A DNA stretch of 64,000 nucleotides, from assembly GCF_007859205.1 (NCBI RefSeq), contig NZ_VOHP01000003.1, positions 62,001 through 126,000 of the forward strand. Direction: 5' to 3'. Position 1 is the stretch's first letter. Every line of letters begins with the position of its first letter. The notes under the pieces were generated by a model. That model saw nothing but the letters and a program-made list of their open reading frames with translations, was not told the DNA's origin and searched no databases. The position numbers and the translations under genes were made by a program. Below, in pieces: positions 1 to 64,000 of the stretch. This DNA is from Streptococcus sp. sy004. GTDB taxonomy: Bacteria; Bacillota; Bacilli; Lactobacillales; Streptococcaceae.

Positions 1-271
1 TAGCCTGAGTTGTTCCTTTGGCTACGACACGTTTAATGGCTGTCAATTCAAATGGCAAATAAACACCATCCACATCTAAAACAATCTTATTATTAGCCAA
101 GTCAACTTCGTCAACGACAGCGTACATGCCACCGATAGTTACGATTTGATCACCTTTGCTTAAATTTTGGCGTTCTTCTTCTGCTTTTTTGGCTTGTTTT
201 TTTTGTTGATTTTGCATCCAAAACATGAGTCCAAACATGGCTACAAAAATCAATAGGGTTGATAATGGCAT
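1..271 (-). CDS. yajC: Preprotein translocase subunit YajC (partial, C-terminus beyond window)
   Basis: The minus-strand frame starts with ATG at 271, seven bases behind an AGGAGG ribosome site, and runs off the left edge after about 90 codons. The product begins with one hydrophobic helix (about residues 3-20, ending FWMQNQQ), then a basic KKQAKKAEE linker, then the conserved segment GDQIVTIGGMYAVV. That layout is the YajC family: a single-span protein that accompanies SecDF at the Sec translocon. It has its own promoter at 298-326 and is transcribed after purR. Only the last residues are missing. Confidence 0.9.
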   Translation of the reverse strand, partial: MPLSTLLIFVAMFGLMFWMQNQQKKQAKKAEEERQNLSKGDQIVTIGGMYAVVDEVDLANNKIVLDVDGVYLPFELTAIKRVVAKGTTQA

Positions 272-297
272 TTTAATCCTCCTTTAATGCACCTCTA

Positions 298-326
298 ACT
301 ATATCAAATTTTTAATGGACTGACAA
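298..326 (-). promoter_or_regulatory. yajC promoter
   Basis: On the minus strand TTGTCA (321-326) is followed after 17 bases by TATAGT (298-303), with a TG one base before the -10. The spacing is ideal for a vegetative sigma factor and the start codon lies about 25 bases downstream. The -35 box sits just after the purR stop codon. Confidence 0.65.
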
Positions 327-331
327 GATAA

Positions 332-1144
332 TCAGTCAAAGATATTACCAACATCAACGACAAGATGGTTGCTCTTGGTATCAATCTGCGATACTTTCAA
401 AAGAGATTTATAGATTAAATCATTACGATTTTCCTGATTATTTTCTGCAAAGACAGCAACTCCTGCCAAATGGCAGTCAAATTCTGCTAACAGACTCGTC
501 ATGCCTGTAATGGTTCCCCCACCTTTAAGAAAATCATCAACAATCAAAACACGACTACCTGGCTTTAAGCTGCGTTTAGAAAGAAACATTTTTTCTACAC
601 GGTCACTAGAAGCACTGACATAATTGATTGATACGGTTGAGCCTTCTGTGATTTTCAAATCTCTACGCACAATGACAAACGGAACATCAAGGACATTAGC
701 CACTGCATTTGCGAGCGGTACTCCTTTGGTTGCAACCGTCATCACTACATCAATTTGTTCATGACGAAAATGATTTGCGATAATCCGACCAACATTTTTC
801 AAAATACGAGGCGTACTCAAAAGATCTGACAGGTAGATGTAGCCTCCTGGTAAAATGCGATCACTCTGAGCCAAGAGTTCTTTTAGCTCTTCCAAAACCT
901 GACGGGCTTCAGCTTGATCCATAGTTGGACGAAATATCACACCATCACTGGCTCCAGCTAAGGTTTCTATTTCACCAACAGAAGTTTTTTCAAAAGCCCG
1001 TTTGATAATGGCAATATCTTCAGAAATAGATGATTTAGCTGAGTTATATTGTTCGGCAAAATAACTCAGACTTGTTAATTTATAAGGATGATTGAGCAAA
1101 TAATTGGAAATAACCACCATACGCTCACTTCGTCTTATTTTCAT
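332..1144 (-). CDS. purR: Pur operon repressor PurR
   Basis: Regulator of purine biosynthesis genes that senses PRPP. The product has an N-terminal winged-helix segment (MKIRRSERMVVISNYLL, about residues 1-70) and a type I phosphoribosyltransferase-like domain with the PRPP-binding motif VLIVDDFLKGGGT near residue 200. An upstream in-frame ATG at 1162 would add six residues, but family members begin MKxRRSERMV, so the ATG at 1144 is preferred; the length is then about 270 residues, usual for the family. The promoter overlaps the terminator of the upstream yhaM operon and contains a PurBox-like sequence. Confidence 0.95.
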   Translation of the reverse strand: MKIRRSERMVVISNYLLNHPYKLTSLSYFAEQYNSAKSSISEDIAIIKRAFEKTSVGEIETLAGASDGVIFRPTMDQAEARQVLEELKELLAQSDRILPGGYIYLSDLLSTPRILKNVGRIIANHFRHEQIDVVMTVATKGVPLANAVANVLDVPFVIVRRDLKITEGSTVSINYVSASSDRVEKMFLSKRSLKPGSRVLIVDDFLKGGGTITGMTSLLAEFDCHLAGVAVFAENNQENRNDLIYKSLLKVSQIDTKSNHLVVDVGNIFD

Positions 1145-1186
1145 AGGCTTCTTCTCTTTCATATCTTTCTGTCATTATATGATAAT

Positions 1187-1215
1187 ATTATACAAAAAAC
1201 GAACATTGTTTTCAA
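1187..1215 (-). promoter_or_regulatory. purR promoter with PurBox-like element in the spacer
   Basis: TTGAAA (1210-1215) and TATAAT (1187-1192) on the minus strand are 17 bases apart. Between them, on the plus strand, AAAAACGAACATT (1195-1207) matches the PurBox consensus AWWWCCGAACWWT, as I recall it, at 12 of 13 positions. This suggests autoregulation of purR. The same stretch also forms one arm of the yhaM terminator. Confidence 0.5.
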
Positions 1216-1223
1216 CAATGTTC
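1194..1223 (-). terminator. Terminator of the rsgA-yhaM operon
   Basis: Perfect ten-base arms GAACATTGTT and AACAATGTTC (1201-1223) around a three-base loop are followed on the minus strand by GTTTTTTG. It lies seven bases after the yhaM stop. Confidence 0.8.
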
Positions 1224-1230
1224 TAAGGTT

Positions 1231-2175
1231 TTATTGGTCCAATTTGGGTTTGTAAAAAGAACGATTTTCCATAGCAAAAAGTTTGGCTGTCCATTCACCA
1301 TCATCCACTCGATTGAGGGCAGTTGTCATCATCATCATTTTGGCATCAATATTATCAATCATATGCAAGATTTCAGCCTCCATTAAATGCGGACGAACTG
1401 GGCTGCCATATTCCAACTGACCATGATGGCTGAGTAACATGTGTCGTAACATCACGACATCTTCTCGCTCATCATCCAATCCCAATTCTAAAGCAACCTT
1501 TGTCACTTCTTCATTGATGAGAACAATATGCCCAAGTAGATTGCCTCGTAAAGTATATTCAGTCTGGTCTGGGCCTGATAGCTCTAAGACCTTGGCCAAA
1601 TCGTGTAGCATAATTCCTGAAATCAGTAGACTAGCGTTAAGATTAGGATAGATTTGACAAATACTTTCGGCCAAACGAACCATGGTTGCCGTATGATAGG
1701 CTAAACCTGTTTCAAAAGCATGGTGATTGGTTTTCGCTGCTGGAAAATGGTAGAAGGCATGATCATATTTCCGATAAAGAGCACGAACAATCCGTTGCCA
1801 AGTTGCCTGCTCAATTTTAAACATCATCTGCTCCAAGTAATTTCTGACTTCGTTGACATTGACAGGTGGTTTTTCCTTAAACAAACTAGGATCTGACGGC
1901 TCCCCTTCCATGGGCAAACGTAAACTTAGTTGATTTACCTGAGGTGTACCATTATAAACCTCGCGTCGTCCTGTCATATAAATCACTCGACCGGCAATAA
2001 ACTCTTTGACGTTGTGAGGTTGAGCATCCCAAAGATTACCCTGAATCTCACCACTATCATCTTGAAAAGTTAGAGCGATATAATCCTTACCTGCACGTGT
2101 TTTACGAACTTCAGCTGTTTTAATAAGGTAAAATCCTTCAAAGTTCTGGTCTTTTTTCATCTGACTAATTTTCAT
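1231..2175 (-). CDS. yhaM: 3'-5' exoribonuclease YhaM (Cbf1-like)
   Basis: The 314-residue product has an N-terminal OB-fold (about residues 10-90, including KDYIALTFQDDSGEIQGNLWD) and a C-terminal HD domain with the metal ligands in YHTATMVRLA and LHDLAK (about residues 160-195). This is the YhaM architecture, a cytoplasmic single-strand 3'-5' exonuclease acting in RNA turnover. The start overlaps the end of rmuC by 11 bases, so the two are translationally linked. It is the last gene of the operon starting at rsgA and is followed by a strong terminator. Confidence 0.93.
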   Translation of the reverse strand: MKISQMKKDQNFEGFYLIKTAEVRKTRAGKDYIALTFQDDSGEIQGNLWDAQPHNVKEFIAGRVIYMTGRREVYNGTPQVNQLSLRLPMEGEPSDPSLFKEKPPVNVNEVRNYLEQMMFKIEQATWQRIVRALYRKYDHAFYHFPAAKTNHHAFETGLAYHTATMVRLAESICQIYPNLNASLLISGIMLHDLAKVLELSGPDQTEYTLRGNLLGHIVLINEEVTKVALELGLDDEREDVVMLRHMLLSHHGQLEYGSPVRPHLMEAEILHMIDNIDAKMMMMTTALNRVDDGEWTAKLFAMENRSFYKPKLDQ

Positions 2176-3436
2176 TATTCTCTCCTCCTAGTTGAGAAAT
2201 TCCCAGTAAAAAGGCTGTATCTTGATCTTGATAACTATCAACCTTATCTAAAGCTCGAACAATCGCATTGGTTCTAGTGGTCATCAAACTATCTAAACTA
2301 TTGCTCGCTGTACGAAGTTGTTTTTGAGTTTTTTCCAATAACCCACCAAATTTTCCAAATTCTGTCTTAACATTGCCTAGAATCTTACTAATGTCATGGG
2401 CATTTTTTTGAATATTCAAGGTCTTAAAACCGACTGATAAAGAATTAAGAAGCGCCGCCAAGGTGCTTGGACCAGCCACTAAAATGTGTTGCTCACGTCT
2501 AAGAGCATCAAAGAAATCAGCCTGTCGCACGACTTCAGCATAAAGCCCTTCGGTCGGTAAAAATAAAATGGCAAATTGAGTCGTTTCTGGTGGATTGAGA
2601 TATTTATTAGCAATATCCTTGGCAAATCCTTTGATACTGGTTAGAAGCTGTTTTCTCTCCTTAGCAATCACTTGCTTATCTCCTAAATCATAGGCTTCTT
2701 CCAAACGGTAGTAGTCATCCAAAGGAAACTTGGCATCAACTGGCAAATACACAAATTGACCTTGAGCTTGACCAGGTAGCTTGATGGCATACTCTACTCG
2801 ATTCTGACTGCCACTAACGGTAGCAAACTCTCGTTCGTATTGCTGAGGACTGAGCATGTCTTCGATGATTTGACCCAGCTGCAATTCCCCTAAAATCCCA
2901 CGGGTTTTACTGCCAGACAATACCTTACTCAAACTTCCCACATCACGCGCCAAGTTCTGCATTTCGCCCAAACCTTTGTTAACATTTTCCAACTGAAGAG
3001 AAACCGTTTCAAAGGAGGCTTGCAGGCGACGATGAAGGGTCTGTTCTAGTTTTTCGTCAACGGTTTGTCTGATTTGCTCCAAACGTTCTTCATTGGAGGT
3101 TTGCATAGTATGAACGGCTTGATTTAATTGCTGCGTGATACTTTCCATTCTCTTGTCTGACCAATCACGTTGCTGAGTCAAATTGCGATTCAAAACGTCA
3201 CGAACATCAGTCAACTGTTGATACAACTCGGCTTGCTGCTGATTAGACTGATTGGACAAGCTGAGCAGTTGCTCCTTATTAGCCAAATCCAGTTGATAGG
3301 TGAGTTGATCTGATAATCGATCAGACTGATTATCCAAATTTTCTTGTAAACTGCTCTGCAATTCGACCAAACGGCGATACAAGACTATCAAAGCAAGACC
3401 CAAGCAAATCAGTATGATTAAGAAAAGGATTTCCAT
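2165..3436 (-). CDS. rmuC: DNA recombination protein RmuC homologue
   Basis: The 423-residue product starts with one membrane helix (residues 3-20), continues as a long Q/E/N-rich coiled coil (about 20-165), and then carries the RmuC domain (GILGELQLGQIIEDML; VYLPVDAKFPLDDYYRLEEA; FLPTEGLYAEVV). RmuC proteins limit DNA inversions and are predicted to have a nuclease-like fold; the biochemical role is poorly defined. The gene starts two bases after thiN and overlaps yhaM, inside the operon of rsgA, rpe and thiN. Confidence 0.9.
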   Translation of the reverse strand: MEILFLIILICLGLALIVLYRRLVELQSSLQENLDNQSDRLSDQLTYQLDLANKEQLLSLSNQSNQQQAELYQQLTDVRDVLNRNLTQQRDWSDKRMESITQQLNQAVHTMQTSNEERLEQIRQTVDEKLEQTLHRRLQASFETVSLQLENVNKGLGEMQNLARDVGSLSKVLSGSKTRGILGELQLGQIIEDMLSPQQYEREFATVSGSQNRVEYAIKLPGQAQGQFVYLPVDAKFPLDDYYRLEEAYDLGDKQVIAKERKQLLTSIKGFAKDIANKYLNPPETTQFAILFLPTEGLYAEVVRQADFFDALRREQHILVAGPSTLAALLNSLSVGFKTLNIQKNAHDISKILGNVKTEFGKFGGLLEKTQKQLRTASNSLDSLMTTRTNAIVRALDKVDSYQDQDTAFLLGISQLGGENNEN

Positions 3437-3438
3437 TA

Positions 3439-4071
3439 TCAGCTCCTATCTTTTGTTTGAATTATGATAACATAACCATCCGTTAGGCTAAGTTTAATCG
3501 GACCTGTCAAAAACTCATTACTGGTATAGATTTTTCTTTCAAAAAAATTCGCTTCCGTCAAAGGATATTTAGCATTCTCTAGCTTCAATTTTCCTTGTTC
3601 TTCTACCAAAAAAGAAACATAATCAAAATTTGCTTCTGGATACAACTCATGTTTACCAGCCAGTCGATAAGTCACTTGGTTTAAGTCATCCACTAGACAA
3701 ATCTGATGAGCATAAGAACTCAGTTCTGGATGGCTTGGTAGAAAAATATTGGTCAAGGCGTGATCCAAACGACCTCCCAAGGCACCAAAAATCGTCACTT
3801 CTGCTTTTGGAAAGGCTTGAAAAATCTTAATCAAAGCCAATTCAGTATCCGTGTCATCCTTATGACGAGGTGCTGTTATGAGATGACCTGCCGACGCCTC
3901 AATTCTCGCAAATTCTTCTGAACTCACTGAGTCAAAATCGCCAATCGCCCAATCTAAAGCCAAACCTTGTTCCAAAAGAAACAGACTACCACGATCAACC
4001 CCAACAAACACATCAAATTGACGAGTAAAATAGGACAAGTCACCACCTGCAAACAAGGCAACCTTAGTCAT
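3439..4071 (-). CDS. thiN: Thiamine pyrophosphokinase (thiamine diphosphokinase)
   Basis: Transfers pyrophosphate from ATP to thiamine to make the cofactor thiamine diphosphate. The 210-residue product shows family motifs in order: GVDRGSLFLLEQG (about 24), IGDFDSVSSEE (43), HKDDTDTELAL (70) and FGALGGRLDHALTNI (95), followed by a beta-rich C-terminal thiamine-binding part. The start overlaps the end of rpe by eight bases, the usual streptococcal order rsgA-rpe-thiN-rmuC. Confidence 0.93.
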   Translation of the reverse strand: MTKVALFAGGDLSYFTRQFDVFVGVDRGSLFLLEQGLALDWAIGDFDSVSSEEFARIEASAGHLITAPRHKDDTDTELALIKIFQAFPKAEVTIFGALGGRLDHALTNIFLPSHPELSSYAHQICLVDDLNQVTYRLAGKHELYPEANFDYVSFLVEEQGKLKLENAKYPLTEANFFERKIYTSNEFLTGPIKLSLTDGYVIIIQTKDRS

Positions 4072-4726
4072 TCAGAGCCTCACGCAACGTATTGACCTGT
4101 GCCAACAAATCGCCCTTAAAAAGATAAGACCCCGCCACAAAGACATTAGCCCCTGCAGACTTTGCTAAACCAATCGTAGTATCATCAATACCACCATCAA
4201 CTTCGATGTCAAAGTCTAAGCCACTAGCCTCACGCATAGCTGCCACCGCTTCAACTTTTTTCATCATTTCAGGAATAAAGGCTTGACCTCCAAATCCTGG
4301 GTTGACCGTCATGATCAAGACTTGATCCACCAACTCCAAAACAGGTTCTAATACACTAACAGGAGTTCCTGGGTTAATGACAACTCCTGCCTTCATGCCA
4401 CTTGCCTTAATTTTTTGCAAGGCTCCATGAATATGAACGGTACTTTCTGTATGAATCGTCATCATATCCGCACCAGCTTGAGCCAAAGCATCAATATAAC
4501 GTTCTGGCTGCACCACCATCAGATGACAATCAAAAAATAATTGGCTGTGTTTACGCATACTTGCAACCAAGTCCGTTCCAAAACTAATGTTAGGAACAAA
4601 TTGACCATCCATCAAATCAATATGCACATAATCAACACCAGTTTCTTCAATGCGTTTAAGTTCAGTTGCTAAATTAGCATAATCTGCCGCTAAAATAGAT
4701 GGTGCAATATGGTTAACTCGTTTCAT
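4064..4726 (-). CDS. rpe: Ribulose-phosphate 3-epimerase
   Basis: Interconverts ribulose 5-phosphate and xylulose 5-phosphate in the pentose phosphate pathway. The 220-residue TIM barrel carries APSILAADYANL at the N-terminus, the metal-site segment HIDLMDGQFVPNISFG (about 35-50), FDCHLMV (65), MTVNPGFGGQAFI (140) and the phosphate-binding end EVDGGID (175). The length is normal. It lies between rsgA and thiN, overlapping the latter. Confidence 0.96.
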   Translation of the reverse strand: MKRVNHIAPSILAADYANLATELKRIEETGVDYVHIDLMDGQFVPNISFGTDLVASMRKHSQLFFDCHLMVVQPERYIDALAQAGADMMTIHTESTVHIHGALQKIKASGMKAGVVINPGTPVSVLEPVLELVDQVLIMTVNPGFGGQAFIPEMMKKVEAVAAMREASGLDFDIEVDGGIDDTTIGLAKSAGANVFVAGSYLFKGDLLAQVNTLREALND

Positions 4727-4760
4727 TTTTTCCTCTTTCTAATGAAAACGTCAGCTTTCT

Positions 4761-5633
4761 TTACTGACGCTTGATTGTCTTTTTATAAGTTTCACGTCGA
4801 TTTTCAATCTCACTGAGCAGTTGCAAGTAATTGTCATAACGTATCTGCCAAATTTGACCCGTCTCAACAGCCGATTTGACCTCACATGCTGGTTCATGCG
4901 TATGTGTACAAGTCCTAAACTTACATTTAACTGAATGATGTTTAATCTCTGGAAAAGCTTGATTGAGATCTTCACTGGTAGTGACTTCATAATCCAAGGC
5001 ACTAAAACCAGGGGTATCTGCAATGAGACCACCATAAACATGAAAAAGACTGACTGCTCTGGTCGTATGACGACCTCGACCCAAACTATCAGAAATTTCA
5101 CCCGTTGCCAAAGCTAACTCTGGTGCCAACTTATTTAACAGCGTTGATTTTCCAACACCAGTTTGCCCCATAAAAACTGTTACACAGTCAGATAAATAAG
5201 GCAATAAGTCAGCCATCTCAGTTATAAACTCATAACCAATAGCTTGGTAATGACTGGCTATTTCTGAAAGATTTTGAGTATCTTCTAGTAAATCTGTTTT
5301 TGAAATATAAATCAAGGGCTTGATGCCTTTGTGTTCCAAAAGTACTAAAAAACGATCTAAAAGATTGGCATTAAAATCTGGTTCCTTGGCACTCATGATA
5401 ACGACAGCTTGATCGATATTGACAATAGGAGGACGAACTAAAGCATTTTGTCGCTCATGAATCGCTAAAATATAGCCTTCCGAATTTTCATCAGCTGAAA
5501 AATCAACCCAGTCGCCAACATAAGGAGTCTGACCCTTTTTACGAAAATTACCACGCGCTCGTGTCTGATATAGCACACCCTCTGACTCAACATAATAAAA
5601 ACCAGCCAAAGCCTTAACAATTCTTCCTTGCAA
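4761..5633 (-). CDS. rsgA: Ribosome small subunit-dependent GTPase A (TTG start)
   Basis: Circularly permuted GTPase that checks late 30S maturation. The 290-residue product has an N-terminal OB-fold (residues 1-65), the G1 loop [14 protein letters not shown] (about 175), the G3 motif DTPGFSAL (about 214), and a C-terminal zinc motif in [16 protein letters not shown] (about 245-260). The start is TTG at 5633, placed by an AAAGGAG ribosome site five bases upstream and by the family N-terminus [16 protein letters not shown]. It heads the operon running to yhaM. Confidence 0.95.
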
Positions 5634-5664
5634 ATGATCTCCTTTACCCTTTTGTCTTTATCTT

Positions 5665-5673
5665 ATTATATCA
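5665..5673 (-). promoter_or_regulatory. rsgA operon promoter (extended -10)
   Basis: The minus strand reads TTGATATAATAAG, a TG-n-TATAAT extended -10 about 30 bases upstream of the rsgA start. The -35 region is poor (TTAGGA at 18 bases), which an extended -10 tolerates. Confidence 0.5.
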
Positions 5674-5731
5674 AAAAAATAGCTCAACTCCTAATATCTA
5701 TTGAACATGAACAAAAAGATGTTCATTATAT

Positions 5732-5764
5732 AAAAAAGATTGAGAATAACTCTCAATCTTTTTC
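5732..5764 (-). terminator. Terminator after the LPXTG surface protein
   Basis: Arms AAAAAGATTGAGA and TCTCAATCTTTTT surround the loop ATAAC, giving a perfect 13-base stem with T runs on both strands. It lies 36 bases after the surface-protein stop. Confidence 0.85.
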
Positions 5765-5799
5765 TAATATTTAACTTGATCTTAAACACTTTTCATTGT

Positions 5800-8301
5800 T
5801 TAATCTTCTTTACGTTTGTAAGCCATACCACCAGCCATAGCTAACAAACTCATTCCCACAACACTTGCTAAACGTGAATCATCTCCTGTATTAGGTAAGA
5901 TTTGACCTTGTGATGAATGATCACTTTTATCTTTAGACATTGTTTGTTCAACTTTTGCTACTAGAGATTGATAACTTTCAGGAGTAGCTTTAGATACGGT
6001 TGCTACTTGTTTTTCTACCATTTGAGATGCTGAATTCGTTAATTCATTAACTTTTGCTTCAATAATCTCTTTTGTTGGCATTTGCTTATCAACGTTTTCT
6101 TCAACTTTATCCATTGGCAGAGTTGGTACTTCTGTTGTTTCATTCGTTAATGTCTGCTTGTCAACAACCTCTTCTACCTTATCAACTGGAAGCGTTGGAA
6201 TTTCTGTTACCTCTTGCATTGGTGTCTGCTTGTCAACAATCTCTTCGACTTTATCAACTGGAAGAGTTGGTGCTTCCAATGTCTTCAAAGCTAATAAAGC
6301 AACATCATAGGCTTCTTGTTTCACAACTAAGTCATCCTTAGCAGTTGCATATTTTACTTTGGCTTCATCTAAAATTACAATCAGTTGAGATAATTTTTCT
6401 TGTTGCTCTGATAGGTTATTTAGAGCTGTTTTTTCATTATCTTGAGCCTGAGCAAGACTTTCTTCTTCTTTAACGACATTCTCTTTAGCTGTTTGTAATT
6501 CGTTTTCTGCTTTTGTCAAAGCTTCTTGATTTTTTAATAATTCTGCTTGAGCAGCTAACAAAGTATTTTGAGCTTCAGTTGTGTCTAATGCAGACAAAGC
6601 TTGTTGAGCTGTTTCTAATTTAGACTTAGCTTCATCAATTTTTTTCTGAGCTTCTGCTAACTTAGCAGTATCTGGTGCTGTGCCATTAACTAGTGGAGTT
6701 GTATCAAATTTCTGCTTATCTGCTGACAGTGGATTGTTTTGTGCTTCCCATGGACGAACAATATACTTATCTTTATCATTATCATATGGGCTATTGCTAG
6801 AATCAGAAAAATCATAATTACCAGGAACACCGTTAGCATTATTTTCCTCTAAGAAAGTATGAAGTAAGACAGTGTATCTATCTTTTTTATCATTAGTAGC
6901 ATTTTTAGGGTTGAATTGAACACTAACACTTGTTGCTGCTAAATCAGTTTTAGCTTTTGTCCCTTCAATTCCTGCAATATCATTAGCACGTTCAAAAGCA
7001 CGTTTTAAATTGCGTTTACTAGCATCTTCATGTTGGCTGAAAACGTCCTCAAGCATTAACTTTTTAAAACCATCATAGACTAACTCTTTTAGTTGCCCCA
7101 TAGTGACTGTTTGGCTTGAAGAAATGCTATCTTTAGATAATAACGCTACTGTCTCTTGAACTTGACGTGTTTCTAAATAACGTTGCTTATCCGCATCAAT
7201 TTCAGCACGCTTAGCTGCCGATGCGTAAGATTTTTCACGGTCTACAGTCGTCGCCAAACCATTCTTAGAAGCCATTTCATTAATTAAGTCATAAGTATAG
7301 GCTTCGCTATACTCACCTTTACGTGCATGACCGTCTGGATTATCTGATCCATCTTTAGTTGGATTGAGAACAATCCCCTTAGCAACATCTTGAGCAAAAT
7401 CATACATACTCACAGTCGAAACAACTGATTGAGTTCCAAATTGTTGGCGAATTTGATTGATAATATTAACTGAAAATAGATTGATTTCTTTTCGTTGATC
7501 TTCAGTCAGATTAGCCAAGTCAACTGTAGCTGTTTCTTGGCTACCATCATAAGATAATGCACTTTTTAATTGATTAGCTGCGTTTGTCACCGCTTGAATG
7601 GCCGAATTATCAACTGTTTTATTAATGTTAGCTACTTGTTTTTTCAATGCATTAATATAGCTATCACTCAACTTAAATGATACATTATCTACAGGATAAT
7701 ACTTGTCATCTCCTGTGTTTAGTAACTCATTTTTCTCTTTTTCAGCTGTTTCCAAATCTGTTTTTGCCGATGTTACTGCATCTTGTAATTTAGTCTTTTC
7801 TTCTTCTGAAGAGCTAGACTGTGCTTGATTAACAGCTTCTTGTGCCAATGCAACTGCTTCTTCTGATTTTGAAACAGCTTCTTGCTGAGTAGATACTTGT
7901 TGTCCAGCTTGAACTACAGCTTGATTTGCTGATACAAGATCCTTTTCTGCAATTTCTTTTTCTGATGTCGCCGTTGAAGCATCTGTCTGTGCTTGATTAG
8001 TAGTTTGTGCTTGAGTGTCAACAGCCACTTGAGCTGCTTTTACTTCTTCCAAAACAGCGGATTCTGTGTTTTGTGCTGTCGTTAGATTTTCTTGAGTAAC
8101 TACAACATTTTGTTGGGCATTTTCAAGATCTGTTGTTTGTTCTGAAACAGTTTCGTTAGTTGCCATAACTTGTGTAGTGGTATCTTCAGTAACAGTTTCT
8201 GTATCAGCAGATACTTGACTTGCTGTTCCAGCTAAAACACTTGCTACCGCAACACCAGCAACTACCCAACGTTTCTTTGCTTTATACATTTTCTTTTTCA
8301 T
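5800..8301 (-). CDS. LPXTG-anchored SEC10/PgrA-type surface protein
   Basis: An 833-residue cell-wall protein. The signal peptide (residues 1-33) has a KxYKxxKxW-like start (KMYKAKKRW) and ends in VSA-D. Residues about 35-200 are an Ala/Gln/Glu-rich coiled coil. Residues about 205-540 form a globular domain (FSVNIINQIRQQFG; DGHARKGEYSEAY) that I recognise as the SEC10/PgrA surface-exclusion/adhesin type. A second coiled coil follows (about 550-680), then three 24-residue repeats (PTLPxDKVEExVDKQ) and the sortase signal LPNTG near residue 802 with a membrane helix and basic tail. Such proteins usually mediate adhesion or aggregation. The promoter contains a 13-G tract, suggesting phase-variable expression. 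The gene stands alone, with its own terminator. Confidence 0.85.
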   Translation of the reverse strand: MKKKMYKAKKRWVVAGVAVASVLAGTASQVSADTETVTEDTTTQVMATNETVSEQTTDLENAQQNVVVTQENLTTAQNTESAVLEEVKAAQVAVDTQAQTTNQAQTDASTATSEKEIAEKDLVSANQAVVQAGQQVSTQQEAVSKSEEAVALAQEAVNQAQSSSSEEEKTKLQDAVTSAKTDLETAEKEKNELLNTGDDKYYPVDNVSFKLSDSYINALKKQVANINKTVDNSAIQAVTNAANQLKSALSYDGSQETATVDLANLTEDQRKEINLFSVNIINQIRQQFGTQSVVSTVSMYDFAQDVAKGIVLNPTKDGSDNPDGHARKGEYSEAYTYDLINEMASKNGLATTVDREKSYASAAKRAEIDADKQRYLETRQVQETVALLSKDSISSSQTVTMGQLKELVYDGFKKLMLEDVFSQHEDASKRNLKRAFERANDIAGIEGTKAKTDLAATSVSVQFNPKNATNDKKDRYTVLLHTFLEENNANGVPGNYDFSDSSNSPYDNDKDKYIVRPWEAQNNPLSADKQKFDTTPLVNGTAPDTAKLAEAQKKIDEAKSKLETAQQALSALDTTEAQNTLLAAQAELLKNQEALTKAENELQTAKENVVKEEESLAQAQDNEKTALNNLSEQQEKLSQLIVILDEAKVKYATAKDDLVVKQEAYDVALLALKTLEAPTLPVDKVEEIVDKQTPMQEVTEIPTLPVDKVEEVVDKQTLTNETTEVPTLPMDKVEENVDKQMPTKEIIEAKVNELTNSASQMVEKQVATVSKATPESYQSLVAKVEQTMSKDKSDHSSQGQILPNTGDDSRLASVVGMSLLAMAGGMAYKRKED
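6081..6296 (-). repeat. Three tandem 72-bp repeats in the surface protein gene
   Basis: Related units begin at 6081, 6153 and 6225, exactly 72 bases apart. Each encodes a 24-residue unit with the core PTLPxDKVEExVDKQ. They lie between the second coiled coil and the wall anchor, so they act as a stalk spacer that could change copy number by recombination. Confidence 0.85.
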
Positions 8302-8334
8302 ACATCTCTCCTATAATTATATTATTCACTTACC

Positions 8335-8367
8335 ATTATACTACCCCCCCCCCCCCATTTTTGTCAA
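8335..8367 (-). promoter_or_regulatory. Surface protein promoter with 13-G tract between -35 and -10
   Basis: On the minus strand a perfect TTGACA (8362-8367) and a perfect TATAAT (8335-8340) are separated by 21 bases, of which 13 are an unbroken G run (plus strand C at 8344-8356). The ribosome site GGAGAG and ATG follow within 35 bases. The spacer is four bases longer than the 17 optimum, so loss of G residues by slipped-strand mispairing should strengthen the promoter. Confidence 0.8.
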
Positions 8368-8422
8368 GGGGTTTTGCTTATTTTTTCAGCGTTTTTCTTG
8401 AAACGTATAGGGGAATAGTAAA

Positions 8423-9427
8423 TTAACGAATCGCTTTTCCACGCATGTAAACTTTTAAAAGAGGGAAAAATAACCCATTGGCAACAGACAACAACTTAAC
8501 TTTTTTACTAGATAATTCTTTCCAAAGCTGTGGATTTAACTCCTTTATTCTCTTTTGATAATCCAAAAACTCTTGTCGACCTTGCTTCGCATCGTCTACA
8601 TAAAGACAAATATGAGTATCTAAAATAAATTCATGATCTAGTAACTGTTTCTTTAAAATTTGTGTTCTAGTCGCTGATGGATACTCTTTCTCAATTTGAT
8701 TATAAAGATTAACCAATTGATATGTCACTTGACGATGCATTTCCCGATTCTTAACAAAATTAGCAGGATTAACACTTTGTTCCGCCGTCCCCATACGATA
8801 ACAATAAACTCGATGAGGCAAATAACAAGCTGTCTGTAAAAATGGCATTGGAAAGGTGATATACTCCATATCAACATAAAACATTTTTTCATCAATATGG
8901 ATTGCATTTTCTTTTAAAATAGCTGTCTTAAAAGTCGTTGCATGCATCATTGGCAATCGATCAGCTTCTTTCAATAATTGATCATAGCTTACAAGAACAC
9001 CCGCTTTTTGATGAGGAAAATCTTGTACTTTAATCTCTTTCGTATCCATATTATGATCCTCATAAGGAGTTATCACAATATCAACATCTAAGTCTTGTAA
9101 ATCCTCAACCAATCTGACCAATTGATCCGTATTAACCCAGTCGTCACCATCAACAACCTTAAAGTATTTACCCGTTGCCAGTTCAATCCCTTTATTGATT
9201 GTTGACCCATGTCCTCCATTTTTTTTATCAATAACACGAATTGTATCAGGAAATTGACGCTCATAAGTTCTTGCTTTTTCTAAAGTACCGTCTGTCGATC
9301 CATCATTAACAATAAGAATTTCTAACCTGTCATTTATTTTTTCATTTAATAGTGTTGGCAAACAGGCATCCATATATTGTTCTGTATGATAAGATGGCAC
9401 TGTTATGGTTAAAATTTTTGACATCAT
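8423..9427 (-). CDS. Family 2 glycosyltransferase
   Basis: A 334-residue GT-A fold enzyme. Residues 5-110 hold the nucleotide-sugar site: ITVPSYHTEQYMDACL, ILIVNDGSTDGTLE, KNGGHGSTINKGIELA and the metal-binding KVVDGDDWV. The C-terminal half is alpha-helical with no clear membrane span, so it is probably a peripheral membrane or cytoplasmic enzyme; donor and acceptor cannot be told. It starts 12 bases after a second family 2 enzyme and lies upstream of the LPXTG gene on the same strand, which makes glycosylation of that protein or of a wall polymer an open possibility, not a demonstrated role. Confidence 0.88.
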   Translation of the reverse strand: MMSKILTITVPSYHTEQYMDACLPTLLNEKINDRLEILIVNDGSTDGTLEKARTYERQFPDTIRVIDKKNGGHGSTINKGIELATGKYFKVVDGDDWVNTDQLVRLVEDLQDLDVDIVITPYEDHNMDTKEIKVQDFPHQKAGVLVSYDQLLKEADRLPMMHATTFKTAILKENAIHIDEKMFYVDMEYITFPMPFLQTACYLPHRVYCYRMGTAEQSVNPANFVKNREMHRQVTYQLVNLYNQIEKEYPSATRTQILKKQLLDHEFILDTHICLYVDDAKQGRQEFLDYQKRIKELNPQLWKELSSKKVKLLSVANGLFFPLLKVYMRGKAIR

Positions 9428-9439
9428 GTCAAACTCCTT

Positions 9440-10405
9440 CTAGACTTTAATTTTTTTCAACAGTAAGTAAGCATCCAAGAATCCTAGACCTAACGTTAAC
9501 TTAACCGGTTTTGTCAATGTTGAATTGTTAGTAAAAATTCCCTTAAACTCTGGTAACGCTAGTAATTTAGCTAATTCCTGTTTTTTCGATTTATAACTTA
9601 AATTACTTTGAGAAATATTGTTAGCAACATTCATCACGATTTTACTACGTAGATAACGAGATAAAGTCGCAGATTCCTGACCAAATTCATCTAACAAAGT
9701 TAATAACTGAGTATGTTCTTCTAATTTAGCCTGTAAACGTTCTGGTCGATACACATTAGCAGCCGAACTAGGACGACCAATCACATACGTATAATAATTA
9801 CCATCTACAATAACCATACTATTTAATTGACGATAAACTTCAAAATTAAATCGAGTATCTTCACCAAAGGTCAATTTAGGAAAAGAAAGTTGATGAGTTA
9901 ACAAAAAATCTCGACGATATAATTTATTCCACACCGTATAGAGCATATTAGAACCAAAAAGAGATACAAATTGCTTTCTAAACGTTTCTTGATTAAGATA
10001 ACCATAATAGGGAGAAGTTACTTTCTCAACTATCTTTTTCTGAAAATGATAATCTTGATAGTCAAACATGAGTACATCTGGAAGTAAATCTAAAGATGGC
10101 ACCAATTGCGTCAAAGGATCTCCTAAAATATAATCATCTGGATCAATAAACCAAATATACTCACCTTGAGCCCGTTCAAGTCCAAATAACCTTGCGTGAG
10201 CTACTCCTTGATTAGGAATATGATAACACGTTACTTGATGATATGTCCTTGCATAAGTATCACAAATCGTCGAACTGTTATCCAAAGAACCGTCATTAAC
10301 TAAAATAATTTCATAATCTTCAAAAGAGGTCTTTAAAATTGAAGTCAAGCATCTCTCAAGATACTCAGCAACATTATAAACTGGTAAAATTAAAGAATAC
10401 TTCAT
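9440..10405 (-). CDS. Family 2 glycosyltransferase
   Basis: A 321-residue GT-A enzyme with the N-terminal motifs LILPVYNVAEYLERCL, EIILVNDGSLDNSSTICD and WFIDPDDYILG (the DxD region near residue 93). The middle part LYTVWNKLYRRDFLL resembles the acceptor region of polysaccharide transferases such as those of exopolysaccharide loci. It is the first gene of a two-gene unit with the next glycosyltransferase, set apart from the capsule locus by about 6 kb. Specific substrate unknown. Confidence 0.88.
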   Translation of the reverse strand: MKYSLILPVYNVAEYLERCLTSILKTSFEDYEIILVNDGSLDNSSTICDTYARTYHQVTCYHIPNQGVAHARLFGLERAQGEYIWFIDPDDYILGDPLTQLVPSLDLLPDVLMFDYQDYHFQKKIVEKVTSPYYGYLNQETFRKQFVSLFGSNMLYTVWNKLYRRDFLLTHQLSFPKLTFGEDTRFNFEVYRQLNSMVIVDGNYYTYVIGRPSSAANVYRPERLQAKLEEHTQLLTLLDEFGQESATLSRYLRSKIVMNVANNISQSNLSYKSKKQELAKLLALPEFKGIFTNNSTLTKPVKLTLGLGFLDAYLLLKKIKV

Positions 10406-10585
10406 CTAACTCATTTCCTATTTTTTCAAAATTTACACCATGCATATTAGTTATCATATTTTTGTTACTTTTTTCCACCTAAAAGAAGCCTCATTTTTCT
10501 AAAAATAAACAAAAACTTCACAATCCTTCCTTGCGAGTGAACTCTTTTTAACCTTCGTCTTATTATATCAAAAAGTTGATACAAT

Positions 10586-10617
10586 AAAAAGATTAAGGCA
10601 ATTACCTTAATCTTTTT
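10586..10617 (-). terminator. Terminator of the Asp23 cluster
   Basis: AAAAAGATTAAGG (10586-10598) and CCTTAATCTTTTT (10605-10617) form a perfect 13-base stem with a six-base loop, 27 bases after the last Asp23 stop. Confidence 0.85.
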
Positions 10618-10643
10618 TACTAAATCTGCTAATTAACTAGATA

Positions 10644-11171
10644 TTAGTTGTTTTCAGATTTTCCCTTAACTTGATTCAAACCCTCGGCTGTGACTTCTTT
10701 AGCTTTATCAATACCATCAACTGTCAAGTCTTTAATTTTTTCAGCTTGTTGACTAGCAAAATCACCTGTTTTTTTAGCTGCATCAGTCACCTTATCTTGT
10801 AAAGTTACTGAATCTTGCTCATGCTCCTCTTTAGACTTAACATCTACAACTTTAACATTCAATTCAACCAAGTTCAAACGAGTCATCACCGCAATATTTT
10901 CGGCCACTAATGCTTTAATCTGATCAACCAATTGAGGAATATCCTTACCATACTCAACAACTATCTTCAGATCAACCGCAACCTCTTCACTGCCAACTTC
11001 AACATTAACACCGTCTGTAACATCATCTGAATTGATTAACTTGTCCTTAAAGTCAGATAAAAAACCACCACTAATAGCCAATAGACCATCAATATTTTCT
11101 AATGCCTGACCAACAATCTTTGCAATCACTTTATCATTGTAAGCAATACTAGTCTTAATTTCTTGTGTCAT
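10644..11171 (-). CDS. Asp23/Gls24 family envelope stress protein (copy 1)
   Basis: A 175-residue protein with the Asp23 domain (about residues 5-115: VIAKIVGQALENIDGLLAISGG; VNVEVGSEEVAVDLKIVVEYG; VKVVDVKS) and a charged helical tail. Asp23 proteins are abundant in firmicutes and gather at the membrane through AmaP. It is a paralogue of the protein at 11419-11943 and is the last gene of the AmaP cluster; a strong terminator follows. No enzymatic role is known for the family. Confidence 0.92.
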   Translation of the reverse strand: MTQEIKTSIAYNDKVIAKIVGQALENIDGLLAISGGFLSDFKDKLINSDDVTDGVNVEVGSEEVAVDLKIVVEYGKDIPQLVDQIKALVAENIAVMTRLNLVELNVKVVDVKSKEEHEQDSVTLQDKVTDAAKKTGDFASQQAEKIKDLTVDGIDKAKEVTAEGLNQVKGKSENN

Positions 11172-11200
11172 TTGTCATTCCTTTCACTAAAAATTAATTT

Positions 11201-11392
11201 CTAGTCTTTAGTTAAACCCGAAAGAGCACCTTTAACCGTGTCTTTTACATCTTCAATAGATTCTTTAACTTTACCAGATAATTTTTCTACTTGACCTTCA
11301 GTCTCAGTCTTCTTATCGCCAGTTACTTTACCAAAGGCTTCCTTAACACCGCCCGCTACTTGTTCCAATTTTGAGTCCATTTTTTCTGACAT
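11201..11392 (-). CDS. CsbD family stress protein
   Basis: A 63-residue, Lys/Glu-rich protein with the CsbD pattern ([41 protein letters not shown]). In Bacillus the family is part of the general stress response, but its molecular role is unknown. It lies between the two Asp23 paralogues and is presumably co-transcribed with them. Confidence 0.9.
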
Positions 11393-11418
11393 CTTATTCT
11401 CCTATCTCTATAATATTT

Positions 11419-11943
11419 TTATTTTACACGAGGTTCTGCAATTGAATCCTTGACTTTTTCTGTACTATTGCCAACAGCTGCTTTCAATTTATTTGCTTGT
11501 TCAGAAGCAAAATCACCTGTGCTTTCAGCTACATTTGACACTCGATCTTGAAGACTAACAGAATCCGCCTCATGTTGAGCTTTTGTCTTAATGTCAATAA
11601 CTTTAACATTAACTTCAACGACATCTAGATCTGTCATTTTCTTAACTTCTTGTTCAACTACAGATTTAATTTCACTAAATATTGTTGGAATATGTTTTTG
11701 GTATTCAGCTACAATATCTAAATCAATAGCCACTTGTTTTTTACCAACTTCAACATTGACACCTGTTGTCACATTATCACTATTGATTACTTTATCTTTT
11801 AAATTAGCGAAAAAACCACCACTAACAGCCAAAAGTCCATCAACTGAACTAATTGCTAAACCAACAATTTTTTCAATAACTTTGTCTTCATAGGTTAGTT
11901 CACCTTGGATAGCCGCTGGTTTGTTTACATTATTATTTGTCAT
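11419..11943 (-). CDS. Asp23/Gls24 family envelope stress protein (copy 2)
   Basis: A 174-residue Asp23 protein: LTYEDKVIEKIVGLAISSVDGLLAVSGG is followed by VNVEVGKKQVAIDLDIVAEY and VEVNVKVIDIKTKAQHEADSVSLQDRV, then a helical tail. It resembles the 10644-11171 copy along its whole length, which points to a local duplication. It follows the DUF2273 gene by 14 bases in an operon with amaP. Confidence 0.92.
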   Translation of the reverse strand: MTNNNVNKPAAIQGELTYEDKVIEKIVGLAISSVDGLLAVSGGFFANLKDKVINSDNVTTGVNVEVGKKQVAIDLDIVAEYQKHIPTIFSEIKSVVEQEVKKMTDLDVVEVNVKVIDIKTKAQHEADSVSLQDRVSNVAESTGDFASEQANKLKAAVGNSTEKVKDSIAEPRVK

Positions 11944-11957
11944 TACTGATCCTCCTT

Positions 11958-12131
11958 TTATTTCTTAAATATTCCTAATTGATCTACACGATAGCCTATA
12001 TAAAAGCCAAGTCCTGCTAATAATAGAAGGAACAAAGTATTAAAAAATCCTATTTTAATTAGCAAGAAGGCAAGAAATAGACCACTTAGAGCCCCAATAA
12101 TGGGAAGCTTCATTTTTTCTAAATCTTTCAT
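11958..12131 (-). CDS. DUF2273 small membrane protein
   Basis: A 57-residue product starting MKDLEKMKLPIIGALSG and ending YRVDQLGIFKK. Nearly all of residues 8-47 are hydrophobic, giving two short membrane segments joined near a KIGFF turn. Small DUF2273 proteins are regularly encoded between amaP and asp23, so context supports the assignment. It starts 13 bases after the amaP stop. Function unknown; probably a membrane partner of AmaP. Confidence 0.85.
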   Translation of the reverse strand: MKDLEKMKLPIIGALSGLFLAFLLIKIGFFNTLFLLLLAGLGFYIGYRVDQLGIFKK

Positions 12132-12144
12132 CTTAATCTCTCTT

Positions 12145-12717
12145 CTACTCTACGCGTCCAGATTGACGTACTGTTGTTTGCTTAGGTAAAATATTCTTAA
12201 CTTTAACTTGAAAAGATAATTTTTGTGACAGACCAAAGAACTCAACCAAGCCTTTTTCAACTGTCTCTTTTACCTCAGCCAACTTGTTGACTACATCATT
12301 TTGTTCTGCTACAAGTCCCAAGATCGTAACTTTTAAACGTCTCTTAGATACTTTAACCTTTACCTGTGATTGTTCTAAAACTCCACTTTCTTCTACAATT
12401 GATTTGATAAAGCCAACCAAGGCAGACTTTTCCAACAAAAGTTTACCCTTATCATCAAGTAAAGTTAACTGAGTATACGTTTTCGGATAACATAACACAA
12501 TTAATAAAAACAAAAACACTAATAATAACAAACTAACTGATAGCCAAAATAAGCCAACAAAAAGCCACTTAGGAAGACTATCTAGTGCTAATACTTGTAA
12601 CCATGACCAAGACGATCCAAGCGACACATAGCCCTTGCTACTAGCAATCACGAATAACAAAAGGGGTAGAAGGCTAATCGCAAATATGCTAGCGAGAAAC
12701 TTTAAATATTTTGACAC
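12145..12717 (-). CDS. amaP: Alkaline shock response membrane anchor protein AmaP (GTG start)
   Basis: A 190-residue protein with two N-terminal membrane helices (about 7-27 and 52-77) and a cytoplasmic domain (VEESGVLEQSQVKVKVSKRRLKVTILG) that resembles Asp23 itself. AmaP tethers Asp23 to the membrane. The start is GTG at 12717 with GAGGT eight bases upstream. It is the first gene of the AmaP-DUF2273-Asp23-CsbD-Asp23 cluster, so its promoter should lie in 12718-12996, where I found no clear consensus boxes. Confidence 0.85.
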   Translation of the reverse strand: MSKYLKFLASIFAISLLPLLLFVIASSKGYVSLGSSWSWLQVLALDSLPKWLFVGLFWLSVSLLLLVFLFLLIVLCYPKTYTQLTLLDDKGKLLLEKSALVGFIKSIVEESGVLEQSQVKVKVSKRRLKVTILGLVAEQNDVVNKLAEVKETVEKGLVEFFGLSQKLSFQVKVKNILPKQTTVRQSGRVE

Positions 12718-12996
12718 ACGATTTACCTCTAATAAAATTTATAAATTTACGTTAGAACAATGAGATAAAACAATTTATTATCTCTGCTCTTTAAACGAAT
12801 TAAATTACTTTAAAAATAACTGGGGGTACCTTTTAAATACTCTATGACGTCAATAGATTTATTTGTTAACGATTTCATTCTAACAAGATTTTTCTTAAAA
12901 ATCAAATAAAAACCCTTAAAATAGTAGATTAAGCAACTCAAAAATCTTTTAAAAAGCGTACAAAATCCCGCTATACAACTACTTTCTTAAACAAAA
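12718..12996. other. AT-rich intergenic region upstream of amaP
   Basis: About 280 bases without a convincing ORF. On the minus strand TTGACG occurs at about 12847-12852 with no good -10 at 16-18 bases. The amaP promoter is expected here but is not decided by the sequence. Confidence 0.4.
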
Positions 12997-13016
12997 AAGA
13001 GAACAACTGTTCTCTT
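12997..13016 (-). terminator. Terminator of the ComS-like peptide gene
   Basis: AAGAGAAC and GTTCTCTT pair around AACT, and the minus strand continues with T-rich sequence (TTTTTTGTTT). It lies 12 bases after the peptide stop. Confidence 0.7.
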
Positions 13017-13028
13017 ATAAATTTTCTA

Positions 13029-13088
13029 CTAACCAGTAATAAGAAGCCAAATATTGAAAACAAGTTGGAGTACTAGTAGTTTTTTCAT
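13029..13088 (-). CDS. ComS-like pheromone precursor peptide
   Basis: A 60-base gene encoding MKKLLVLQLVFNIWLLITG (19 residues) with an AAAGGA ribosome site eight bases before the ATG. A short basic start and an all-hydrophobic body are what ComS-type SigX-inducing peptide precursors look like. It follows a ComR-like regulator on the same strand and has its own promoter made of a GACA-N4-TGTC palindrome, a T-rich spacer and TATAAT. The C-terminus (about FNIWLLITG) would be the active pheromone. It has neither the double-tryptophan WW ending of mutans, bovis and pyogenic ComS, nor the salivarius LPYFAGCL, nor the suis WGTWVEE type. Assignment rests on context and size, not homology. Confidence 0.65.
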   Translation of the reverse strand: MKKLLVLQLVFNIWLLITG

Positions 13089-13121
13089 ATCCGTCATCCT
13101 TTCTCATTTTATGATAATGTT

Positions 13122-13163
13122 ATTATAATAGAAAAGTAAAAGTAAAAACAGGACATGCATGTC
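13122..13163 (-). promoter_or_regulatory. ComR-box-like promoter of the peptide gene
   Basis: The minus strand holds the perfect 12-base palindrome GACATGCATGTC (13152-13163) with GT before and CTGT after it, then a T-rich spacer of 24 bases, then TATAAT (13122-13127). From memory, ComR-regulated promoters (comS, sigX) have a GACA-N4-TGTC dyad, a T tract and a -10 without a -35, which fits. The palindrome overlaps the regulator's stop codon. Confidence 0.7.
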
Positions 13164-14076
13164 ACTTTACATTTCCCAAATGTGCTAAATCTATGTCTTT
13201 TTCTTTGGTTAAATTAGTCCAAAGAATGTCATCTCCTATGTCTTTTGCCAATAAAATTGCCATATCATAAGCTTGTTGAGCTTTCTGTTTATCTCGAGAT
13301 TGATAAACGGCATACTTAGCCCTAAAACACAAGGTAACTGGTCGATAAACCTGCTGCAAGGTTTGCTGAATAATCTCATCCATTCGCTCAACCGTCTGCA
13401 ACATCTTTTCATAATCTTGACTCACAAGATAAGAACCAGCAAATGCACTTAAAACTCCTAATAAGGCTACATTATAAAATTCATTTCCTTGTATTGCCTG
13501 TTTTCTCACTTTTTCAAAACAAATTCCAAACTTTTCTGATTCATAAGTGACATCTTGGCATTGCACTGCATAATATTGTAGCAACAGTAAATCATTCAAT
13601 ACATAGACATCTTTAATTAGAACCTGTTCAAAATAGTCAGCAAATAGAGAATCTGCACGCTCACCCTCAGAATGAAGTCGCCAATCTAACAAGCGTTCAA
13701 TCAAATCTAGGGTCAACAGCTCTTCATCGGGTAATAAATCAAAATACTCTTGATAGATTTCCTCGATGATTCGGTGTTTTTCTGCAATTCGCTCGGTATT
13801 ACCATAGGAGCTACTCTTAAACAAGAGATATTTTTTCTCAAAGTATGATTCTGGTATATGAATGCTATTGTCACCCAAAATATCGGTTACATACATCCCT
13901 AATGTTTCAGCAATATATTCCAATTTCAGCAAGGTCGGCAAGGACTTACCTTGTTCAATCCGCATAAGCTGTCTGACGGTCAATTCTGTTTCTGTCCCAC
14001 AAAACTGCTCACGAGTTAGCCCTCTTTTCTTACGCTCTGCACGAATTTTATTGCCAATGACTTCCTTTTTGTCCAT
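13162..14076 (-). CDS. ComR-like (Rgg/PlcR-type) peptide-responsive regulator
   Basis: A 304-residue transcription factor. Residues about 5-65 are an HTH_3 DNA-binding domain (IGNKIRAERKKRGLTREQFC; LTVRQLMRIEQGKSLPTL; IAETLGMYVTDIL); the rest is helical with the TPR-like pattern of peptide-binding RRNPP regulators. The LSxRQLxRIExGxSxPTL signature is that of ComR and its paralogues ScuR/SarF, more than of classical Rgg. The start is the ATG at 14076 with GAGGG six bases upstream; an ATG at 14094 lacks a good ribosome site. The tiny peptide gene with a ComR-box-like promoter directly downstream suggests a complete ComRS-type circuit. Whether it controls sigX or another target such as bacteriocin genes cannot be seen here. 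Confidence 0.8.
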   Translation of the reverse strand: MDKKEVIGNKIRAERKKRGLTREQFCGTETELTVRQLMRIEQGKSLPTLLKLEYIAETLGMYVTDILGDNSIHIPESYFEKKYLLFKSSSYGNTERIAEKHRIIEEIYQEYFDLLPDEELLTLDLIERLLDWRLHSEGERADSLFADYFEQVLIKDVYVLNDLLLLQYYAVQCQDVTYESEKFGICFEKVRKQAIQGNEFYNVALLGVLSAFAGSYLVSQDYEKMLQTVERMDEIIQQTLQQVYRPVTLCFRAKYAVYQSRDKQKAQQAYDMAILLAKDIGDDILWTNLTKEKDIDLAHLGNVK

Positions 14077-14209
14077 CGTTTCCCTCTTATGCATATTTAT
14101 ATCCTAACAACCTAAGTTTAACATGTTTTTTCATAAAATGAAAGCGTAAGCAATAATTAGAAAAACTTTTCTTTGATTTTGAAAACAATTTCAACAAAAG
14201 ATAAATAAA

Positions 14210-14235
14210 ATACCTCATCCTTTTGGACAAGGTAT
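14210..14235 (-). terminator. Possible terminator after ksgA
   Basis: ATACCT and AGGTAT flank an imperfect hairpin (two mismatches, inner TCC/GGA, TTTT loop). The minus strand then reads TTTATTTATC. It lies seven bases after the ksgA stop; weak. Confidence 0.4.
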
Positions 14236-14241
14236 GCTTCA

Positions 14242-15117
14242 TCAATCATGAAATTGTTCCCATAAACAATCGGATAACTGGGCAAAGTTCTCAATCGCCA
14301 AGGCTTCACCTCGTAAATTTGGGGCTAGTTGGACTTGTTCAAGAGCTTTCTCCAATTTTACTTTGACATCGTCTGATTTTCCAAAATGATTTGTCAAATT
14401 ATTCCAGAGGGTCTTACGTCTATGAACAAATGAAGCTTTAGCCACACGGAAGAAGAAATCTTCGTCCTTAACTGCGACTAAGGGCTCTTTGCGACGAACC
14501 ATTTTCAAAATGGCAGAATCAACATTTGGAGCAGGCACAAAGACTGTACGCGGCACAATAAAGGCGACCTTGGCAGTCATGTAATACTGAACAGCAATAG
14601 ACAAGCTACCGTAAGCCTTAGTTTTAGGTTGAGCAGAGATGCGGTCTGCCACTTCCTTTTGCATCATCACCACAAACTCACTAAATGGAATTTTGCTCTC
14701 AATCAAATGCATGAGAATAGGAGTGGTGATATAATAGGGTAAATTAGCAACTATTTTTATAGGCAAATCAGGATTTTTGAAACCCTGGATTCGCTTATGC
14801 AAATCAGCCTGCAAAATATCCTCATTGATAACCTGAACATTATCAAAATCAGCCAGTGTTTCAGCTAAAATCGGAATTAAACGGTCATCAATTTCAAAGG
14901 CCATGACTTCGGCTGCCTGTTCTGCCAAAAACTCGGTCAAAGCCCCAATACCAGGGCCAATTTCAATGACATTGACGGTCTTATCAATCTCTGCTGTTGC
15001 GACAATCTTCTGTAAAATATTAGTATCAGTCAAGAAATTTTGACCAAAGGACTTCTTAAATGTAAACCCATGACGTTCTAAAACCGCCTTGGTCACTGAA
15101 TAATCTGCTATTCTCAT
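14242..15117 (-). CDS. ksgA: 16S rRNA dimethyladenosine transferase KsgA
   Basis: Dimethylates two adjacent adenosines in the 3' helix of 16S rRNA. The 291-residue product has the SAM site [16 protein letters not shown] (about 50-65), the catalytic [14 protein letters not shown] (about 126-139), and the C-terminal [12 protein letters not shown]. It overlaps the end of rnmV by four bases; rnmV and ksgA are paired in most firmicutes, here downstream of tatD. Confidence 0.96.
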
Positions 15118-15692
15118 TTCTTTTCCCTTTCATAATCTTTCATACACTTTTCAATCTCTTGCAAATTCATATCAAAAAGCTCCAAGCGTTTCAATAGTTG
15201 TTTCCCATTGCAGTAGCCAATCCGAAGATTTTTACCCAGATATTCTCGACGTTGACGACTATCTGCACTCAGCAACAAACCTAGACGAATCAAATCTGCC
15301 TGACTAATATCAAATGAGCGTGTTTTTTGACCTTGGCCACGCAAGCCATTAAGGGCTTTTTCTAAATCTATAAAACTAGCATGTTCAACACCCAAAGACC
15401 GCCCCTTACTTTTAGATTCTGGCACAGCTTCATCTGGGTTGACAAAAGCATGTTTGACCGTTGGAATCGCTTGAGTAATCATCCGTCGAATCCGTTCCCC
15501 TTGATAATCTGGATCAGTCAAGACAATCACGCCACGATGCTCATGCAATTTTTTAATCCGTTCAATATCCTCAACATTGATGGCTGAGCCTCGTGTTTCA
15601 TAGGTATCAACATTATAAAATCGTTTCAAATTGACCGTGTCATCTCTGCCTTCAACCACAATAACTTCTTGAATTTTTATCTTATTTGTCAA
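15114..15692 (-). CDS. rnmV: Ribonuclease M5
   Basis: Matures the 5S rRNA precursor. The 192-residue product opens with the Toprim motif [17 protein letters not shown] and carries [17 protein letters not shown] near residue 57, which holds the second acidic metal site; the C-terminal half is the DUF4093 region ([18 protein letters not shown]). It overlaps tatD by 11 bases and ksgA by four. Confidence 0.95.
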
Positions 15693-16455
15693 GTTTAAAC
15701 ACCCTCATAGCATTTTCATAAGTTGCAGTTGCTACTTCTTCAACACTCAAACCACGAAGCTCTGCTATTTTTTCAACAACATAACGTGTATAGGCCGTTT
15801 TATTTTCACGACCACGTTTAGGCACAGGGGCAAGGTAAGGAGCATCCGTTTCAACTAATATCTTGTCTAAGGGTAAATATGTCGCTGCTTCCTGAACGTC
15901 TGTTGCCTTTTTGAAGGTCACCACTCCTGAAAATGAAATCATCATACCAAGCTCAAGGAACTGCTCTGCCATTTCTAAAGAACCCGAATAAGAATGCATA
16001 ATGCCGCCTGCTGCCCCAACACCAACTTCTGCTATGGCTGAATAAGTGTCTGCCATAGCATCACGTGTATGAACAACAAAAGGCAACTGGTATTGCTTTG
16101 CTAACTCTATCTGACGCTGGAAAACATCTACTTGCTTTTCCTTTGAGGCAGTCATCCAGTAATAATCCAAGCCAATCTCACCCAGAGCTACCACTTTTTT
16201 ATGAGTTAAGTGCTGACTGATAAAATCTTCCACAGCTAAATCATAAGAAGCAGCTTCTGTCGGGTGCCAACCAATGGTGGCATAAATCTCATCATACTTT
16301 TTGGCCAACATCAAACTTCGCTCAATGGTAGGACGGTCAAAACCAACCACATTCATCTTGGTGACACTAAACTCCTTAGCTAGTAGGATTTCTTCTGCCT
16401 CTTTACCAAAAAATGCCTCCACATTCAAGTGAGTATGCGTATCAAAAATATTCAT
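15682..16455 (-). CDS. tatD: TatD family metal-dependent hydrolase
   Basis: A 257-residue TIM-barrel hydrolase with metal ligands in IFDTHTHLN (residue 3), GEIGLDYYW (about 93), HTRDAM (130), IMHSYSG (156) and VETDAPYLAP (205). Family members are DNases or exonucleases of uncertain cellular role. It is first in the tatD-rnmV-ksgA operon, driven by an extended -10 at 16487-16495. Confidence 0.94.
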   Translation of the reverse strand: MNIFDTHTHLNVEAFFGKEAEEILLAKEFSVTKMNVVGFDRPTIERSLMLAKKYDEIYATIGWHPTEAASYDLAVEDFISQHLTHKKVVALGEIGLDYYWMTASKEKQVDVFQRQIELAKQYQLPFVVHTRDAMADTYSAIAEVGVGAAGGIMHSYSGSLEMAEQFLELGMMISFSGVVTFKKATDVQEAATYLPLDKILVETDAPYLAPVPKRGRENKTAYTRYVVEKIAELRGLSVEEVATATYENAMRVFKLDK

Positions 16456-16486
16456 TTACTTACTTTCTATCTCTCTATCTTGTTCC

Positions 16487-16495
16487 ATTATATCA
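16487..16495 (-). promoter_or_regulatory. tatD-rnmV-ksgA promoter (extended -10)
   Basis: The minus strand has TGATATAAT about 32 bases before the tatD ATG. No good -35 is present at 16-18 bases. Confidence 0.55.
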
Positions 16496-16512
16496 TAGAC
16501 CGAGCAATAATA

Positions 16513-16536
16513 AAAACTCGTTCATTAACGAGTTTT
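16513..16536 (-). terminator. Terminator of the capsule operon
   Basis: AAAACTCGTT and AACGAGTTTT form a perfect ten-base stem around CATT, just past the stop of the last capsule gene (16540). Confidence 0.8.
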
Positions 16537-16539
16537 CTC

Positions 16540-17592
16540 TTATTGACAAGCATCCAAGGCTTTATTCGTGTAATAACCGCTGCGTACTTTATCTGATAAA
16601 TCATTTACATTTTTTAACATGATTTCATACTCTTGTATAGAAATATTCTCTAAAACTTTTGGTAAATCCTTTAAACTACTAATGACAATACCAACATTAT
16701 TATCTAAAACAAATCTAGCAACTGCTGCTTGATCCCAAACAATAATTGGTAACTTAGCAGCCAAATAAAGAGAGGTTTTATGTGGATTATTAAAACGTAA
16801 ATATTGTCCTGTATTTCCTGTACATTCTTCAAGTGAAGTACCATCCCAAACAATACCAAAATTCGCATCAAGATGATTAATTAATTCATCTGGTAGAAAT
16901 GCTCCTTTGTAACGTTTATCCGATAGATCTCCTTCAAAATGAACGCCATATAAAGATAAGTCTAAATCCATATCCAACAGTTGATAGACGTAAGCACTTT
17001 TAGCTGACTCCAAATTACCTGCTACTAATACAGAATAAGAAGACTGTGATTGAGCAACACGACGATCAGGAATTTCTGGACAAAGATAATCAAAAATTTC
17101 CAGATTTACAATTTTATCTTTTACAATACCTATTTCTAACAAATAATTTGTCATAAATTGATTGTGACTAATCACAAAGTCACAATTAGACAAAATACCT
17201 TGATCAGCGATTACAGAGGTACTAGATTTCATTAAATGGAAGTCTCCTCCTGTACTACGTAAACTTTCCAAATCATGAATGAGAGCAATAAAAGTTACCT
17301 TTTTCCACTTTTTAATTAATCTAATGAAAAAATAAGCATACCGAACCCCATAAATCGGATGTTGCCAAACGATGCGATCACCCTTTTTAACCTTGAATAA
17401 TGTTCTAATCCAAAAAGAAACACAAACTGTGAGTAGCCATAACTGAATACTGAATTTTCCTTTTTTAGAGGTCAAAATCGGCAAAGTTAATGTTTCCATG
17501 CCTCTTTGTTTACAAATCGTAACAACATCATCTGGTGCTTTCGCTCCAGCATGCTGTTGTCCCTTATTTCTTGTTTCAATAACATAATCCAT
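16540..17592 (-). CDS. Galactofuranosyl/Gtf3-like glycosyltransferase
   Basis: A 350-residue GT-B type enzyme. The N-terminus (RNKGQQHAGAKAPDDVVTI) and FIALIHDLESLR, ISHNQFMTNYL and NFGIVWDGTSLEECTGNTGQYLRFNNPHKTSLYLAA match the WbbI/Gtf3 family, which includes beta-1,6-galactofuranosyltransferases. Glf in the same locus would supply UDP-galactofuranose, so a Galf transferase is plausible; glucosyl transfer is the alternative. It is the last gene of the capsule operon, 60 bases after the preceding transferase. Confidence 0.8.
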   Translation of the reverse strand: MDYVIETRNKGQQHAGAKAPDDVVTICKQRGMETLTLPILTSKKGKFSIQLWLLTVCVSFWIRTLFKVKKGDRIVWQHPIYGVRYAYFFIRLIKKWKKVTFIALIHDLESLRSTGGDFHLMKSSTSVIADQGILSNCDFVISHNQFMTNYLLEIGIVKDKIVNLEIFDYLCPEIPDRRVAQSQSSYSVLVAGNLESAKSAYVYQLLDMDLDLSLYGVHFEGDLSDKRYKGAFLPDELINHLDANFGIVWDGTSLEECTGNTGQYLRFNNPHKTSLYLAAKLPIIVWDQAAVARFVLDNNVGIVISSLKDLPKVLENISIQEYEIMLKNVNDLSDKVRSGYYTNKALDACQ

Positions 17593-17653
17593 AACAGCTC
17601 TTATGACTCCAGTTTTTAATAAAAAATATCACATTAAAATTCAAATCAATCGT

Positions 17654-18601
17654 CTAACGAATGACTAGCCTTAATAGTCTTTTATTAAGGCTAAAAAACA
17701 AATAAGACAAATAATATTTCAAACCAACCTGATAACCCCGGCGAAGAAATAATCCTTGTTCTCTACTCAATTCTTCTAATAGTTTTGGTTCCCATTGAAC
17801 AATATCTTGGTTTGAACCTGTGCGATAAAGTTGCCCTATCAACCATAATAAACTTCTAGTATAGTCCAAAGCTATTAGTTCTTGTTGTTCTTTTGACATA
17901 GGATATTGACGCATATAAGAAAACGTTTTTAAAACACTCATCTTATCATCTTGCCAACCCTTATTCATCACACTTTTTGGATGAATGACATAATGATATA
18001 ATTGTTCCTTTGTATAGGCAACTTTTTTTACAAAAGAACAGTAGTGAACATTAAATTCTAAATCTTCCATTACTGTCAAATCTGATTTGAAAAAAATCTG
18101 CTGTTGCTTAATCAAATCCAACCGATAGAGCTTGTTACAAGAATAGCCTTTAACCATAGGGTCTCTAAAAATCTTATGAAAGTATTGTTCTTTAGATAAA
18201 AATTCCAAGCCACCATCCAGATTTATGGATTCTTCATTAGTTTTTTGCACACCAACAACCGATAACTGACAGTCTTCTATCAAATATGGTTGATAAAGAA
18301 GTTCTAAAAATCTTGTATCAACTAGATCATCAGGATCAACAAACGAAACATACGTACCTTGAGCTAATTCCATGCCTCTATTTCGTGTAAAAGAAACACC
18401 TTGATTATGATGACTAACAATAGTCAGTTTTAGCTGCGGATGTTGTTTTTGATAAGTTTTTAATACATCTAACGTGTCATCTTTAGAACCATCATTAACA
18501 CAGATTATTTCAAAATCTTGATAAGTTTGATTAAGCAAGCTATCTAAACAAGAACTCACCGTTTCTTCACAATTATAACAAGGGATAACAACACTAATCA
18601 T
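17654..18601 (-). CDS. Capsule family 2 glycosyltransferase
   Basis: A 315-residue GT-A enzyme with VVIPCYNCEETVSSCLDSL, IICVNDGSKDDTLDVL and FVDPDDLVD (near residue 92). The middle GYSCNKLYRLDLI and VMEDLEFNVHY and a hydrophobic C-terminus ([18 protein letters not shown]) resemble membrane-associated capsule transferases. It starts six bases after the preceding transferase gene. Sugar specificity unknown. Confidence 0.88.
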   Translation of the reverse strand: MISVVIPCYNCEETVSSCLDSLLNQTYQDFEIICVNDGSKDDTLDVLKTYQKQHPQLKLTIVSHHNQGVSFTRNRGMELAQGTYVSFVDPDDLVDTRFLELLYQPYLIEDCQLSVVGVQKTNEESINLDGGLEFLSKEQYFHKIFRDPMVKGYSCNKLYRLDLIKQQQIFFKSDLTVMEDLEFNVHYCSFVKKVAYTKEQLYHYVIHPKSVMNKGWQDDKMSVLKTFSYMRQYPMSKEQQELIALDYTRSLLWLIGQLYRTGSNQDIVQWEPKLLEELSREQGLFLRRGYQVGLKYYLSYLFFSLNKRLLRLVIR

Positions 18602-18607
18602 CTTACT

Positions 18608-19516
18608 TTATTTCTTTTCTTCAAGATATTCAATCGGTGGGTTGAAAGTCAAGCCGGCAAAAACACCTTTCCAAACAATAGCAAACTTTTTGAAACGATA
18701 ATGTTTAGAGCCAAATAACAGTAACAAAGACAATACAACTTGTTTAGCTAGGTAACTAACAGAGCTAAGAAAACCGTTCTGCTTATTTACATAAAATTTA
18801 TTTCGAACATTATAAAAATAACGATCCACACGATCTGAATTCTCATTCATAAAAATCCGCCAACCTGTGCTAGCATTGACTTGCATTTTATGTGTAATTT
18901 GACTTGACTGGACAAGATAACAAGGTAAATGCTTTGCAATCCGTAAAGAATACTCCGTATCGTCCACCCAGATGAAAAATTCTTTAATTGGTAAACCATA
19001 AGCCATTACTGTTTCTTTTTTAATAAAGAAAGAAACAAAAGTTGCTCTCTCAATTTTTACCAAACCATTATAAACTTCAATTCCCTCATACCAGTCTTTT
19101 GTTACATCTTGTAAGTTCATCTGACACGGTTTTCCATCCGTAAATCTAGCAAAACTACTCAAATAGCCAAAATGATTATCTAGGGCATTTGCAGCATTCA
19201 TAAATTCTTGTAATGTATCTGGATGAGCAATCGTATCATCATCCATCAACCAAAAATAATCATAATCACGACTTGCTCCCTCTTTTAAGGCAAAGTTGAA
19301 TCCTCCGGCACCACCTAAATTTTCACCGGTATTAATATAACCAATCTGCCCTGACATAACAAAAGGACTGAGAACTTCTTGCGTTCCATCTGTGCTTGCA
19401 TTATCAATTACTAAAATATCACAGGCTAATTCCTGTTTCAATAAAGCATCTACACATTCTAATAACAAATCCTTACGATTGTAAGTTACCACTAGGGCTA
19501 ATACCTTATTCTTCAA
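18608..19516 (-). CDS. GlfT1/RfbF-like family 2 glycosyltransferase
   Basis: A 302-residue enzyme with ALVVTYNRKDLLLECVDALL, LVIDNASTDGTQEVL, NTGENLGGAGGFNFAL and the distinctive FWLMDDDTIAHPDTL. The GGAGGFNxA and DDDxxP motifs are those of galactofuranosyl- and rhamnosyltransferases of the GlfT1/RfbF type. With glf nearby, Galf transfer is the better guess, unproven. It starts 12 bases after licD. Confidence 0.82.
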   Translation of the reverse strand: MKNKVLALVVTYNRKDLLLECVDALLKQELACDILVIDNASTDGTQEVLSPFVMSGQIGYINTGENLGGAGGFNFALKEGASRDYDYFWLMDDDTIAHPDTLQEFMNAANALDNHFGYLSSFARFTDGKPCQMNLQDVTKDWYEGIEVYNGLVKIERATFVSFFIKKETVMAYGLPIKEFFIWVDDTEYSLRIAKHLPCYLVQSSQITHKMQVNASTGWRIFMNENSDRVDRYFYNVRNKFYVNKQNGFLSSVSYLAKQVVLSLLLLFGSKHYRFKKFAIVWKGVFAGLTFNPPIEYLEEKK

Positions 19517-19528
19517 TTCAATATTCCT

Positions 19529-20362
19529 TTATTTAATTTTATAATATTCAATGATGTGAGCTGGAACTTGTTTCTCTTTTGGAGGATACTTGACTAGATT
19601 GCCATACTGCTTCGCAAGGTAACCTTCAATATCTCTTGGTGCTAGATAATAATTATCGCCAAACTTCACCCGCTGTAGTGGAAAAATTTGAGATTTTTTC
19701 AAAAAATAGTGTTTGTTGTCTTTTGTTGTACATCGATAATCCAAACGCATGTATTTATCTGTTTCACTAACACGAGTTAATTGCTCCAAGCGCTTTCTAT
19801 TCCATGCTTCAAATGGAAAAATATGAAACAACTCATAAAATTGACGGCATCTTAGTTGAAGATTAACGTCTTTTTTGTGACTTGCAGGTGCCTCTTCATA
19901 TGAAGAATAAGATGTATCATCATAAACAAAAATATCAATAAACAAACCTTGATACTCATTAGAAGCAGATGACCAAAAACGACCATCATTTAAATAACTT
20001 GTCTTATCTCTTAATTTATGAAATTTTACACTATTAAAATACTTATCTTGACCATACGTTTGCAAGACCATATCATCCCAAGTTGGTACTAACTGCTCTA
20101 GTTTTTCCCAGCTTGATCTAGTCATAGCTAAATCTAAGTCATCATCCCAAGGAATAATACCTTGATGAAAATAAGCACCAATCAAAGAGCCACCTTCCAG
20201 CCAATAGTCTATATCATGATCCCTACAAAATTTATCAAACTCTCTTAACATTCGATAATGAATTTGATTGATCTCGTCTTTTTTCTCCCAAAACAAATCA
20301 ACTTTGACGCGAGATTGGATTAGCTGTTGGCGATATCGCAATAACTTCTCTATCATAATCAC
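19529..20362 (-). CDS. LicD family phosphotransferase (capsule modification)
   Basis: LicD proteins transfer phosphocholine or similar phospho-groups to glycans. The 277-residue product has FDKFCRDHDIDYWLEGGSLIGAYFHQG-type core (here EGGSLIGAYFHQGIIPWDDD, residues about 55-75), with the nucleotidyltransferase acidic pair DDDLD. The start is either GTG at 20362 (AAAGG five bases upstream) or ATG at 20356. Both overlap the end of the polymerase gene by about 60 bases, which is unusually long. Whether choline, or a sugar phosphate as in other capsule loci, is added cannot be told; no choline genes are in the window. Confidence 0.85.
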   Translation of the reverse strand: MIMIEKLLRYRQQLIQSRVKVDLFWEKKDEINQIHYRMLREFDKFCRDHDIDYWLEGGSLIGAYFHQGIIPWDDDLDLAMTRSSWEKLEQLVPTWDDMVLQTYGQDKYFNSVKFHKLRDKTSYLNDGRFWSSASNEYQGLFIDIFVYDDTSYSSYEEAPASHKKDVNLQLRCRQFYELFHIFPFEAWNRKRLEQLTRVSETDKYMRLDYRCTTKDNKHYFLKKSQIFPLQRVKFGDNYYLAPRDIEGYLAKQYGNLVKYPPKEKQVPAHIIEYYKIK

Positions 20363-21512
20363 TTAAACCTTTCTTTATCATCCATTTAGTTTTTAACTTA
20401 TCAAAATTAGCAAAAACTAAAATCGAAAAGATATTATAAACAGGTTCTTGCCAATGGTGAGCAACCATACTATTAATACCAATCATCGCAAAGACTGCTA
20501 GAAAGAGATAATCTTTTTTTCTTGAACGATTTAAGATAAAAAAGACCATCAACAAAACATAGCACGCTAAAAATACCAAACCATAAAGTAATAAAATCTT
20601 CAAATAAGAGCTGTCAACAAAGTTGTAACTTCTAGAAGCTCTCAAAGTCCCACCATTACCAATAAATAAAATATTTTGACCAAACAACTTGACACCATAA
20701 GTACGTAAAGCTGTTTGTCCTAAAGCTAAACGGCCAGAAAGCAAACGATTAATTGCATGATAAAATGAATAACCATAACGATAATTAATTGTTAACCAAT
20801 AAGAAATCAACGGATATGCAATCATTAATATCCAAGATGTCAAACCTAACCATTGATTAATCCATACTTTTTGATGCCATACCAAGAAGTACAATATAGA
20901 TAAAACCATTATCGTAGCAGCATCCAAACGAGCATCTGAGAAACGATAAACAAACCATGCCAGAAAAACACCTAAACTTGTCAACCAATAGACATGTTTA
21001 TATCTACCATATAGATAAATTATCGTCGTATAAAGAAAGAATATGTGAGCCGCAAAATCTGTCGGATAAATAATCCCAAACGAATTTCGTACAATTCCAG
21101 AACGTGGACGAATATATCTTAAATTTTCAATAATACCTACTTGAGAGGCTAAAAAGGCAATAATTGTTAGACCACCAACAATCACTAAATAAATTTTCAT
21201 GATTTTGCTAACATCTACTTTATAAGCACCTGCTAACAAAATAGCTGATTCTACAACCGTAAATTGTCCTGTTTGTCGCCAAATAACCACTCCTAAAATT
21301 GTAAAAAATCCTATCGTTGATAAATAAGGCAAGCTCAATTGACCTTTAACAAAAATACTAACAACAGCAAAAAAGAGACTAACCATTACAATATCTGAAG
21401 TAATGGCAGGAATACTAAACATTGTTGTTCTTAACATTGAAACGATTAGATAAGGAATCAATGCCATAAAATAAATAAATTCATGTAATTGTATTTTTAA
21501 CTTGTTATCCAT
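20298..21512 (-). CDS. wzy: Capsular polysaccharide polymerase (Wzy-like)
   Basis: A 404-residue protein with about ten membrane helices and a large outer loop (about 225-295) rich in Tyr/Arg (SFYHAINRLLSGRLALGQTALR), the layout of Wzy polymerases that link repeat units at the outer membrane face. Sequence similarity in this family is low, so the call rests on topology and position between flippase, transferases and licD. It starts nine bases after the DUF4422 gene. Confidence 0.8.
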   Translation of the reverse strand: MDNKLKIQLHEFIYFMALIPYLIVSMLRTTMFSIPAITSDIVMVSLFFAVVSIFVKGQLSLPYLSTIGFFTILGVVIWRQTGQFTVVESAILLAGAYKVDVSKIMKIYLVIVGGLTIIAFLASQVGIIENLRYIRPRSGIVRNSFGIIYPTDFAAHIFFLYTTIIYLYGRYKHVYWLTSLGVFLAWFVYRFSDARLDAATIMVLSILYFLVWHQKVWINQWLGLTSWILMIAYPLISYWLTINYRYGYSFYHAINRLLSGRLALGQTALRTYGVKLFGQNILFIGNGGTLRASRSYNFVDSSYLKILLLYGLVFLACYVLLMVFFILNRSRKKDYLFLAVFAMIGINSMVAHHWQEPVYNIFSILVFANFDKLKTKWMIKKGLSDYDREVIAISPTANPISRQS

Positions 21513-21521
21513 AGTCTCCTC

Positions 21522-22313
21522 TTAGAAACTTTGTCCATATTTTTTACCTAGAAATTTGGCTTGCAAAAACGACTTCCCTTTATGAACAAGATTAACTTTT
21601 TCCATATACATAAACGGTACTTCCTTGATAACCAAGGCTTCTTTTGCCAACCAGACGTTAAACAGACGTTCACTCACACGACCAAACAAACGTGCATCAA
21701 AGGCAGAATAACCTGTAATATCCAAACGTGCATACAACTCGTCAATGATTGGGAACAACCACTCGCAATAGCGATTGACCAACTCTTTTGACATGATAAA
21801 CATGTTAAACATATAGCCACTACGTTGTTTCATGACACGGTCAAAAGTAGCAAGATCTGCAGGGAACAACTCCTTCAAAATCTCTCTTGTTACATCCAAG
21901 TGCTCGGCTCCGTGCGTGTGTGCATAGTGTGAGTATAAGGTTTCAATATAATAGTGTCGTTTCTTTGGTAAAATGACATCTGCTTGACGTAATAGATTTT
22001 CAATATCTGCTTGTGACAAAATGACATCATCAATTTGAATTGATTCTTGGTAGGCTTGGCTTTTTTTTGTCAAATAACGACGATAATGAGCCAAACCTAG
22101 ATAGTCACAATCCATATTTTTCCATGCCCAATAAAGTCCTGTCAACTCACAATAATAGGGATTTAGGTGTGAAATGTGCTGCCCTGTGTCATCACCTGTA
22201 TAACCCAAATCTTCCTTACCTTGATGACCAACATGTACTGGAACGTAGAGATTTTGATCAGCAGGCATTTGAAAACGTTTGTGAGTAGCGACAATAATCT
22301 TTATGTTTTTCAA
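21522..22313 (-). CDS. DUF4422 capsule glycosyltransferase-like protein
   Basis: A 263-residue protein with the DUF4422 pattern: KIIVATHKRFQMP at the N-terminus, HVGHQG, LTGLYWAWKNMDCDYLGLAHYRRYL (around residues 57-80), and DVILPKKRHYYIETLYSHY. Members are encoded in many capsule and exopolysaccharide loci and are regarded as glycosyltransferases. It starts four bases after glf. Confidence 0.85.
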   Translation of the reverse strand: MKNIKIIVATHKRFQMPADQNLYVPVHVGHQGKEDLGYTGDDTGQHISHLNPYYCELTGLYWAWKNMDCDYLGLAHYRRYLTKKSQAYQESIQIDDVILSQADIENLLRQADVILPKKRHYYIETLYSHYAHTHGAEHLDVTREILKELFPADLATFDRVMKQRSGYMFNMFIMSKELVNRYCEWLFPIIDELYARLDITGYSAFDARLFGRVSERLFNVWLAKEALVIKEVPFMYMEKVNLVHKGKSFLQAKFLGKKYGQSF

Positions 22314-22317
22314 CTCT

Positions 22318-23430
22318 CTAATCCTTTAATTCAGAACGCACACATTGAAGAGCTGCCGCAATAACTTGGTGCATATCGTAATAACGATAATGACCTAAGC
22401 GTCCACCAAAGATGACATTTTCTTGTTTTGCTGCCAAATCTTTGTAGGCTTTGTAAAGGTGGTTGTTGCGATCATTATTAACAGGGTAATATGGCTCGTC
22501 ACCTTTTGCCCATGTTTTTGAATGCTCTTTAGTAATAATCGTTTTTGGTTGTGTACCAAATTCAAAATGCTTATGCTCAATGATGCGTGTATAAGGTGTT
22601 TCACTATCAGTATAGTTTACCACAGCATTTCCTTGATAGTTTTCCATATCAAGTGTTTCTGTTTCAAAATGCAAACTACGGTATTCCAACTCACCCAACT
22701 CGTAGTCAAAGAACTCATCAATCATCCCTGTAAAGACAATCTTTGGATAATCTGCTAAGTATTGCTCTTTATTGGCGAAGAAATCAACATTAACTTCGAC
22801 ATCAATATTTTCATGTGCCAACATTTTTTCAACAATTTGTGTGTAACCTCCGATTGGGATACCTTGGTAAGTATCGTTGAAATAGTTATTATCATAAGTC
22901 AAACGAACTGGCAAACGACGGATGATAAAGGCTGGCAATTCAGTACAAGCCTTGCCCCATTGTTTTTCAGTATAGTCTTTAATCAACTTTTGATAGATGT
23001 CTGTTCCAACCAAAGAAATTGCTTGTTCTTCCAAGTTTTCTGGTGTTTTACCACCAAGAACTGAACGTTGCTCATCAATCTTAGCTTGCGCTTCTTCTGG
23101 TGTTACCACACCCCATAATTTATTAAAGGTATTCATGTTGAAAGGAAGATTGTAAATTTCTCCCTTGTAGTTAGCGATTGGGGTATTGGTATAACGATTA
23201 AATTCAGCAAATTGATTAACATAATCCCACAACTCCTTGTCTGACGTGTGGAAGATATGTGCACCATATTGGTGAACTTGAATACCTTCTTCCTCGCGTG
23301 TGTAGATATTTCCTGCGATGTGATCACGTTTCTCAATAACTTTAACTTTTTTACCTTTCAAAGCAGCCTCGTGAGCAAAAACTGCTCCAAAAAGACCTGC
23401 TCCAACAACTAAATAATCATATTGTGACAT
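22318..23430 (-). CDS. glf: UDP-galactopyranose mutase
   Basis: Converts UDP-galactopyranose to UDP-galactofuranose with reduced FAD. The 370-residue product starts with the FAD-binding YLVVGAGLFGAVFAHEAALKG, then HIAGNIYTREEEGIQVHQYGAHIFHTS, KDYTEKQWGK and, near the C-terminus, YPVNNDRNNHLYKAY and GRLGHYRYYDMHQV. This predicts a galactofuranose-containing capsule. It starts 11 bases after the flippase gene. Confidence 0.96.
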   Translation of the reverse strand: MSQYDYLVVGAGLFGAVFAHEAALKGKKVKVIEKRDHIAGNIYTREEEGIQVHQYGAHIFHTSDKELWDYVNQFAEFNRYTNTPIANYKGEIYNLPFNMNTFNKLWGVVTPEEAQAKIDEQRSVLGGKTPENLEEQAISLVGTDIYQKLIKDYTEKQWGKACTELPAFIIRRLPVRLTYDNNYFNDTYQGIPIGGYTQIVEKMLAHENIDVEVNVDFFANKEQYLADYPKIVFTGMIDEFFDYELGELEYRSLHFETETLDMENYQGNAVVNYTDSETPYTRIIEHKHFEFGTQPKTIITKEHSKTWAKGDEPYYPVNNDRNNHLYKAYKDLAAKQENVIFGGRLGHYRYYDMHQVIAAALQCVRSELKD

Positions 23431-23441
23431 TCTTTTTTCCT

Positions 23442-24902
23442 TTAATTTCTATATTTTATTTTTCTGAGTAATGATTGGCAAACTTCTTGTATAAATGATT
23501 CGCCACTCAATAACAACAATAGACCATAGCTACCAAAAAACAATACACTTGTTAACATCAAGTTTACAAAAGGGTTTATTGATACTATTTGTCTAAATAA
23601 TCCTGTCAAACTACCTGCCAAAATAGTCACAAGTACTACTTTGGTAATTGAACTCTTTCTTAATAAAGTAATAATAAGATCTTTTAAGAAATAGATTTGA
23701 ACAATTACGACTGAAAACTCCGCAATACTACCGGCAAGTGCTGTCCCGCTTGCTCCCATTTGTGGAATCAATAAAACATTTAAAACAATATCGACAACAG
23801 CTCCAACAATTGTCGAATAGACAACTAAAATCTCACGATTTGTCGGAACTAATACCTGAATCCCCATTAAATTCGATAAACCAATAAAAAGAACAGTTGG
23901 CATAATAAATTGCATTGGTAGCACGGCTGGTAAAAATGATTGACCTGATAAAAATAATATACTATCTTTAGCCATCAAAATACAGTACACCATCAATGGG
24001 ATTGCTATGACAAAAATAAAATTAATCGCTTTTTGCACTAACCCGTTAAATTCTTCGTGTTTGCCTTGTTCATGATAATGTGATAAGCGAGGTAATAAAA
24101 CAGCTCCCAGAGATGTGACAACCCCAACTAAAATTTGCTTCAGTTTAACTGCCGCTGAATAATAACCTACAGCTTCATCATTTGCCATAAAACCTAACAA
24201 AGTTGTATCTACACTAAGATAAATTGTCGTTGATACAGATAATAAGAAAAAGGTTAAACTTGGTTTAATATGAGGTCGTATGTCTAATTTTTCTGTTGGT
24301 TTTAAACTAACAATTTTTCTTAAGTTAATAAAATTTAAGAAATTAGAACCAACCGAAGCTACTACTCCAATAGCTCCATATAAAACATAATCACCTGAAC
24401 TTTTTACCAAAAACAATAATAAAAGTAGAGCGAGAAATTTAAAGATAATAGAACGAATAGTAATATAGGAATATCGTTCTAAGGCACGATATAACCAATC
24501 CACACCCAAAACATTAAATATAAGTGTTGACGATAATATTAGATATAGCGTTCTTTCTTGGTTCAATCGTTCAATTGAAATCACTGTGATTGCCAAAGCA
24601 ACTACAGCAACTAACATGACAATTATGTTTAAGAGCATGATCTCTTGAACAGTTTTTTCTAGTTTTCTTTGATTATCACGGATTTTTGCACAAGCTCGTA
24701 TCGCATAAGTCGGAACACCTAACATACCAATCATAGAAAAATAAGATATGATTGAACTAGCAAAAGTTACTGTTCCAACACCACTCGCTCCCAATACTCG
24801 TGAAGCATAAGGAAATGTGATTAAAGGAAAAATAAAATTGGAAATAGTTAAAATAAAATTCATAATGAAATTGACTTTAACTGATTGATACCTTTTTGTC
24901 AT
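23442..24902 (-). CDS. wzx: Capsule repeat-unit flippase (Wzx-like)
   Basis: A 486-residue MATE/MVF-fold protein with about 14 membrane helices (start FIMNFILTISNFIFPLITFPYASRVLG; middle SVDTTLLGFMANDEAVGYYSAAVKLKQI). The PYxSRVLG and LGxMAxxxxVGYY signatures are those of polysaccharide biosynthesis (PST) flippases that move the lipid-linked repeat unit outward. It follows the priming transferase by 18 bases. Confidence 0.92.
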   Translation of the reverse strand: MTKRYQSVKVNFIMNFILTISNFIFPLITFPYASRVLGASGVGTVTFASSIISYFSMIGMLGVPTYAIRACAKIRDNQRKLEKTVQEIMLLNIIVMLVAVVALAITVISIERLNQERTLYLILSSTLIFNVLGVDWLYRALERYSYITIRSIIFKFLALLLLLFLVKSSGDYVLYGAIGVVASVGSNFLNFINLRKIVSLKPTEKLDIRPHIKPSLTFFLLSVSTTIYLSVDTTLLGFMANDEAVGYYSAAVKLKQILVGVVTSLGAVLLPRLSHYHEQGKHEEFNGLVQKAINFIFVIAIPLMVYCILMAKDSILFLSGQSFLPAVLPMQFIMPTVLFIGLSNLMGIQVLVPTNREILVVYSTIVGAVVDIVLNVLLIPQMGASGTALAGSIAEFSVVIVQIYFLKDLIITLLRKSSITKVVLVTILAGSLTGLFRQIVSINPFVNLMLTSVLFFGSYGLLLLLSGESFIQEVCQSLLRKIKYRN

Positions 24903-24920
24903 CGCTAATTAACCTTATAA

Positions 24921-25559
24921 TCAATGTGCCCCATGCCCTATCAACACTTTTTTAACTGTTAATAGCATAATGGTTAAATCTAATTTTAATGAAATGTTTT
25001 CTGCATAATAAAGCTCTAATTCGCATCTTTCTGGATAATAGACCTCGCTTCGTCCTGACACTTGCCACCAGCCAGTCGCTCCTGGTTTCACAGATAATAA
25101 TAATTTCTGTTGATCAAGTGAATACTCACTTAACTCATCAGCTAATATCGGACGAGGGCCAATAAAACTCATATCTCCTTTTAAGATATTAATAAATTGC
25201 GGAAACTCATCAATACTTGTTCGGCGAATGAAGGCTCCAATAGAAGTCAAACGTGGATCTTCCTCTGGTGGTAATTTATAACTATTAGCAATATATTTCT
25301 GATATAGTGCCTCATCAGCCTTTAGTAATTCTTCTGCATTTGCCACCATAGAGCGAAACTTAATAATCTTAAACGGACGACCATCCTTACCAAAGCGATC
25401 TTGCGTGAAAAAGATACTACCGTCATACTTTTTGTATTTATAAATTGCAAAAATGGCAATAAAACTAGGAAAAAGAAGACATACCGTCCCTATTAAACCA
25501 ATGATAATATCAAAAAATCGTTTAATAATCTTGATATAAATCGTCTGTGAACGAGTCAT
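24921..25559 (-). CDS. Short undecaprenyl-phosphate sugar phosphotransferase (priming enzyme)
   Basis: Starts repeat-unit synthesis by moving a sugar phosphate to undecaprenyl phosphate. The 212-residue protein has one membrane/re-entrant helix (about 15-38), then FFTQDRFGKDGRPFKIIKFRSM, RRTSIDEFPQFINILKGDMSFIGPRP and PGATGWWQVSGRS. This is only the catalytic core; the four-helix N-terminal part of CpsE/WchA is absent, as in galactose-type short enzymes and PglC. ATG at 25559 is chosen because AGAGGAA precedes it and upstream codons overlap cpsD. The sugar is not known. Confidence 0.92.
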   Translation of the reverse strand: MTRSQTIYIKIIKRFFDIIIGLIGTVCLLFPSFIAIFAIYKYKKYDGSIFFTQDRFGKDGRPFKIIKFRSMVANAEELLKADEALYQKYIANSYKLPPEEDPRLTSIGAFIRRTSIDEFPQFINILKGDMSFIGPRPILADELSEYSLDQQKLLLSVKPGATGWWQVSGRSEVYYPERCELELYYAENISLKLDLTIMLLTVKKVLIGHGAH

Positions 25560-25584
25560 AGTTTCCTCTTTCCTAACCTTACTT

Positions 25585-26319
25585 TTAGTTTTTTTCTTTT
25601 CTCTTACGCTTTTTCTTAGTTGGTTTAGATGATTTCCCGTACTCGCCATAACGGCCATAACCACCATATGAACCGTAGCTATCTAACGTTGGATCTACTT
25701 TGTTCAAAATAACACCTAGGAACAAGGCACCACTTTGTTCTAATTGTTCCTTAGCTTTTTGAACAAATTTACGTTTGATACTACCTGATTCTGTTACGAT
25801 AATCGTAGCATCACTTTGTTTAGCAATAATAGCAGCATCAATGACCAAACCAATTGGAGGTGAGTCAATAATAACATAATCAAAGAGACTACGAACCGTA
25901 TCCAACATCATCTTAAAATTAGAATTTTGCAACAAATTAGTTGGGTTAGGTGGTACTTGACCAGACGGAATAACCATCAAATTTTCCACATTCGTCTCAC
26001 AAATAGCTTCTGATAGTTGGCTATTACCAGACAAATAACTAGATAAACCTGTAACACGACTAGTAGCTTTGAATGTTCCTGTCATAACAGAATTACGCGT
26101 GTCTGCATCAATCAACAACGTTTTAAAACCTGCTCGTGCAAAAGAAATTGCTAGGTTAGTTGAGGTAGTTGACTTCCCTTCATTAGGTTGTACTGAACTC
26201 AGAACAATGACTTTTAAGTTGGCAGCACTAAACTGAATGTTTGTACGAATCGAATTGTAATATTCCTCAGCCTTTTTAGCTAGTAGAGCTTTTTCTCTAA
26301 CTAATTCTAATTGTGACAT
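25585..26319 (-). CDS. cpsD: Capsule tyrosine kinase CpsD
   Basis: Cytoplasmic autophosphorylating BY-kinase that works with CpsC to control capsule polymer length. The 244-residue product has the Walker A variant [17 protein letters not shown] (about 41-57), Walker A' [12 protein letters not shown] (about 72), Walker [10 protein letters not shown], and a C-terminal tyrosine cluster ([15 protein letters not shown], about 213-227) ending in a lysine-rich tail. It starts 11 bases after cpsC. Confidence 0.95.
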
Positions 26320-26330
26320 AACTTCTCCTC

Positions 26331-27023
26331 TTATAATTTATCAGTATCTGGAACAACACCTAATAACGTCATTCCTAAAACTTCGTCAATATCTTCTGGA
26401 CGTTTTACACGATCATCTAAAATTTCCAACAATAGAAGCCCTGCGATAGCAATAACTCCTCCAATTAAAGCACCTAGAATAAGATTTCGCTTAATTTTAG
26501 GAGAGGACGGCTCATCATTTGGTTTAGCTACTTCAAGCGTGGTAACATCCTCCACTCGAGTAACATCTTTTATCTTCTCAGCAGCAACCTCACGAATTGA
26601 GTTTGCTAATTTACTTGCTTCTTGAGGATCTTTATCCTCTACTGAAATAGAGATCACACGCGTATCTGTTGGTATTGACACAGATAGTTTTTTAGATAAT
26701 TCAGAAAATTCCAAATCTAAGCTGTTTTCTTGAATCACTGCTGACAAAACATCATTTGAGGTTATGATTTCTTTATAGTCATTAACAAGATAGTCACCAG
26801 CTTGCAAATCTTGAGTGGTAATATTATTAGTATTAGAGCTTTGATTGACCACATAAATACGTGTAGTTGAGGTGTATTCTGGAGTAATCAGAAAAAGACT
26901 AATCAACAATCCTAATGTTGCACCAATAACTGCAATTAAAGTAATTAAAAACTTATTGCCCCACAATTTTTTCAATAAATAAAAAATATCAATTTCTAAA
27001 TGCTTAGAGCTTTGTGTATCCAT
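26331..27023 (-). CDS. cpsC: Capsule chain-length regulator CpsC (Wzz domain)
   Basis: A 230-residue membrane protein with helices at about 24-44 and 180-200 flanking an extracellular Wzz domain ([30 protein letters not shown]), the proline-containing [16 protein letters not shown] at the second helix and a short cytoplasmic tail that activates CpsD. Length and order (A-B-C-D) are typical of streptococci. Confidence 0.95.
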
Positions 27024-27031
27024 TTTTTCTC

Positions 27032-27763
27032 CTATATAAACTCATTTTCTAATAATGTTTGTTGGTTATTTTCGAATAAATCTTTGGCACGCTTTGAGCC
27101 AAAATCTTTAGCAATTATCTCTCTAGCCTGTTTCATGTAGGGCTTACGCTCAGCTAGATTATGCATGTCACTGGCAATGCAATGAACTAAATTTGCTTCT
27201 AAAAAGAATCTTGCTCGTTTTTTGAACAACTTGGCTTTATCGCCAAATAGCTTTGGTTTCAAGACATGGCTTGAGTTGACCTGTGTATAGCAGCCCATGT
27301 TAATCAACTCTTTGACACGTTTTTTGTCAAATTCTAGGGCATTATAACGTTCGATATGGGCAATAATCGGTGTAATCCCTAAGAGCAAAATTTTTGTAAC
27401 TGCCTTATGGATTTCTTTCCAAGGGGTTGCCATACTAAATTCGATCAAGACAAAACGTGTGCCTGCCATAGTGGGAATGGTCTGGTTCTCTAATCCTTTT
27501 TGGACATCCCCAGAGTAGTATAGCTCACCACCATATAGCAGGGTTAAATCAGGCAAGCGTTCTGACATTTCAGCTTGTAATTGTTGGAAGTTAGCCAAAA
27601 TTTTATCTTCTGGCGTTTCAAACATACCCTTACGACGATGAGATGTTGCCACAATCGTTCGAACACCTTGCTGGTAACTTTCTGTAACCAAGGCAATGCT
27701 TTCTTCCAATGTTTTTGGGCCATCATCAACATCAAAAATAATATGAGAATGAATATCAATCAT
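27032..27763 (-). CDS. cpsB: Tyrosine-protein phosphatase CpsB (PHP family)
   Basis: Manganese-dependent phosphatase that dephosphorylates CpsD. The 243-residue product has the PHP metal motifs MIDIHSHIIFDVDDGPKT (residues 1-18), TSHRRKGMF (about 40), GGELYYSGD, IAHIERYNALE and ASDMHNLAERKPYM. It starts directly after cpsA. Confidence 0.95.
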   Translation of the reverse strand: MIDIHSHIIFDVDDGPKTLEESIALVTESYQQGVRTIVATSHRRKGMFETPEDKILANFQQLQAEMSERLPDLTLLYGGELYYSGDVQKGLENQTIPTMAGTRFVLIEFSMATPWKEIHKAVTKILLLGITPIIAHIERYNALEFDKKRVKELINMGCYTQVNSSHVLKPKLFGDKAKLFKKRARFFLEANLVHCIASDMHNLAERKPYMKQAREIIAKDFGSKRAKDLFENNQQTLLENEFI

Positions 27764-29221
27764 TTAGCGACCTTCCATAACATCTGTAATTGCTTGCTTA
27801 ACAGTAGCCAGACTATTCTCGTCAATCGACATCATATATAAGCTAGCATTTGGCATAGCATATGATGGCAGTTGACCTGTTGAACCTGTTCCTGTTAAAG
27901 CTTGTGAGATAACTTCGTAGTTTGCTCCTGACTCTAGTTGGCCGTTAGCAAGTGTCATCATTGTTGACAAAGGCATATCAGTCTGAATCGAACCACTCAA
28001 GCCATTAATAATGGCAGAGAAGTTTGAAATAGAATTGATAGATGCTAACTTGCCGATGACTGCAGCAATAACTTTTTCTTGGTTCTTACCACGGTCGTTA
28101 TCACCATTAGCCAATGAATAACGCTCTCTGACAAATGCCAAGGCTTGCTCAGAGTTTAGGGTCACATTTCCCACTGGGAAAGTATATTTGCTATTTGTCC
28201 AACTGGTAAATTCTTGGTCGTTATAAACTTCAATACCACCAACCTGATCAATCAAGGTCAAGAAGGACGTAAAGTTGATTCTTGCATAATAATCCAAATT
28301 AATCCCATACAGATTCTCCAGTGTCTTCATGGACGCTTCAACCCCGTATAGCCCCGCGTGAGTCAATTTATCATATTGATTATTTCCACCGTCAGGGATT
28401 TGCACATAAGAATCACGAGGGGTCGTTGTCAACAAAACTTTCTTGGTCTTTTGATTGACCGTCATGATGATATTGACATCTGAACGTGAAACCGATGAAA
28501 TCGGACCATAAGTGTCAATACCACTGATATAGACATTAAAGACATCTGCATCGGTAATTTCTTTGGTTTGAGCAGCAGTTGTGACTTCTTTTTTAATATT
28601 GTAAGTGTAAATTGTTTTGAGTTTACTATCGTAATCTGCTTCTAGTAGGCTTGCATAGGCACTATTTAGAACCATTGCTTGACTTGAACCAGCCAACAAG
28701 TTATCATAAGCAACCGAGTAAGACTCGACATCTTGTACTTGCAAGGTGTGATTTTTTTCTGCTTGTACCTGATTGATGACCTTTTCAATGTTTGTTCTAT
28801 CACGACCTAATGGAGCTTGGACATCTGCCACCTGAGAGATATCTGAAATATTACTATCTTTTGGAACAACCACGCTCATTTCAACTTCTGAAAACGAGGC
28901 TGTTTCATTAAGTTTTCCTGTAACATCAATAGCCGACTTGAAAAAGAATAGCGTGACGACACCAAGGAAGGTAGATACAGATAGTAAAATAGCAGTTAGG
29001 CGTGGTGCTTTTCTTAATAATACAAATAGTAAGCTAACAATAAAAATAAGGGCTAAGGCACCTGTATAAATGTTATTAACTTGACTAAAATTCAAAAATT
29101 GATATGAATACATGGTAAAAACCACAAGGACTGAAACAAGGGTATATAATAGCAACAAGGCTAAATTAACAACACCTAAACTTGTTTGCTTTTTGCGGTT
29201 CTTTCGACTTCTTTTTGCCAT
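27764..29221 (-). CDS. cpsA: LytR-CpsA-Psr protein CpsA
   Basis: Attaches capsule or other glycopolymers to peptidoglycan. The 485-residue product has a basic N-terminus, three membrane helices (about 17-40, 50-70, 76-95), a DNA_PPF-like accessory domain (about 100-215) and the LCP domain (about 230-400) with SRSDVNIIMTVN, TTPRDSYVQIPDGG, KLTHAGLYGVEASMKTLE and FVRERYSLANGDNDRGKNQ holding the conserved Asp/Arg residues. It is the first capsule gene with a consensus-like promoter facing away from cpsY. Confidence 0.95.
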   Translation of the reverse strand: MAKRSRKNRKKQTSLGVVNLALLLLYTLVSVLVVFTMYSYQFLNFSQVNNIYTGALALIFIVSLLFVLLRKAPRLTAILLSVSTFLGVVTLFFFKSAIDVTGKLNETASFSEVEMSVVVPKDSNISDISQVADVQAPLGRDRTNIEKVINQVQAEKNHTLQVQDVESYSVAYDNLLAGSSQAMVLNSAYASLLEADYDSKLKTIYTYNIKKEVTTAAQTKEITDADVFNVYISGIDTYGPISSVSRSDVNIIMTVNQKTKKVLLTTTPRDSYVQIPDGGNNQYDKLTHAGLYGVEASMKTLENLYGINLDYYARINFTSFLTLIDQVGGIEVYNDQEFTSWTNSKYTFPVGNVTLNSEQALAFVRERYSLANGDNDRGKNQEKVIAAVIGKLASINSISNFSAIINGLSGSIQTDMPLSTMMTLANGQLESGANYEVISQALTGTGSTGQLPSYAMPNASLYMMSIDENSLATVKQAITDVMEGR

Positions 29222-29261
29222 AGCATTCCTTTGCCTTAATTATTTCTTAAATTATCACTTC

Positions 29262-29290
29262 ATTTTATCACAGAATATATTTTTTTTCAA
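29262..29290 (-). promoter_or_regulatory. Capsule operon promoter (cpsA)
   Basis: TTGAAA (29285-29290) and TAAAAT (29262-29267) lie 17 bases apart on the minus strand, with TG one base before the -10. The leader to the cpsA ATG is about 35 bases. The promoter overlaps the divergent cpsY promoter region, where CpsY could act. Confidence 0.7.
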
Positions 29291-29311
29291 TTTTTATCTG
29301 CTATTTTGTGC

Positions 29312-29320
29312 TAAAATAGG
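29312..29320 (+). promoter_or_regulatory. cpsY promoter (extended -10)
   Basis: Plus strand TGCTAAAATAGG carries a TG-n-TAAAAT extended -10 immediately before the cpsY ATG at 29324, giving a very short leader with no obvious ribosome site; the transcript may be nearly leaderless. Confidence 0.5.
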
Positions 29321-29323
29321 ACT

Positions 29324-30232
29324 ATGCGTATCCAACAACTTCATTATATTATCAAAATTGTTGAAACCGGCAGTATCAATGAAGCTGCCAAGCAGCTCTT
29401 TATTACCCAGCCCAGTCTTTCTCATGCCGTTCGTGAACTCGAACAAGAAATGGGGATTGAGATTTTTATTCGCCATTCAAAAGGGATTACCCTAACCAGA
29501 GATGGCGTTGAATTTCTGTCCTATGCTAGACAGGTCGTTGAGCAGACATCTCTTTTGGAAGAACGTTATAAAAATCAAACGCCCAATCGTGAACTGTTTA
29601 GCGTTTCTTCTCAGCACTACTCCTTTGTAGTCAATGCCTTTGTGGCTTTGTTAAAAGGAATCGACATGAGCCAATACGAACTGTTTTTGCGTGAAACACG
29701 GACTTGGGAAATTATTGATGACGTGAAAAATTTTCGCTCAGAAATCGGTGTACTCTTTCTTAACAACTATAACCGTGATGTGCTAACTAAGATGTTTGAA
29801 GACAATCAACTGACCTATGCTAGTCTTTTCAAAGCCCATCCCCATATCTTTGTCAGCAAGGACAACCCTTTATCACAACGTGAGCGAGTCAGCCTTGATG
29901 AACTAGCTGACTTTCCCTACCTAAGTTATGATCAGGGCTTTCACAATTCCTTTTATTTTTCAGAGGAAATTCTCTCTCAAATGTCACATAAAAAGTCCAT
30001 CGTGGTCAGTGACCGTGCCACTCTCTTTAATCTCATGGTCGGTCTAAAGGGCTATACCTTGGCGACGGGTATCATCAATAGCCAACTTAATGACCATAAC
30101 ATCGCATCCATCCCCTTAGATATTGACGACGAAATCGAAATCGTTTACCTGAAACATCAAAAGGCCAATCTTTCGAAAATGGGCGAAAAATTCCTAACCT
30201 ATCTGATGAAAGAAGTCCCCAAAGAACAATAA
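29324..30232 (+). CDS. cpsY: LysR family regulator CpsY
   Basis: A 302-residue LysR-type regulator. The HTH is at residues 1-62 (MRIQQLHYIIKIVETGSINEAAKQL; TQPSLSHAVRELEQEMG) and a substrate-binding domain follows (about 90-290). Its divergent position to cpsA is the conserved streptococcal CpsY arrangement; homologues (CpsY/MtaR) have been tied to methionine uptake and wall changes as well as capsule. No recognisable ribosome site precedes the ATG. A strong terminator follows. Confidence 0.92.
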   Translation: MRIQQLHYIIKIVETGSINEAAKQLFITQPSLSHAVRELEQEMGIEIFIRHSKGITLTRDGVEFLSYARQVVEQTSLLEERYKNQTPNRELFSVSSQHYSFVVNAFVALLKGIDMSQYELFLRETRTWEIIDDVKNFRSEIGVLFLNNYNRDVLTKMFEDNQLTYASLFKAHPHIFVSKDNPLSQRERVSLDELADFPYLSYDQGFHNSFYFSEEILSQMSHKKSIVVSDRATLFNLMVGLKGYTLATGIINSQLNDHNIASIPLDIDDEIEIVYLKHQKANLSKMGEKFLTYLMKEVPKEQ

Positions 30233-30238
30233 ACAAAG

Positions 30239-30275
30239 AAGAACCAGCAGACTCGAGTTACTGCTGGTTCTTTTT
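30239..30275 (+). terminator. Terminator between cpsY and rpmH
   Basis: AAGAACCAGCAG (30239-30250) and CTGCTGGTTCTT (30261-30272) form a 12-base stem with a T run. It lies between convergent cpsY and rpmH and may serve both. Confidence 0.9.
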
Positions 30276-30278
30276 ATC

Positions 30279-30413
30279 TTATGCAGATAATACTTTACGT
30301 CCTTTACGACGACGGCTTGCTAGTACGCGACGACCGTTTTTAGTTGACATGCGGTGACGGAAACCGTGTTTACGTTGACGACGAATTTTACTTGGTTGAT
30401 AAGTACGTTTCAC
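30279..30413 (-). CDS. rpmH: 50S ribosomal protein L34 (GTG start)
   Basis: A 44-residue Arg/Lys-rich product, [18 protein letters not shown] at the N-terminus and [11 protein letters not shown] at the end, the invariant L34. The start is GTG at 30413, fixed by AGGAGG eight bases upstream and by the family N-terminus. It has its own promoter inside the end of the DUF3021 gene and a leader of about 65 bases. Confidence 0.97.
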
Positions 30414-30487
30414 GATAGGAACCTCCTCATAGATTTTCGTATTAGTTTAGCCGGCTATTTTTGATCAGATACTAAACATACTCTATC

Positions 30488-30516
30488 ATTCTATATTAGA
30501 TAACCTTACTTGTCAA
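30488..30516 (-). promoter_or_regulatory. rpmH promoter
   Basis: TTGACA (30511-30516) and TAGAAT (30488-30493) are 17 bases apart on the minus strand. The -35 lies in the last codons of the DUF3021 gene. Confidence 0.65.
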
Positions 30517-30892
30517 GGTTTTTCTTCAAATGCTGGTTAATCTTTTTTGAAACAACTAGATTGTAAATAAACAAAACCAACCATACAATGCCATAAATCA
30601 TCACAAAACCAGGCACAAAAGATAAGATTTCTGTCATATCTAACCATTGATTTGACAAAAGCATCCCCGCAACAAGCAGGAACATACTACAAAAATGCAA
30701 GAATAAGCGATTGACAAAGTTAATATTCTTCAAATCGAAAATCAAGGCTGCCACTCCCATCAAGCCACTAAAGCCTAACACGCTAAGCACTTGATAAACT
30801 GTCGGCACAAAGCCAATGGTAACAACTTGCCATAAAAAGACGGTTGCTCCAATTCCTACTCCAATGATAAATGATTTTAATAATGTTTTCAT
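30506..30892 (-). CDS. DUF3021 membrane protein
   Basis: A 128-residue protein with four membrane helices (about 6-25, 35-50, 62-80, 92-112) and a basic tail. DUF3021 proteins are encoded after LytTR regulators, as here (four-base overlap). In such pairs, for example the HdrRM/BrsRM systems of S. mutans, the membrane protein restrains its regulator; that role here is inferred from layout only. Confidence 0.8.
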   Translation of the reverse strand: MKTLLKSFIIGVGIGATVFLWQVVTIGFVPTVYQVLSVLGFSGLMGVAALIFDLKNINFVNRLFLHFCSMFLLVAGMLLSNQWLDMTEILSFVPGFVMIYGIVWLVLFIYNLVVSKKINQHLKKNLDK

Positions 30893-31338
30893 ATCCCTAA
30901 AATCCTTTCTAAATCTTTTACATAACGGCGACTAACGCTAGTTTTCAAACCACCCGTCAAATGGGCTAACAGATTACCTGAAAAACTCGCCTCTAAACTT
31001 TTGAGATGATTGATATTGATAATGGTCTGACGAGAAACTTGTACAAAATCTGTCGTAGGTAGTTTTTCCTTGAAGCGGTACAACCGTTCTCGAAAAACCA
31101 AGGTTTGATGCTCAGTTTTGATAAGCAAATCATCGCCAGATACTTCAACCAAAACTACATCAGCTACTGCAAGCATGACTATCCTATCGGCTGTTTTTAT
31201 GGGAATCATCGTGGCTGTTCCATGACTAAAATCATCCAGATAAGAAACCAAGGCAGCGACTTCTTGATCGTAGGCTTGCTTACTAATCGTGACACTTAAT
31301 TCATTTTGTGTGACGTCTTCCTTAAACTGCCATTTCAT
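30889..31338 (-). CDS. LytTR family DNA-binding regulator
   Basis: A 149-residue protein with no receiver domain. Residues about 50-148 form the LytTR domain (RIVMLAVADVVLVEVSGDDLLIKT; FVQVSRQTIININHLKSLEASFSGNLLAHL; VSRRYVKDLERILG). The ATG at 31338 has AAAGGAG six bases upstream; a further ATG six codons earlier has no such site. It overlaps the DUF3021 gene, forming a two-gene LytTR regulatory system. A direct repeat upstream may be its own binding site. Confidence 0.87.
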   Translation of the reverse strand: MKWQFKEDVTQNELSVTISKQAYDQEVAALVSYLDDFSHGTATMIPIKTADRIVMLAVADVVLVEVSGDDLLIKTEHQTLVFRERLYRFKEKLPTTDFVQVSRQTIININHLKSLEASFSGNLLAHLTGGLKTSVSRRYVKDLERILGI

Positions 31339-31367
31339 GGTGTTCTCCTTTCTCATTTCTTGTCTTT

Positions 31368-31436
31368 ATCATAGCAAATAAAAGACACCTTGTGGGTAAA
31401 CTTGGGCTAAGTGGCTAATATTAAATCGTCAACGGT
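31368..31436 (-). promoter_or_regulatory. LytTR gene promoter with candidate LytTR direct repeat
   Basis: Minus strand: an extended -10 TGCTATGAT (31368-31376). Further upstream ACCGTTGAC (31428-31436) and GCCACTTAG (31407-31415) are nine-base units separated by exactly 12 bases. The first fits the LytTR motif (ACCGTTNAG, recalled) at seven of eight fixed positions, the second at five. Autoregulation is inferred. Confidence 0.45.
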
Positions 31437-31451
31437 CAAATTGTGCAGATA

Positions 31452-31476
31452 AAAAGAGAGGGAGCTCCTCTCTTTT
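31452..31476 (-). terminator. Terminator after jag
   Basis: AAAAGAGAGG and CCTCTCTTTT form a perfect ten-base stem, one base after the jag stop. Confidence 0.85.
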
Positions 31477-31477
31477 C

Positions 31478-32464
31478 CTAGTTAATTGGGGTTACAACCA
31501 CATAACGATTCGGATCGCTACCTTCTGAGTAGCTGGTTACTCCTTCTTGTTTGGAAATGGTCTTATGAACCACCTTACGCTCTTGATTGCTCATCGGATC
31601 CATCGTATAGGCCTCACCTGACTCTAAGACACGATTTGCAATCTTCTGAGTAAAATCAACCAAGGTTTCCATGCGATGCTCGACATAATCATGCACATTG
31701 ATTGATACCACAAATTGACGGTCATAGCGGTCATGTAAAAAGTTTTGAGCCAGTAATTGTAGGGACTTCAAAACCTTACCATGATAACCAATCACACGAC
31801 CAGCTTCTGAGGTATCAATCTGCAATTTGATACGTCGCCCTTGATGACTAACTGCAATGTCAGCCTCGACATCCATTTCATCAACAATTGTTTGCACATA
31901 ATTGACAACTTGCTCTATCGCTTGATTTAATTGCTCATTAGTCGATTCAGTTAACTCTACCGCGTCTTTTTGAGGATCGTGAACTTCGACCACTGATTCT
32001 GTTACTTCTGTGACGCCTACTTGTTCACTATCTTCATGAATAACTTGCTCATCGGTTATTTCTGATTCTACCAATTGCTTGTCTTGTTCAAAATCTAAAC
32101 CCAAAGTTTCCTTCAAAAGAGCCTTTGAGAAAATCTTAGATTCCGACAAATCCTCTATTGGAGCTGACTCTACCGGCAATTCGCCACGTTCTTCCAAACG
32201 TTTGATAATGCTGGTTACTTTGCGAAGCTCTCTTGTATCACCAAACGTTTGGGAAAGGTCACGTTCTTGATTTTTTGACACATTGGCAGACTGACTTGGA
32301 CTAATGGACTCTATTTCCACCTGAGCAGGTTTTTTACCAAAACCCAAGAACCCCTTTTTTTCTCGAGAAACCACTTGAATACGAGCCTTCAGACGTGACA
32401 AGTTTAATTCTTTCAAGCCCTTTTCAATTGCTTCTTCAACAGTTTTTCCTGTGAATAAAACCAT
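31478..32464 (-). CDS. jag: RNA-binding protein Jag (KhpB)
   Basis: A 328-residue cytoplasmic protein. The N-terminal Jag domain is at residues 1-52 (VLFTGKTVEEAIEKGLKELN; KKGFLGFGKKPAQVEI), followed by a long acidic linker (about 60-180), then KH (DISxxGRRIKLQIDTSEAGRVIGYHGK region, about 195-260) and R3H domains (about 270-325). KhpB binds RNA and influences cell elongation and division in streptococci. The start is ATG at 32464 with AAGGAG upstream; codons before it overlap yidC. It follows rnpA and yidC as usual. Confidence 0.93.
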   Translation of the reverse strand: MVLFTGKTVEEAIEKGLKELNLSRLKARIQVVSREKKGFLGFGKKPAQVEIESISPSQSANVSKNQERDLSQTFGDTRELRKVTSIIKRLEERGELPVESAPIEDLSESKIFSKALLKETLGLDFEQDKQLVESEITDEQVIHEDSEQVGVTEVTESVVEVHDPQKDAVELTESTNEQLNQAIEQVVNYVQTIVDEMDVEADIAVSHQGRRIKLQIDTSEAGRVIGYHGKVLKSLQLLAQNFLHDRYDRQFVVSINVHDYVEHRMETLVDFTQKIANRVLESGEAYTMDPMSNQERKVVHKTISKQEGVTSYSEGSDPNRYVVVTPIN

Positions 32465-32474
32465 ACTTGTCTCC

Positions 32475-33290
32475 TTATTTTTTACGCTTTTGTGCTTTCT
32501 TTTGTGCACGGCGAATTTTGGACGCTTTTTCTTTTTCTTCTTGGGCCAAACGTTCACGCTCAGCAATCACCTTGAAAGGATTGTTCAAGAGTAAAATTTG
32601 GAAAACTTGATAGGCATTTGACACCACCCAGTACAAGACAACTCCACTTGCCAAGCTAAAACTAATCAATAGAATCATGATTGGCATCATGTAAGTCATT
32701 GCTGTCATGACACCGTTCTTTTCTACTGCAGCCTTACTCATCAGCCAAGACGATAAAAAAGTAAAGATGGCTGCTAGAGCAGGTAGGATAAAATAGGGAT
32801 CTGGTTGGGCAATCTCTGCCCAGAAAAATGTTCCTGATTTGAGAAAATCCACACGAGTCAGCGCTTGATAAAGGGCCAACAACACTGGCATCTGAACCAG
32901 TAGTGGTAATAGACTAGCGTACGGATTGACGCCGTACTCCTTATATAGAGCTTGACTGGCTTCTGCCAAATGTAGACGACTGTCTGTGTCACGACCAGAA
33001 TATTTTACCTGTAACGCACGCAGTTGCGGTTGAAGTTCTTGCATTTTCTGACTCGAACGCATCTGCATATTGAACAAGGGCAGAAGAAGCGTTCTAATCA
33101 GCAAGGTAAATAGCACAATCCCCAACCAAACTTGGCCCCCAAAACCCAGTCCTTTGATGGCTTGGGCAAAGAGATAAACCAAACTATCCCACAAGCCCTT
33201 TGACTGACTGGTTACAGGTTCTTGACCACATGCTGATAGGAATAAAAGTGCTCCTAAAATCCATATGCTAAACATTAGTTTTTTCTTCAT
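32475..33290 (-). CDS. yidC: Membrane protein insertase YidC (lipoprotein form)
   Basis: A 271-residue insertase with a lipoprotein signal (LFLSACGQ, Cys at about 21), five membrane helices and a conserved core: [48 protein letters not shown], and [17 protein letters not shown]. The C-terminus is strongly basic ([12 protein letters not shown]), as in YidC2 forms that bind ribosomes. It overlaps rnpA by 23 bases. Confidence 0.95.
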
Positions 33291-33633
33291 GATTATTCCC
33301 TTCCTGGTAAAGTCCTGCTAATTTTAACACATGACGCAGGTTTTGTTTGAAGTCTTGATGATTAAGTTCCTCCGCTCCTTTTCGAGCAATGACGACAAAA
33401 TCATAGGCTAACAGATGAGGAGAAAACTCTTGTAATAAGTGGCGAAATTGTCGTTTAATGCCATTACGAACAACAGCATTACCTAGCTTCTTGCTAACTG
33501 ATAAACCAACTCGAAAATGAGCTTGATCTTTGACCAAAAAATAGACAACAAACTTACGATTGGCCACACTTTTTCCCTGATCAAAAATCAAACTAAAGTC
33601 TTTTTCTGTTTTTACCCGATAACTTTTTCTCAA
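33268..33633 (-). CDS. rnpA: Ribonuclease P protein component (TTG start)
   Basis: A protein of about 121 residues that assists RNase P RNA in removing tRNA 5' leaders. It has the N-terminal [21 protein letters not shown] and the RNR signature region [17 protein letters not shown] (about residues 52-68). The family N-terminus points to TTG at 33633, behind AGGTGG nine bases upstream; an ATG at 33693 would add 20 unrelated residues. It has a strong promoter just upstream. Confidence 0.92.
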
Positions 33634-33664
33634 AACGCTATTCCACCTATCTAACTTACCTTTT

Positions 33665-33693
33665 ATTATACCATAAGTGATTAAAATTCCCAA
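33665..33693 (-). promoter_or_regulatory. rnpA-yidC-jag promoter
   Basis: TTGGGA (33688-33693) and TATAAT (33665-33670) lie 17 bases apart on the minus strand; TGG precedes TATAAT, giving an extended -10. Confidence 0.7.
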
Positions 33694-33786
33694 AACCTTA
33701 TCAAATCAAGCCACTAAAACCACTCATGGTAAAGCTGCATTTTTCATCATATCTGTTAGAAAAGGCATGTTATTTTCTACTGCCTG

Positions 33787-34533
33787 TTAAGTGTTTAGCT
33801 CTAAGGCATAGCTAAGGGCACTAAGGGCATATAGGGGAGCTGTTTCTGCACGCATAATTCTAGGACCAAAGCCCACTACTTGAGCGCCAGAATCTGTAAG
33901 TAGCTCAACCTCTGCTGGCGATATGCCCCCTTCTGGCCCAAAAATAAAGAGCAATTTCTGGCCAGATGCGACTTGTTCTAGCCCCTTGACCAAATTCGAT
34001 TTTTCACCCGCCTTGGCACTCTCTTCATAAGCCAAGAAAATTTGATCAAACTGGGATAATTGAGCTAAAAATTCCTGCTTGTCTGCAAAAAGTTCAACAT
34101 GAGGTATGCGATTTCGCTTGCTTTGCTGGGCTGCTCCTTGAGCAATCTTAGTTAATTTCTCAACTTTTTTGTTTAATTTTTTCTTGTCCCAACGCACAAC
34201 CGACCAGTCTGCCGGAAAGGCCCAAATCTGACTAGCCCCTAATTCTGTCGCCTTTTGCGTGATAAAGTCTAACTTATCTCCCTTGGGAAATCCTACGGCA
34301 ATCGTGACCTCAACTGGTAGCTCAACATGATCAGACAATTCTTCTACAATCAAAAAAGTCTGACTAGCTGGATCCACTACCTTTGCCAAGCGTTTGATCC
34401 CATCTTCAAATACCAAAATGACTTGATCATCCGTTTGCAAACGCATGACCGTGAACATGTGTTTGATGGTATCCTTATCTGTTATTATCACGTTTTTCCC
34501 AGTCGGTACTCCCTTTACAAAATATTCTTGCAT
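33787..34533 (-). CDS. rsmE: 16S rRNA (uracil-N3) methyltransferase RsmE
   Basis: Methylates a uracil (U1498 in E. coli numbering) of 16S rRNA. The product of about 248 residues has a PUA-like N-terminus (MQEYFVKG) and a SPOUT knot with FPKGDKLDFITQKATELG, SKRNRIPHV, and LFIFGPEGGISPAEVELL near the C-terminus. The start ATG (34533) overlaps the prmA stop in TAATG, so the two are translationally coupled; a longer reading into prmA is not needed. Confidence 0.94.
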   Translation of the reverse strand: MQEYFVKGVPTGKNVIITDKDTIKHMFTVMRLQTDDQVILVFEDGIKRLAKVVDPASQTFLIVEELSDHVELPVEVTIAVGFPKGDKLDFITQKATELGASQIWAFPADWSVVRWDKKKLNKKVEKLTKIAQGAAQQSKRNRIPHVELFADKQEFLAQLSQFDQIFLAYEESAKAGEKSNLVKGLEQVASGQKLLFIFGPEGGISPAEVELLTDSGAQVVGFGPRIMRAETAPLYALSALSYALELNT

Positions 34534-35471
34534 TAGCCACCAATCACTCCTGAAACGTTCTCTGTTTTTTTGAAAATGCAGGCATTCCACTCACCCTGAA
34601 TCATATGGGTTTCTAAGAAGAAACCCGCTTCTTCAGCCTTGGTCTTAACCAAGTCCCACTTGTCTGAAATAATCCCTGACATAATCAAGTAACCTTCTGG
34701 CTTGAGCAAGCGATAAGCGTCGTCTGTCAAATTTACCAAAATATCGGCTAGGATATTGGCAACAATGACATCAGCTTCTTGCTCCACACCACGCAACAAA
34801 TCGCCTGTTGCCACCTTGATATTAGCCACGGTCTGATTAAGGGCAATGTTTTCTTGTGCCACGCGCACGGCCACATCGTCCAAATCATAGGCATATATCT
34901 CCTTAGCACCCAGTAAAGAACTGGCAATAGACAAAACACCGCTTCCTGTCCCAACATCAAGCACGGTTTCACCACCACGCAAAACCTGCGACAAAGCATA
35001 TAAACTCATCTTAGTGGTCGGGTGTGTTCCCGTCCCAAATGCCATGCCTGGATCTAGGCGGATAACTTTTTCATTAGCACTTACCTGATACTCTGTCCAA
35101 GACGGCACAATGGTCAAATCATGGGTAATCCGAGCCGGTTCATAGTACTTCTTCCAATTATCAGCCCAATCTTCCTCAGCCAAATCTTGCACACGAATGT
35201 TCACATCATTCATCTGTAAGATGGCCAAGCCCTGCTCGATTTGCTGACGCACTTGTATCAACTCCATCGTATCTGGATAGTATCCCGTCACCTTAATCAT
35301 ATCTGACTGCTCTACATCAGGATAAAGCTCACCAAAACGATCTTCCTGTCCAAGATAATCAGCCGAATCACTAATGGCAACCCCCTGACTACCTGTTTCA
35401 ATTAAGAGATTACTAACCAATTCTTCCTGCTCACGCTTCACCGTGAGTTCAATTTCCTGCCATTTGTCCAT
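34533..35471 (-). CDS. prmA: Ribosomal protein L11 methyltransferase
   Basis: Trimethylates ribosomal protein L11. The 312-residue product has an N-terminal substrate-recruiting domain (1-90), [14 protein letters not shown] (about 142-155), the SAM site [19 protein letters not shown] (about 174-190) and [10 protein letters not shown] (about 240). It precedes rsmE with a one-base overlap. Confidence 0.95.
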
Positions 35472-35498
35472 ATCGTTGCTCCATTTCTTCTAGTTTTC

Positions 35499-35936
35499 TC
35501 AATACCTCGGATAAGCATAATAGGCTGTTTCAGTCAGTTCTGCCTTACCTTTTTCAAAAGTTTCCTTGTCCCAAGTCATGACAAAATCTTCCTGCTCATC
35601 GTCCATGAGAAAGTCCATGATACCATCTAAGCCCTCATCTGCCACTTGGTTAAGGTATTGAGCAAAATAGGCTAGAAACTCTCGTGAGAAGCCTTTTTTC
35701 GCCTCAAATGGCAGAGCCACTAGGTAGTCTTCTGCGTCAAATTTGGTCTTTTCTGGATTGTAAAAAAGAACAAATTCTTCTAAGGCTACCGGTTCTTCCA
35801 CATCTGCCAACCCTACTTCCAAAATAAAACTCAACTCCACTGCATGATTTTGCTTCTGCCAATCAATCGCATAATCATAGTGAAAATGCTTATCCATTTC
35901 TTCTTCCAATACTGATAAAAAACCATACTTTGCCAT
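35499..35936 (-). CDS. DUF3013 family protein
   Basis: A 145-residue acidic soluble protein (MAKYGFLSVLEEEMDKHFHYDY at its start; VMTWDKETFEKGKAEL near the end). I recognise it as DUF3013, conserved in streptococci before prmA. No catalytic motif is visible and no function is known. Confidence 0.8.
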   Translation of the reverse strand: MAKYGFLSVLEEEMDKHFHYDYAIDWQKQNHAVELSFILEVGLADVEEPVALEEFVLFYNPEKTKFDAEDYLVALPFEAKKGFSREFLAYFAQYLNQVADEGLDGIMDFLMDDEQEDFVMTWDKETFEKGKAELTETAYYAYPRY

Positions 35937-35938
35937 TG

Positions 35939-36274
35939 TTATCTCCTTTGTTCCATAAATGTTTCTAGATTAGTTTGATGACCGTATTTGACCGATGCTT
36001 GCCTGTCTTTTTCTAAGATTGTCTTGGTCAGGTCTAATTGATTAACCGCAGCCAAAGCCAAGGTATAATGTAAAATATCTGCCAACTCTTCTGCCAAACG
36101 TTCAGATAAGTCTGTTTCAGCTACTATATCTTTGCGACCTGCACGCTGATTGAGTAGTTCTGCCACTTCGCCAATTTCTTCCACCAATTTCATAAAAAGA
36201 GCTTGCTCAGGCATTCCTACTCCATAGCGATGACGCAAATAATCTTCTAAAATCGCAACCGTCACTTGAGTCAT
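35939..36274 (-). CDS. MazG-like nucleotide pyrophosphohydrolase
   Basis: A product of about 111 residues with the MazG-type acidic helix pattern (FMKLVEEIGEVAELLNQ at about 24-40 and ELADILHYTLALA at about 65), which binds magnesium in NTP pyrophosphohydrolases. It lies two bases upstream of the DUF3013 gene. ATG at 36274 with GGGGA upstream is preferred to a hydrophobic N-terminal extension read from 36325. The substrate is unknown. Confidence 0.82.
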   Translation of the reverse strand: MTQVTVAILEDYLRHRYGVGMPEQALFMKLVEEIGEVAELLNQRAGRKDIVAETDLSERLAEELADILHYTLALAAVNQLDLTKTILEKDRQASVKYGHQTNLETFMEQRR

Positions 36275-36339
36275 CTTCTTTTCCCCACTATCTAAATATA
36301 GTATAATAATTATACCATAAAGCATTGGAAAGGATACTT

Positions 36340-37632
36340 ATGATAGACAATCTCGCTCTTCGCATGCGACCCCAAACCATTGATCAGATTATCGGCCAAG
36401 AGCATTTGGTTGGCACAGGTAAAATTATCCGTCGAATGGTGGAAGCCAACCGTTTAACCTCTATGATTTTGTATGGGCCACCTGGCATTGGTAAGACGTC
36501 GATTGCCAGTGCTATCGCTGGCACAACCAAGTATGCCTTTCGTACTTTTAATGCTACGATTGATAGCAAAAAACGACTACAGGAAATTGCCGAAGAAGCC
36601 AAATTTTCAGGTGGTTTAGTGCTTCTACTTGATGAAATCCACCGTTTAGATAAAACCAAGCAAGATTTTCTGCTACCGCTCCTAGAGCAAGGAATAATGA
36701 TTATGATTGGAGCAACAACAGAAAATCCTTTCTTCTCTGTCACCCCTGCCATTCGTAGCCGAGTACAGATTTTTGAGCTAGAACCCTTGACCACTGAACA
36801 AGTCAAACAGGCTATCCAGCTAGCATTAACTGATAAGGAAAGAGGTTTTCCTTTCCCAGTAAGACTTAATGAGGACGCCTTGGACTTCATCGCCATTTCC
36901 ACCAATGGTGATTTGCGTTCAGCCTACAATTCACTTGATTTAGCCGTTTTATCTACCCCAGAAGAAAAAGACAGTAGTCGTCATATCACACTAGATATTA
37001 TCCAAAATAGCCTGCAAAGGTCTTACATCACCATGGATAAAAATGGTGATGGGCATTACGATACCTTATCAGCCCTACAAAAATCAATTCGTGGTTCAGA
37101 TGTCAATGCCAGCCTTCACTACGCTGCTCGCTTGATTGCAGCAGGAGATTTACCTAGTTTGGCTAGACGATTAACTGTGATTGCTTATGAAGATATTGGA
37201 CTCGCTAACCCAGAAGCCCAAATTCATACCGTAACTGCCCTTGAGGCCGCTCAAAAGATCGGTTTTCCTGAAGCAAGGATATTGATTGCAAATGTGGTGA
37301 TTGATTTAGCCCTATCTCCAAAATCCAACTCAGCCTATCTGGCTATGGATCAAGCTCTAGCTGATTTGAAAACGTATGGCAATCTTCCTATTCCTAGACA
37401 CTTAAGAGATGGGCATTATGCTGGTATCCAAGAATTAGGCAATGCCCAAAACTATCTTTATCCCCACAACTATCCTGACAAATGGGTTAAACAAGATTAC
37501 CTACCTAAGCAATTGACTAGGGCAAATTATTTTCAACCCAATCAAACAGGAAAGTATGAACGAACCTTAGCCATGACCAAAGAACGAATCGACCAACTCT
37601 TAAAAAATCATGAAAGCCCTCTCAAAAAATGA
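36340..37632 (+). CDS. rarA: Replication-associated recombination protein RarA
   Basis: An AAA+ ATPase acting at stalled forks. The product of about 430 residues has Walker A YGPPGIGKTSIASAIA (about 46-61), Walker B LLLDEIHRLDK, sensor 1 GATTENPFFSVTPAIRSR and, C-terminally, EDIGLANPEAQ and PRHLRDGHYAG. The ATG at 36340 sits five bases after AAAGGA. It is divergent to the MazG-like gene and is followed by the 6S RNA gene, an arrangement shared with other firmicutes. Confidence 0.95.
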   Translation: MIDNLALRMRPQTIDQIIGQEHLVGTGKIIRRMVEANRLTSMILYGPPGIGKTSIASAIAGTTKYAFRTFNATIDSKKRLQEIAEEAKFSGGLVLLLDEIHRLDKTKQDFLLPLLEQGIMIMIGATTENPFFSVTPAIRSRVQIFELEPLTTEQVKQAIQLALTDKERGFPFPVRLNEDALDFIAISTNGDLRSAYNSLDLAVLSTPEEKDSSRHITLDIIQNSLQRSYITMDKNGDGHYDTLSALQKSIRGSDVNASLHYAARLIAAGDLPSLARRLTVIAYEDIGLANPEAQIHTVTALEAAQKIGFPEARILIANVVIDLALSPKSNSAYLAMDQALADLKTYGNLPIPRHLRDGHYAGIQELGNAQNYLYPHNYPDKWVKQDYLPKQLTRANYFQPNQTGKYERTLAMTKERIDQLLKNHESPLKK

Positions 37633-37642
37633 CTGCTAGGAC

Positions 37643-37670
37643 TTGAATTTTTTAATAAATGTGATATGAT
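37643..37670 (+). promoter_or_regulatory. 6S RNA promoter
   Basis: TTGAAT (37643-37648), 16 bases, then TATGAT (37665-37670) with TG one base before the -10, placing the start near 37677. Confidence 0.6.
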
Positions 37671-37676
37671 AAAGAT

Positions 37677-37870
37677 ATAAAAATTGCTGTGGTGTACGAA
37701 TCCACACTAAGTGTTGACCGACTATTTTTTGTATTTTCGGGAGACAAAAGTCTTTTGGCAGTATGTAGGCCGTTGCACACGGAAACAACTAAGTCAAAGC
37801 GAGTCGCCCACCTGTTTACTTTGTACGGGTTCAATACAAATCGTGGATAACGGCACCAATACAGCATGTC
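37677..37870 (+). ncRNA. ssrS: 6S RNA
   Basis: About 190 bases between rarA and tRNA-Lys. The ends pair (ATTGCTGT near 37683 with ACAGCAT near 37861-37867), and further complementary segments lie inside on both sides of a central region, as in 6S RNA, which binds RNA polymerase holoenzyme. No ORF is credible in it. Size, terminal stem, its own promoter and the rarA/tRNA-Lys context support the call; I could not run a covariance model. It is probably processed from a transcript that includes the tRNA. Confidence 0.75.
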
Positions 37871-37943
37871 GCCTCCTTAGCTCAGCTGGCAGAGCAGCGG
37901 ACTCTTAATCCGTGGGTCGCAGGTTCGATCCCTGCAGGGGGCA
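37871..37943 (+). tRNA. tRNA-Lys (anticodon CTT)
   Basis: A 73-base cloverleaf: acceptor GCCTCCT pairs with AGGGGGC (one G-U) plus discriminator A; D arm with AGCTCAGCTGGCAGAGC; anticodon loop CTCTTAA giving CTT (codon AAG); T loop GGTTCGATCC. CCA is not encoded. It is co-oriented with 6S RNA and followed by a terminator. Confidence 0.96.
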
Positions 37944-37955
37944 TGAAGAACCTCT

Positions 37956-37985
37956 AAAAAAGCCTGATTTGATAGGCTTTTTTAT
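37956..37985 (+). terminator. Terminator after 6S RNA/tRNA-Lys
   Basis: AAAAAAGCCT and AGGCTTTTTT form a ten-base stem around GATTTGAT, 12 bases after the tRNA. Confidence 0.85.
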
Positions 37986-38024
37986 TTTTTTTGGTCAAAA
38001 TTTGGTCAATTTTTATATGATTAA

Positions 38025-38052
38025 AACTCCACCTATTTATATAGGTGGAGTT
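38025..38052 (-). terminator. Terminator of the PadR/HAAS unit
   Basis: AACTCCACCTAT and ATAGGTGGAGTT are perfect 12-base arms with a four-base loop; the minus strand continues TTTTAATC. Confidence 0.8.
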
Positions 38053-38055
38053 ATT

Positions 38056-39615
38056 TTATTCGAGTGTTAAATCGCCTTCTGTGACATTAAGCGTAAGCAT
38101 TGCTGTTTGGTCATCCAAGGTCTTGGTGACTTGTTGGAAATCATCTTCTCCTTGTTGAGTGTTGGCACCATTCATAAGATCGGGAGCAACTTTTAAGGTG
38201 CCACCCATCACTGACACATCAAGTCCTAATTTGTTTCTACTATCTGAGGCTAACTGAAGATTGATACTATTGTCCTCATTAGTCAATTTAACATCTTCTT
38301 TTAGAGAAAGGCCACTAATGTCAACCTCCGTAGAAGAACCAGTAAGAGTAACCTTATCCAAGGTTAGATTATTAGCAGTCAAATCCCCTCCACTCAAGAT
38401 GATGTTAGATTGAGCAAGATTGGTATTAGTAAATAGAACGGTACTTTCTACTACATCTAGTCTTAAATTATCCAATTGACTGTTTTGGAAAGACAGCTGC
38501 ATACTTTCACCATCTCCACTTGTGATACGACCACCAGAAATTTGGCTTGATTGAACATTAACATTGCCTACTAAATCAACTTGATCAATGACTTGATTAT
38601 TGATTTGAATTTCGCTTAGGACAACATCACCAACCAAACTAGTTAAACGTTTCCCCTTTGGAATAGATAGCACTACCGTCTGCTTCTCTGATTGTTTATC
38701 ATTCAAAAAATATCCAACAGCAGTCAAGAAACCTGTAACTCTCGATTGATTACTTTCTTCACTAAGAGTTAATTTACCCTGATTATTTCTAACGTTTAGC
38801 TGACCTAGATAATTCTTATTATCATAGTAAGACAGGTGAACCTTGTCATCACTTGATTCTTCAATTTTCATACGACGTGTAAACAAGGTCAAATCCACAT
38901 CAGTCACTTGATCGTAAGTCTCTGTTTGCTAAACAAAATCTCCTGAATACGTTTTAATATCATCAAGACCTCCATTAAGATAGCCAAGTCCTAAAAATCC
39001 TAGACCCAACATTGCACTAATACTGCCTGTTAGAAACAGTCTTTTTGCCATTTTTTCATGCTTTTTTCCCTCTTTTCTAATCCATTTCATCATCACAAGA
39101 ACTACCCAAAGCAGCATTTTTCCTAATATCAAGATAAACCAAACACCAAACAGAAAAATTGCTAAACATACCAAGGCTAATCCTACTGACATACTCGCTG
39201 CTGCTAAAGATGTTTGAAACAACATATACGCTTCCCACAAACTAACTCCAAAGCCAAAAACAAGTGTCATCATAACAGCGAATCCAAACACAGTTATAGC
39301 CACCACAACACCAATTAGCAGAAGAAAGATTGGAATCGCAAAGGGACTAATTAGAATTGCTGAAATCAGAATTAAGATAAGTTTTTTATTGGATGATTGT
39401 TTATTCTCATCTAGCAAATGTTTATCTAAAATATTTTCAATAATATCTTGAGCTGCCTGCCTAGGACTACCTAACTCTACCATAATTTCAGCTTCTTTAT
39501 CAGGCCCTGCCTCAGCAAAATATTCTTCAAAATAATCCATAGCCTCTTGATAATCTTCTTAAGGCAACTTCTTCAAATACTTACTTAACTTTCCCAAATA
39601 CTCGGTCTTAGTCAT
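38056..39615 (-). pseudogene. HAAS (DUF1700)/DUF4097 membrane protein, broken by two in-frame stops
   Basis: One reading frame of 520 codons begins at ATG 39615 (MTKTEYLGKLSKYLKKLP), hits TAA at codon 19 (39559-39561), reopens as EDYQEAMDYFEEYF and an N-terminal HAAS domain with about four membrane helices, hits TAG at 38929-38931, then continues in the same frame as a secreted-side DUF4097 beta-repeat domain (to 38056). Both stops are single-base changes from sense codons (GAA to TAA is likely for the first; the HAAS consensus has LPEEDY). The downstream DUF4097 frame has only GTG starts with no ribosome site. The ATG overlaps the padR stop, so the two genes are one unit. Reinitiation at 39540 (AAGAGG just before ATG) could still make the middle piece. 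Function of the family is not known; such proteins are co-regulated by PadR. Confidence 0.85.
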
Positions 39616-39928
39616 CGTTCAATCTCCCTTCAATAATGTTATCCACCGTCATACGATAAGCCTGCCAAGCCAGCTTCAAAAATTCTAACTGCTGACGCCC
39701 TTGTTCTGTAATCGTATAATACTTTCGCTGTCGCCTCTGATATTCCTTACTATAGGTTTCCAAATAACCTGCCTTTTGTAATTTTTTCAAGATTGGATAA
39801 AGGGTTGACTCCTTGATACTTGCTAAAAACTTAACTGTTTGACTAATTTCATAACCATAGGAATCGTCACGATCAACAATCGCCAAGATTAAAAATTCAA
39901 TCAAAACAGATGACGTTGGAAAGTACAT
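39608..39928 (-). CDS. PadR family transcriptional regulator
   Basis: A 106-residue winged-helix protein: FLILAIVDRDDSYGYEISQTVKFL (residues 11-34), the recognition-helix region ESTLYPILKKLQKAGYLETY (38-57), the wing QRRQRKYYTITEQGRQQL (64-81) and a C-terminal dimer helix. PadR proteins of this size sit before HAAS/DUF4097 membrane genes and repress their own operon. Its last codons overlap the following (broken) gene. The promoter contains two matching inverted repeats. Confidence 0.92.
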   Translation of the reverse strand: MYFPTSSVLIEFLILAIVDRDDSYGYEISQTVKFLASIKESTLYPILKKLQKAGYLETYSKEYQRRQRKYYTITEQGRQQLEFLKLAWQAYRMTVDNIIEGRLNDD

Positions 39929-39960
39929 CTTTTCCCTCCTTTTTTATTGTATATAATTTA

Positions 39961-40041
39961 TATATATAAATATTTTATATATAGAGTATATAGCAAATTA
40001 ATTGTCCTGTCAAGCCTAATATATAAATTTTTTATATATTT
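39961..40041 (-). promoter_or_regulatory. padR promoter with two PadR-type dyads
   Basis: TTGACA (40008-40013), 17 bases, TATACT (39985-39990) on the minus strand. Two dyads with identical nine-base arms flank it: ATATATAAA-N3-TTTATATAT at 39962-39982 (ten-base arms from 39961 to 39983), between the -10 and the gene, and the same motif at 40021-40041, upstream of the -35. They are the likely PadR operators. Confidence 0.75.
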
Positions 40042-40055
40042 TTTGAAACAACAAA

Positions 40056-40082
40056 AAAACAGTCACTTAGACTGTTTTTTAT
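40056..40082 (-). terminator. Terminator of the MFS transporter gene
   Basis: AAAAAACAGTC and GACTGTTTTTT form an 11-base stem around ACTTA, three bases after the transporter stop. Confidence 0.85.
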
Positions 40083-40085
40083 CTG

Positions 40086-41303
40086 TTATTTTTTCTTATA
40101 AGTTTCTGGGAGTGTCATGATCATCAAAAGATAGACAACTGGTACTAGGAAGTAGAAGATGTTAGATGCCCAGTAACCCATGTTAGCATAAATCCAGCTC
40201 CAAATAAAATTCAAGATAGTGTAAAGACCATAAGTTACACCCCAGATAATACCAAACATCAAGGTTGCTTTTTGTGGGTTCATATTTGGCAACTCATGTG
40301 GAATATTGAGATAAACTGCATATTGGTAGAAAATCAAGAAACCACTCACAAAGAACAATAGATAAGCTAATAGCGATAATTTAAGGACAGCTACTGAAAT
40401 AATACCGAGTGCCATTGACGCAATTGCAAGAATACCTAGCATTACCAAGTATGGTTTACGTTCGCGGTTTACAGGGCTCTTCAAACGAACCAAGGTTCCC
40501 ATGATACCACCACCAGATACGGCAAGAACCATGTAACTAGCTTGGAAAATTTCTGGGAATTCTTTTGCCAATTGATTTGGAACAGTGTTTAGTGACATTA
40601 CATAAAGGATAAGAAAGGCTGCAAATCCGACAGCAAAACGCCATACAAACGAATCTTTAAGAGCCATACCGTATGAGTAAGTTGCCACTTGATCGGTACT
40701 TTGACCTCCTGTTTCAAAATCTTCAGCACAAACCAACCAAACAACAAAAGTTACAATCGCAACTAATGCAACACCACTAAGGGTAATACGCCAATCCATA
40801 CGCAAAGCATCTGCCCATAGAGCAAAAGCTACTGCGATTAAGAAAGCTCCAATATTGTAACTAGCAGTGATAAAAGATGAATAGAACAGTTTTTTATCTT
40901 GAGAAACAAAGCGAACAACGACTGGGTTCATATAAACCATGATCATTGAACCACCAAGTGCCATAATCATACGAGCCACAATATAGAACCAATAATTAGG
41001 CATCCAAGCTGCCACCATGGCAAAACAGAGAAGAGCAATGGCTACTTGTGCCGCTTTTTTAATACCTAATTTAACCAAAACAGCCGCTGCTAAGAAATTG
41101 GCAATAACACGAGCAATAGTAATCGTGTAATTAACCATCTCAGAGATAGTTGGGTCAACCCCTTTATCTCCAAAAAACGTTGCGACTACTTGGGGACCTA
41201 AACTAGATCCGCCGACCCAGCTGGCTGCAAATGTGATATAAGCAATCAGCAAGGTATAAAACATGAGAATACCCTTTTTAGGGCTGATATCTTTAGTTGT
41301 CAT
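40086..41303 (-). CDS. MFS transporter
   Basis: A 405-residue protein with about 12 membrane helices. Features include GVDPTISEMVNYTITIARVIANFL in helix 2, MIMALGGSMIMVYMNPVVVRF in helix 4, and a loop around residue 200 between halves (EDFETGGQSTDQ). It is a major-facilitator transporter; substrate unknown. It has a consensus promoter with a perfect cre site, so CcpA-mediated repression by preferred sugars is likely, which suggests that it carries a nutrient or metabolic product. Confidence 0.88.
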   Translation of the reverse strand: MTTKDISPKKGILMFYTLLIAYITFAASWVGGSSLGPQVVATFFGDKGVDPTISEMVNYTITIARVIANFLAAAVLVKLGIKKAAQVAIALLCFAMVAAWMPNYWFYIVARMIMALGGSMIMVYMNPVVVRFVSQDKKLFYSSFITASYNIGAFLIAVAFALWADALRMDWRITLSGVALVAIVTFVVWLVCAEDFETGGQSTDQVATYSYGMALKDSFVWRFAVGFAAFLILYVMSLNTVPNQLAKEFPEIFQASYMVLAVSGGGIMGTLVRLKSPVNRERKPYLVMLGILAIASMALGIISVAVLKLSLLAYLLFFVSGFLIFYQYAVYLNIPHELPNMNPQKATLMFGIIWGVTYGLYTILNFIWSWIYANMGYWASNIFYFLVPVVYLLMIMTLPETYKKK

Positions 41304-41318
41304 AACAACCTCCTTATT

Positions 41319-41369
41319 TTGATAGCGTTTTCATATAATAATATATCAAGAAAGTAAGAGTTTTGTCAA
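41319..41369 (-). promoter_or_regulatory. MFS promoter with CcpA cre site
   Basis: TTGACA (41364-41369), 18 bases, TATATT (41340-41345) on the minus strand. ATGAAAACGCTATCAA (41319-41334) fits the cre consensus WTGNAARCGNWWWCAW at every position and covers the expected start point. Confidence 0.75.
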
Positions 41370-41537
41370 TGGGTACGCTCATTTATTTTCAAGTATATTT
41401 TTTCACAAAATAGACGACTTTTACATAAAGAAAAAATAAAAGAAAGCCTAAACTGTTCAAAAATACTATCAGCACTATCAATTTACTCCATCTTACCAGT
41501 CAATTGAACCAGAAGAAAGTATGGTTTTCAACAAAAT

Positions 41538-41564
41538 AAAAAGTCCATAAGACATGGACTTTTT
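41538..41564 (-). terminator. Terminator of rpsD
   Basis: AAAAAGTCCAT and ATGGACTTTTT form a perfect 11-base stem with loop AAGAC, about 18 bases after the rpsD stop. Confidence 0.88.
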
Positions 41565-41581
41565 GAATATAATACTTAAAA

Positions 41582-42193
41582 TTAAAGCATTTTGTTGTAG
41601 AATTCAACGACAAGAGCTTCGTTGATTTCTGGGTTGATCTCATCACGCTCTGGCAAGCGAGTCAATGAACCTTCTAATTTTTCAGCATCAAATGATACGA
41701 AAGCTGGACGACCAAGTGTTGCTTCAACCGCTTCAAGAATCGCTGGTACTTTAATTGATTTTTCACGAACTGAAATCACTTGACCAACTTCAACACGATA
41801 TGATGGGATATCTACACGTTTACCATCAACCAAAATATGACCATGGTTAACGAATTGACGTGCTTGACGACGAGTTGTTGCAAGACCTAGACGGTAAACA
41901 ACGTTGTCAAGACGACGCTCAAGAAGAAGCATGAAGTTGAAACCAAGTGTTCCACCTTTAACTTTTGAAGCTTGAACGAACAAGTTACGGAATTGTTTTT
42001 CGTTCATTCCGTAAGAGAAACGAAGTTTTTGTTTCTCAGCTAATTGCAAACCGTACTCAGAAAGTTTAGAACGGTTGTTTGGTCCATGTTGACCTGGCAC
42101 ATAGTTACGACGTGCCAATTCTTTACCTGTACCTGTAAGTGAAAGACCCAAGCGACGAGCTTGTTTCCATGATGGTCCTGTATAACGTGACAT
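41582..42193 (-). CDS. rpsD: 30S ribosomal protein S4
   Basis: A 203-residue primary 16S rRNA-binding protein. It begins [19 protein letters not shown], and the S4 domain has [34 protein letters not shown] and [16 protein letters not shown] at 42193 follows GGAGG by eight bases; an upstream ATG at 42208 overlaps that site and is not used. A leader of about 150 bases precedes it, and S4 often represses its own translation there. Confidence 0.97.
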
Positions 42194-42342
42194 TGAAATG
42201 TCCTCCATAAAAAATTTATTATGGAAATAGTCTTAAAAGAATCCTGATTCGTGCAGTTAATCTTCGCCCAAACAGCAAAGGTTACTAATTTAACAACTAA
42301 CTGTTGACGAGCTCCATATTCTTATTGCTGCTATTTCACATA
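42194..42342 (-). promoter_or_regulatory. Structured rpsD 5' leader (candidate S4 autoregulatory RNA)
   Basis: The leader begins with GAAATAGCAGCAA, whose parts can pair with TTTGCTGTT in the middle and CTATTTC close to the ribosome site. Nested long-range pairing that ends near GGAGG suits a translational control element. Autoregulation by S4 is known in Bacillus; here it is inferred. Confidence 0.45.
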
Positions 42343-42348
42343 AGATTC

Positions 42349-42377
42349 AGTATAACAAAAAAACTAGGACTTGTAAA
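42349..42377 (-). promoter_or_regulatory. rpsD promoter
   Basis: TTTACA (42372-42377), 17 bases, TATACT (42349-42354) on the minus strand. The -35 lies in the loop of the preceding veg terminator. Confidence 0.65.
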
Positions 42378-42386
42378 GCCCTAGTT
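42357..42386 (-). terminator. Terminator of the veg operon
   Basis: AACTAGG (42362-42368) and CCTAGTT (42380-42386), extended by three further pairs, form a hairpin followed on the minus strand by seven T. It overlaps the veg stop and the rpsD promoter. Confidence 0.8.
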
Positions 42387-42666
42387 ACTCTTTATCTAAA
42401 TAACGAATCAAAGTTTTCTCAGTCAAAATATCCGAGTAAGTGTAAGATTCAACATAAGTATTTGCTGGAGTTCCTGGCATCGAAGCTGCGTCTGTGTATT
42501 CAACAATAAAGAGAGATTGATAGACTTCTGTCAAACGTCCAACTTTTGTTTTTTCACGTTTACGACCATGCTCTAAGGTCATTTCAACTAATTGCCCTTC
42601 ATGGTTTTTAATATCTTCTTTGATTTTTTTCATCTTTGCCACATCAGCAAAAGCATCACTACTCAT
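42385..42666 (-). CDS. veg: Veg family protein
   Basis: A 93-residue protein (FADVAKMKKIKEDIKNHEGQ; GRKREKTKVGRLTEVYQSLFIVEY), the small SH3-like-fold Veg family. In Bacillus Veg affects biofilm genes; the role in streptococci is not established. It follows dnaC by nine bases and precedes rpsD. Confidence 0.88.
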   Translation of the reverse strand: MSSDAFADVAKMKKIKEDIKNHEGQLVEMTLEHGRKREKTKVGRLTEVYQSLFIVEYTDAASMPGTPANTYVESYTYSDILTEKTLIRYLDKE

Positions 42667-42675
42667 CTATTTCTC

Positions 42676-44037
42676 CTAACTTTCTTCAAAATGGGCAATG
42701 GTTGAGAATTTATTGTACTCTTTTTGGAACATCAATTTGACCGTTCCACGTGCCCCACTACGATTTTTTTCTAAAATAACTTCAATGGTATTGTCAGTCA
42801 AGGCCTGTTCATCTTCTTTATCGCCACGATCATAGTAATCTTCACGGTAAAGAAAGGCAACGATATCTGCATCTTGCTCGATAGACCCTGATTCACGAAT
42901 ATCAGATAGAATTGGACGCTTGTCTTGACGTTGTTCAACCCCACGAGAAAGCTGACTGAGCGCAATAACTGGCACTCGCAACTCTTTGGCCAAGATTTTG
43001 AGTTGGCGAGAAATCTCTGACACCTCTTGTTGACGATTTTCTGGTCTTGTTCCTGTGATTAACTGCAAATAATCAATGACGATAAGGCCCAAACCACCTT
43101 CAACTTCTTTATCTAGCTTACGACTTCTAGCTCTAATCTCTGTAATTTTAATCCCTGGTGTGTCATCGATAAAAATCGGTGCCTCTGCCAAAGTACCCTG
43201 AGCAATCGTCAAACTCTGCCACTCTTGATCGGTTAGTTTACCTGTCCGTAAATGGTGAGAATCTACCAGACCCTCAGCTGCCAACATCCGATCCACTAGA
43301 CTTTCTGCTCCCATTTCCAGAGAGAAGATCGCCACTGCACGCCCTTGTTTTGTCCCAACATTTTGAGCAATATTAAGCACAAATGCTGTCTTTCCGACTG
43401 CTGGTCGAGCTGCCAAAATAACCAACTGATCAGGATGTAAACCTGTTGTCATGCGATCCAAGTCACGAAATCCTGTCGGCAAACCTGTCACATCTGACGT
43501 TTGACGTGAACGGATTTCTAAGTTTTCATAGTTGAGTTTAAGCACATCAGAAATCTTTTGAAAGCCATTGGCATGCGAACGCTCATTGATTTCCAGTAAC
43601 TGCTTTTCTGCCTTAGCGATTAACTCATCTGAATCTTGAGTTCCCTCATAGGCCAAATTGACCGTTTCTGTCAATCTACTAATCAACTGACGAAGCTGTG
43701 CTTTTTCAGCAACTAAACGTGCATAATATTCCGCATTAGCACTGGTTGGTACACTATTGACCAACTCGGCTAGATAAGAAACACCACCCACATTAGCCAA
43801 ATCTCCTTGTCGATCCAAGATATTTCGAATCGTTGTTGCATCAATTGCCTCATTACGGTCATTGAGAGTAACCATGGCTTGAAACACAACTCGATTGGCA
43901 TACTTGTAAAAATCATCTGGGTCAAGATATTCACGGACAGTTACCAGCTTGTCTGGTGAGATAAAAATCGCTCCTAAGACAGACTGTTCTGCAACTAAAT
44001 CTTGTGGTTGAAGCCGTAATTCTTGTACATCAGACAT
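42676..44037 (-). CDS. dnaC: Replicative DNA helicase (DnaB-type)
   Basis: Hexameric fork helicase. The 453-residue product has an N-terminal DnaG-binding domain (residues 12-115, EQSVLGAIFISPD), linker, and the RecA-like domain with Walker A AARPAVGKTAFVLNIA (about 208-223), SLEMGAESLVDRM, LIVIDYLQLITG and the arginine-finger region RDKRPxLSDIRESGSIEQDAD. It follows rplI and gdpP, the usual order. Confidence 0.96.
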   Translation of the reverse strand: MSDVQELRLQPQDLVAEQSVLGAIFISPDKLVTVREYLDPDDFYKYANRVVFQAMVTLNDRNEAIDATTIRNILDRQGDLANVGGVSYLAELVNSVPTSANAEYYARLVAEKAQLRQLISRLTETVNLAYEGTQDSDELIAKAEKQLLEINERSHANGFQKISDVLKLNYENLEIRSRQTSDVTGLPTGFRDLDRMTTGLHPDQLVILAARPAVGKTAFVLNIAQNVGTKQGRAVAIFSLEMGAESLVDRMLAAEGLVDSHHLRTGKLTDQEWQSLTIAQGTLAEAPIFIDDTPGIKITEIRARSRKLDKEVEGGLGLIVIDYLQLITGTRPENRQQEVSEISRQLKILAKELRVPVIALSQLSRGVEQRQDKRPILSDIRESGSIEQDADIVAFLYREDYYDRGDKEDEQALTDNTIEVILEKNRSGARGTVKLMFQKEYNKFSTIAHFEES

Positions 44038-44051
44038 CTTTACCTCCTATC

Positions 44052-44067
44052 TTGACAAGGTTGTCAA
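44052..44067. repeat. TTGACA-N4-TGTCAA hairpin between rplI and dnaC
   Basis: Six-base arms TTGACA and TGTCAA around AGGT lie in the 35-base gap between rplI and dnaC. The same motif follows mnmA and recF. It may adjust expression between the two genes. Confidence 0.5.
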
Positions 44068-44072
44068 CTTAT

Positions 44073-44525
44073 TTACGCTTGCTTGACACTTAGTTGAATT
44101 AAACCGTCCACTTCTTTATGTAGCTTAACTGGGACTTCAATTAAGCCCAAGGCACGCAATGGTTGCTCCAATTGGATGTGACGCTTGTCAACCTTAATGC
44201 CATGTTGCTTGTCTAATTCTTCAGCAATTTTCTTCGCTGTAATTGAGCCAAATGTGCGACCATCTGGACCAACTTTTTCGACAAATTTCACAACAAGATT
44301 TTCCTGAGCTAATTGCTCCTTAATAGCTTTAGCTTCAGCCAACTGTTCTGCCTGAGCTTTTGCCTCAGATTTTTGCTTACCACGTAATTCACCCAGGGCT
44401 TGGCTTGTTGCTTCTTTAGCCAAATTTTTCTTAATCAAGAAGTTTTGAGCGTACCCTGTAGGTACTTCTTTAACTTCACCTTTTTTTCCTTTACCCTTAA
44501 CATCTTGTAAAAATAAAACTTTCAT
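44073..44525 (-). CDS. rplI: 50S ribosomal protein L9
   Basis: A 150-residue protein with the N-terminal L9 signature [21 protein letters not shown] and [13 protein letters not shown], a long connecting helix (about 45-75), and the C-terminal domain ([26 protein letters not shown]). It starts one base after gdpP. Confidence 0.97.
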
Positions 44526-44526
44526 C

Positions 44527-46485
44527 TTAATTCTCCTTTGTATAACAATGTTTTCTAATAGTAGTAATCAATAAATTATAGGCTTGCGTGACAGTCATAT
44601 CTTGTAACTGACAGGCTGCCAGATTGAAATGGCCACCGCCACCCATATCTTCCATAATACGTTGAACATTGACTTGATTGCGACTACGAGCAGAAATTGC
44701 CACTTGGTTGTCAACTGTTTTCACAACTGTAAAGCTGGCATCAATCCCTGACATGGTCAACAGCGTATCTGCTGCCTTACTAGCAATGACATTGGTATAA
44801 GTGGTATAGTCTGTACCATTTGCCACAATGATATTATCGTAGAGCCGCTCGCCTCTTAGAATCAACTTATTGACCAGACGATACTCATCAAAATCAGTAG
44901 CCGAAATCGCTTGAATGACACTATTATCACTTCCGATATTTCTCAAATAACTAGCGACATCAAAGGTTCGACTGGTCACACGATTAGAGAAATTCTTAGT
45001 ATCAAGCATGATACCTGCCATTATCAAACTAGCTTTTACCTTACTCAAACGTTTTTTAGCCCCTTGAAATTGAATCAATTCAGTGACTAATTCACAAGCA
45101 CTGCTTGCACCACTCTCAACAAAAGTCAAAATCGCATTTTTGGGGAAATCCTGATCACGACGATGATGGTCAATCACAATCACTTCTGTAAACTGATCGT
45201 AAAGCTCCCTTGACAAAGTCAAAGAAAGTTTTGAATGATCAACCATGATTAACAAGGACTGATCTGTAACTAGATCCATGGCTTCTTCAATCGTCAACAT
45301 GGCTTGATAGTCTTCATTTTCTAATTGAGAGAGCGAACGTTTAATGTCCTCACTAAGGTAATTAGGATCATAAACGACATAGGCTTTATCTAACAGACTA
45401 GCAGCAAAATGCTGCATCCCAACTGAAGCACCCAAAGCATCTAAATCTAGTTTCTTATGACCAACCACAAAGACCTGATCTGCCATGCGAATCTTATCAG
45501 AAATCGCCGTCATCATTGCTCTGGTACGTGTTCGTGAACGCTTAATCGTTGACGCTGTTCCACCACCAAAATACATGACTTTTTGATGTTCAGCATTTTC
45601 TTTAACAACTGCCTGGTCGCCCCCACGCATCAGAGCCATATTTAAGTTCTGATTAGCTAGACTACCAATTTGATCATAGTCCCCTCTACCGTAGGAAGCA
45701 CCAATACTCAATGTCAGAGATAGCTCTTTTTCTTTAGCGGCCTTACGAAACTCTTCCAAAATATCAAACTTATTCGCTATCAACTCTTGTAACATTTGAT
45801 AATCGGTAAAAAAGAGAAAACGATCACTCGCCAAACGACGATAAAACATCTGCCGTTCTTGAACAAATTTGGCAATAAAATCAGCCACAAAACTATTGAT
45901 TTGAGAAACCTGAGCATCTGACAAATCATCCGTTACTTCATCATAATTATCCACAGAAATCAACCCAATAACTGATTGAAAATCCAAGCGCTGACGAGCT
46001 TGTTCTGATACGGTGACATTGAAAAAATAGAGAATTTCTTTGTCCCAGTAAACCGTATAATCTTTCCCTGACAGACTAAAGGTTGAATTGCTAGGATGAT
46101 TCAAGCTATTGATGACAAAGGTTTCCATAGCCAAAGTATCTACCTGACCAGAATCAGCGGTGAAGACCAATTCCGTATAAGGATTAAACCATGAAATTTC
46201 CTTACTTATTTCATCAAAACGAATCACCCCTACTGGCATCTGGTCCAAAAGTCGTTTAAGACTTTCTTCTGTTTGCTCATTCAAAAGGGAGATTTGTTCC
46301 AAATCAGTTAGACGATAGGATTGTTTTTGATAAAATAACAGACCAATCAAGAAACCAATAGCTAAAAAGATAGCTGTCAGTAAAACAATTTCTGATTGGG
46401 TTAGGCGAACACAAATGGCCAATAAGCCAAATAGGATACAACCAATCATCAGAAGTTGAAATTTTGTTAAACGAAATATTCTCAT
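44527..46485 (-). CDS. gdpP: Cyclic-di-AMP phosphodiesterase GdpP
   Basis: Membrane enzyme that degrades c-di-AMP. The 652-residue product has two membrane helices (about 9-28 and 33-50), a degenerate PAS domain (60-150), a degenerate GGDEF domain (about 170-300), then DHH and DHHA1 domains (about 340-640) with [30 protein letters not shown] and [12 protein letters not shown]. Gene order gdpP-rplI-dnaC is conserved. The promoter is an extended -10 at 46507-46515. Confidence 0.96.
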
Positions 46486-46506
46486 TTATAAACCTCTTAA
46501 ATGGTT

Positions 46507-46515
46507 ATTATACCA
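46507..46515 (-). promoter_or_regulatory. gdpP-rplI-dnaC promoter (extended -10)
   Basis: The minus strand reads TGGTATAAT about 20 bases before the gdpP ATG; no good -35. Confidence 0.5.
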
Positions 46516-46529
46516 TAAAAGATAGGAGA

Positions 46530-46570
46530 AAAAAAGCCTTGAAAATCTAGCCCTTACAACTGGCTTTTTT
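46530..46570 (-). terminator. Terminator of mnmG
   Basis: AAAAAAGCC and GGCTTTTTT pair around a long loop of 23 bases that contains the mnmG stop; a seven-T run follows on the minus strand. Confidence 0.6.
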
Positions 46571-48442
46571 ATTTCCTTCCAAATAGACCATAAGAATTGA
46601 AATGTCTGCTGGATTAACCCCTGAAATCCGACTAGCTTGACCAATCGTTTCAGGATTGATTTTCTTAAACTTCTGTCTAGCTTCTGTCGCAATCGAATCA
46701 ATATCATCCCAATCAATCGTCGCTGGAATGCGTTTTTCTTCCATTCGCTTCATCTTCGCCACTTGATCCAATGCTTTGTTGATATAGCCTTCATACTTGA
46801 TTTCAGTTTCTAAAAGCTCAATCACTTTACTATCCAAATCTTCTGCTGCAGGACCAACAAAATCAACCACTGTTTCATAGCTAATTTCTGGTCGGCGCAT
46901 AAATTCTTTTGCTGTCATCGCATCGGTTAAAGGTTTAAATCCTAGAGCAGTCACTCGTTCATTGGTTTCTTTAACAGGCTTTAATTTGATACTATCCAAG
47001 CGTTTAAGTTCATTCTCAAATTGCGCTTTTTTAATCTCAAAGACTTGGTAACGTTCGTCATCGACCAAACCAACTTGACGTCCAATTTCAGTTAGACGCA
47101 TGTCGGCATTATCATGACGTAAAATCAAACGATACTCTGCTCGACTGGTCAACAAACGATAGGGTTCCAAGGTTCCCTTGGTCACCAAATCATCAATCAT
47201 CACCCCGATGTAAGCATCACTACGTTTCAAAATCAACTCTGGCTTACCTTGGACTTTCAGAGCTGCATTGATACCGGCAATCAAGCCTTGACCTGCTGCT
47301 TCTTCATAACCTGATGTCCCATTAGTCTGACCAGCTGTAAATAAACCTGAAATCAGTTTGGTTTCTAAGGTCGCTCGCAATTGATGAGGCAAGACAATAT
47401 CATACTCAATCGCATAACCAGTTCGCATCATCTCGGCATTCTCTAATCCTTTAATAGAATGGAGCAAGTCACGTTGAACATCTTCTGGCAAACTGGTTGA
47501 CAAGCCTTGAACATAAACTTCTTCTGTATTACGACCTTCTGGCTCCAAAAAGAGTTGATGACGCTCTTTATCTGCAAAACGGACAATCTTATCTTCAATT
47601 GACGGACAATAACGTGGCCCAACACCTTGAACAATCCCTGAAAACATCGGAGCACGATGCAGGTTAGCATTGATAATGGCATGGCTATCAGCATTGGTAT
47701 AGGTCAACCAACAAGGGATTTGATCTTGTAAATAGTCTTGGTCTTTAGACAAAAATGAGAAGTGATTAGGTTTTTCATCTCCAGGTTGAATCTCAGTCAC
47801 CTCATAATTGATTGACGACGCCTTAACACGTGGAGGAGTTCCTGTCTTAAAACGTCCAATTTCCAAACCTAAATTTTTCAAATTATCTGCCAAGGTCACA
47901 GAAGCTAGACTATTATTTGGCCCTGACGAATATTTCAAATCTCCAATGATAATCTCGCCACGCAAAGCCGTACCAGTTGTCACAACAACCGTCTTAGCAC
48001 CATAAGATTGACCAGTTGCCGTAACCACACCCACAACCTGACCATCTTCTACTAAAATATCATCAATCATGGTCTGACGTAGGGTTAGGTTTTCTTGATT
48101 TTCAACCGTTTTTTTCATCTCATTGGCATAAAGTACTTTATCTGCTTGAGCACGAAGTGCACGAACGGCAGGACCTTTACCTGTATTTAGCATCTTCATT
48201 TGAATATAAGTCTTGTCAATATTCTTACCCATTTCTCCACCAAGAGCATCAATCTCACGTACCACAATTCCCTTGGCTGATCCACCGATAGACGGATTAC
48301 ACGGCATAAAAGCCAACATATCTAGGTTAATGGTCGCAAGTAAGGTTTGACAGCCCATACGAGCCGCTGCCAAGCTGGCTTCTACCCCAGCATGACCTGC
48401 ACCAATCACAATCACATCATAGTTTTCAATAAATTGAGTCAT
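46547..48442 (-). CDS. mnmG: tRNA uridine-5-carboxymethylaminomethyl modification enzyme MnmG (GidA)
   Basis: FAD-dependent partner of MnmE that modifies U34 of tRNAs. The 631-residue product has [72 protein letters not shown], and [21 protein letters not shown], all family hallmarks. Length normal. It is monocistronic with a terminator at its 3' end. Confidence 0.97.
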
Positions 48443-48544
48443 GTCTTCTCTTTTCTAAAATTTCTTGTAACTACTACAATTACTGCGCGCTGCAATGTCT
48501 AAAACAGCTTGAAAAAATGATAACATCTTCCTTAATAAACAGCT

Positions 48545-49000
48545 TTATTGAGACTCATTATCAATAATCTGTTTAACTTGTCCTTGCCAATTTACTAATT
48601 CTTTTTTCAAAAATTTAGGACTAAGATCAAGTTTCTCCAAGTCTGAGAAATCTACCCATTCACACTGGCGAATGGATTGCCCTTCTTTCATATAAAGACT
48701 TGGTTCAGACAAGGGGGTAAGCAAATAATGAAATTCAATTTGATGATAAGCTTGACTGCCTAGCTCAAATTGATTTTCTACAACAAAAGCCAATGGACCA
48801 ACTTCTACTTCAATTCCAATTTCTTCTCGAATTTCTCGTCGAATAGCAGCCTCTGTTGTTTCACCAACTTGAATAGCACCTCCTAAGGTACAATACTTGC
48901 CCTCAGGTGACTTGACAAGTAAGAGCTTTTCATCTTTGACTAACAACCCTGTCGCACGCACACCAAATGACTGCTTGTCCACTACTGTACGAAAATCCAT
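48545..49000 (-). CDS. Nudix hydrolase
   Basis: A 151-residue protein with a complete Nudix box GGAIQVGETTEAAIRREIREEIGIE (about residues 40-64; GX5EX7REUXEEXGU pattern fulfilled). It hydrolyses a nucleoside diphosphate linked to another moiety; the substrate is unknown. It lies alone between mnmA and mnmG. The middle region reads VENQFELGSQAYHQIEFHYLL. Confidence 0.88.
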   Translation of the reverse strand: MDFRTVVDKQSFGVRATGLLVKDEKLLLVKSPEGKYCTLGGAIQVGETTEAAIRREIREEIGIEVEVGPLAFVVENQFELGSQAYHQIEFHYLLTPLSEPSLYMKEGQSIRQCEWVDFSDLEKLDLSPKFLKKELVNWQGQVKQIIDNESQ

Positions 49001-49172
49001 CTACTCTCCTTTTATTGCAAAAAATGGCCAAATCCCTTGAAAACTGTACATCAAAAACGTCCAATTCCCATGAGCTTTGACCATCATCGTTATTGTTAAA
49101 TTTAGTTTAGCAGATTTTATCCTATTAGACAATGGTCAAGACTAGCTAATCACATTTTCTATGAAATCAAAA

Positions 49173-49188
49173 TTGACAAGCTTGTCAA
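49173..49188. repeat. Perfect 16-bp palindrome directly after the mnmA stop
   Basis: TTGACAAGCTTGTCAA begins right after the mnmA stop and is followed on the minus strand by TTTTG; it may act as a weak terminator. The outer TTGACA-N4-TGTCAA form is shared with the hairpins after rplI and recF. Confidence 0.55.
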
Positions 49189-52133
<2,945 letters not shown>

Positions 52134-52140
52134 AGTTTTT

Positions 52141-52149
52141 ATTATAGCA
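52141..52149 (-). promoter_or_regulatory. Promoter of the membrane protein gene (extended -10)
   Basis: Minus strand TGCTATAAT (52141-52149) lies just before the start codon at 52133, implying a very short leader. Confidence 0.45.
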
Positions 52150-52174
52150 TACTGGACTTATTTTGACTTAAATG

Positions 52175-52183
52175 TGCTAAAAT
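52175..52183 (+). promoter_or_regulatory. Promoter of the histidine phosphatase gene (extended -10)
   Basis: Plus strand TGCTAAAAT (52175-52183), followed by AGGAGG at about 52190 and ATG at 52203. The same GTGCTAAAATA string occurs before cpsY. Confidence 0.5.
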
Positions 52184-52202
52184 AAATCAAGGAGGTTATC
52201 TA

Positions 52203-52811
52203 ATGAACCAAACAATCTATCTAGTTAGACATGCACAACCTGATTTTACCAATAAAGATGACAGTCGCTCTTTAAGTCAAAAAGGTTTACAAGATTGTCA
52301 ACTAATTGATAAGTTTTTCTACCACCATAAAATTGATCTCATCCTATCCAGTCCTTATAAACGTGCTTACGATACCATTCTTAGCCTTGCTAAACAAAAA
52401 CGTCTAGAGATTATTTGTAATGAACGTTTTCGTGAACGTAAAATTACAGATCATTGGATTGAAGATTTTGATGACTTTTCTCAAAAACAATGGCAAGATT
52501 TTTCCTATCGTTATTCTGACGGCGAATCACTCGCACAAGTACAAAAACGTATTCTAGCTGGCTTGACAGAAACTTTACATCATTCCAATGCTAAAACAAT
52601 TGTTATCGGCTCACATGGAACAGCAATTTCGACAGTTATAAAACATTATCATCCTAGATTTGATTATCTGCATTTTCAAGACATTAAAAATCTTATGCCC
52701 TTTATCTTAAAAATCAAGTTTGAAGACAAGCTTGCGTCAAACCTTATCCTTTACATCCTTTTTACAGGGGAGGAAATCAGCTATCCAATTAAAAATCAAC
52801 AAAAAACCTAG
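52203..52811 (+). CDS. Histidine phosphatase family protein
   Basis: A 202-residue member of the phosphoglycerate mutase-like superfamily: the phospho-acceptor motif is YLVRHAQPDF (RHA rather than RHG), the pocket SSPYKRAYDTI follows, with a catalytic Glu in ERFRERKITDHW and the second His in IGSHGTAIS. It is probably a phosphatase; the substrate is unknown. It is convergent with a secreted transglycosylase gene, sharing a terminator. Confidence 0.88.
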   Translation: MNQTIYLVRHAQPDFTNKDDSRSLSQKGLQDCQLIDKFFYHHKIDLILSSPYKRAYDTILSLAKQKRLEIICNERFRERKITDHWIEDFDDFSQKQWQDFSYRYSDGESLAQVQKRILAGLTETLHHSNAKTIVIGSHGTAISTVIKHYHPRFDYLHFQDIKNLMPFILKIKFEDKLASNLILYILFTGEEISYPIKNQQKT

Positions 52812-52830
52812 CTTAATTGCTAGGTTCTTA
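52805..52830 (+). terminator. Bidirectional terminator
   Basis: AACCTAGC (52805-52812) and GCTAGGTT (52819-52826) around TTAATT, between the convergent phosphatase and transglycosylase genes. Confidence 0.7.
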
Positions 52831-52832
52831 TT

Positions 52833-53597
52833 TTATTGCATACCCCAAGCTGCTAAGCCTTGAGCATTATAGGCATTGATTGCTGCGTTAATCTGATCTT
52901 GGACAGTTGCTGTCGAACCCCAACCTGGAATTGTTTGGAAAAGACCTGACGCTCCTGACGGATTATAGGCATTAGGGTCACCATTTGACTCACGCGCGAT
53001 GATATATTCCCAAGTTGCTTGAGAAACACCTGTCGCCGCAGCCATTTGAGCGGCAGCTTCACTACCGACAGCACCTGCCGTATTACCATTAGCTAAAGCA
53101 GCATAACTACTGTTAGTATTATTATAAGCTGGTGCAGTCGCCTCATAGGCCACTTGTTCTCCAGTATAATAAGCCGTTGAATAATCTACATATTCAGCTG
53201 GAACTGTTTCTTCTACTGCCACTGTTCCTGCATCAGCCAAAACTTGAGATGAGGCTTGATCAACTGAAGTTGACTCTGCCATTACTGAACTAGACTCCGT
53301 GACGCTAGATTCTGATAAATCTTCCACATTAGAAGAACTTGAAGTTGATTCACTTTGATTTTCTTCTGAAGACGATGATGTGTCTTTTTTTGTTGACATC
53401 AAATCAACTTTAATTGATGAACTACTTGCTGATGACGTTTGACTTGATGATGTTGTTGTTTTTTCAGCCATAGACGAAGCTGTCAACACTTGTTTACCAG
53501 TCAAAATCAAAATAGTGGTAACTAAGAGGGCTAAAATTCCTAAAACCGCCTGCTTAGCAACACCAAGTTTTCTTGGTTTCTTGCTACGATATGACAT
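52833..53597 (-). CDS. Secreted transglycosylase-like (SceD/IsaA-type) protein
   Basis: A 254-residue protein with an N-terminal membrane/signal helix (about 15-36), a Ser/Thr-rich linker (about 40-125), and a C-terminal lysozyme-like fold: [22 protein letters not shown], with the catalytic Glu, then [10 protein letters not shown] and [19 protein letters not shown]. It probably trims or binds peptidoglycan outside the cell. Its promoter region shares an 18-base element with the LysM protein gene next to it, so both may be co-regulated. Confidence 0.87.
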
Positions 53598-53666
53598 AAC
53601 TATGTACCTTCTCTTTCATTAACTGCTCTTATCTTACCGATAAAATATTACTTTTTGATAGATATT

Positions 53667-53684
53667 TCATTAAAAATATTACAA
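53667..53684 (-). promoter_or_regulatory. Shared 18-bp element upstream of the transglycosylase gene
   Basis: Minus strand TTGTAATATTTTTAATGA, 70 bases before the start. The first half TGTAAT fits a WalR/VicR half-site (TGTWAH). The same element occurs at 54336-54353. Confidence 0.5.
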
Positions 53685-53731
53685 GAATATGTTAATTTAA
53701 GGTAAAATCGTCAAAATTGAGCTATTTTTGA

Positions 53732-54301
53732 CTAATACCACCCATTAGCCAACCAAAATTCTTTAGCTGCTGACCAAGAACCATAACGTTGCGTCACATA
53801 ATTATCAGCCACACGTTCTTGATTTTCAGGCGACAAGTCACCATTTAGATAAGACAAGGTAAGTTGGTAACGCCCATAATATTGACCATTTTGAGCAGTG
53901 TAACTACCACTTGACTCTTTTTGGGCAATCCATTCCTTTGCCGTCAAATCTGCTTCACTCAAAGTTGATGTCGAACTTGTTGTTGCAGTATCATTTTGAG
54001 CAACATCTGCAACTGCCGTTGATGATTGAGTGTTGTCACGTTTAATCGTTAATTCTTGACCAACTGTCAAAACATTAGGATTACTTAGTTGATTTAAGGA
54101 CAGCAAATTATCTAAGGTTGTTTGAAAATCAACAGCAAGACCAGACAAAGTATCACCAGATTTAACCGTATAAGTATCTGCACTAACCAGAGTTGGCACA
54201 CTCAAACTAGCTAAAAGAACAAGACCTGCTACTTTATGTTTTAATCGTTTAGTTTTTGTCATTTGTTTATTTACTCGCTTTCTTTTTCTTGACACCTTCA
54301 T
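53732..54301 (-). CDS. LysM-domain aggregation-promoting/muramidase-like secreted protein
   Basis: A 189-residue secreted protein: signal peptide (about 1-41, LVLLASLSVPTLVSA), a LysM domain (DTYTVKSGDTLSGLAVDFQTTLDNLLSLNQL, about 42-90), a Ser/Thr linker, and a C-terminal lysozyme-like domain (AKEWIAQKESSGSYTAQNGQYYGRYQL; WLANGWY). It resembles APF/SLAP proteins that bind peptidoglycan and affect aggregation. ATG 54301 has AAGG upstream; ATG 54262 is a possible shorter start. Confidence 0.87.
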   Translation of the reverse strand: MKVSRKRKRVNKQMTKTKRLKHKVAGLVLLASLSVPTLVSADTYTVKSGDTLSGLAVDFQTTLDNLLSLNQLSNPNVLTVGQELTIKRDNTQSSTAVADVAQNDTATTSSTSTLSEADLTAKEWIAQKESSGSYTAQNGQYYGRYQLTLSYLNGDLSPENQERVADNYVTQRYGSWSAAKEFWLANGWY

Positions 54302-54335
54302 CTTACCTGCCTTATATTACTAATAAATTAGTTTC

Positions 54336-54353
54336 TCGTTAAAAATATTACAA
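54336..54353 (-). promoter_or_regulatory. Shared 18-bp element upstream of the LysM gene
   Basis: Minus strand TTGTAATATTTTTAACGA, 35 bases before the start; it differs by one base from the element at 53667-53684. TTGTAA could also be a -35 with TAATTT 17 bases downstream. Confidence 0.5.
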
Positions 54354-54371
54354 AAAGATTGCCACAAGACT

Positions 54372-54399
54372 AAAAAAACGCCTTTTAAGGCGTTTTTTT
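54372..54399 (-). terminator. Terminator of the rodZ-pgsA-ECF operon
   Basis: AAAAAAACGCC and GGCGTTTTTTT form an 11-base stem (extendable by two pairs) around a TTTTAA centre, at the ecfT stop. Confidence 0.88.
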
Positions 54400-55195
54400 A
54401 ATTAGTTTTTAGTAAGAATAATAGCACAGCTAACATCAACAGACCTAAGATTAAACTACTATCTGCTTGTTGCCATTTTAAGACACGATACTTACTACGA
54501 CCTTCTCCACCTTGGTAACCTCTAGCTTCCATAGCCAAGGCCAAAGCGTCTGCTCGCTTAAAACTAGAAGCAAAAAGAGGAATTAAGATAGGAACGGTTG
54601 AGCGAATACGTTGTAATAGATTTCCTTCGCCAAAGTCCACTCCTCTTGCTTTTTGAGCTGTCATAATTCGAGTGGCATCGTCCATTAAGGTTGGTACAAA
54701 ACGTAAACTTAAAGAAAGAATTAACCCAATTTCATGAACAGGGACTTTAAATCGCTTGAGTGGACTAAGTAGTGATTCAACCGCATCTGCTAGACTAAGT
54801 GGTGGTGTTGTCAGCGTCAATAAAGTGGACACGCAAGTAATCAAAATGAAACGCATAAAAATTAAACCAGCTTGTGCCAAACTATAATCACTAATCTTAA
54901 TCAAACCCCAATCAAGGAAGACCGTTCCACCTCTTGTAAAAAAGAGTTGAAAAACCGTCGTAAAAAGAATCAAGGCAAACATAGGTTTCAAACCATTAAA
55001 AAAGAAAGATAGTTTAATCCCTGACGCTAAGATCATCAAAAGAGTTGCCCCAGCTAAAATTAAGTTAGTAAGTAAATTATTAGCCCAAAAGATAATCAAA
55101 AGATAAATAAACATCGCCAATAATTTACTTCGTGGATCTAAACGATGAACAAGAGACTGACCAGGAATATAACGTCCTAAAATAAATTTATCCAT
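54398..55195 (-). CDS. ecfT: ECF transporter transmembrane subunit EcfT
   Basis: Shared scaffold of energy-coupling factor vitamin transporters. The 265-residue protein has about five helices, [13 protein letters not shown] near the N-terminus, and the two coupling motifs [13 protein letters not shown] (about 187) and [12 protein letters not shown] (about 222), which contact the ATPases. It overlaps ecfA2 by eight bases. The substrate-binding S components are not in the window. Confidence 0.95.
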
Positions 55196-56030
55196 ACTTC
55201 ATCATCTCCACAAACTCTTCAATCGTAATCGGTAAATGTTCTAAGTTCATCCCTCTATCTGATAAGGTCTTAGCAAACTGAGTAACTTTAGGCACACCTA
55301 ACTGTTTTTCTTCTAGAAATTCAACTGATTGAAAGACATCCTTAGGTGTTCCTTCTAAAACTAATTTTCCTTTTTCTAACACATAGACAAAATCAGCATA
55401 ATCAGCAACATCATCCATAACATGTGTGACCAAAACAATGGTTAAGCCAGACTGATGTAGTTCTTGAAACAAGGTCATCAGCTCTCTACGACCTTTTGGA
55501 TCAAGACCAGCCGTTGGTTCATCTAACACTAGAACACTAGGGTTCATGGCTAAAATCCCTGCAATCGCAACCCTTCTCATTTGACCACCAGATAGGTGAA
55601 ATGGATTTTTTTCAAAAAGATCTGCTGAAATACCTACTAGGGCTAATTTTTCTTTCGCAATGCTTTCTGCTGTCGCTTGATCGACACCAAAATTTTGTGG
55701 TCCAAAAGCCACATCTTTCAAAACCGTTTCTTCAAATAACTGACTTTCTGGAAATTGAAAAACCAGACCTACTTTTTGACGTAACGAACGAATATTAGTT
55801 GGCTTGGCCTGTTTGGTAATGACCATTTCATCAACCAAGACTGTCCCTTCTGTCGGCAGATTTAGACCATTTAATAGTTGCATGAGCGTTGATTTGCCAG
55901 AACCTGTATGTCCAATAAAAGCCGTATAGCTGCCATTTTTAATCTCAGCGGTTACATCAAAAAGGGCTCGCTCTTCTAAAGGCGTCCCCACTTGATAGGT
56001 AAAATCTACTTGCTTGAGGCTAATTCCCAT
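55188..56030 (-). CDS. ecfA2: ECF transporter ATPase EcfA2
   Basis: A 280-residue ABC ATPase with [26 protein letters not shown], Walker [15 protein letters not shown] (about 37-50), Q-loop [10 protein letters not shown], signature [14 protein letters not shown] and Walker [14 protein letters not shown]. The TPxExRALFDV start marks it as the A2 subunit. It overlaps ecfA1 by 25 bases and ecfT by eight. Confidence 0.95.
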
Positions 56031-56851
56031 AATCTATCTCCTAATTCTTCTTCTGTCATATAATCAAAATCAGATAAGACACCTGCCTCAATCAAGGACA
56101 TCTGCAATCGAGAACTAAATGGTTGATCCAGACCTAGATCTAATAGATTTCTATTTTCTTCTGAAAAAAGTTCTCTCGGACTAAGATCAAGCTCCACTTG
56201 ACCTTTTTTCATCACTAAAACACGATCGCTTAGATTCACTTCATCCAAATCATGCGTAATGGAAATCACGGTTAAACCATAAGTGTCACGAACCTTTTTA
56301 ATCAAAGACATGACCTCACGACGCCCATTTGGATCCAACATACTGGTAGCTTCATCTAAAATCATAATGTCAGGTCGCATAGCAATCACACCAGCAATGG
56401 CAACACGCTGTTTTTGCCCCCCAGACAACCTTGCTGGTTCTTTGTCTCTAAATGCTGACATTCCAACCATTGCGAGAGCTTCAGTGATTCGATTTTCCAT
56501 TTCGTCTTTACTGAGTCCTTGATTTTCTAAACCAAAAGCAATGTCATCTTCCACAGTTGCACCAACAAATTGATTATCGGGATTTTGAAATACCATACCA
56601 ATTTGACGACGAATCTGCCATAAATTTTTCTCAGTCAATTCTTGACCAGAAATATAAATCTGACCACTTTCTGCTGATAAAAGACCGTCTAATAATCTAA
56701 CTGTCGTTGACTTACCAGAACCATTATGACCAATAATAGACAACCATTCTCCTTGTTTCACGTGAAACGATAACTCTTTTAAAAGATAATTCTGATCGTC
56801 ACTATCGTATTTAAAATTAAGTTTGTTAACATCAATTATGATTTGACTCAT
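56006..56851 (-). CDS. ecfA1: ECF transporter ATPase EcfA1
   Basis: A 281-residue ABC ATPase with Walker [15 protein letters not shown] (about 41-54), Q-loop [17 protein letters not shown], signature [14 protein letters not shown] and Walker [14 protein letters not shown]. It overlaps pgsA by four bases and ecfA2 by 25, so all are one operon. A parS-like site for chromosome segregation is embedded in its coding sequence (56754-56769). Confidence 0.95.
56754..56769. other. parS-like chromosome segregation site
   Basis: TGTTTCACGTGAAACG matches the conserved bacterial parS sequence (TGTTTCACGTGAAACA) at 15 of 16 positions. It lies inside ecfA1. ParB binding here would mark an origin-proximal region. 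Confidence 0.75.
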
Positions 56852-57393
56852 TTGAAGGTACCTTTAAATAAGAAGCTAGCTCCTTTAAAATAATCATAAC
56901 CAGAATAAATCGTAAAAAACAAGGCAACATAAAGTAGGACAGTCCCTAACACAGACCAACCCAATAATAAAAAGATAATAGATAACATTTGAGTGGTTGT
57001 TTTAATCTTTCCTGGCATAGCAGCAGCCAGCACTTCTCCACCTGTTTCAACTAAAAGCAAACGAAGACCTGTTACTGCCAACTCACGACAAATAATTACC
57101 GCACTCAACCAAGCTGGGGCTAGGTCTAAGCCCACCAACATGATAAAAGCACTCATTACCAAAATTTTATCGGCCAGTGGATCAGCAAATTTACCAAAAT
57201 TAGTCACAACCTGCCATTTACGAGCCAAATAACCATCCAAATAATCCGTTAGACTGGCAAATGCAAAAATAACCGCAGCCCAAATTTGATAACTAGCTCG
57301 ATGAGGTAGCGAAGTCAATATTAGAAAAACAGGGATTAAAATAATTCGCAAAAGCGTTAAAAGATTGGGGATATTTTCCTTTTTACTAAACAT
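56848..57393 (-). CDS. pgsA: CDP-diacylglycerol-glycerol-3-phosphate 3-phosphatidyltransferase
   Basis: Makes phosphatidylglycerol phosphate. The 181-residue membrane enzyme has four or more helices and the CDP-alcohol phosphotransferase motif DYLDGYLARKWQVVTNFGKFADPLADK (DGxxAR...G...D...D, residues about 47-73). It starts eight bases after rodZ and overlaps ecfA1 by four. Confidence 0.95.
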   Translation of the reverse strand: MFSKKENIPNLLTLLRIILIPVFLILTSLPHRASYQIWAAVIFAFASLTDYLDGYLARKWQVVTNFGKFADPLADKILVMSAFIMLVGLDLAPAWLSAVIICRELAVTGLRLLLVETGGEVLAAAMPGKIKTTTQMLSIIFLLLGWSVLGTVLLYVALFFTIYSGYDYFKGASFLFKGTFK

Positions 57394-57401
57394 AAAAACC
57401 T

Positions 57402-58316
57402 TTATTGTTGTATTGTCAATGTTACATAACTTAGACTAGAAGTTAATGCTGATAAATCAAGTTTTTGCCCATCAATCGTGACAGCCAATCCTTGGGCATT
57501 ACCTAAGGTCAAAACTGTTGATACTACATCTTGCGGTAAGGTGACTTGATACTCTAGATTATCAGGTGTCAATAAAGCACCTTGCTCTCCTAGTTGATCG
57601 GTGTAAGCAGCAACCCAGCTCTCTTCCCCTTCTACAAGTTGAAAACTAATCACAACTTCTGAACTTGGATTACTCAAGGCTACTTCCAAGTTATCTTCTC
57701 CACCAGTAGTTGTCAAACTCGGTTGAGAAGTACTTGCAGACGCTTCTGTGCTAGCAGACGCACTACTTTCAGACTCACTTGAAGATGATGACACCATCGA
57801 ATAGGAAGGCTGAGTCGTTGGTGTTAGATTATTCTGCATTTGCTGCCAAGTGATATAAGCCAAAAAACCGACAATGGCTAAAGAAAGTGCTAGTAAGGTC
57901 AAGAAAGGAAGATAGGATTTTTTTTCATCCTTATGACGACTACTCCTTGTTTCCACGATAGTTTCAGTTGCTACAACTTCTTCAACCGTATCTCTTTTAA
58001 CAATCCCTAATGACTTTTGACTGCTTTTTGAGTCAGTGTCTTTTTTAGTAAAATCAACTTTTTCTTGTGACTGTTGCTGACTTAATTTCATGTTACGATA
58101 GCCATGAATTAAAGACACACCATCCAAATCAACAACCTCAGCATACTGCTCAATAAATGAATTAACCGATTCCTGTGGCAGTAACTTAAACTGATCCATC
58201 TCCATGGCCAAAAGATAGTGACGAGGAACCTCAGACAGCTCTGCTATTTGTTCTAAATCATACCCTTTTTTTGTTCGAGCTTGCCGTAACAACTCACCAA
58301 TACTTGCTTCTCTCAT
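57402..58316 (-). CDS. rodZ: RodZ-like helix-turn-helix membrane protein
   Basis: Links the cytoskeletal and elongation machinery in rods and ovococci. The product of about 304 residues has an HTH_25 domain (about 1-75, GELLRQARTKKGYDLEQIAELSEVPRHYLLAME), a linker, one membrane helix (about 145-165), a Ser/Thr-rich outer stretch (about 175-200), and a DUF4115 domain at the C-terminus. ATG at 58316 follows GAGGAG; an in-frame ATG at 58331 precedes the ribosome site and is not used. pgsA follows, as is usual. Confidence 0.9.
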   Translation of the reverse strand: MREASIGELLRQARTKKGYDLEQIAELSEVPRHYLLAMEMDQFKLLPQESVNSFIEQYAEVVDLDGVSLIHGYRNMKLSQQQSQEKVDFTKKDTDSKSSQKSLGIVKRDTVEEVVATETIVETRSSRHKDEKKSYLPFLTLLALSLAIVGFLAYITWQQMQNNLTPTTQPSYSMVSSSSSESESSASASTEASASTSQPSLTTTGGEDNLEVALSNPSSEVVISFQLVEGEESWVAAYTDQLGEQGALLTPDNLEYQVTLPQDVVSTVLTLGNAQGLAVTIDGQKLDLSALTSSLSYVTLTIQQ

Positions 58317-58347
58317 ACTTGTTCTCCTCAATCATCTATACTAGTAA

Positions 58348-58356
58348 ATTATATCA
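58348..58356 (-). promoter_or_regulatory. rodZ promoter (extended -10)
   Basis: Minus strand TGATATAAT (58348-58356), about 32 bases before the rodZ ATG; no good -35. Confidence 0.45.
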
Positions 58357-58373
58357 AAATATCTTCTTTTGCA

Positions 58374-59660
58374 CTACTGGGGAGAAATCGTAAATTCTGT
58401 CATCTCCGCTTCTTTGAGAAATTCTCTGCCAATAGTAACAACGTCTGCTAAAGTCAACTGCTCTAGCAAATCAGCCATAGTCAAATAGTTAGAACCATCT
58501 GCAACATAACTTGAAAATTGGCTAGCCAAGTGCGATACATCATCCAAACTGCGTAAAAATTCACCATATAACTCTCGCTTGACCAAATTAAAATGTTTTT
58601 CAGTCAAATCCATCATTTGCTCTGTCTTACTCAATTTTTGCTTTAACAAGCGAGCCATAGCGATTGGCTCTTCTGTATCTAAGAAAAGAAGAACAAAGGC
58701 AAAACGAGAACCTAGCTCAATCTCAAAATCAAAAGAATCATCAATTTTACCTGCTTCATACCAATCTTGATAGCTTTTTGACATCCAACCAAATAACATG
58801 GCAAAAAAGAGTTGCAAAGCTAATTTTTGTTTCAAGAGAGATTGACTATTATAGCTACTTCGAATCCCCAAAACTAATTTAGGCTTACTAATATCTGGTA
58901 CACTTACTGTGCGTTTCGGAATAACTTGGGTCTTAGTCAATGGTGTTCGACAACTATCTGACCTTCCCATGTTGCTAAAATGACGTTTCTGACTCTTGTC
59001 AATGTCATTGTAAACCTCGTTGACATCGAAGTCTCCTACCAAAACCAAAGACATATTTTGTGGTTGGTAAAAATGAGCATAGTTTTCCTGTAAATCTTTA
59101 ATTGACAAGGTTTTGATTTCTTTTTTACGTCCAGCAATATCTTCTGCCAAATTCGTTTCTGGGTAAAGATTTTGTAAAGCGCCTGAGTAAAGCAAGTAAT
59201 CCGTATCATCTTGATACATGTCAATTTCTTGTGCGATAATTGCTTTTTCTTTCTCAACTGATTCTGCTGTAATTGTTAGACTTGAAATCAACTGAAAAAG
59301 TAAATCAATATTCTGACCAATCTGATCCCTGGCAGTAAAGTAGTAGCTTGTTTGTTCAAAACTAGTAAAGGCATTGACCTCCGAACCCAATTTTACAAAT
59401 TCAAGAGCCCCATCTTTACCATCAGCTAACTCAAATAATTTATGTTCTAAAAAATGAGCTACTCCTACTGGATAACTTTTTTCCTGACCATTAGACAAGG
59501 TCAATTGGTTGTCAATAGAGCCAAAATTAAGACTTAAAACACCTGTAACTTCCTTAAAATCTTCTTTGGGTAATAGGTAGATCATAAAACCATTATTAAA
59601 AGTATAGGTGTAAAGTTCTTGAGCAATTCTAGGATGATTAAGTTTATTAAGCGCTGACAA
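58374..59660 (-). CDS. yfmH: M16 family metallopeptidase YfmH-like
   Basis: A 428-residue M16 peptidase with the inverted zinc motif HFLEH (VAHFLEHKLFE, residues about 68-78) and a downstream Glu-rich ligand helix (EKAIIAQEIDMYQDD). Second domain KPKLVLGIRSSY. It is paired with the HxxEH-less YfmF-like protein three bases upstream; the pair is annotated in firmicutes as linked to EF-P 5-aminopentanol modification. The substrate here is unknown. Confidence 0.9.
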   Translation of the reverse strand: MSALNKLNHPRIAQELYTYTFNNGFMIYLLPKEDFKEVTGVLSLNFGSIDNQLTLSNGQEKSYPVGVAHFLEHKLFELADGKDGALEFVKLGSEVNAFTSFEQTSYYFTARDQIGQNIDLLFQLISSLTITAESVEKEKAIIAQEIDMYQDDTDYLLYSGALQNLYPETNLAEDIAGRKKEIKTLSIKDLQENYAHFYQPQNMSLVLVGDFDVNEVYNDIDKSQKRHFSNMGRSDSCRTPLTKTQVIPKRTVSVPDISKPKLVLGIRSSYNSQSLLKQKLALQLFFAMLFGWMSKSYQDWYEAGKIDDSFDFEIELGSRFAFVLLFLDTEEPIAMARLLKQKLSKTEQMMDLTEKHFNLVKRELYGEFLRSLDDVSHLASQFSSYVADGSNYLTMADLLEQLTLADVVTIGREFLKEAEMTEFTISPQ

Positions 59661-59663
59661 TCA

Positions 59664-60905
59664 CTAGCTCCCTTCTAAAAAATAAATGGCTTGTAACTTA
59701 ATCTGATTAGCCAGAGCCACCACATCTTCTTTACTAATTTTATCAAGTTCATCTAAAATTGTTTCCAAAGATTGACTACCACAATAACGCTGATGATAAA
59801 ATAAATCGACTAAAGTTTTTTGGTGATCTTCCAACAATATCAGATTATTTCGCAATAAAGTCTTAGTCTGTTCCAAAAGATTGATAGAAAAACGAGCTCT
59901 TTTAAAGTCGTTTAGTTGTTTTTGAATCAAACGCAAGGTTATCTCTCTATCCTTAGCATCAATCCCTGCGTAAACCTGTAAAGTTTTTGTAAATCTATCT
60001 GTAAAGCTGCCAATATGGTAAGATAAACCTTCTTTTTCCCTAACTTCTGTAAATAGTCGAGAATGTGAGAATGAACCAAACATGCCATTCAACACAAGTA
60101 AGCTAAAGTCCTGAGACTTTTCTTGATTATTTATATCGAGATTGTAAACAAGTTGTAAAACAGATTGTTGATTATGACTTTGCTCTACTTTTTGCTTGAC
60201 AACATTAGTATAAGGTTGATCATAAAAATAATCCAAGCTGACTTGACGTTCTTCTAAAGGATATTGATGAACCAGCTGAACAATTCGATAAGCATCAACA
60301 TCACCGACCACAAAAATATCAACTTGATCTTCTTGAATCATTTTTTGAAATTCTTGATAAACCGTATAAGAATTCTCTTCTTCAACCAAATCTAAATCTG
60401 CATAGCTTGGCAGAGCTAATAAATCGTCTTCAAAAAATAGATGTTTTGCTTGATAATCACTGTAAATAAAAGAGTCTTCCATGTCTAAACTAATCGCATG
60501 AAGTAAGTTAGCCTTTTCACGATTAAAAAATTTTTGTTGATATTGAACAACAGAAACCAATGGATTAAAAAGAATGTGAGATAAAAAATCAAATATTTCT
60601 ACTAAAATTTCTTCTCCCATACTGTAGGGATCTGAAACAAAGTTAATATCAATATCTAGTACATGAACCTTGCCTTTAGTTGACACCTTAGTTGACAAAG
60701 TTGCTCCATAAAGATGTGCCAACTGTTGTCTAAAAACTTGCAAATTAGGATACTTAGCATTGGCTGTTTCAAGTAGTTGGGCTATCAAAGCACGACGGGC
60801 AAGTGTTTGTCGCTTCAAAGGAGTGGAGAAGCGAAAGGTAATATGATTCGTCTTAAATTTTTTAGTCTGAACGACATGCAGGTTAACACCTTTTACAATT
60901 TCCAT
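59664..60905 (-). CDS. yfmF: M16 family peptidase-like YfmF (inactive partner)
   Basis: A 413-residue M16-fold protein. It lacks HxxEH but keeps the second-domain R/Y signature (EGLSYHIGSFTDR, about 307-319) typical of the non-catalytic partner of M16 heterodimers. It is encoded just before the YfmH-like catalytic subunit. The upstream region is divergent with yaaA. Confidence 0.9.
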   Translation of the reverse strand: MEIVKGVNLHVVQTKKFKTNHITFRFSTPLKRQTLARRALIAQLLETANAKYPNLQVFRQQLAHLYGATLSTKVSTKGKVHVLDIDINFVSDPYSMGEEILVEIFDFLSHILFNPLVSVVQYQQKFFNREKANLLHAISLDMEDSFIYSDYQAKHLFFEDDLLALPSYADLDLVEEENSYTVYQEFQKMIQEDQVDIFVVGDVDAYRIVQLVHQYPLEERQVSLDYFYDQPYTNVVKQKVEQSHNQQSVLQLVYNLDINNQEKSQDFSLLVLNGMFGSFSHSRLFTEVREKEGLSYHIGSFTDRFTKTLQVYAGIDAKDREITLRLIQKQLNDFKRARFSINLLEQTKTLLRNNLILLEDHQKTLVDLFYHQRYCGSQSLETILDELDKISKEDVVALANQIKLQAIYFLEGS

Positions 60906-60984
60906 TGTCCTTCTCCAATTGAATAGTATCGTTTTTCATTATACCATTTTATCCCTTCCTCGCCCACTAAAAATGACGAAACGT

Positions 60985-60992
60985 GTTATAAT
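60985..60992 (+). promoter_or_regulatory. yaaA-recF promoter (extended -10)
   Basis: Plus strand TGTTATAAT: TATAAT at 60987-60992 with TG one base before it, about 20 bases ahead of the yaaA ATG. Confidence 0.5.
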
Positions 60993-61011
60993 ATTAAATG
61001 AGAGGTAAAAT

Positions 61012-61389
61012 ATGATCAATTACAAATTATTTAGTGACTATATTACATTACAAGCTCTTTTAAAAGAGCAAGGAATTATTCAAACAGGTGGTGCAGTGAA
61101 AGCATTCTTAGCAGAGCACACTGTTTTGTTTAATGGAGAAGATGAAAAACGTCGAGGTAAAAAAATTCGTCTTGGTGATATTGTCGAACTTCCCCAACAA
61201 AACATTAAAATTATCATGGTTGAGCCTAGTCAATCAGAAAAAGAACAGTATAAGGCTGAACAAGAAGAAAAAAAGAGGGTTGCAGAATTAGTTAAAAACT
61301 TAAATAAAAACCAAACCCAAAAAATAAGCAAGCCAATTAAAAAAACAAGTCAAAATAAAAAGAAACCTGTCCGTTTCTCAGGTACTTAA
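61012..61389 (+). CDS. yaaA: S4 domain protein YaaA
   Basis: A 125-residue protein with an S4-like RNA-binding domain (residues about 8-65: [48 protein letters not shown]) and a Lys-rich tail. The small S4 protein next to recF is conserved in firmicutes and linked to ribosome biogenesis. recF follows by one base, so co-translation is likely. Confidence 0.92.
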
Positions 61390-61390
61390 C

Positions 61391-62488
61391 ATGTGGTTGC
61401 AAAACTTAACATTAAAGAATTTTAGGAATTATCAAGATTGTCAGGTTCAATTTTCTCCCCACTTAAACATCTTTCTTGGTCAAAATGCTCAGGGAAAAAC
61501 TAATTTTTTAGAAGCTATTTATTTTTTAGCCTTAACCCGTAGTCATCGAACAAGATCAGATAAAGATTTGATTTGTTTTAATTGCGATACTGTAAAGTTG
61601 ACGGGAGATTTACAGAAGTTGACATCATCTGTAAATCTTGATATTCAACTTTCTAGTAAGGGACGCATTATCAAAGTCAATCATCTTAAACAGGATAGAT
61701 TGTCTAGCTATATCGGTACGATGACTATTGTTATCTTTGCTCCAGAAGATTTACAACTGGTTAAAGGTTCCCCTAGCCTAAGACGTAAATTTTTAGATAT
61801 TGATTTGGGACAAATTAAACCAATTTATCTGGCTGACTTGGCTCAATATAATCATGTGCTTAAACAAAGAAATAGTTACCTTAAAACGACTAAACAAATC
61901 GACAGGGATTTTTTAGCAGTTTTAGATGACCAACTTATTCATTTTGGAAGTCGAGTCATCAAACAAAGACTAGATTTTATCAAACAATTAGAACAAGAAG
62001 CCAACAAACATCATACTTTAATTTCAAATGATTTAGAAAGGCTGACTATCAGCTACCAATCAAGTTTCAAATTTGATCATGCCAATCATTTAGAAGATTG
62101 TTTTAGACAAGAATTACTTGATTCTCGAGAGAGAGATTTATTCAAAAAAAATACTGGTCTTGGTCCTCATCGTGATGACTTGCAATTTTTTATCAATGAC
62201 ATGCCTGCTAGTTTTGGCAGTCAAGGACAGCATAGAAGCTTGATTTTATCCTTAAAAATGGCTGAAATCAATTTAATTAAAAAAGTAACTGGCGATTTTC
62301 CTATTTTATTATTAGATGATGTGATGAGTGAATTAGATAATTATCGTCAAACCAAATTATTAGAAAGCATTGATAAGGATGTTCAAACCTTTATTACCAC
62401 TACTAGCCTAGACCATCTCAGCCATTTGCCAGAAGATATGACAATTTTTGATATTCATGCTGGTAATATTCAAAACAAAAGAAGTTGA
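61391..62488 (+). CDS. recF: DNA replication and repair protein RecF
   Basis: SMC-like ATPase that helps load RecA at gaps. The 365-residue product has LKNFRNYQ and Walker [17 protein letters not shown] (residues about 29-44), signature region [18 protein letters not shown] and Walker [13 protein letters not shown] (about 308). It ends in a long hairpin terminator that contains its stop codon. Confidence 0.96.
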
Positions 62489-62508
62489 CAATACTGTCAA
62501 CTTCTTTT
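62477..62508 (+). terminator. Terminator of recF (bidirectional)
   Basis: AAAAGAAGTTGACA and TGTCAACTTCTTTT form a perfect 14-base stem with loop ATAC, with T runs on both sides; it serves recF and the convergent GRP transporter gene. Confidence 0.9.
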
Positions 62509-63379
62509 AGTATGATTTTACAACACCTAACAAGACTGCACCAATAATAAAGCAACTGATACCGATTAAAACCCATTTCATTTCCTTCTTGGTCTTTTTC
62601 TCCCCTAAAACGAGAATACCACCAATAATAGCAATTACTGCACCTAGTTGAGAGAATGAAAAAGCAATCGCTAAGCCGGCTTCTTTTGCCGCAAAAAGCA
62701 TAAAAATATTACCAAAACTCCATAAGATACCTACCAAGGCATTTTTCAAAACTACTGGTTCAAAATTAACTTGAAACTTCATGAACATGACTGCCCCAAA
62801 TACCATACCAAAAGACATTGGAAGAATCGCTGAAATTGGATCCAGATTGACAATGTTGTTAAAAAAGACTGTGTAAGAAACATAACCCAGGGTTGAAGTC
62901 GTTAGAGCTTGGAAGCCTTTTTTAAAATCACGAGGCTGACTATTATCAAGAACTTCTTTATCTGGATCTTGCTTACTCGAAAAGTAAAAACCAACTAGTA
63001 AGAAAATCATAGCAATCATTCCTAAACTATACTGAATCGGTTTTGTCCATTCTTGAAAAGCAAGAACTCCAATCAAACTACCAACAACTAATTGACTACC
63101 ACTTGACAAGGGATTAGCAACTGATACTCCCATATATTGCATAGACTTAAATTGTCCATTTTGACCAACTGCCCAAAGAATCCCCCCTATAATACCAAAC
63201 AACCATGTTGACCAAGTCAAATCTGGTCTAACAACCAAATAAACCGTCGTTGCAAATAGTACTGCTCCCAAGGTTACACCAAAGGTTTGCTGATTTGCAT
63301 TACCACCTATTTTGTTACTAATAAAACCAAGACTTCCCCACGCTACCATGGGAACTAAAGCATATAAAATTCCTATCAT
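62507..63379 (-). CDS. GRP family sugar transporter
   Basis: A 290-residue protein with ten membrane helices of the glucose/ribose porter (DMT) group: GILYALVPMVAWGSLGFISNKIGG at the N-terminus, VAWG, GGILWAVGQNGQFKSMQYMGVSVANPLSSGSQLV, and GAVIAIIGGILVLGEKKTKKE near the end. These proteins import glucose or ribose by proton symport; substrate here is undefined. It has AAAGGAG before ATG. Confidence 0.88.
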   Translation of the reverse strand: MIGILYALVPMVAWGSLGFISNKIGGNANQQTFGVTLGAVLFATTVYLVVRPDLTWSTWLFGIIGGILWAVGQNGQFKSMQYMGVSVANPLSSGSQLVVGSLIGVLAFQEWTKPIQYSLGMIAMIFLLVGFYFSSKQDPDKEVLDNSQPRDFKKGFQALTTSTLGYVSYTVFFNNIVNLDPISAILPMSFGMVFGAVMFMKFQVNFEPVVLKNALVGILWSFGNIFMLFAAKEAGLAIAFSFSQLGAVIAIIGGILVLGEKKTKKEMKWVLIGISCFIIGAVLLGVVKSY

Positions 63380-63401
63380 TAATTTTCTCCTTTACAGTAT
63401 T

Positions 63402-63428
63402 AAAAGAACTGGGTAAATCAGTTCTTTT
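63402..63428 (-). terminator. Terminator of guaB
   Basis: AAAAGAACTG and CAGTTCTTTT form a perfect ten-base stem around GGTAAAT, just after the guaB stop. Confidence 0.85.
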
Positions 63429-63429
63429 C

Positions 63430-64000
<571 letters not shown>

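Follow-up and report, generated by a model that had tools for sequence, protein, structure and literature searches.

The run of 13 G that separates the -35 and -10 hexamers at positions 8335-8367 of the window (the whole stretch of 64,000 nucleotides analysed here) is very probably best explained as the slippage-variable part of a promoter. The original prediction had proposed a phase-variable promoter at this site, and comparison across the genus upholds that reading: the layout recurs there far above controls, genes for surface or secreted proteins lie behind it, and the tract changes in length while its flanks stay constant.

Read directly on the minus strand from 8367 to 8335, the sequence is, 5' to 3', TTGACA AAAAT GGGGGGGGGGGGG TAG TATAAT. 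Neither hexamer departs from the consensus, and 5 + 13 + 3 = 21 nt, 13 of them G, lie between the two. The arrangement had been described without its strand and proved exact on the minus strand; the accompanying arithmetic (a spacing of 17 at 9 G and of 18 at 10 G) also holds on recomputation. The features of the locus, with the evidence for each, are as follows.

8423..9427, minus strand: family-2 glycosyltransferase gene, upstream and co-directional (ORF and profile).
8368..8397, minus strand: A-rich, UP-element-like stretch GAAAAACGCTGAAAAAATAAGCAAAACCCC (sequence, and comparison with poly-G promoters of the genus).
8362..8367, minus strand: -35 hexamer TTGACA, perfect (sequence).
8344..8356, minus strand: G13 homopolymer within the -35/-10 spacer (C13 on the plus strand), proposed slippage element (sequence; genus-wide recurrence).
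8338..8343, minus strand: alternative, poor -10 TAGTAT; with 13 G its distance to the -35 is 18 nt (sequence).
8335..8340, minus strand: -10 hexamer TATAAT, perfect, spacer 21 (sequence).
8316..8321, minus strand: second TATAAT, with no -35 (sequence).
8308..8312, minus strand: ribosome-binding site AGGAG, 6 nt 5' of the ATG (sequence).
5800..8301, minus strand: controlled gene, encoding an 833-residue LPXTG-anchored surface protein with a SEC10/PgrA domain and a KxYKxGKxW signal peptide (ORF and profile search).

The ATG of the 833-residue ORF lies 33 nt downstream of the -10 hexamer. A-rich DNA like that upstream of the -35 is common to most poly-G promoters of the genus, with a mean A content of 0.46-0.50 versus 0.31 in the window. 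The second TATAAT (8321-8316) was considered as a real -10 and rejected, since it has no -35, overlaps the leader and the ribosome-binding site, and is too near the latter for a useful leader.

G13 is the sole homopolymer of more than 8 nt in the window, where the next longest is of 8, and at the window's composition about 4e-5 G or C runs of at least 13 nt are expected in 64 kb. This figure, together with the strand-specific placement of such runs throughout the genus, speaks against chance, which, like an artefact of homopolymer length in the assembly, we regard as extremely improbable. Some sequencing methods make errors at homopolymers, which leaves an uncertainty of one G in either direction, but the differences of 5 to 7 G found in the comparisons below exceed base-calling noise.

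The strict pattern TTGACA-N-G8+-N-TATAAT was searched across the genus in 285 genomes, one for each species. Seventeen sites were found, in 16 of the 285 genomes, all with tracts of G9 to G18, and the reversed control pattern gave no match in the same 285 genomes. In a sample of 248 genomes from the rest of the phylum the strict pattern occurs in only 1, versus 16/285 in the genus (p = 3e-4). A second sample was blind to promoters: 92 listed tracts of at least 9 G, from 41 genomes, were scored without presupposing one. A -35/-10 pair with no more than two mismatches in total was present on the G strand of 37 of them, against about 3 when the flanks were shuffled. The reading of the promoter on the C strand (poly-C), run as a control, was rejected, with 1 tract of the 92. 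Long G runs in the genus are preferentially located inside promoter spacers, in one orientation. The spacers of the poly-G promoters range from 15 to 22 nt (median 19, sd 1.7) and those of ordinary TTGACA/TATAAT pairs, of which there are only 17, have a median of 17 and an sd of 1.2; the requirement for at least 9 G biases the poly-G spacer lengths upward. A broader scatter of spacers, combined with changes in tract length, is what slippage predicts.

Fifty distinct sites were collected in the genus, 45 of them with a downstream ORF. By a crude test, a secretion signal is present in 38 of these 45 products and in 14 of 59 other window genes, a difference whose significance (p = 4e-10) is optimistic because some of the 45 downstream ORFs are mutually homologous. 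YSIRK signals account for 15 of the 45. In the strict set, 14 of the 17 sites were flagged as preceding genes with a secretion signal, one of which encodes an LCP-family protein. Genes for SEC10/PgrA proteins also lie behind poly-G promoters in two further genomes, G021 (G18, spacer of 27 nt) and G032, from another family of the order (G9, spacer of 20 nt). At site L033, in genome G223, the gene immediately behind a poly-G promoter (G9, spacer of 18 nt) is of the LytR-CpsA-Psr type with which capsule operons begin. Seven congeneric genomes carry poly-G promoters of G9-G10, with TATACT as the -10, before genes for PspA-like, choline-binding proteins (L212-L218).

In the profile searches, the 833-residue protein scored 96.2 bits for the SEC10/PgrA domain (TIGR04320; curated cut-off 70), 22.9 for the LPXTG anchor (TIGR01167; cut-off 15.9) and 24 for the KxYKxGKxW signal (cut-off 18). 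The controlled gene had been called an LPXTG adhesin-like gene; with anchor and signal-peptide profiles above their cut-offs and the ORF directly downstream of the promoter, it is identified as the gene of an LPXTG surface protein. Its sequence assigns it to the SEC10/PgrA family, and an adhesin role is putative. A search of solved structures by sequence returned no related structure, the search for an ortholog in close relatives gave, outside its own genome, a best match with 33% identity that covers the protein only in part, and a plasmid search found no second copy of the locus. The surface gene, two glycosyltransferase genes and three small genes of the same direction form a block that is flanked by rsgA and the gene of an HTH regulator. 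In the nearest relative tested (G011, whose RsgA is 81% identical), rsgA adjoins the regulator and the block is absent, which makes it a lineage-specific block.

The upstream glycosyltransferase gene is separated from the surface gene by a gap of 121 nt, and no terminator-like site was found between it and the promoter, so that transcription of this co-directional gene could read through into the surface gene. It is nevertheless unlikely that expression comes mainly from such read-through, or is set by a regulator, with the tract having a small effect. The perfect -35 and -10 hexamers, the good ribosome-binding site and the clean leader of 30 nt favour a promoter belonging to the surface gene itself, and the same layout is found repeatedly before surface genes in unrelated contexts.

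Variation in tract length was assessed in orthologous promoters of congeners, nine pairs in all, in which 150 nt on each side were at least 95% identical and free of gaps. The tract differs in six of the nine (14/9, 16/9, 12/10, 12/11 and, twice, 10/11) and is of equal length in the other three. The pair with 14 and 9 G precedes a YSIRK gene, and its flanks are 99% and 100% identical. In addition, two tandem copies of a promoter within one genome have 16 and 10 G. Instability is inherent in runs of 13 G. We infer that the tract at 8344-8356 may likewise vary within its own species. These data make it very unlikely that the promoter is an ordinary constitutive one that does not switch, with the G tract as a structural spacer of fixed length: in most matched pairs the tracts are unequal, the largest difference being 7 G, and about 300 flanking bases hold no further insertion or deletion; the instability of such runs points the same way. 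Some observations do fit a fixed spacer. Orthologous sites are equal across species in the pairs L213/L215 and L217/L218, with 9 and 9 G, and the promoters of the PspA-like genes as a whole are nearly constant at G9-G10; this constancy was interpreted as meaning that rates or constraints differ, high variability not being needed at every tract. Homopolymer tracts of Cutibacterium acnes, moreover, were judged to be clade-consistent and to change slowly, not to switch actively (PMC4746626).

The slippage-variable promoter that we favour would operate as follows. It would be of the sigma-70 type, its strength set by the slippage-prone G tract. Replication would add or remove G residues and thereby shift the -35/-10 spacing. 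With about 9 to 11 G (17-19 nt), RNA polymerase would engage both perfect hexamers, and synthesis of the surface protein would follow. With 13 G (21 nt), as sequenced, the distance between TTGACA and TATAAT would be unfavourable, leaving no more than the poor TAGTAT, 18 nt from the -35, and a low output. The population would then be a random, reversible mixture of high and low expressers of a cell-wall protein. That spacing sets the output of this promoter, and which of the states is the on state, are thus proposed rather than observed. The presence of the weaker TAGTAT at 18 nt makes it safer to call the sequenced state weak than off.

Control of expression through slippage-driven changes of spacer length is the established reading for the porA, fetA and opc promoters of Neisseria meningitidis (PMC2791445). 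As in these, a homopolymer lies between the -35 and the -10; in Neisseria it is unstable, and its length sets the spacing and the expression of a surface protein. The differences are that the Neisseria genes encode outer-membrane proteins of a Gram-negative organism, whereas here both hexamers are consensus, the protein is one anchored to the wall by sortase and switching is only proposed. A Gram-positive parallel, also with poly-G in the promoter spacer, is PPA1880 of C. acnes (formerly Propionibacterium), in which 11, 13 and 15 G give spacers of 18, 20 and 23 nt and the protein is secreted only with 11 G (PMC3224659). By analogy with PPA1880, the G13 state of the present promoter would be a low or weak one. 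The analogy has its limits: PPA1880 is a PT-repeat protein of an actinobacterium, the comparison covered only three strains, and a frameshift is an alternative that its authors leave room for (PMC3224659).

It is possible, though we think it rather doubtful, that the tract varies without the 21-nt state being off, output being tuned in grades and G13 being an intermediate or even a good state. On this view, G13 would retain moderate activity through TAGTAT at 18 nt or through an A-like geometry of the poly-G DNA, and poly-G spacers are indeed longer on average than ordinary ones (median 19 against 17), a difference inflated by the requirement for at least 9 G. However, TAGTAT matches the -10 consensus at only 4 of 6 positions, and no protein was detected for PPA1880 with 13 G and a 20-nt spacer, in contrast to the 11-G, 18-nt form (PMC3224659).

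The genome of the present strain (G000; 10 contigs, rated 99.96% complete, but at 1.22 Mb small for the genus and perhaps not represented in full) contains seven G8+ tracts. Its gene content places it in Streptococcus, on the strength of YSIRK proteins and, in congeners, of PspA-like choline-binding proteins and an LCP/CpsA gene. Three further clear poly-G promoters are found among them, two before genes of YSIRK proteins (G10 and G11) and one before that of an LPKTxAVK-type protein (G10). One G8+ tract is intergenic. A run of G17 (L166, at G000:C3:104553) lies about 250 nt upstream of a gene whose secreted product matches SEC10/PgrA weakly; the run has no adjacent -10, so any effect would be exerted by another route. 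A second G13 run (L162, G000:C1:310013-310025) is located within a gene combining an N6-methyltransferase and Methylase_S, where it interrupts the specificity region between two specificity domains. The part downstream of this G13 is in another frame, which suggests a DNA methyltransferase switched by slippage, a candidate phasevarion.

Homopolymer switching of promoters had been said to be seldom described in streptococci. This is fair for poly-G spacers, but two other streptococcal tracts are known, a T tract at R28 (PMC7098570) and the poly-C of mga (PMC10330708). At the R28/Spy1337 locus of S. pyogenes, the transcript of an LPXTG protein follows an intergenic run of 9, 10 or 11 T in hundreds of isolates; unlike the present tract, this one is poly-T, its effect is tied to direct-repeat spacing near a divergent regulator, and a role of the -35/-10 spacer is unproven (PMC7098570). 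The poly-C tract of S. pyogenes mga is likewise a slipped-strand homopolymer switch for a streptococcal surface protein, but it lies in the coding region of the regulator and acts by frameshift (PMC10330708). The mechanism is known and it is its breadth in Streptococcus that is unexpected, no earlier description of a streptococcal poly-G spacer promoter having been found in the open literature (weak evidence, with subscription papers and preprints outside the search).

Beyond the genus, at least 119 stretches with the pattern came from scanning the genomes of 84,980 species; these counts are for the forward pattern, the reversed-pattern control covering the 285-genome set of the genus. The matches listed are chiefly from metagenome assemblies of gut Clostridia and Bacilli, and also from Saccharibacteria, Treponema, Streptobacillus, Helicobacter and others. 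Among these listed matches, 53 of the 83 ORFs that lie downstream are signal-like, versus 72 of the 291 remaining genes at these loci (p = 9e-11). From such sequence matches, the poly-G spacer device seems to be widespread but infrequent. The base before the G tract is C at 29 of the 37 sites of the genus sample and at 48 of 86 among the GTDB-wide matches listed, and the base after the tract is almost always T at poly-G promoter sites.

Streptococcal surface antigens are targets for vaccines, in colonisation and in serology. Differences in their expression between strains are usually ascribed to regulators. If several surface genes lie behind slippage-prone promoters, clonal populations would be mixed in their surface states, and the length of the tract, usually ignored or masked by short-read pipelines, would be a simple predictor of expression. 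We consider it reasonably likely that poly-G promoters at many loci across the genus independently randomise the output of YSIRK, LPXTG and PspA-like proteins (four such promoters in the present genome, together with the G13 frame switch in methyltransferase specificity) and, occurring sporadically elsewhere, mostly before secreted proteins, constitute an overlooked combinatorial system of surface variation in Gram-positive bacteria. With the comparative set, which pairs about 50 distinct sites with the genes behind them, the prediction of expression from tract length is directly testable in laboratory commensals.

G runs of variable length are also seen outside promoters. One genome (G053) carries six copies of a non-promoter family, of the form CCTTTTTTTC-G11-13-TAAAAATG or similar, in which the length of the tract varies within the single genome. 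Another recurrent element, AAATTTAA-G9-12-CTTTTT, is found with conserved flanks in many congeneric genomes; it is apparently a dispersed repeat, and its number of G varies.

What the first reader, a model, noticed from the sequence alone, without database searches (positions are those of the whole stretch)
13029..14076. ComRS-type quorum-sensing locus with a pheromone unlike the XIP types I recall
A ComR-like regulator is followed by a 19-residue hydrophobic peptide gene (MKKLLVLQLVFNIWLLITG), and the peptide promoter has the ComRS signature: GACA-N4-TGTC dyad, T-rich spacer, TATAAT, no -35. Seen: ORF, ribosome site, dyad, order. Known (ComRS of mutans, pyogenic, bovis, salivarius, suis groups): comS lies just after comR, and SigX-inducing peptides end in WW, LPYFAGCL or WGTWVEE forms. 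This peptide ends IWLLITG with a single W, so it may be a new pheromone type or a ScuR/SarF-like circuit for something other than competence.
Basis: partly seen in the sequence, partly recalled or inferred. Interest (0 to 1): 0.88.

Follow-up and report, generated by a model that had tools for sequence, protein, structure and literature searches.

The report
Competence pheromone circuit with unusual receptor
A small streptococcus appears to switch on DNA uptake with a chemical signal and receptor pair whose receptor belongs to a branch known so far mainly for controlling toxins against other bacteria, and whose signal peptide is of a type not seen in the papers searched.

Summary
A ComR-type regulator (13165-14076, minus strand) is followed by a 19-codon ORF (13029-13088) under a promoter with GACATGCATGTC, T tract and TATAAT at +36, the only such site in the window (0 in 100 shuffles). 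It is the genome's only ComR_TPR gene found. Both sigX copies carry the same box at the same spacing; comEA/EC, dprA and a probable comFA carry CIN boxes. So this is most likely the species' ComRS competence switch. Yet the regulator does not group with competence ComRs of types I-III but with ScuR/SarF/ComR2 (support 96/93). S. cuniculipharyngis repeats the arrangement (regulator 72% identical, peptide ending WLIING, boxed sigX, no other ComR). The shared peptide end W-L-[LI]-I-x-G resembles the Trp...Gly consensus of synthetic ScuR activators (PMC6703854); native ScuR ligands are reported unknown (PMC12998947). It is a new variant of a known kind: a ComRS with a ScuR-branch receptor and a predicted XIP with one tryptophan. 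Peptide activity, processing and sigX control are inferred from anatomy; nothing was measured.

The parts
13165..14076 (-). comR: HTH + ComR_TPR receptor/regulator, 304 aa (stop codon at 13162-13164; alternative upstream ATG at 14094)
   Evidence: PF18710 E 3.7e-53; nearest solved structures are ComR of S. vestibularis, S. thermophilus and S. suis; AF2 model pLDDT 86.7, top 10 Foldseek matches all ComR chains
13152..13163 (-). ComR box, GACATGCATGTC dyad, overlapping the comR stop codon
13122..13127 (-). -10 element TATAAT, 36 nt from dyad start, after a T-rich spacer
   Evidence: same spacing at both sigX genes and behind 35 of 84 ComR-like ORFs examined
13029..13088 (-). comS: 19-aa precursor MKKLLVLQLVFNIWLLITG; predicted pheromone = C-terminal 7-9 residues
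   Evidence: ortholog MKKQLLLQLFLLLWLIING in S. cuniculipharyngis; 11 of 19 residues shared, including the Trp and the final Gly
12997..13016 (-). intrinsic terminator of comS
   Evidence: hairpin -10.1 kcal/mol with its flanks, z -1.7
14242..15117 (-). rsmA (ksgA), conserved upstream neighbour of comR in both species; not part of the circuit
   Evidence: PF00398; same order in L132

Best explanation
This is the ComRS competence quorum-sensing switch of this species. ComS (19 aa) is made, exported and trimmed to a C-terminal pheromone of about 7-9 residues (around NIWLLITG), taken up again, and bound by ComR through its TPR pocket, with K100 taking the peptide's carboxylate. ComR then frees its HTH domain, dimerises and binds GACA-N4-TGTC boxes at comS (positive feedback) and at two sigX genes, and SigX turns on the CIN-box DNA-uptake genes. 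Shown here by sequence: the genes, the boxes, their spacing, the single ComR, the CIN boxes, and conservation in a sister species. Inferred: peptide processing and activity, binding, and transcription. The receptor groups with the ScuR/SarF/ComR2 branch rather than with the ComRs of types I-III, so here a ScuR-branch receptor does the competence job.
For: Only 1 ComR_TPR gene in the genome (99.96% complete), and only 1 in S. cuniculipharyngis. Zero-mismatch box-to-minus-10 promoters at comS, sigX1 (C6:268) and sigX2 (C9:629): 3 of the 5 exact pattern hits in the genome; the other 2 lack a TATA-like -10. In S. cuniculipharyngis 4 of 4 exact hits are T-rich and include comS and sigX. CIN boxes before comEA/EC (ComEC frame 745 aa), dprA and a probable comFA; in the sister species before dprA, cinA and ssbB. 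DNA-contact residues R35, R39 and pocket residue K100 are kept, as are K87, Y91, R96, E118, D147 and Q151 (roles from passages of PMC5131891). Branch: 96/91 with 82 rows, 96/93 with 66 rows; joining it to type I, II or III ComRs alone is rejected (AU p 1e-4, 4e-93, 7e-7).
Against: ScuR of S. salivarius recognises similar boxes but does not activate comX (PMC6703854, sections 7-9 read), so branch membership alone would argue against competence. At one mismatch the box pattern is hardly more frequent than its reversed control (36 vs 33 in the genome, 42 vs 32 in the sister). Joining the pair to the whole type I/sobrinus-side sister group is rejected only mildly (p 0.027), and the branch next to ScuR/SarF itself has only 89/65 support. 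Several type I pocket residues differ (T90S, R92G, F171V, Y174Q, N208G, E282G), though most of these are shared with ScuR/SarF/ComR2. The peptide's Trp is at -6, not -5 as in the ScuR screen. The assembly has 10 contigs, so a second receptor in a gap is not excluded. No expression, peptide or transformation data.
Confidence: 0.83

Rival explanations
1. A ScuR/SarF-like circuit: the regulator mainly controls bacteriocins or an ABC transporter through this peptide, and sigX is controlled by something else.
For: The receptor groups with ScuR/SarF; ScuR does not activate comX in S. salivarius (PMC6703854). In S. cuniculipharyngis two further boxes precede a 31-aa Trp/Arg-rich ORF and an ABC ATPase.
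Against: Both sigX promoters here have the box at the comS spacing with a perfect dyad. No SptAB-like genes adjoin comR (neighbours RsmA, Asp23, CsbD). No clear bacteriocin gene was seen behind an exact box in the own genome.
Confidence: 0.08
2. Dual use (compatible with the best explanation): the same ComR drives competence and, through variant boxes, predation genes, as ComR does in S. salivarius.
For: Extra boxes in S. cuniculipharyngis at a putative leaderless bacteriocin; one extra near-match in the own genome after nusG with 35-nt spacing.
Against: The own-genome fourth site also reads as a terminator of the nusG operon (inverted repeat plus T run), and its 72-aa ORF is of unknown function (no Pfam match; matches in 34 other genomes of 279 searched).
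Confidence: 0.35
3. The 19-codon ORF is not the pheromone gene; the dyad promoter makes an RNA or drives nothing.
For: Short ORFs occur by chance; the ORF is hydrophobic and short, and 8 of its codons differ in amino acid from the sister's.
Against: The ORF, its place, ribosome site, Trp and final Gly are kept in a species whose regulator is only 72% identical, with 5 silent codon changes among 13 changed codons, counting the stop; other peptides behind such boxes in the branch start 28-33 nt after the -10, with one exception at 135 nt.
Confidence: 0.05

Closest known systems
ComRS of Streptococcus, types I (salivarius), II (mutans, bovis, pyogenic), III (suis)
   Same: ComR_TPR receptor, small ORF just downstream, GACA-N4-TGTC box with T tract and -10 at comS and sigX, CIN-box late genes.
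   Different: Receptor is in another branch; predicted XIP has one Trp and ends LLITG, not WW, LPYFAGCL-like or WxxW; no CIN box before comR (no TACGAATA or its reverse anywhere in the window).
ScuR/SarF of S. salivarius (PMC6703854, PMC12998947)
   Same: Same branch (96/93); shares the E200, G208, Q174 and G282 states; synthetic ScuR activators share a single Trp followed by hydrophobic residues and a final Gly.
   Different: ScuR/SarF have no adjacent peptide gene, flank sptAB and do not activate comX; here comS is adjacent, sptAB is absent and sigX carries the box. Trp-Gly spacing is one residue longer.
ComR2 of S. ferus and relatives in S. macacae, S. danieliae, S. devriesei, S. orisasini
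   Same: Same branch, 46-49% identical; some have box-driven single-Trp peptides (S. macacae ...VVVTWMIFGSY).
   Different: S. ferus also has a main type II comR with a WW peptide (named in PMC13361665; box-driven ORF ...GLSWWGL). The peptide ORF behind the S. ferus comR2 box stops early (13 codons). That the S. ferus gene found here is the one the review calls comR2 is inferred.
Rgg/SHP systems
   Same: RRNPP receptor plus short hydrophobic peptide.
   Different: Fold match clearly weaker (Rgg2 TM about 0.46 vs about 0.7 for ComR); no D/E...GG SHP motif; box differs.

Membership tests
ComRS competence system | Receptor with HTH and ComR_TPR domain | tested here: met
   PF18710 E 3.7e-53 over 1-222 of 222; Foldseek ranks 1-10 all ComR
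ComRS competence system | Small ORF next to comR under a GACA-N4-TGTC, T-tract, -10 promoter | tested here: met
ComRS competence system | Same box at sigX | tested here: met
   2 of 2 sigX copies in the genome, identical box, TATACT at +36; also sigX of S. cuniculipharyngis. sigX named by orthology to boxed sigma-like ORFs; NCBIfam gives only a sub-threshold sigma-70 hit
ComRS competence system | SigX (CIN-box) late competence genes present | tested here: met
   comEA/EC, dprA, probable comFA among 8 distinct pattern places in the own genome; 11 rows vs 5 in the control. comG and coiA were not looked for
ComRS competence system | Peptide activates ComR and competence | not testable with these tools
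   needs synthetic peptide and reporters
ComRS type I, II or III | Receptor groups with ComRs of that type | tested here: not met
   AU p 1e-4 (I), 4e-93 (II), 7e-7 (III) for the pair joined to each
ComRS type I, II or III | XIP motif of that type | tested here: not met
   ends NIWLLITG; types as given in passages of PMC5131902
ScuR/SarF system | Receptor in the ScuR/SarF branch | tested here: met
   96/91 and 96/93. ScuR/SarF identified as the 82%-identical pair in a salivarius-type genome, G183
ScuR/SarF system | Linked sptAB ABC transporter genes, no peptide gene nearby | tested here: not met
   neighbours are rsmA, Asp23 and CsbD genes; peptide gene adjacent
ScuR/SarF system | Does not activate comX/sigX | not testable with these tools
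   sequence points the other way (box at both sigX genes)
Rgg/SHP | SHP with D/E and terminal GG; Rgg fold | tested here: not met
   peptide lacks both; Rgg2 TM about 0.46. The motif is partly recalled, partly from the table in PMC13361665

The most novel reading that the evidence does not exclude
The ScuR/SarF/ComR2 branch is not a set of orphan predation regulators but an independent pheromone-receptor line. Its natural signals are single-tryptophan peptides (W-L-[LI]-I-x-G here; WMIFGSY, WFHIFG, WVVIFIP, WLYIVH in relatives), and in at least one lineage it has taken over, or kept, the master control of competence. This would be a fourth ComRS type and the first natural ligand family for ScuR-like receptors.
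Probability: 0.4. Interest if true: 0.65.

Novelty: new variant of a known kind. Interest (0 to 1): 0.52.

Why it matters
The native ligands of ScuR/SarF are stated as unknown in a 2026 paper (PMC12998947, passages read). Here receptors of that branch sit beside their own box-driven peptide genes, which gives concrete peptides to test. It also suggests that the branch is compatible with sigX control, so the split between 'competence ComR' and 'predation ScuR' would not be fixed by descent. It would add a pherotype, and perhaps a simple inducer, for otherwise uncharacterised streptococci.

Tried and rejected
CIN-box scan with a 14-20 nt gap from the T tract gave 3 hits against 6 in the control: the wrong spacing. 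It was repeated with 9-14 nt after seeing the comEA promoters of both species. The box pattern at 1 mismatch is useless (little or no excess over control), so only exact hits were used. A MnmG tree to place the species tied the genome firmly to S. cuniculipharyngis (100/100) but left the deeper position open, so I cannot say whether a type I-III comR was lost or never present. The fourth possible box in the own genome (C3:15687) was considered as a target and left open, because it also reads as a terminator. Considered and rejected: Rgg/SHP; phage origin (no phage record matched). ComR-like genes do occur on 6 plasmid records, all under 60% identical. A first residue table used a wrong numbering offset and was redone. 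Rows dropped before counts: ORFs under 255 aa (2 of 84, leaving 82 rows) and 16 long or odd rows, among them 3 branch members (L039_0, L041_0, L115_4). Literature: Rued and Federle 2023 on S. ferus is not held, so ComR2 is cited through the review. A search for S. cuniculipharyngis found 0 papers.

Full report
What is there. On the minus strand at 13165-14076 lies a 304-residue protein with an HTH and a ComR_TPR domain (E 3.7e-53). Its nearest solved structures are the ComR proteins of S. vestibularis, S. thermophilus and S. suis. An AlphaFold2 model from nine sequences (pLDDT 86.7) matches ten ComR chains first and Rgg2, PlcR and PrgX much more weakly. Directly behind it is a 19-codon ORF, MKKLLVLQLVFNIWLLITG (13029-13088), 33 nt after the -10 of a promoter with dyad GACATGCATGTC, a T-rich spacer and TATAAT. 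The complete promoter pattern is found once in the window and in none of 100 shuffles. A hairpin with a T run closes the unit.

It is most likely the genome's ComRS. The genome (1.216 Mb, 10 contigs, 99.96% complete) gave one ComR_TPR gene. The exact box-plus-minus-10 pattern gives 5 places: comS, the two sigX genes at contig ends C6 and C9, and two places without a TATA-like -10. Both sigX promoters read GACATCGATGTCCTGTTTTATAAAAGAAATTTGACTTATACT, with the -10 at +36 exactly as at comS. The late regulon is there in part: TACGAATA boxes stand before comEA/EC, dprA and a 432-residue helicase that I name ComFA from recall, its NCBIfam hits being PriA-like and below cut-off; the ComEC frame is open over 745 residues. 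Of 84 ComR-like ORFs collected, 38 have a downstream dyad with a TATA-like -10 at 34-37 nt, 35 of them at 36, so the spacing at this locus is the family's spacing.

A sister species repeats it. Of 284 genomes of the genus searched, 233 had a match to the regulator. The best after the own genome is S. cuniculipharyngis (72%; named). There the order rsmA-comR-comS is the same (RsmA), comS reads MKKQLLLQLFLLLWLIING, it is again the only ComR_TPR gene, and sigX and comS carry the box. The two comS genes share 11 of 19 residues, with 4 silent codon changes and the stop changed TAG/TAA. Trp, the following Leu, the Ile and the final Gly are kept.

The receptor's branch. In trees of 82 and of 66 ComR-like proteins, the pair falls with the ScuR/SarF pair of a salivarius-type genome, with ScuR-like genes beside ABC transporters, and with ComR2-type genes of S. 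ferus, S. macacae, S. danieliae, S. devriesei and S. orisasini (96/91; 96/93). Placing the pair with type I, II or III ComRs alone is rejected; placing it with the whole type I/sobrinus-side sister group is rejected only mildly (p 0.027). I take the ScuR/SarF pair as such because the two genes are 82% identical, as stated in PMC6703854, and one is followed by a gene that reads, by eye, as an ABC ATPase. Their identity to the ComR of that genome is 39% here, 42% in the paper. Within the branch, the placement next to ScuR/SarF itself is weak (89/65). The trees are unrooted, so takeover of competence by a ScuR-like receptor and retention of an ancestral competence role cannot be told apart.

Mechanism by residue. 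In S. thermophilus numbering, the DNA-reading R35 and R39, the carboxylate-binding K100, K87, Y91, R96, E118, D147 and Q151 are kept; R51 is K, T90 is S, position 117 is D and E146 is A. F171/Y174 are V/Q, D200 is E, N208 is G and E282 is G, mostly the states seen in ScuR, SarF and ComR2 (roles from passages of PMC5131891, and PMC8605241). So the basic activation path can work, while the peptide pocket is of the ScuR kind.

The peptide. A random screen for ScuR activators gave the consensus LPFWLVLG: Trp at -5, Gly at -1, with Trp essential and Gly important (PMC6703854 section 7; section 8). Here Trp is at -6 and Gly at -1. A synthetic peptide with Trp and Gly shifted by one was a weaker activator in that paper, so the resemblance is suggestive, not proof. 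Other box-driven peptides in or near the branch also have a single Trp: S. macacae ...VTWMIFGSY, G165 ...VHWFHIFG, S. danieliae ...VTWVVIFIP, Streptococcus sp. 121 ...MLWLYIVH. Of the 19 rows listed, five show such a peptide (these four and the window's own); the S. cuniculipharyngis row was missed there because its -10 is TACAAT. Four rows have another kind: two Trp (L118_2), no Trp (L116_0), an early stop (L035_1) or an unlike sequence (L034_0). In the remaining nine none was recognised. No paper held contains the two C-terminal strings.

Status. Against types I-III, the receptor's descent and the peptide motif fail. Against ComRS as such, every feature that could be tested is met. Against the ScuR/SarF system, descent is met but its gene context is not. 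I therefore file it as a ComRS of a new variant, working like ComRS, with a ScuR-branch receptor. All steps from peptide export to transcription are inferred.

Noticed in passing
L158:1373-1468 (-), L158:1908-2114 (-), L158:651-1235 (-) (S. cuniculipharyngis, G029:C14): Two further ComR-type boxes behind a stand-alone 68-aa ComR-like HTH gene, a 31-aa Trp/Arg-rich ORF and an ABC ATPase: looks like a ComR-driven leaderless bacteriocin locus with a receptor lacking its TPR domain.
   Followed up: partly
L010:1501-1787 (own genome C3:15687): GACACGGATGTC box with TATACT at +35 after nusG, before a 72-aa hydrophobic ORF with matches in 34 other genomes of 279 searched; the dyad may instead be the nusG terminator.
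   Followed up: partly
L061 / L035 (S. ferus comR2 locus): The peptide ORF behind the ComR2 box ends after 13 codons, just where the S. macacae peptide has its Trp; possibly a decayed pheromone gene.
   Followed up: no
G000, contigs C6 and C9: Two sigX copies (91% identical) sit at contig ends beside tRNA-like and, on C6, 5S-like sequence (by eye), as near rRNA operons.
   Followed up: no
plasmids NZ_LC229233.1, NZ_CP118047.1, AP024279.1 and others: ComR-like regulators (26-34% identical in the rows shown) occur on six Streptococcus plasmid records.
   Followed up: no
G000 (whole genome): The genome is only 1.216 Mb at 99.96% completeness, small for a streptococcus; S. cuniculipharyngis is about 1.5 Mb.
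   Followed up: no
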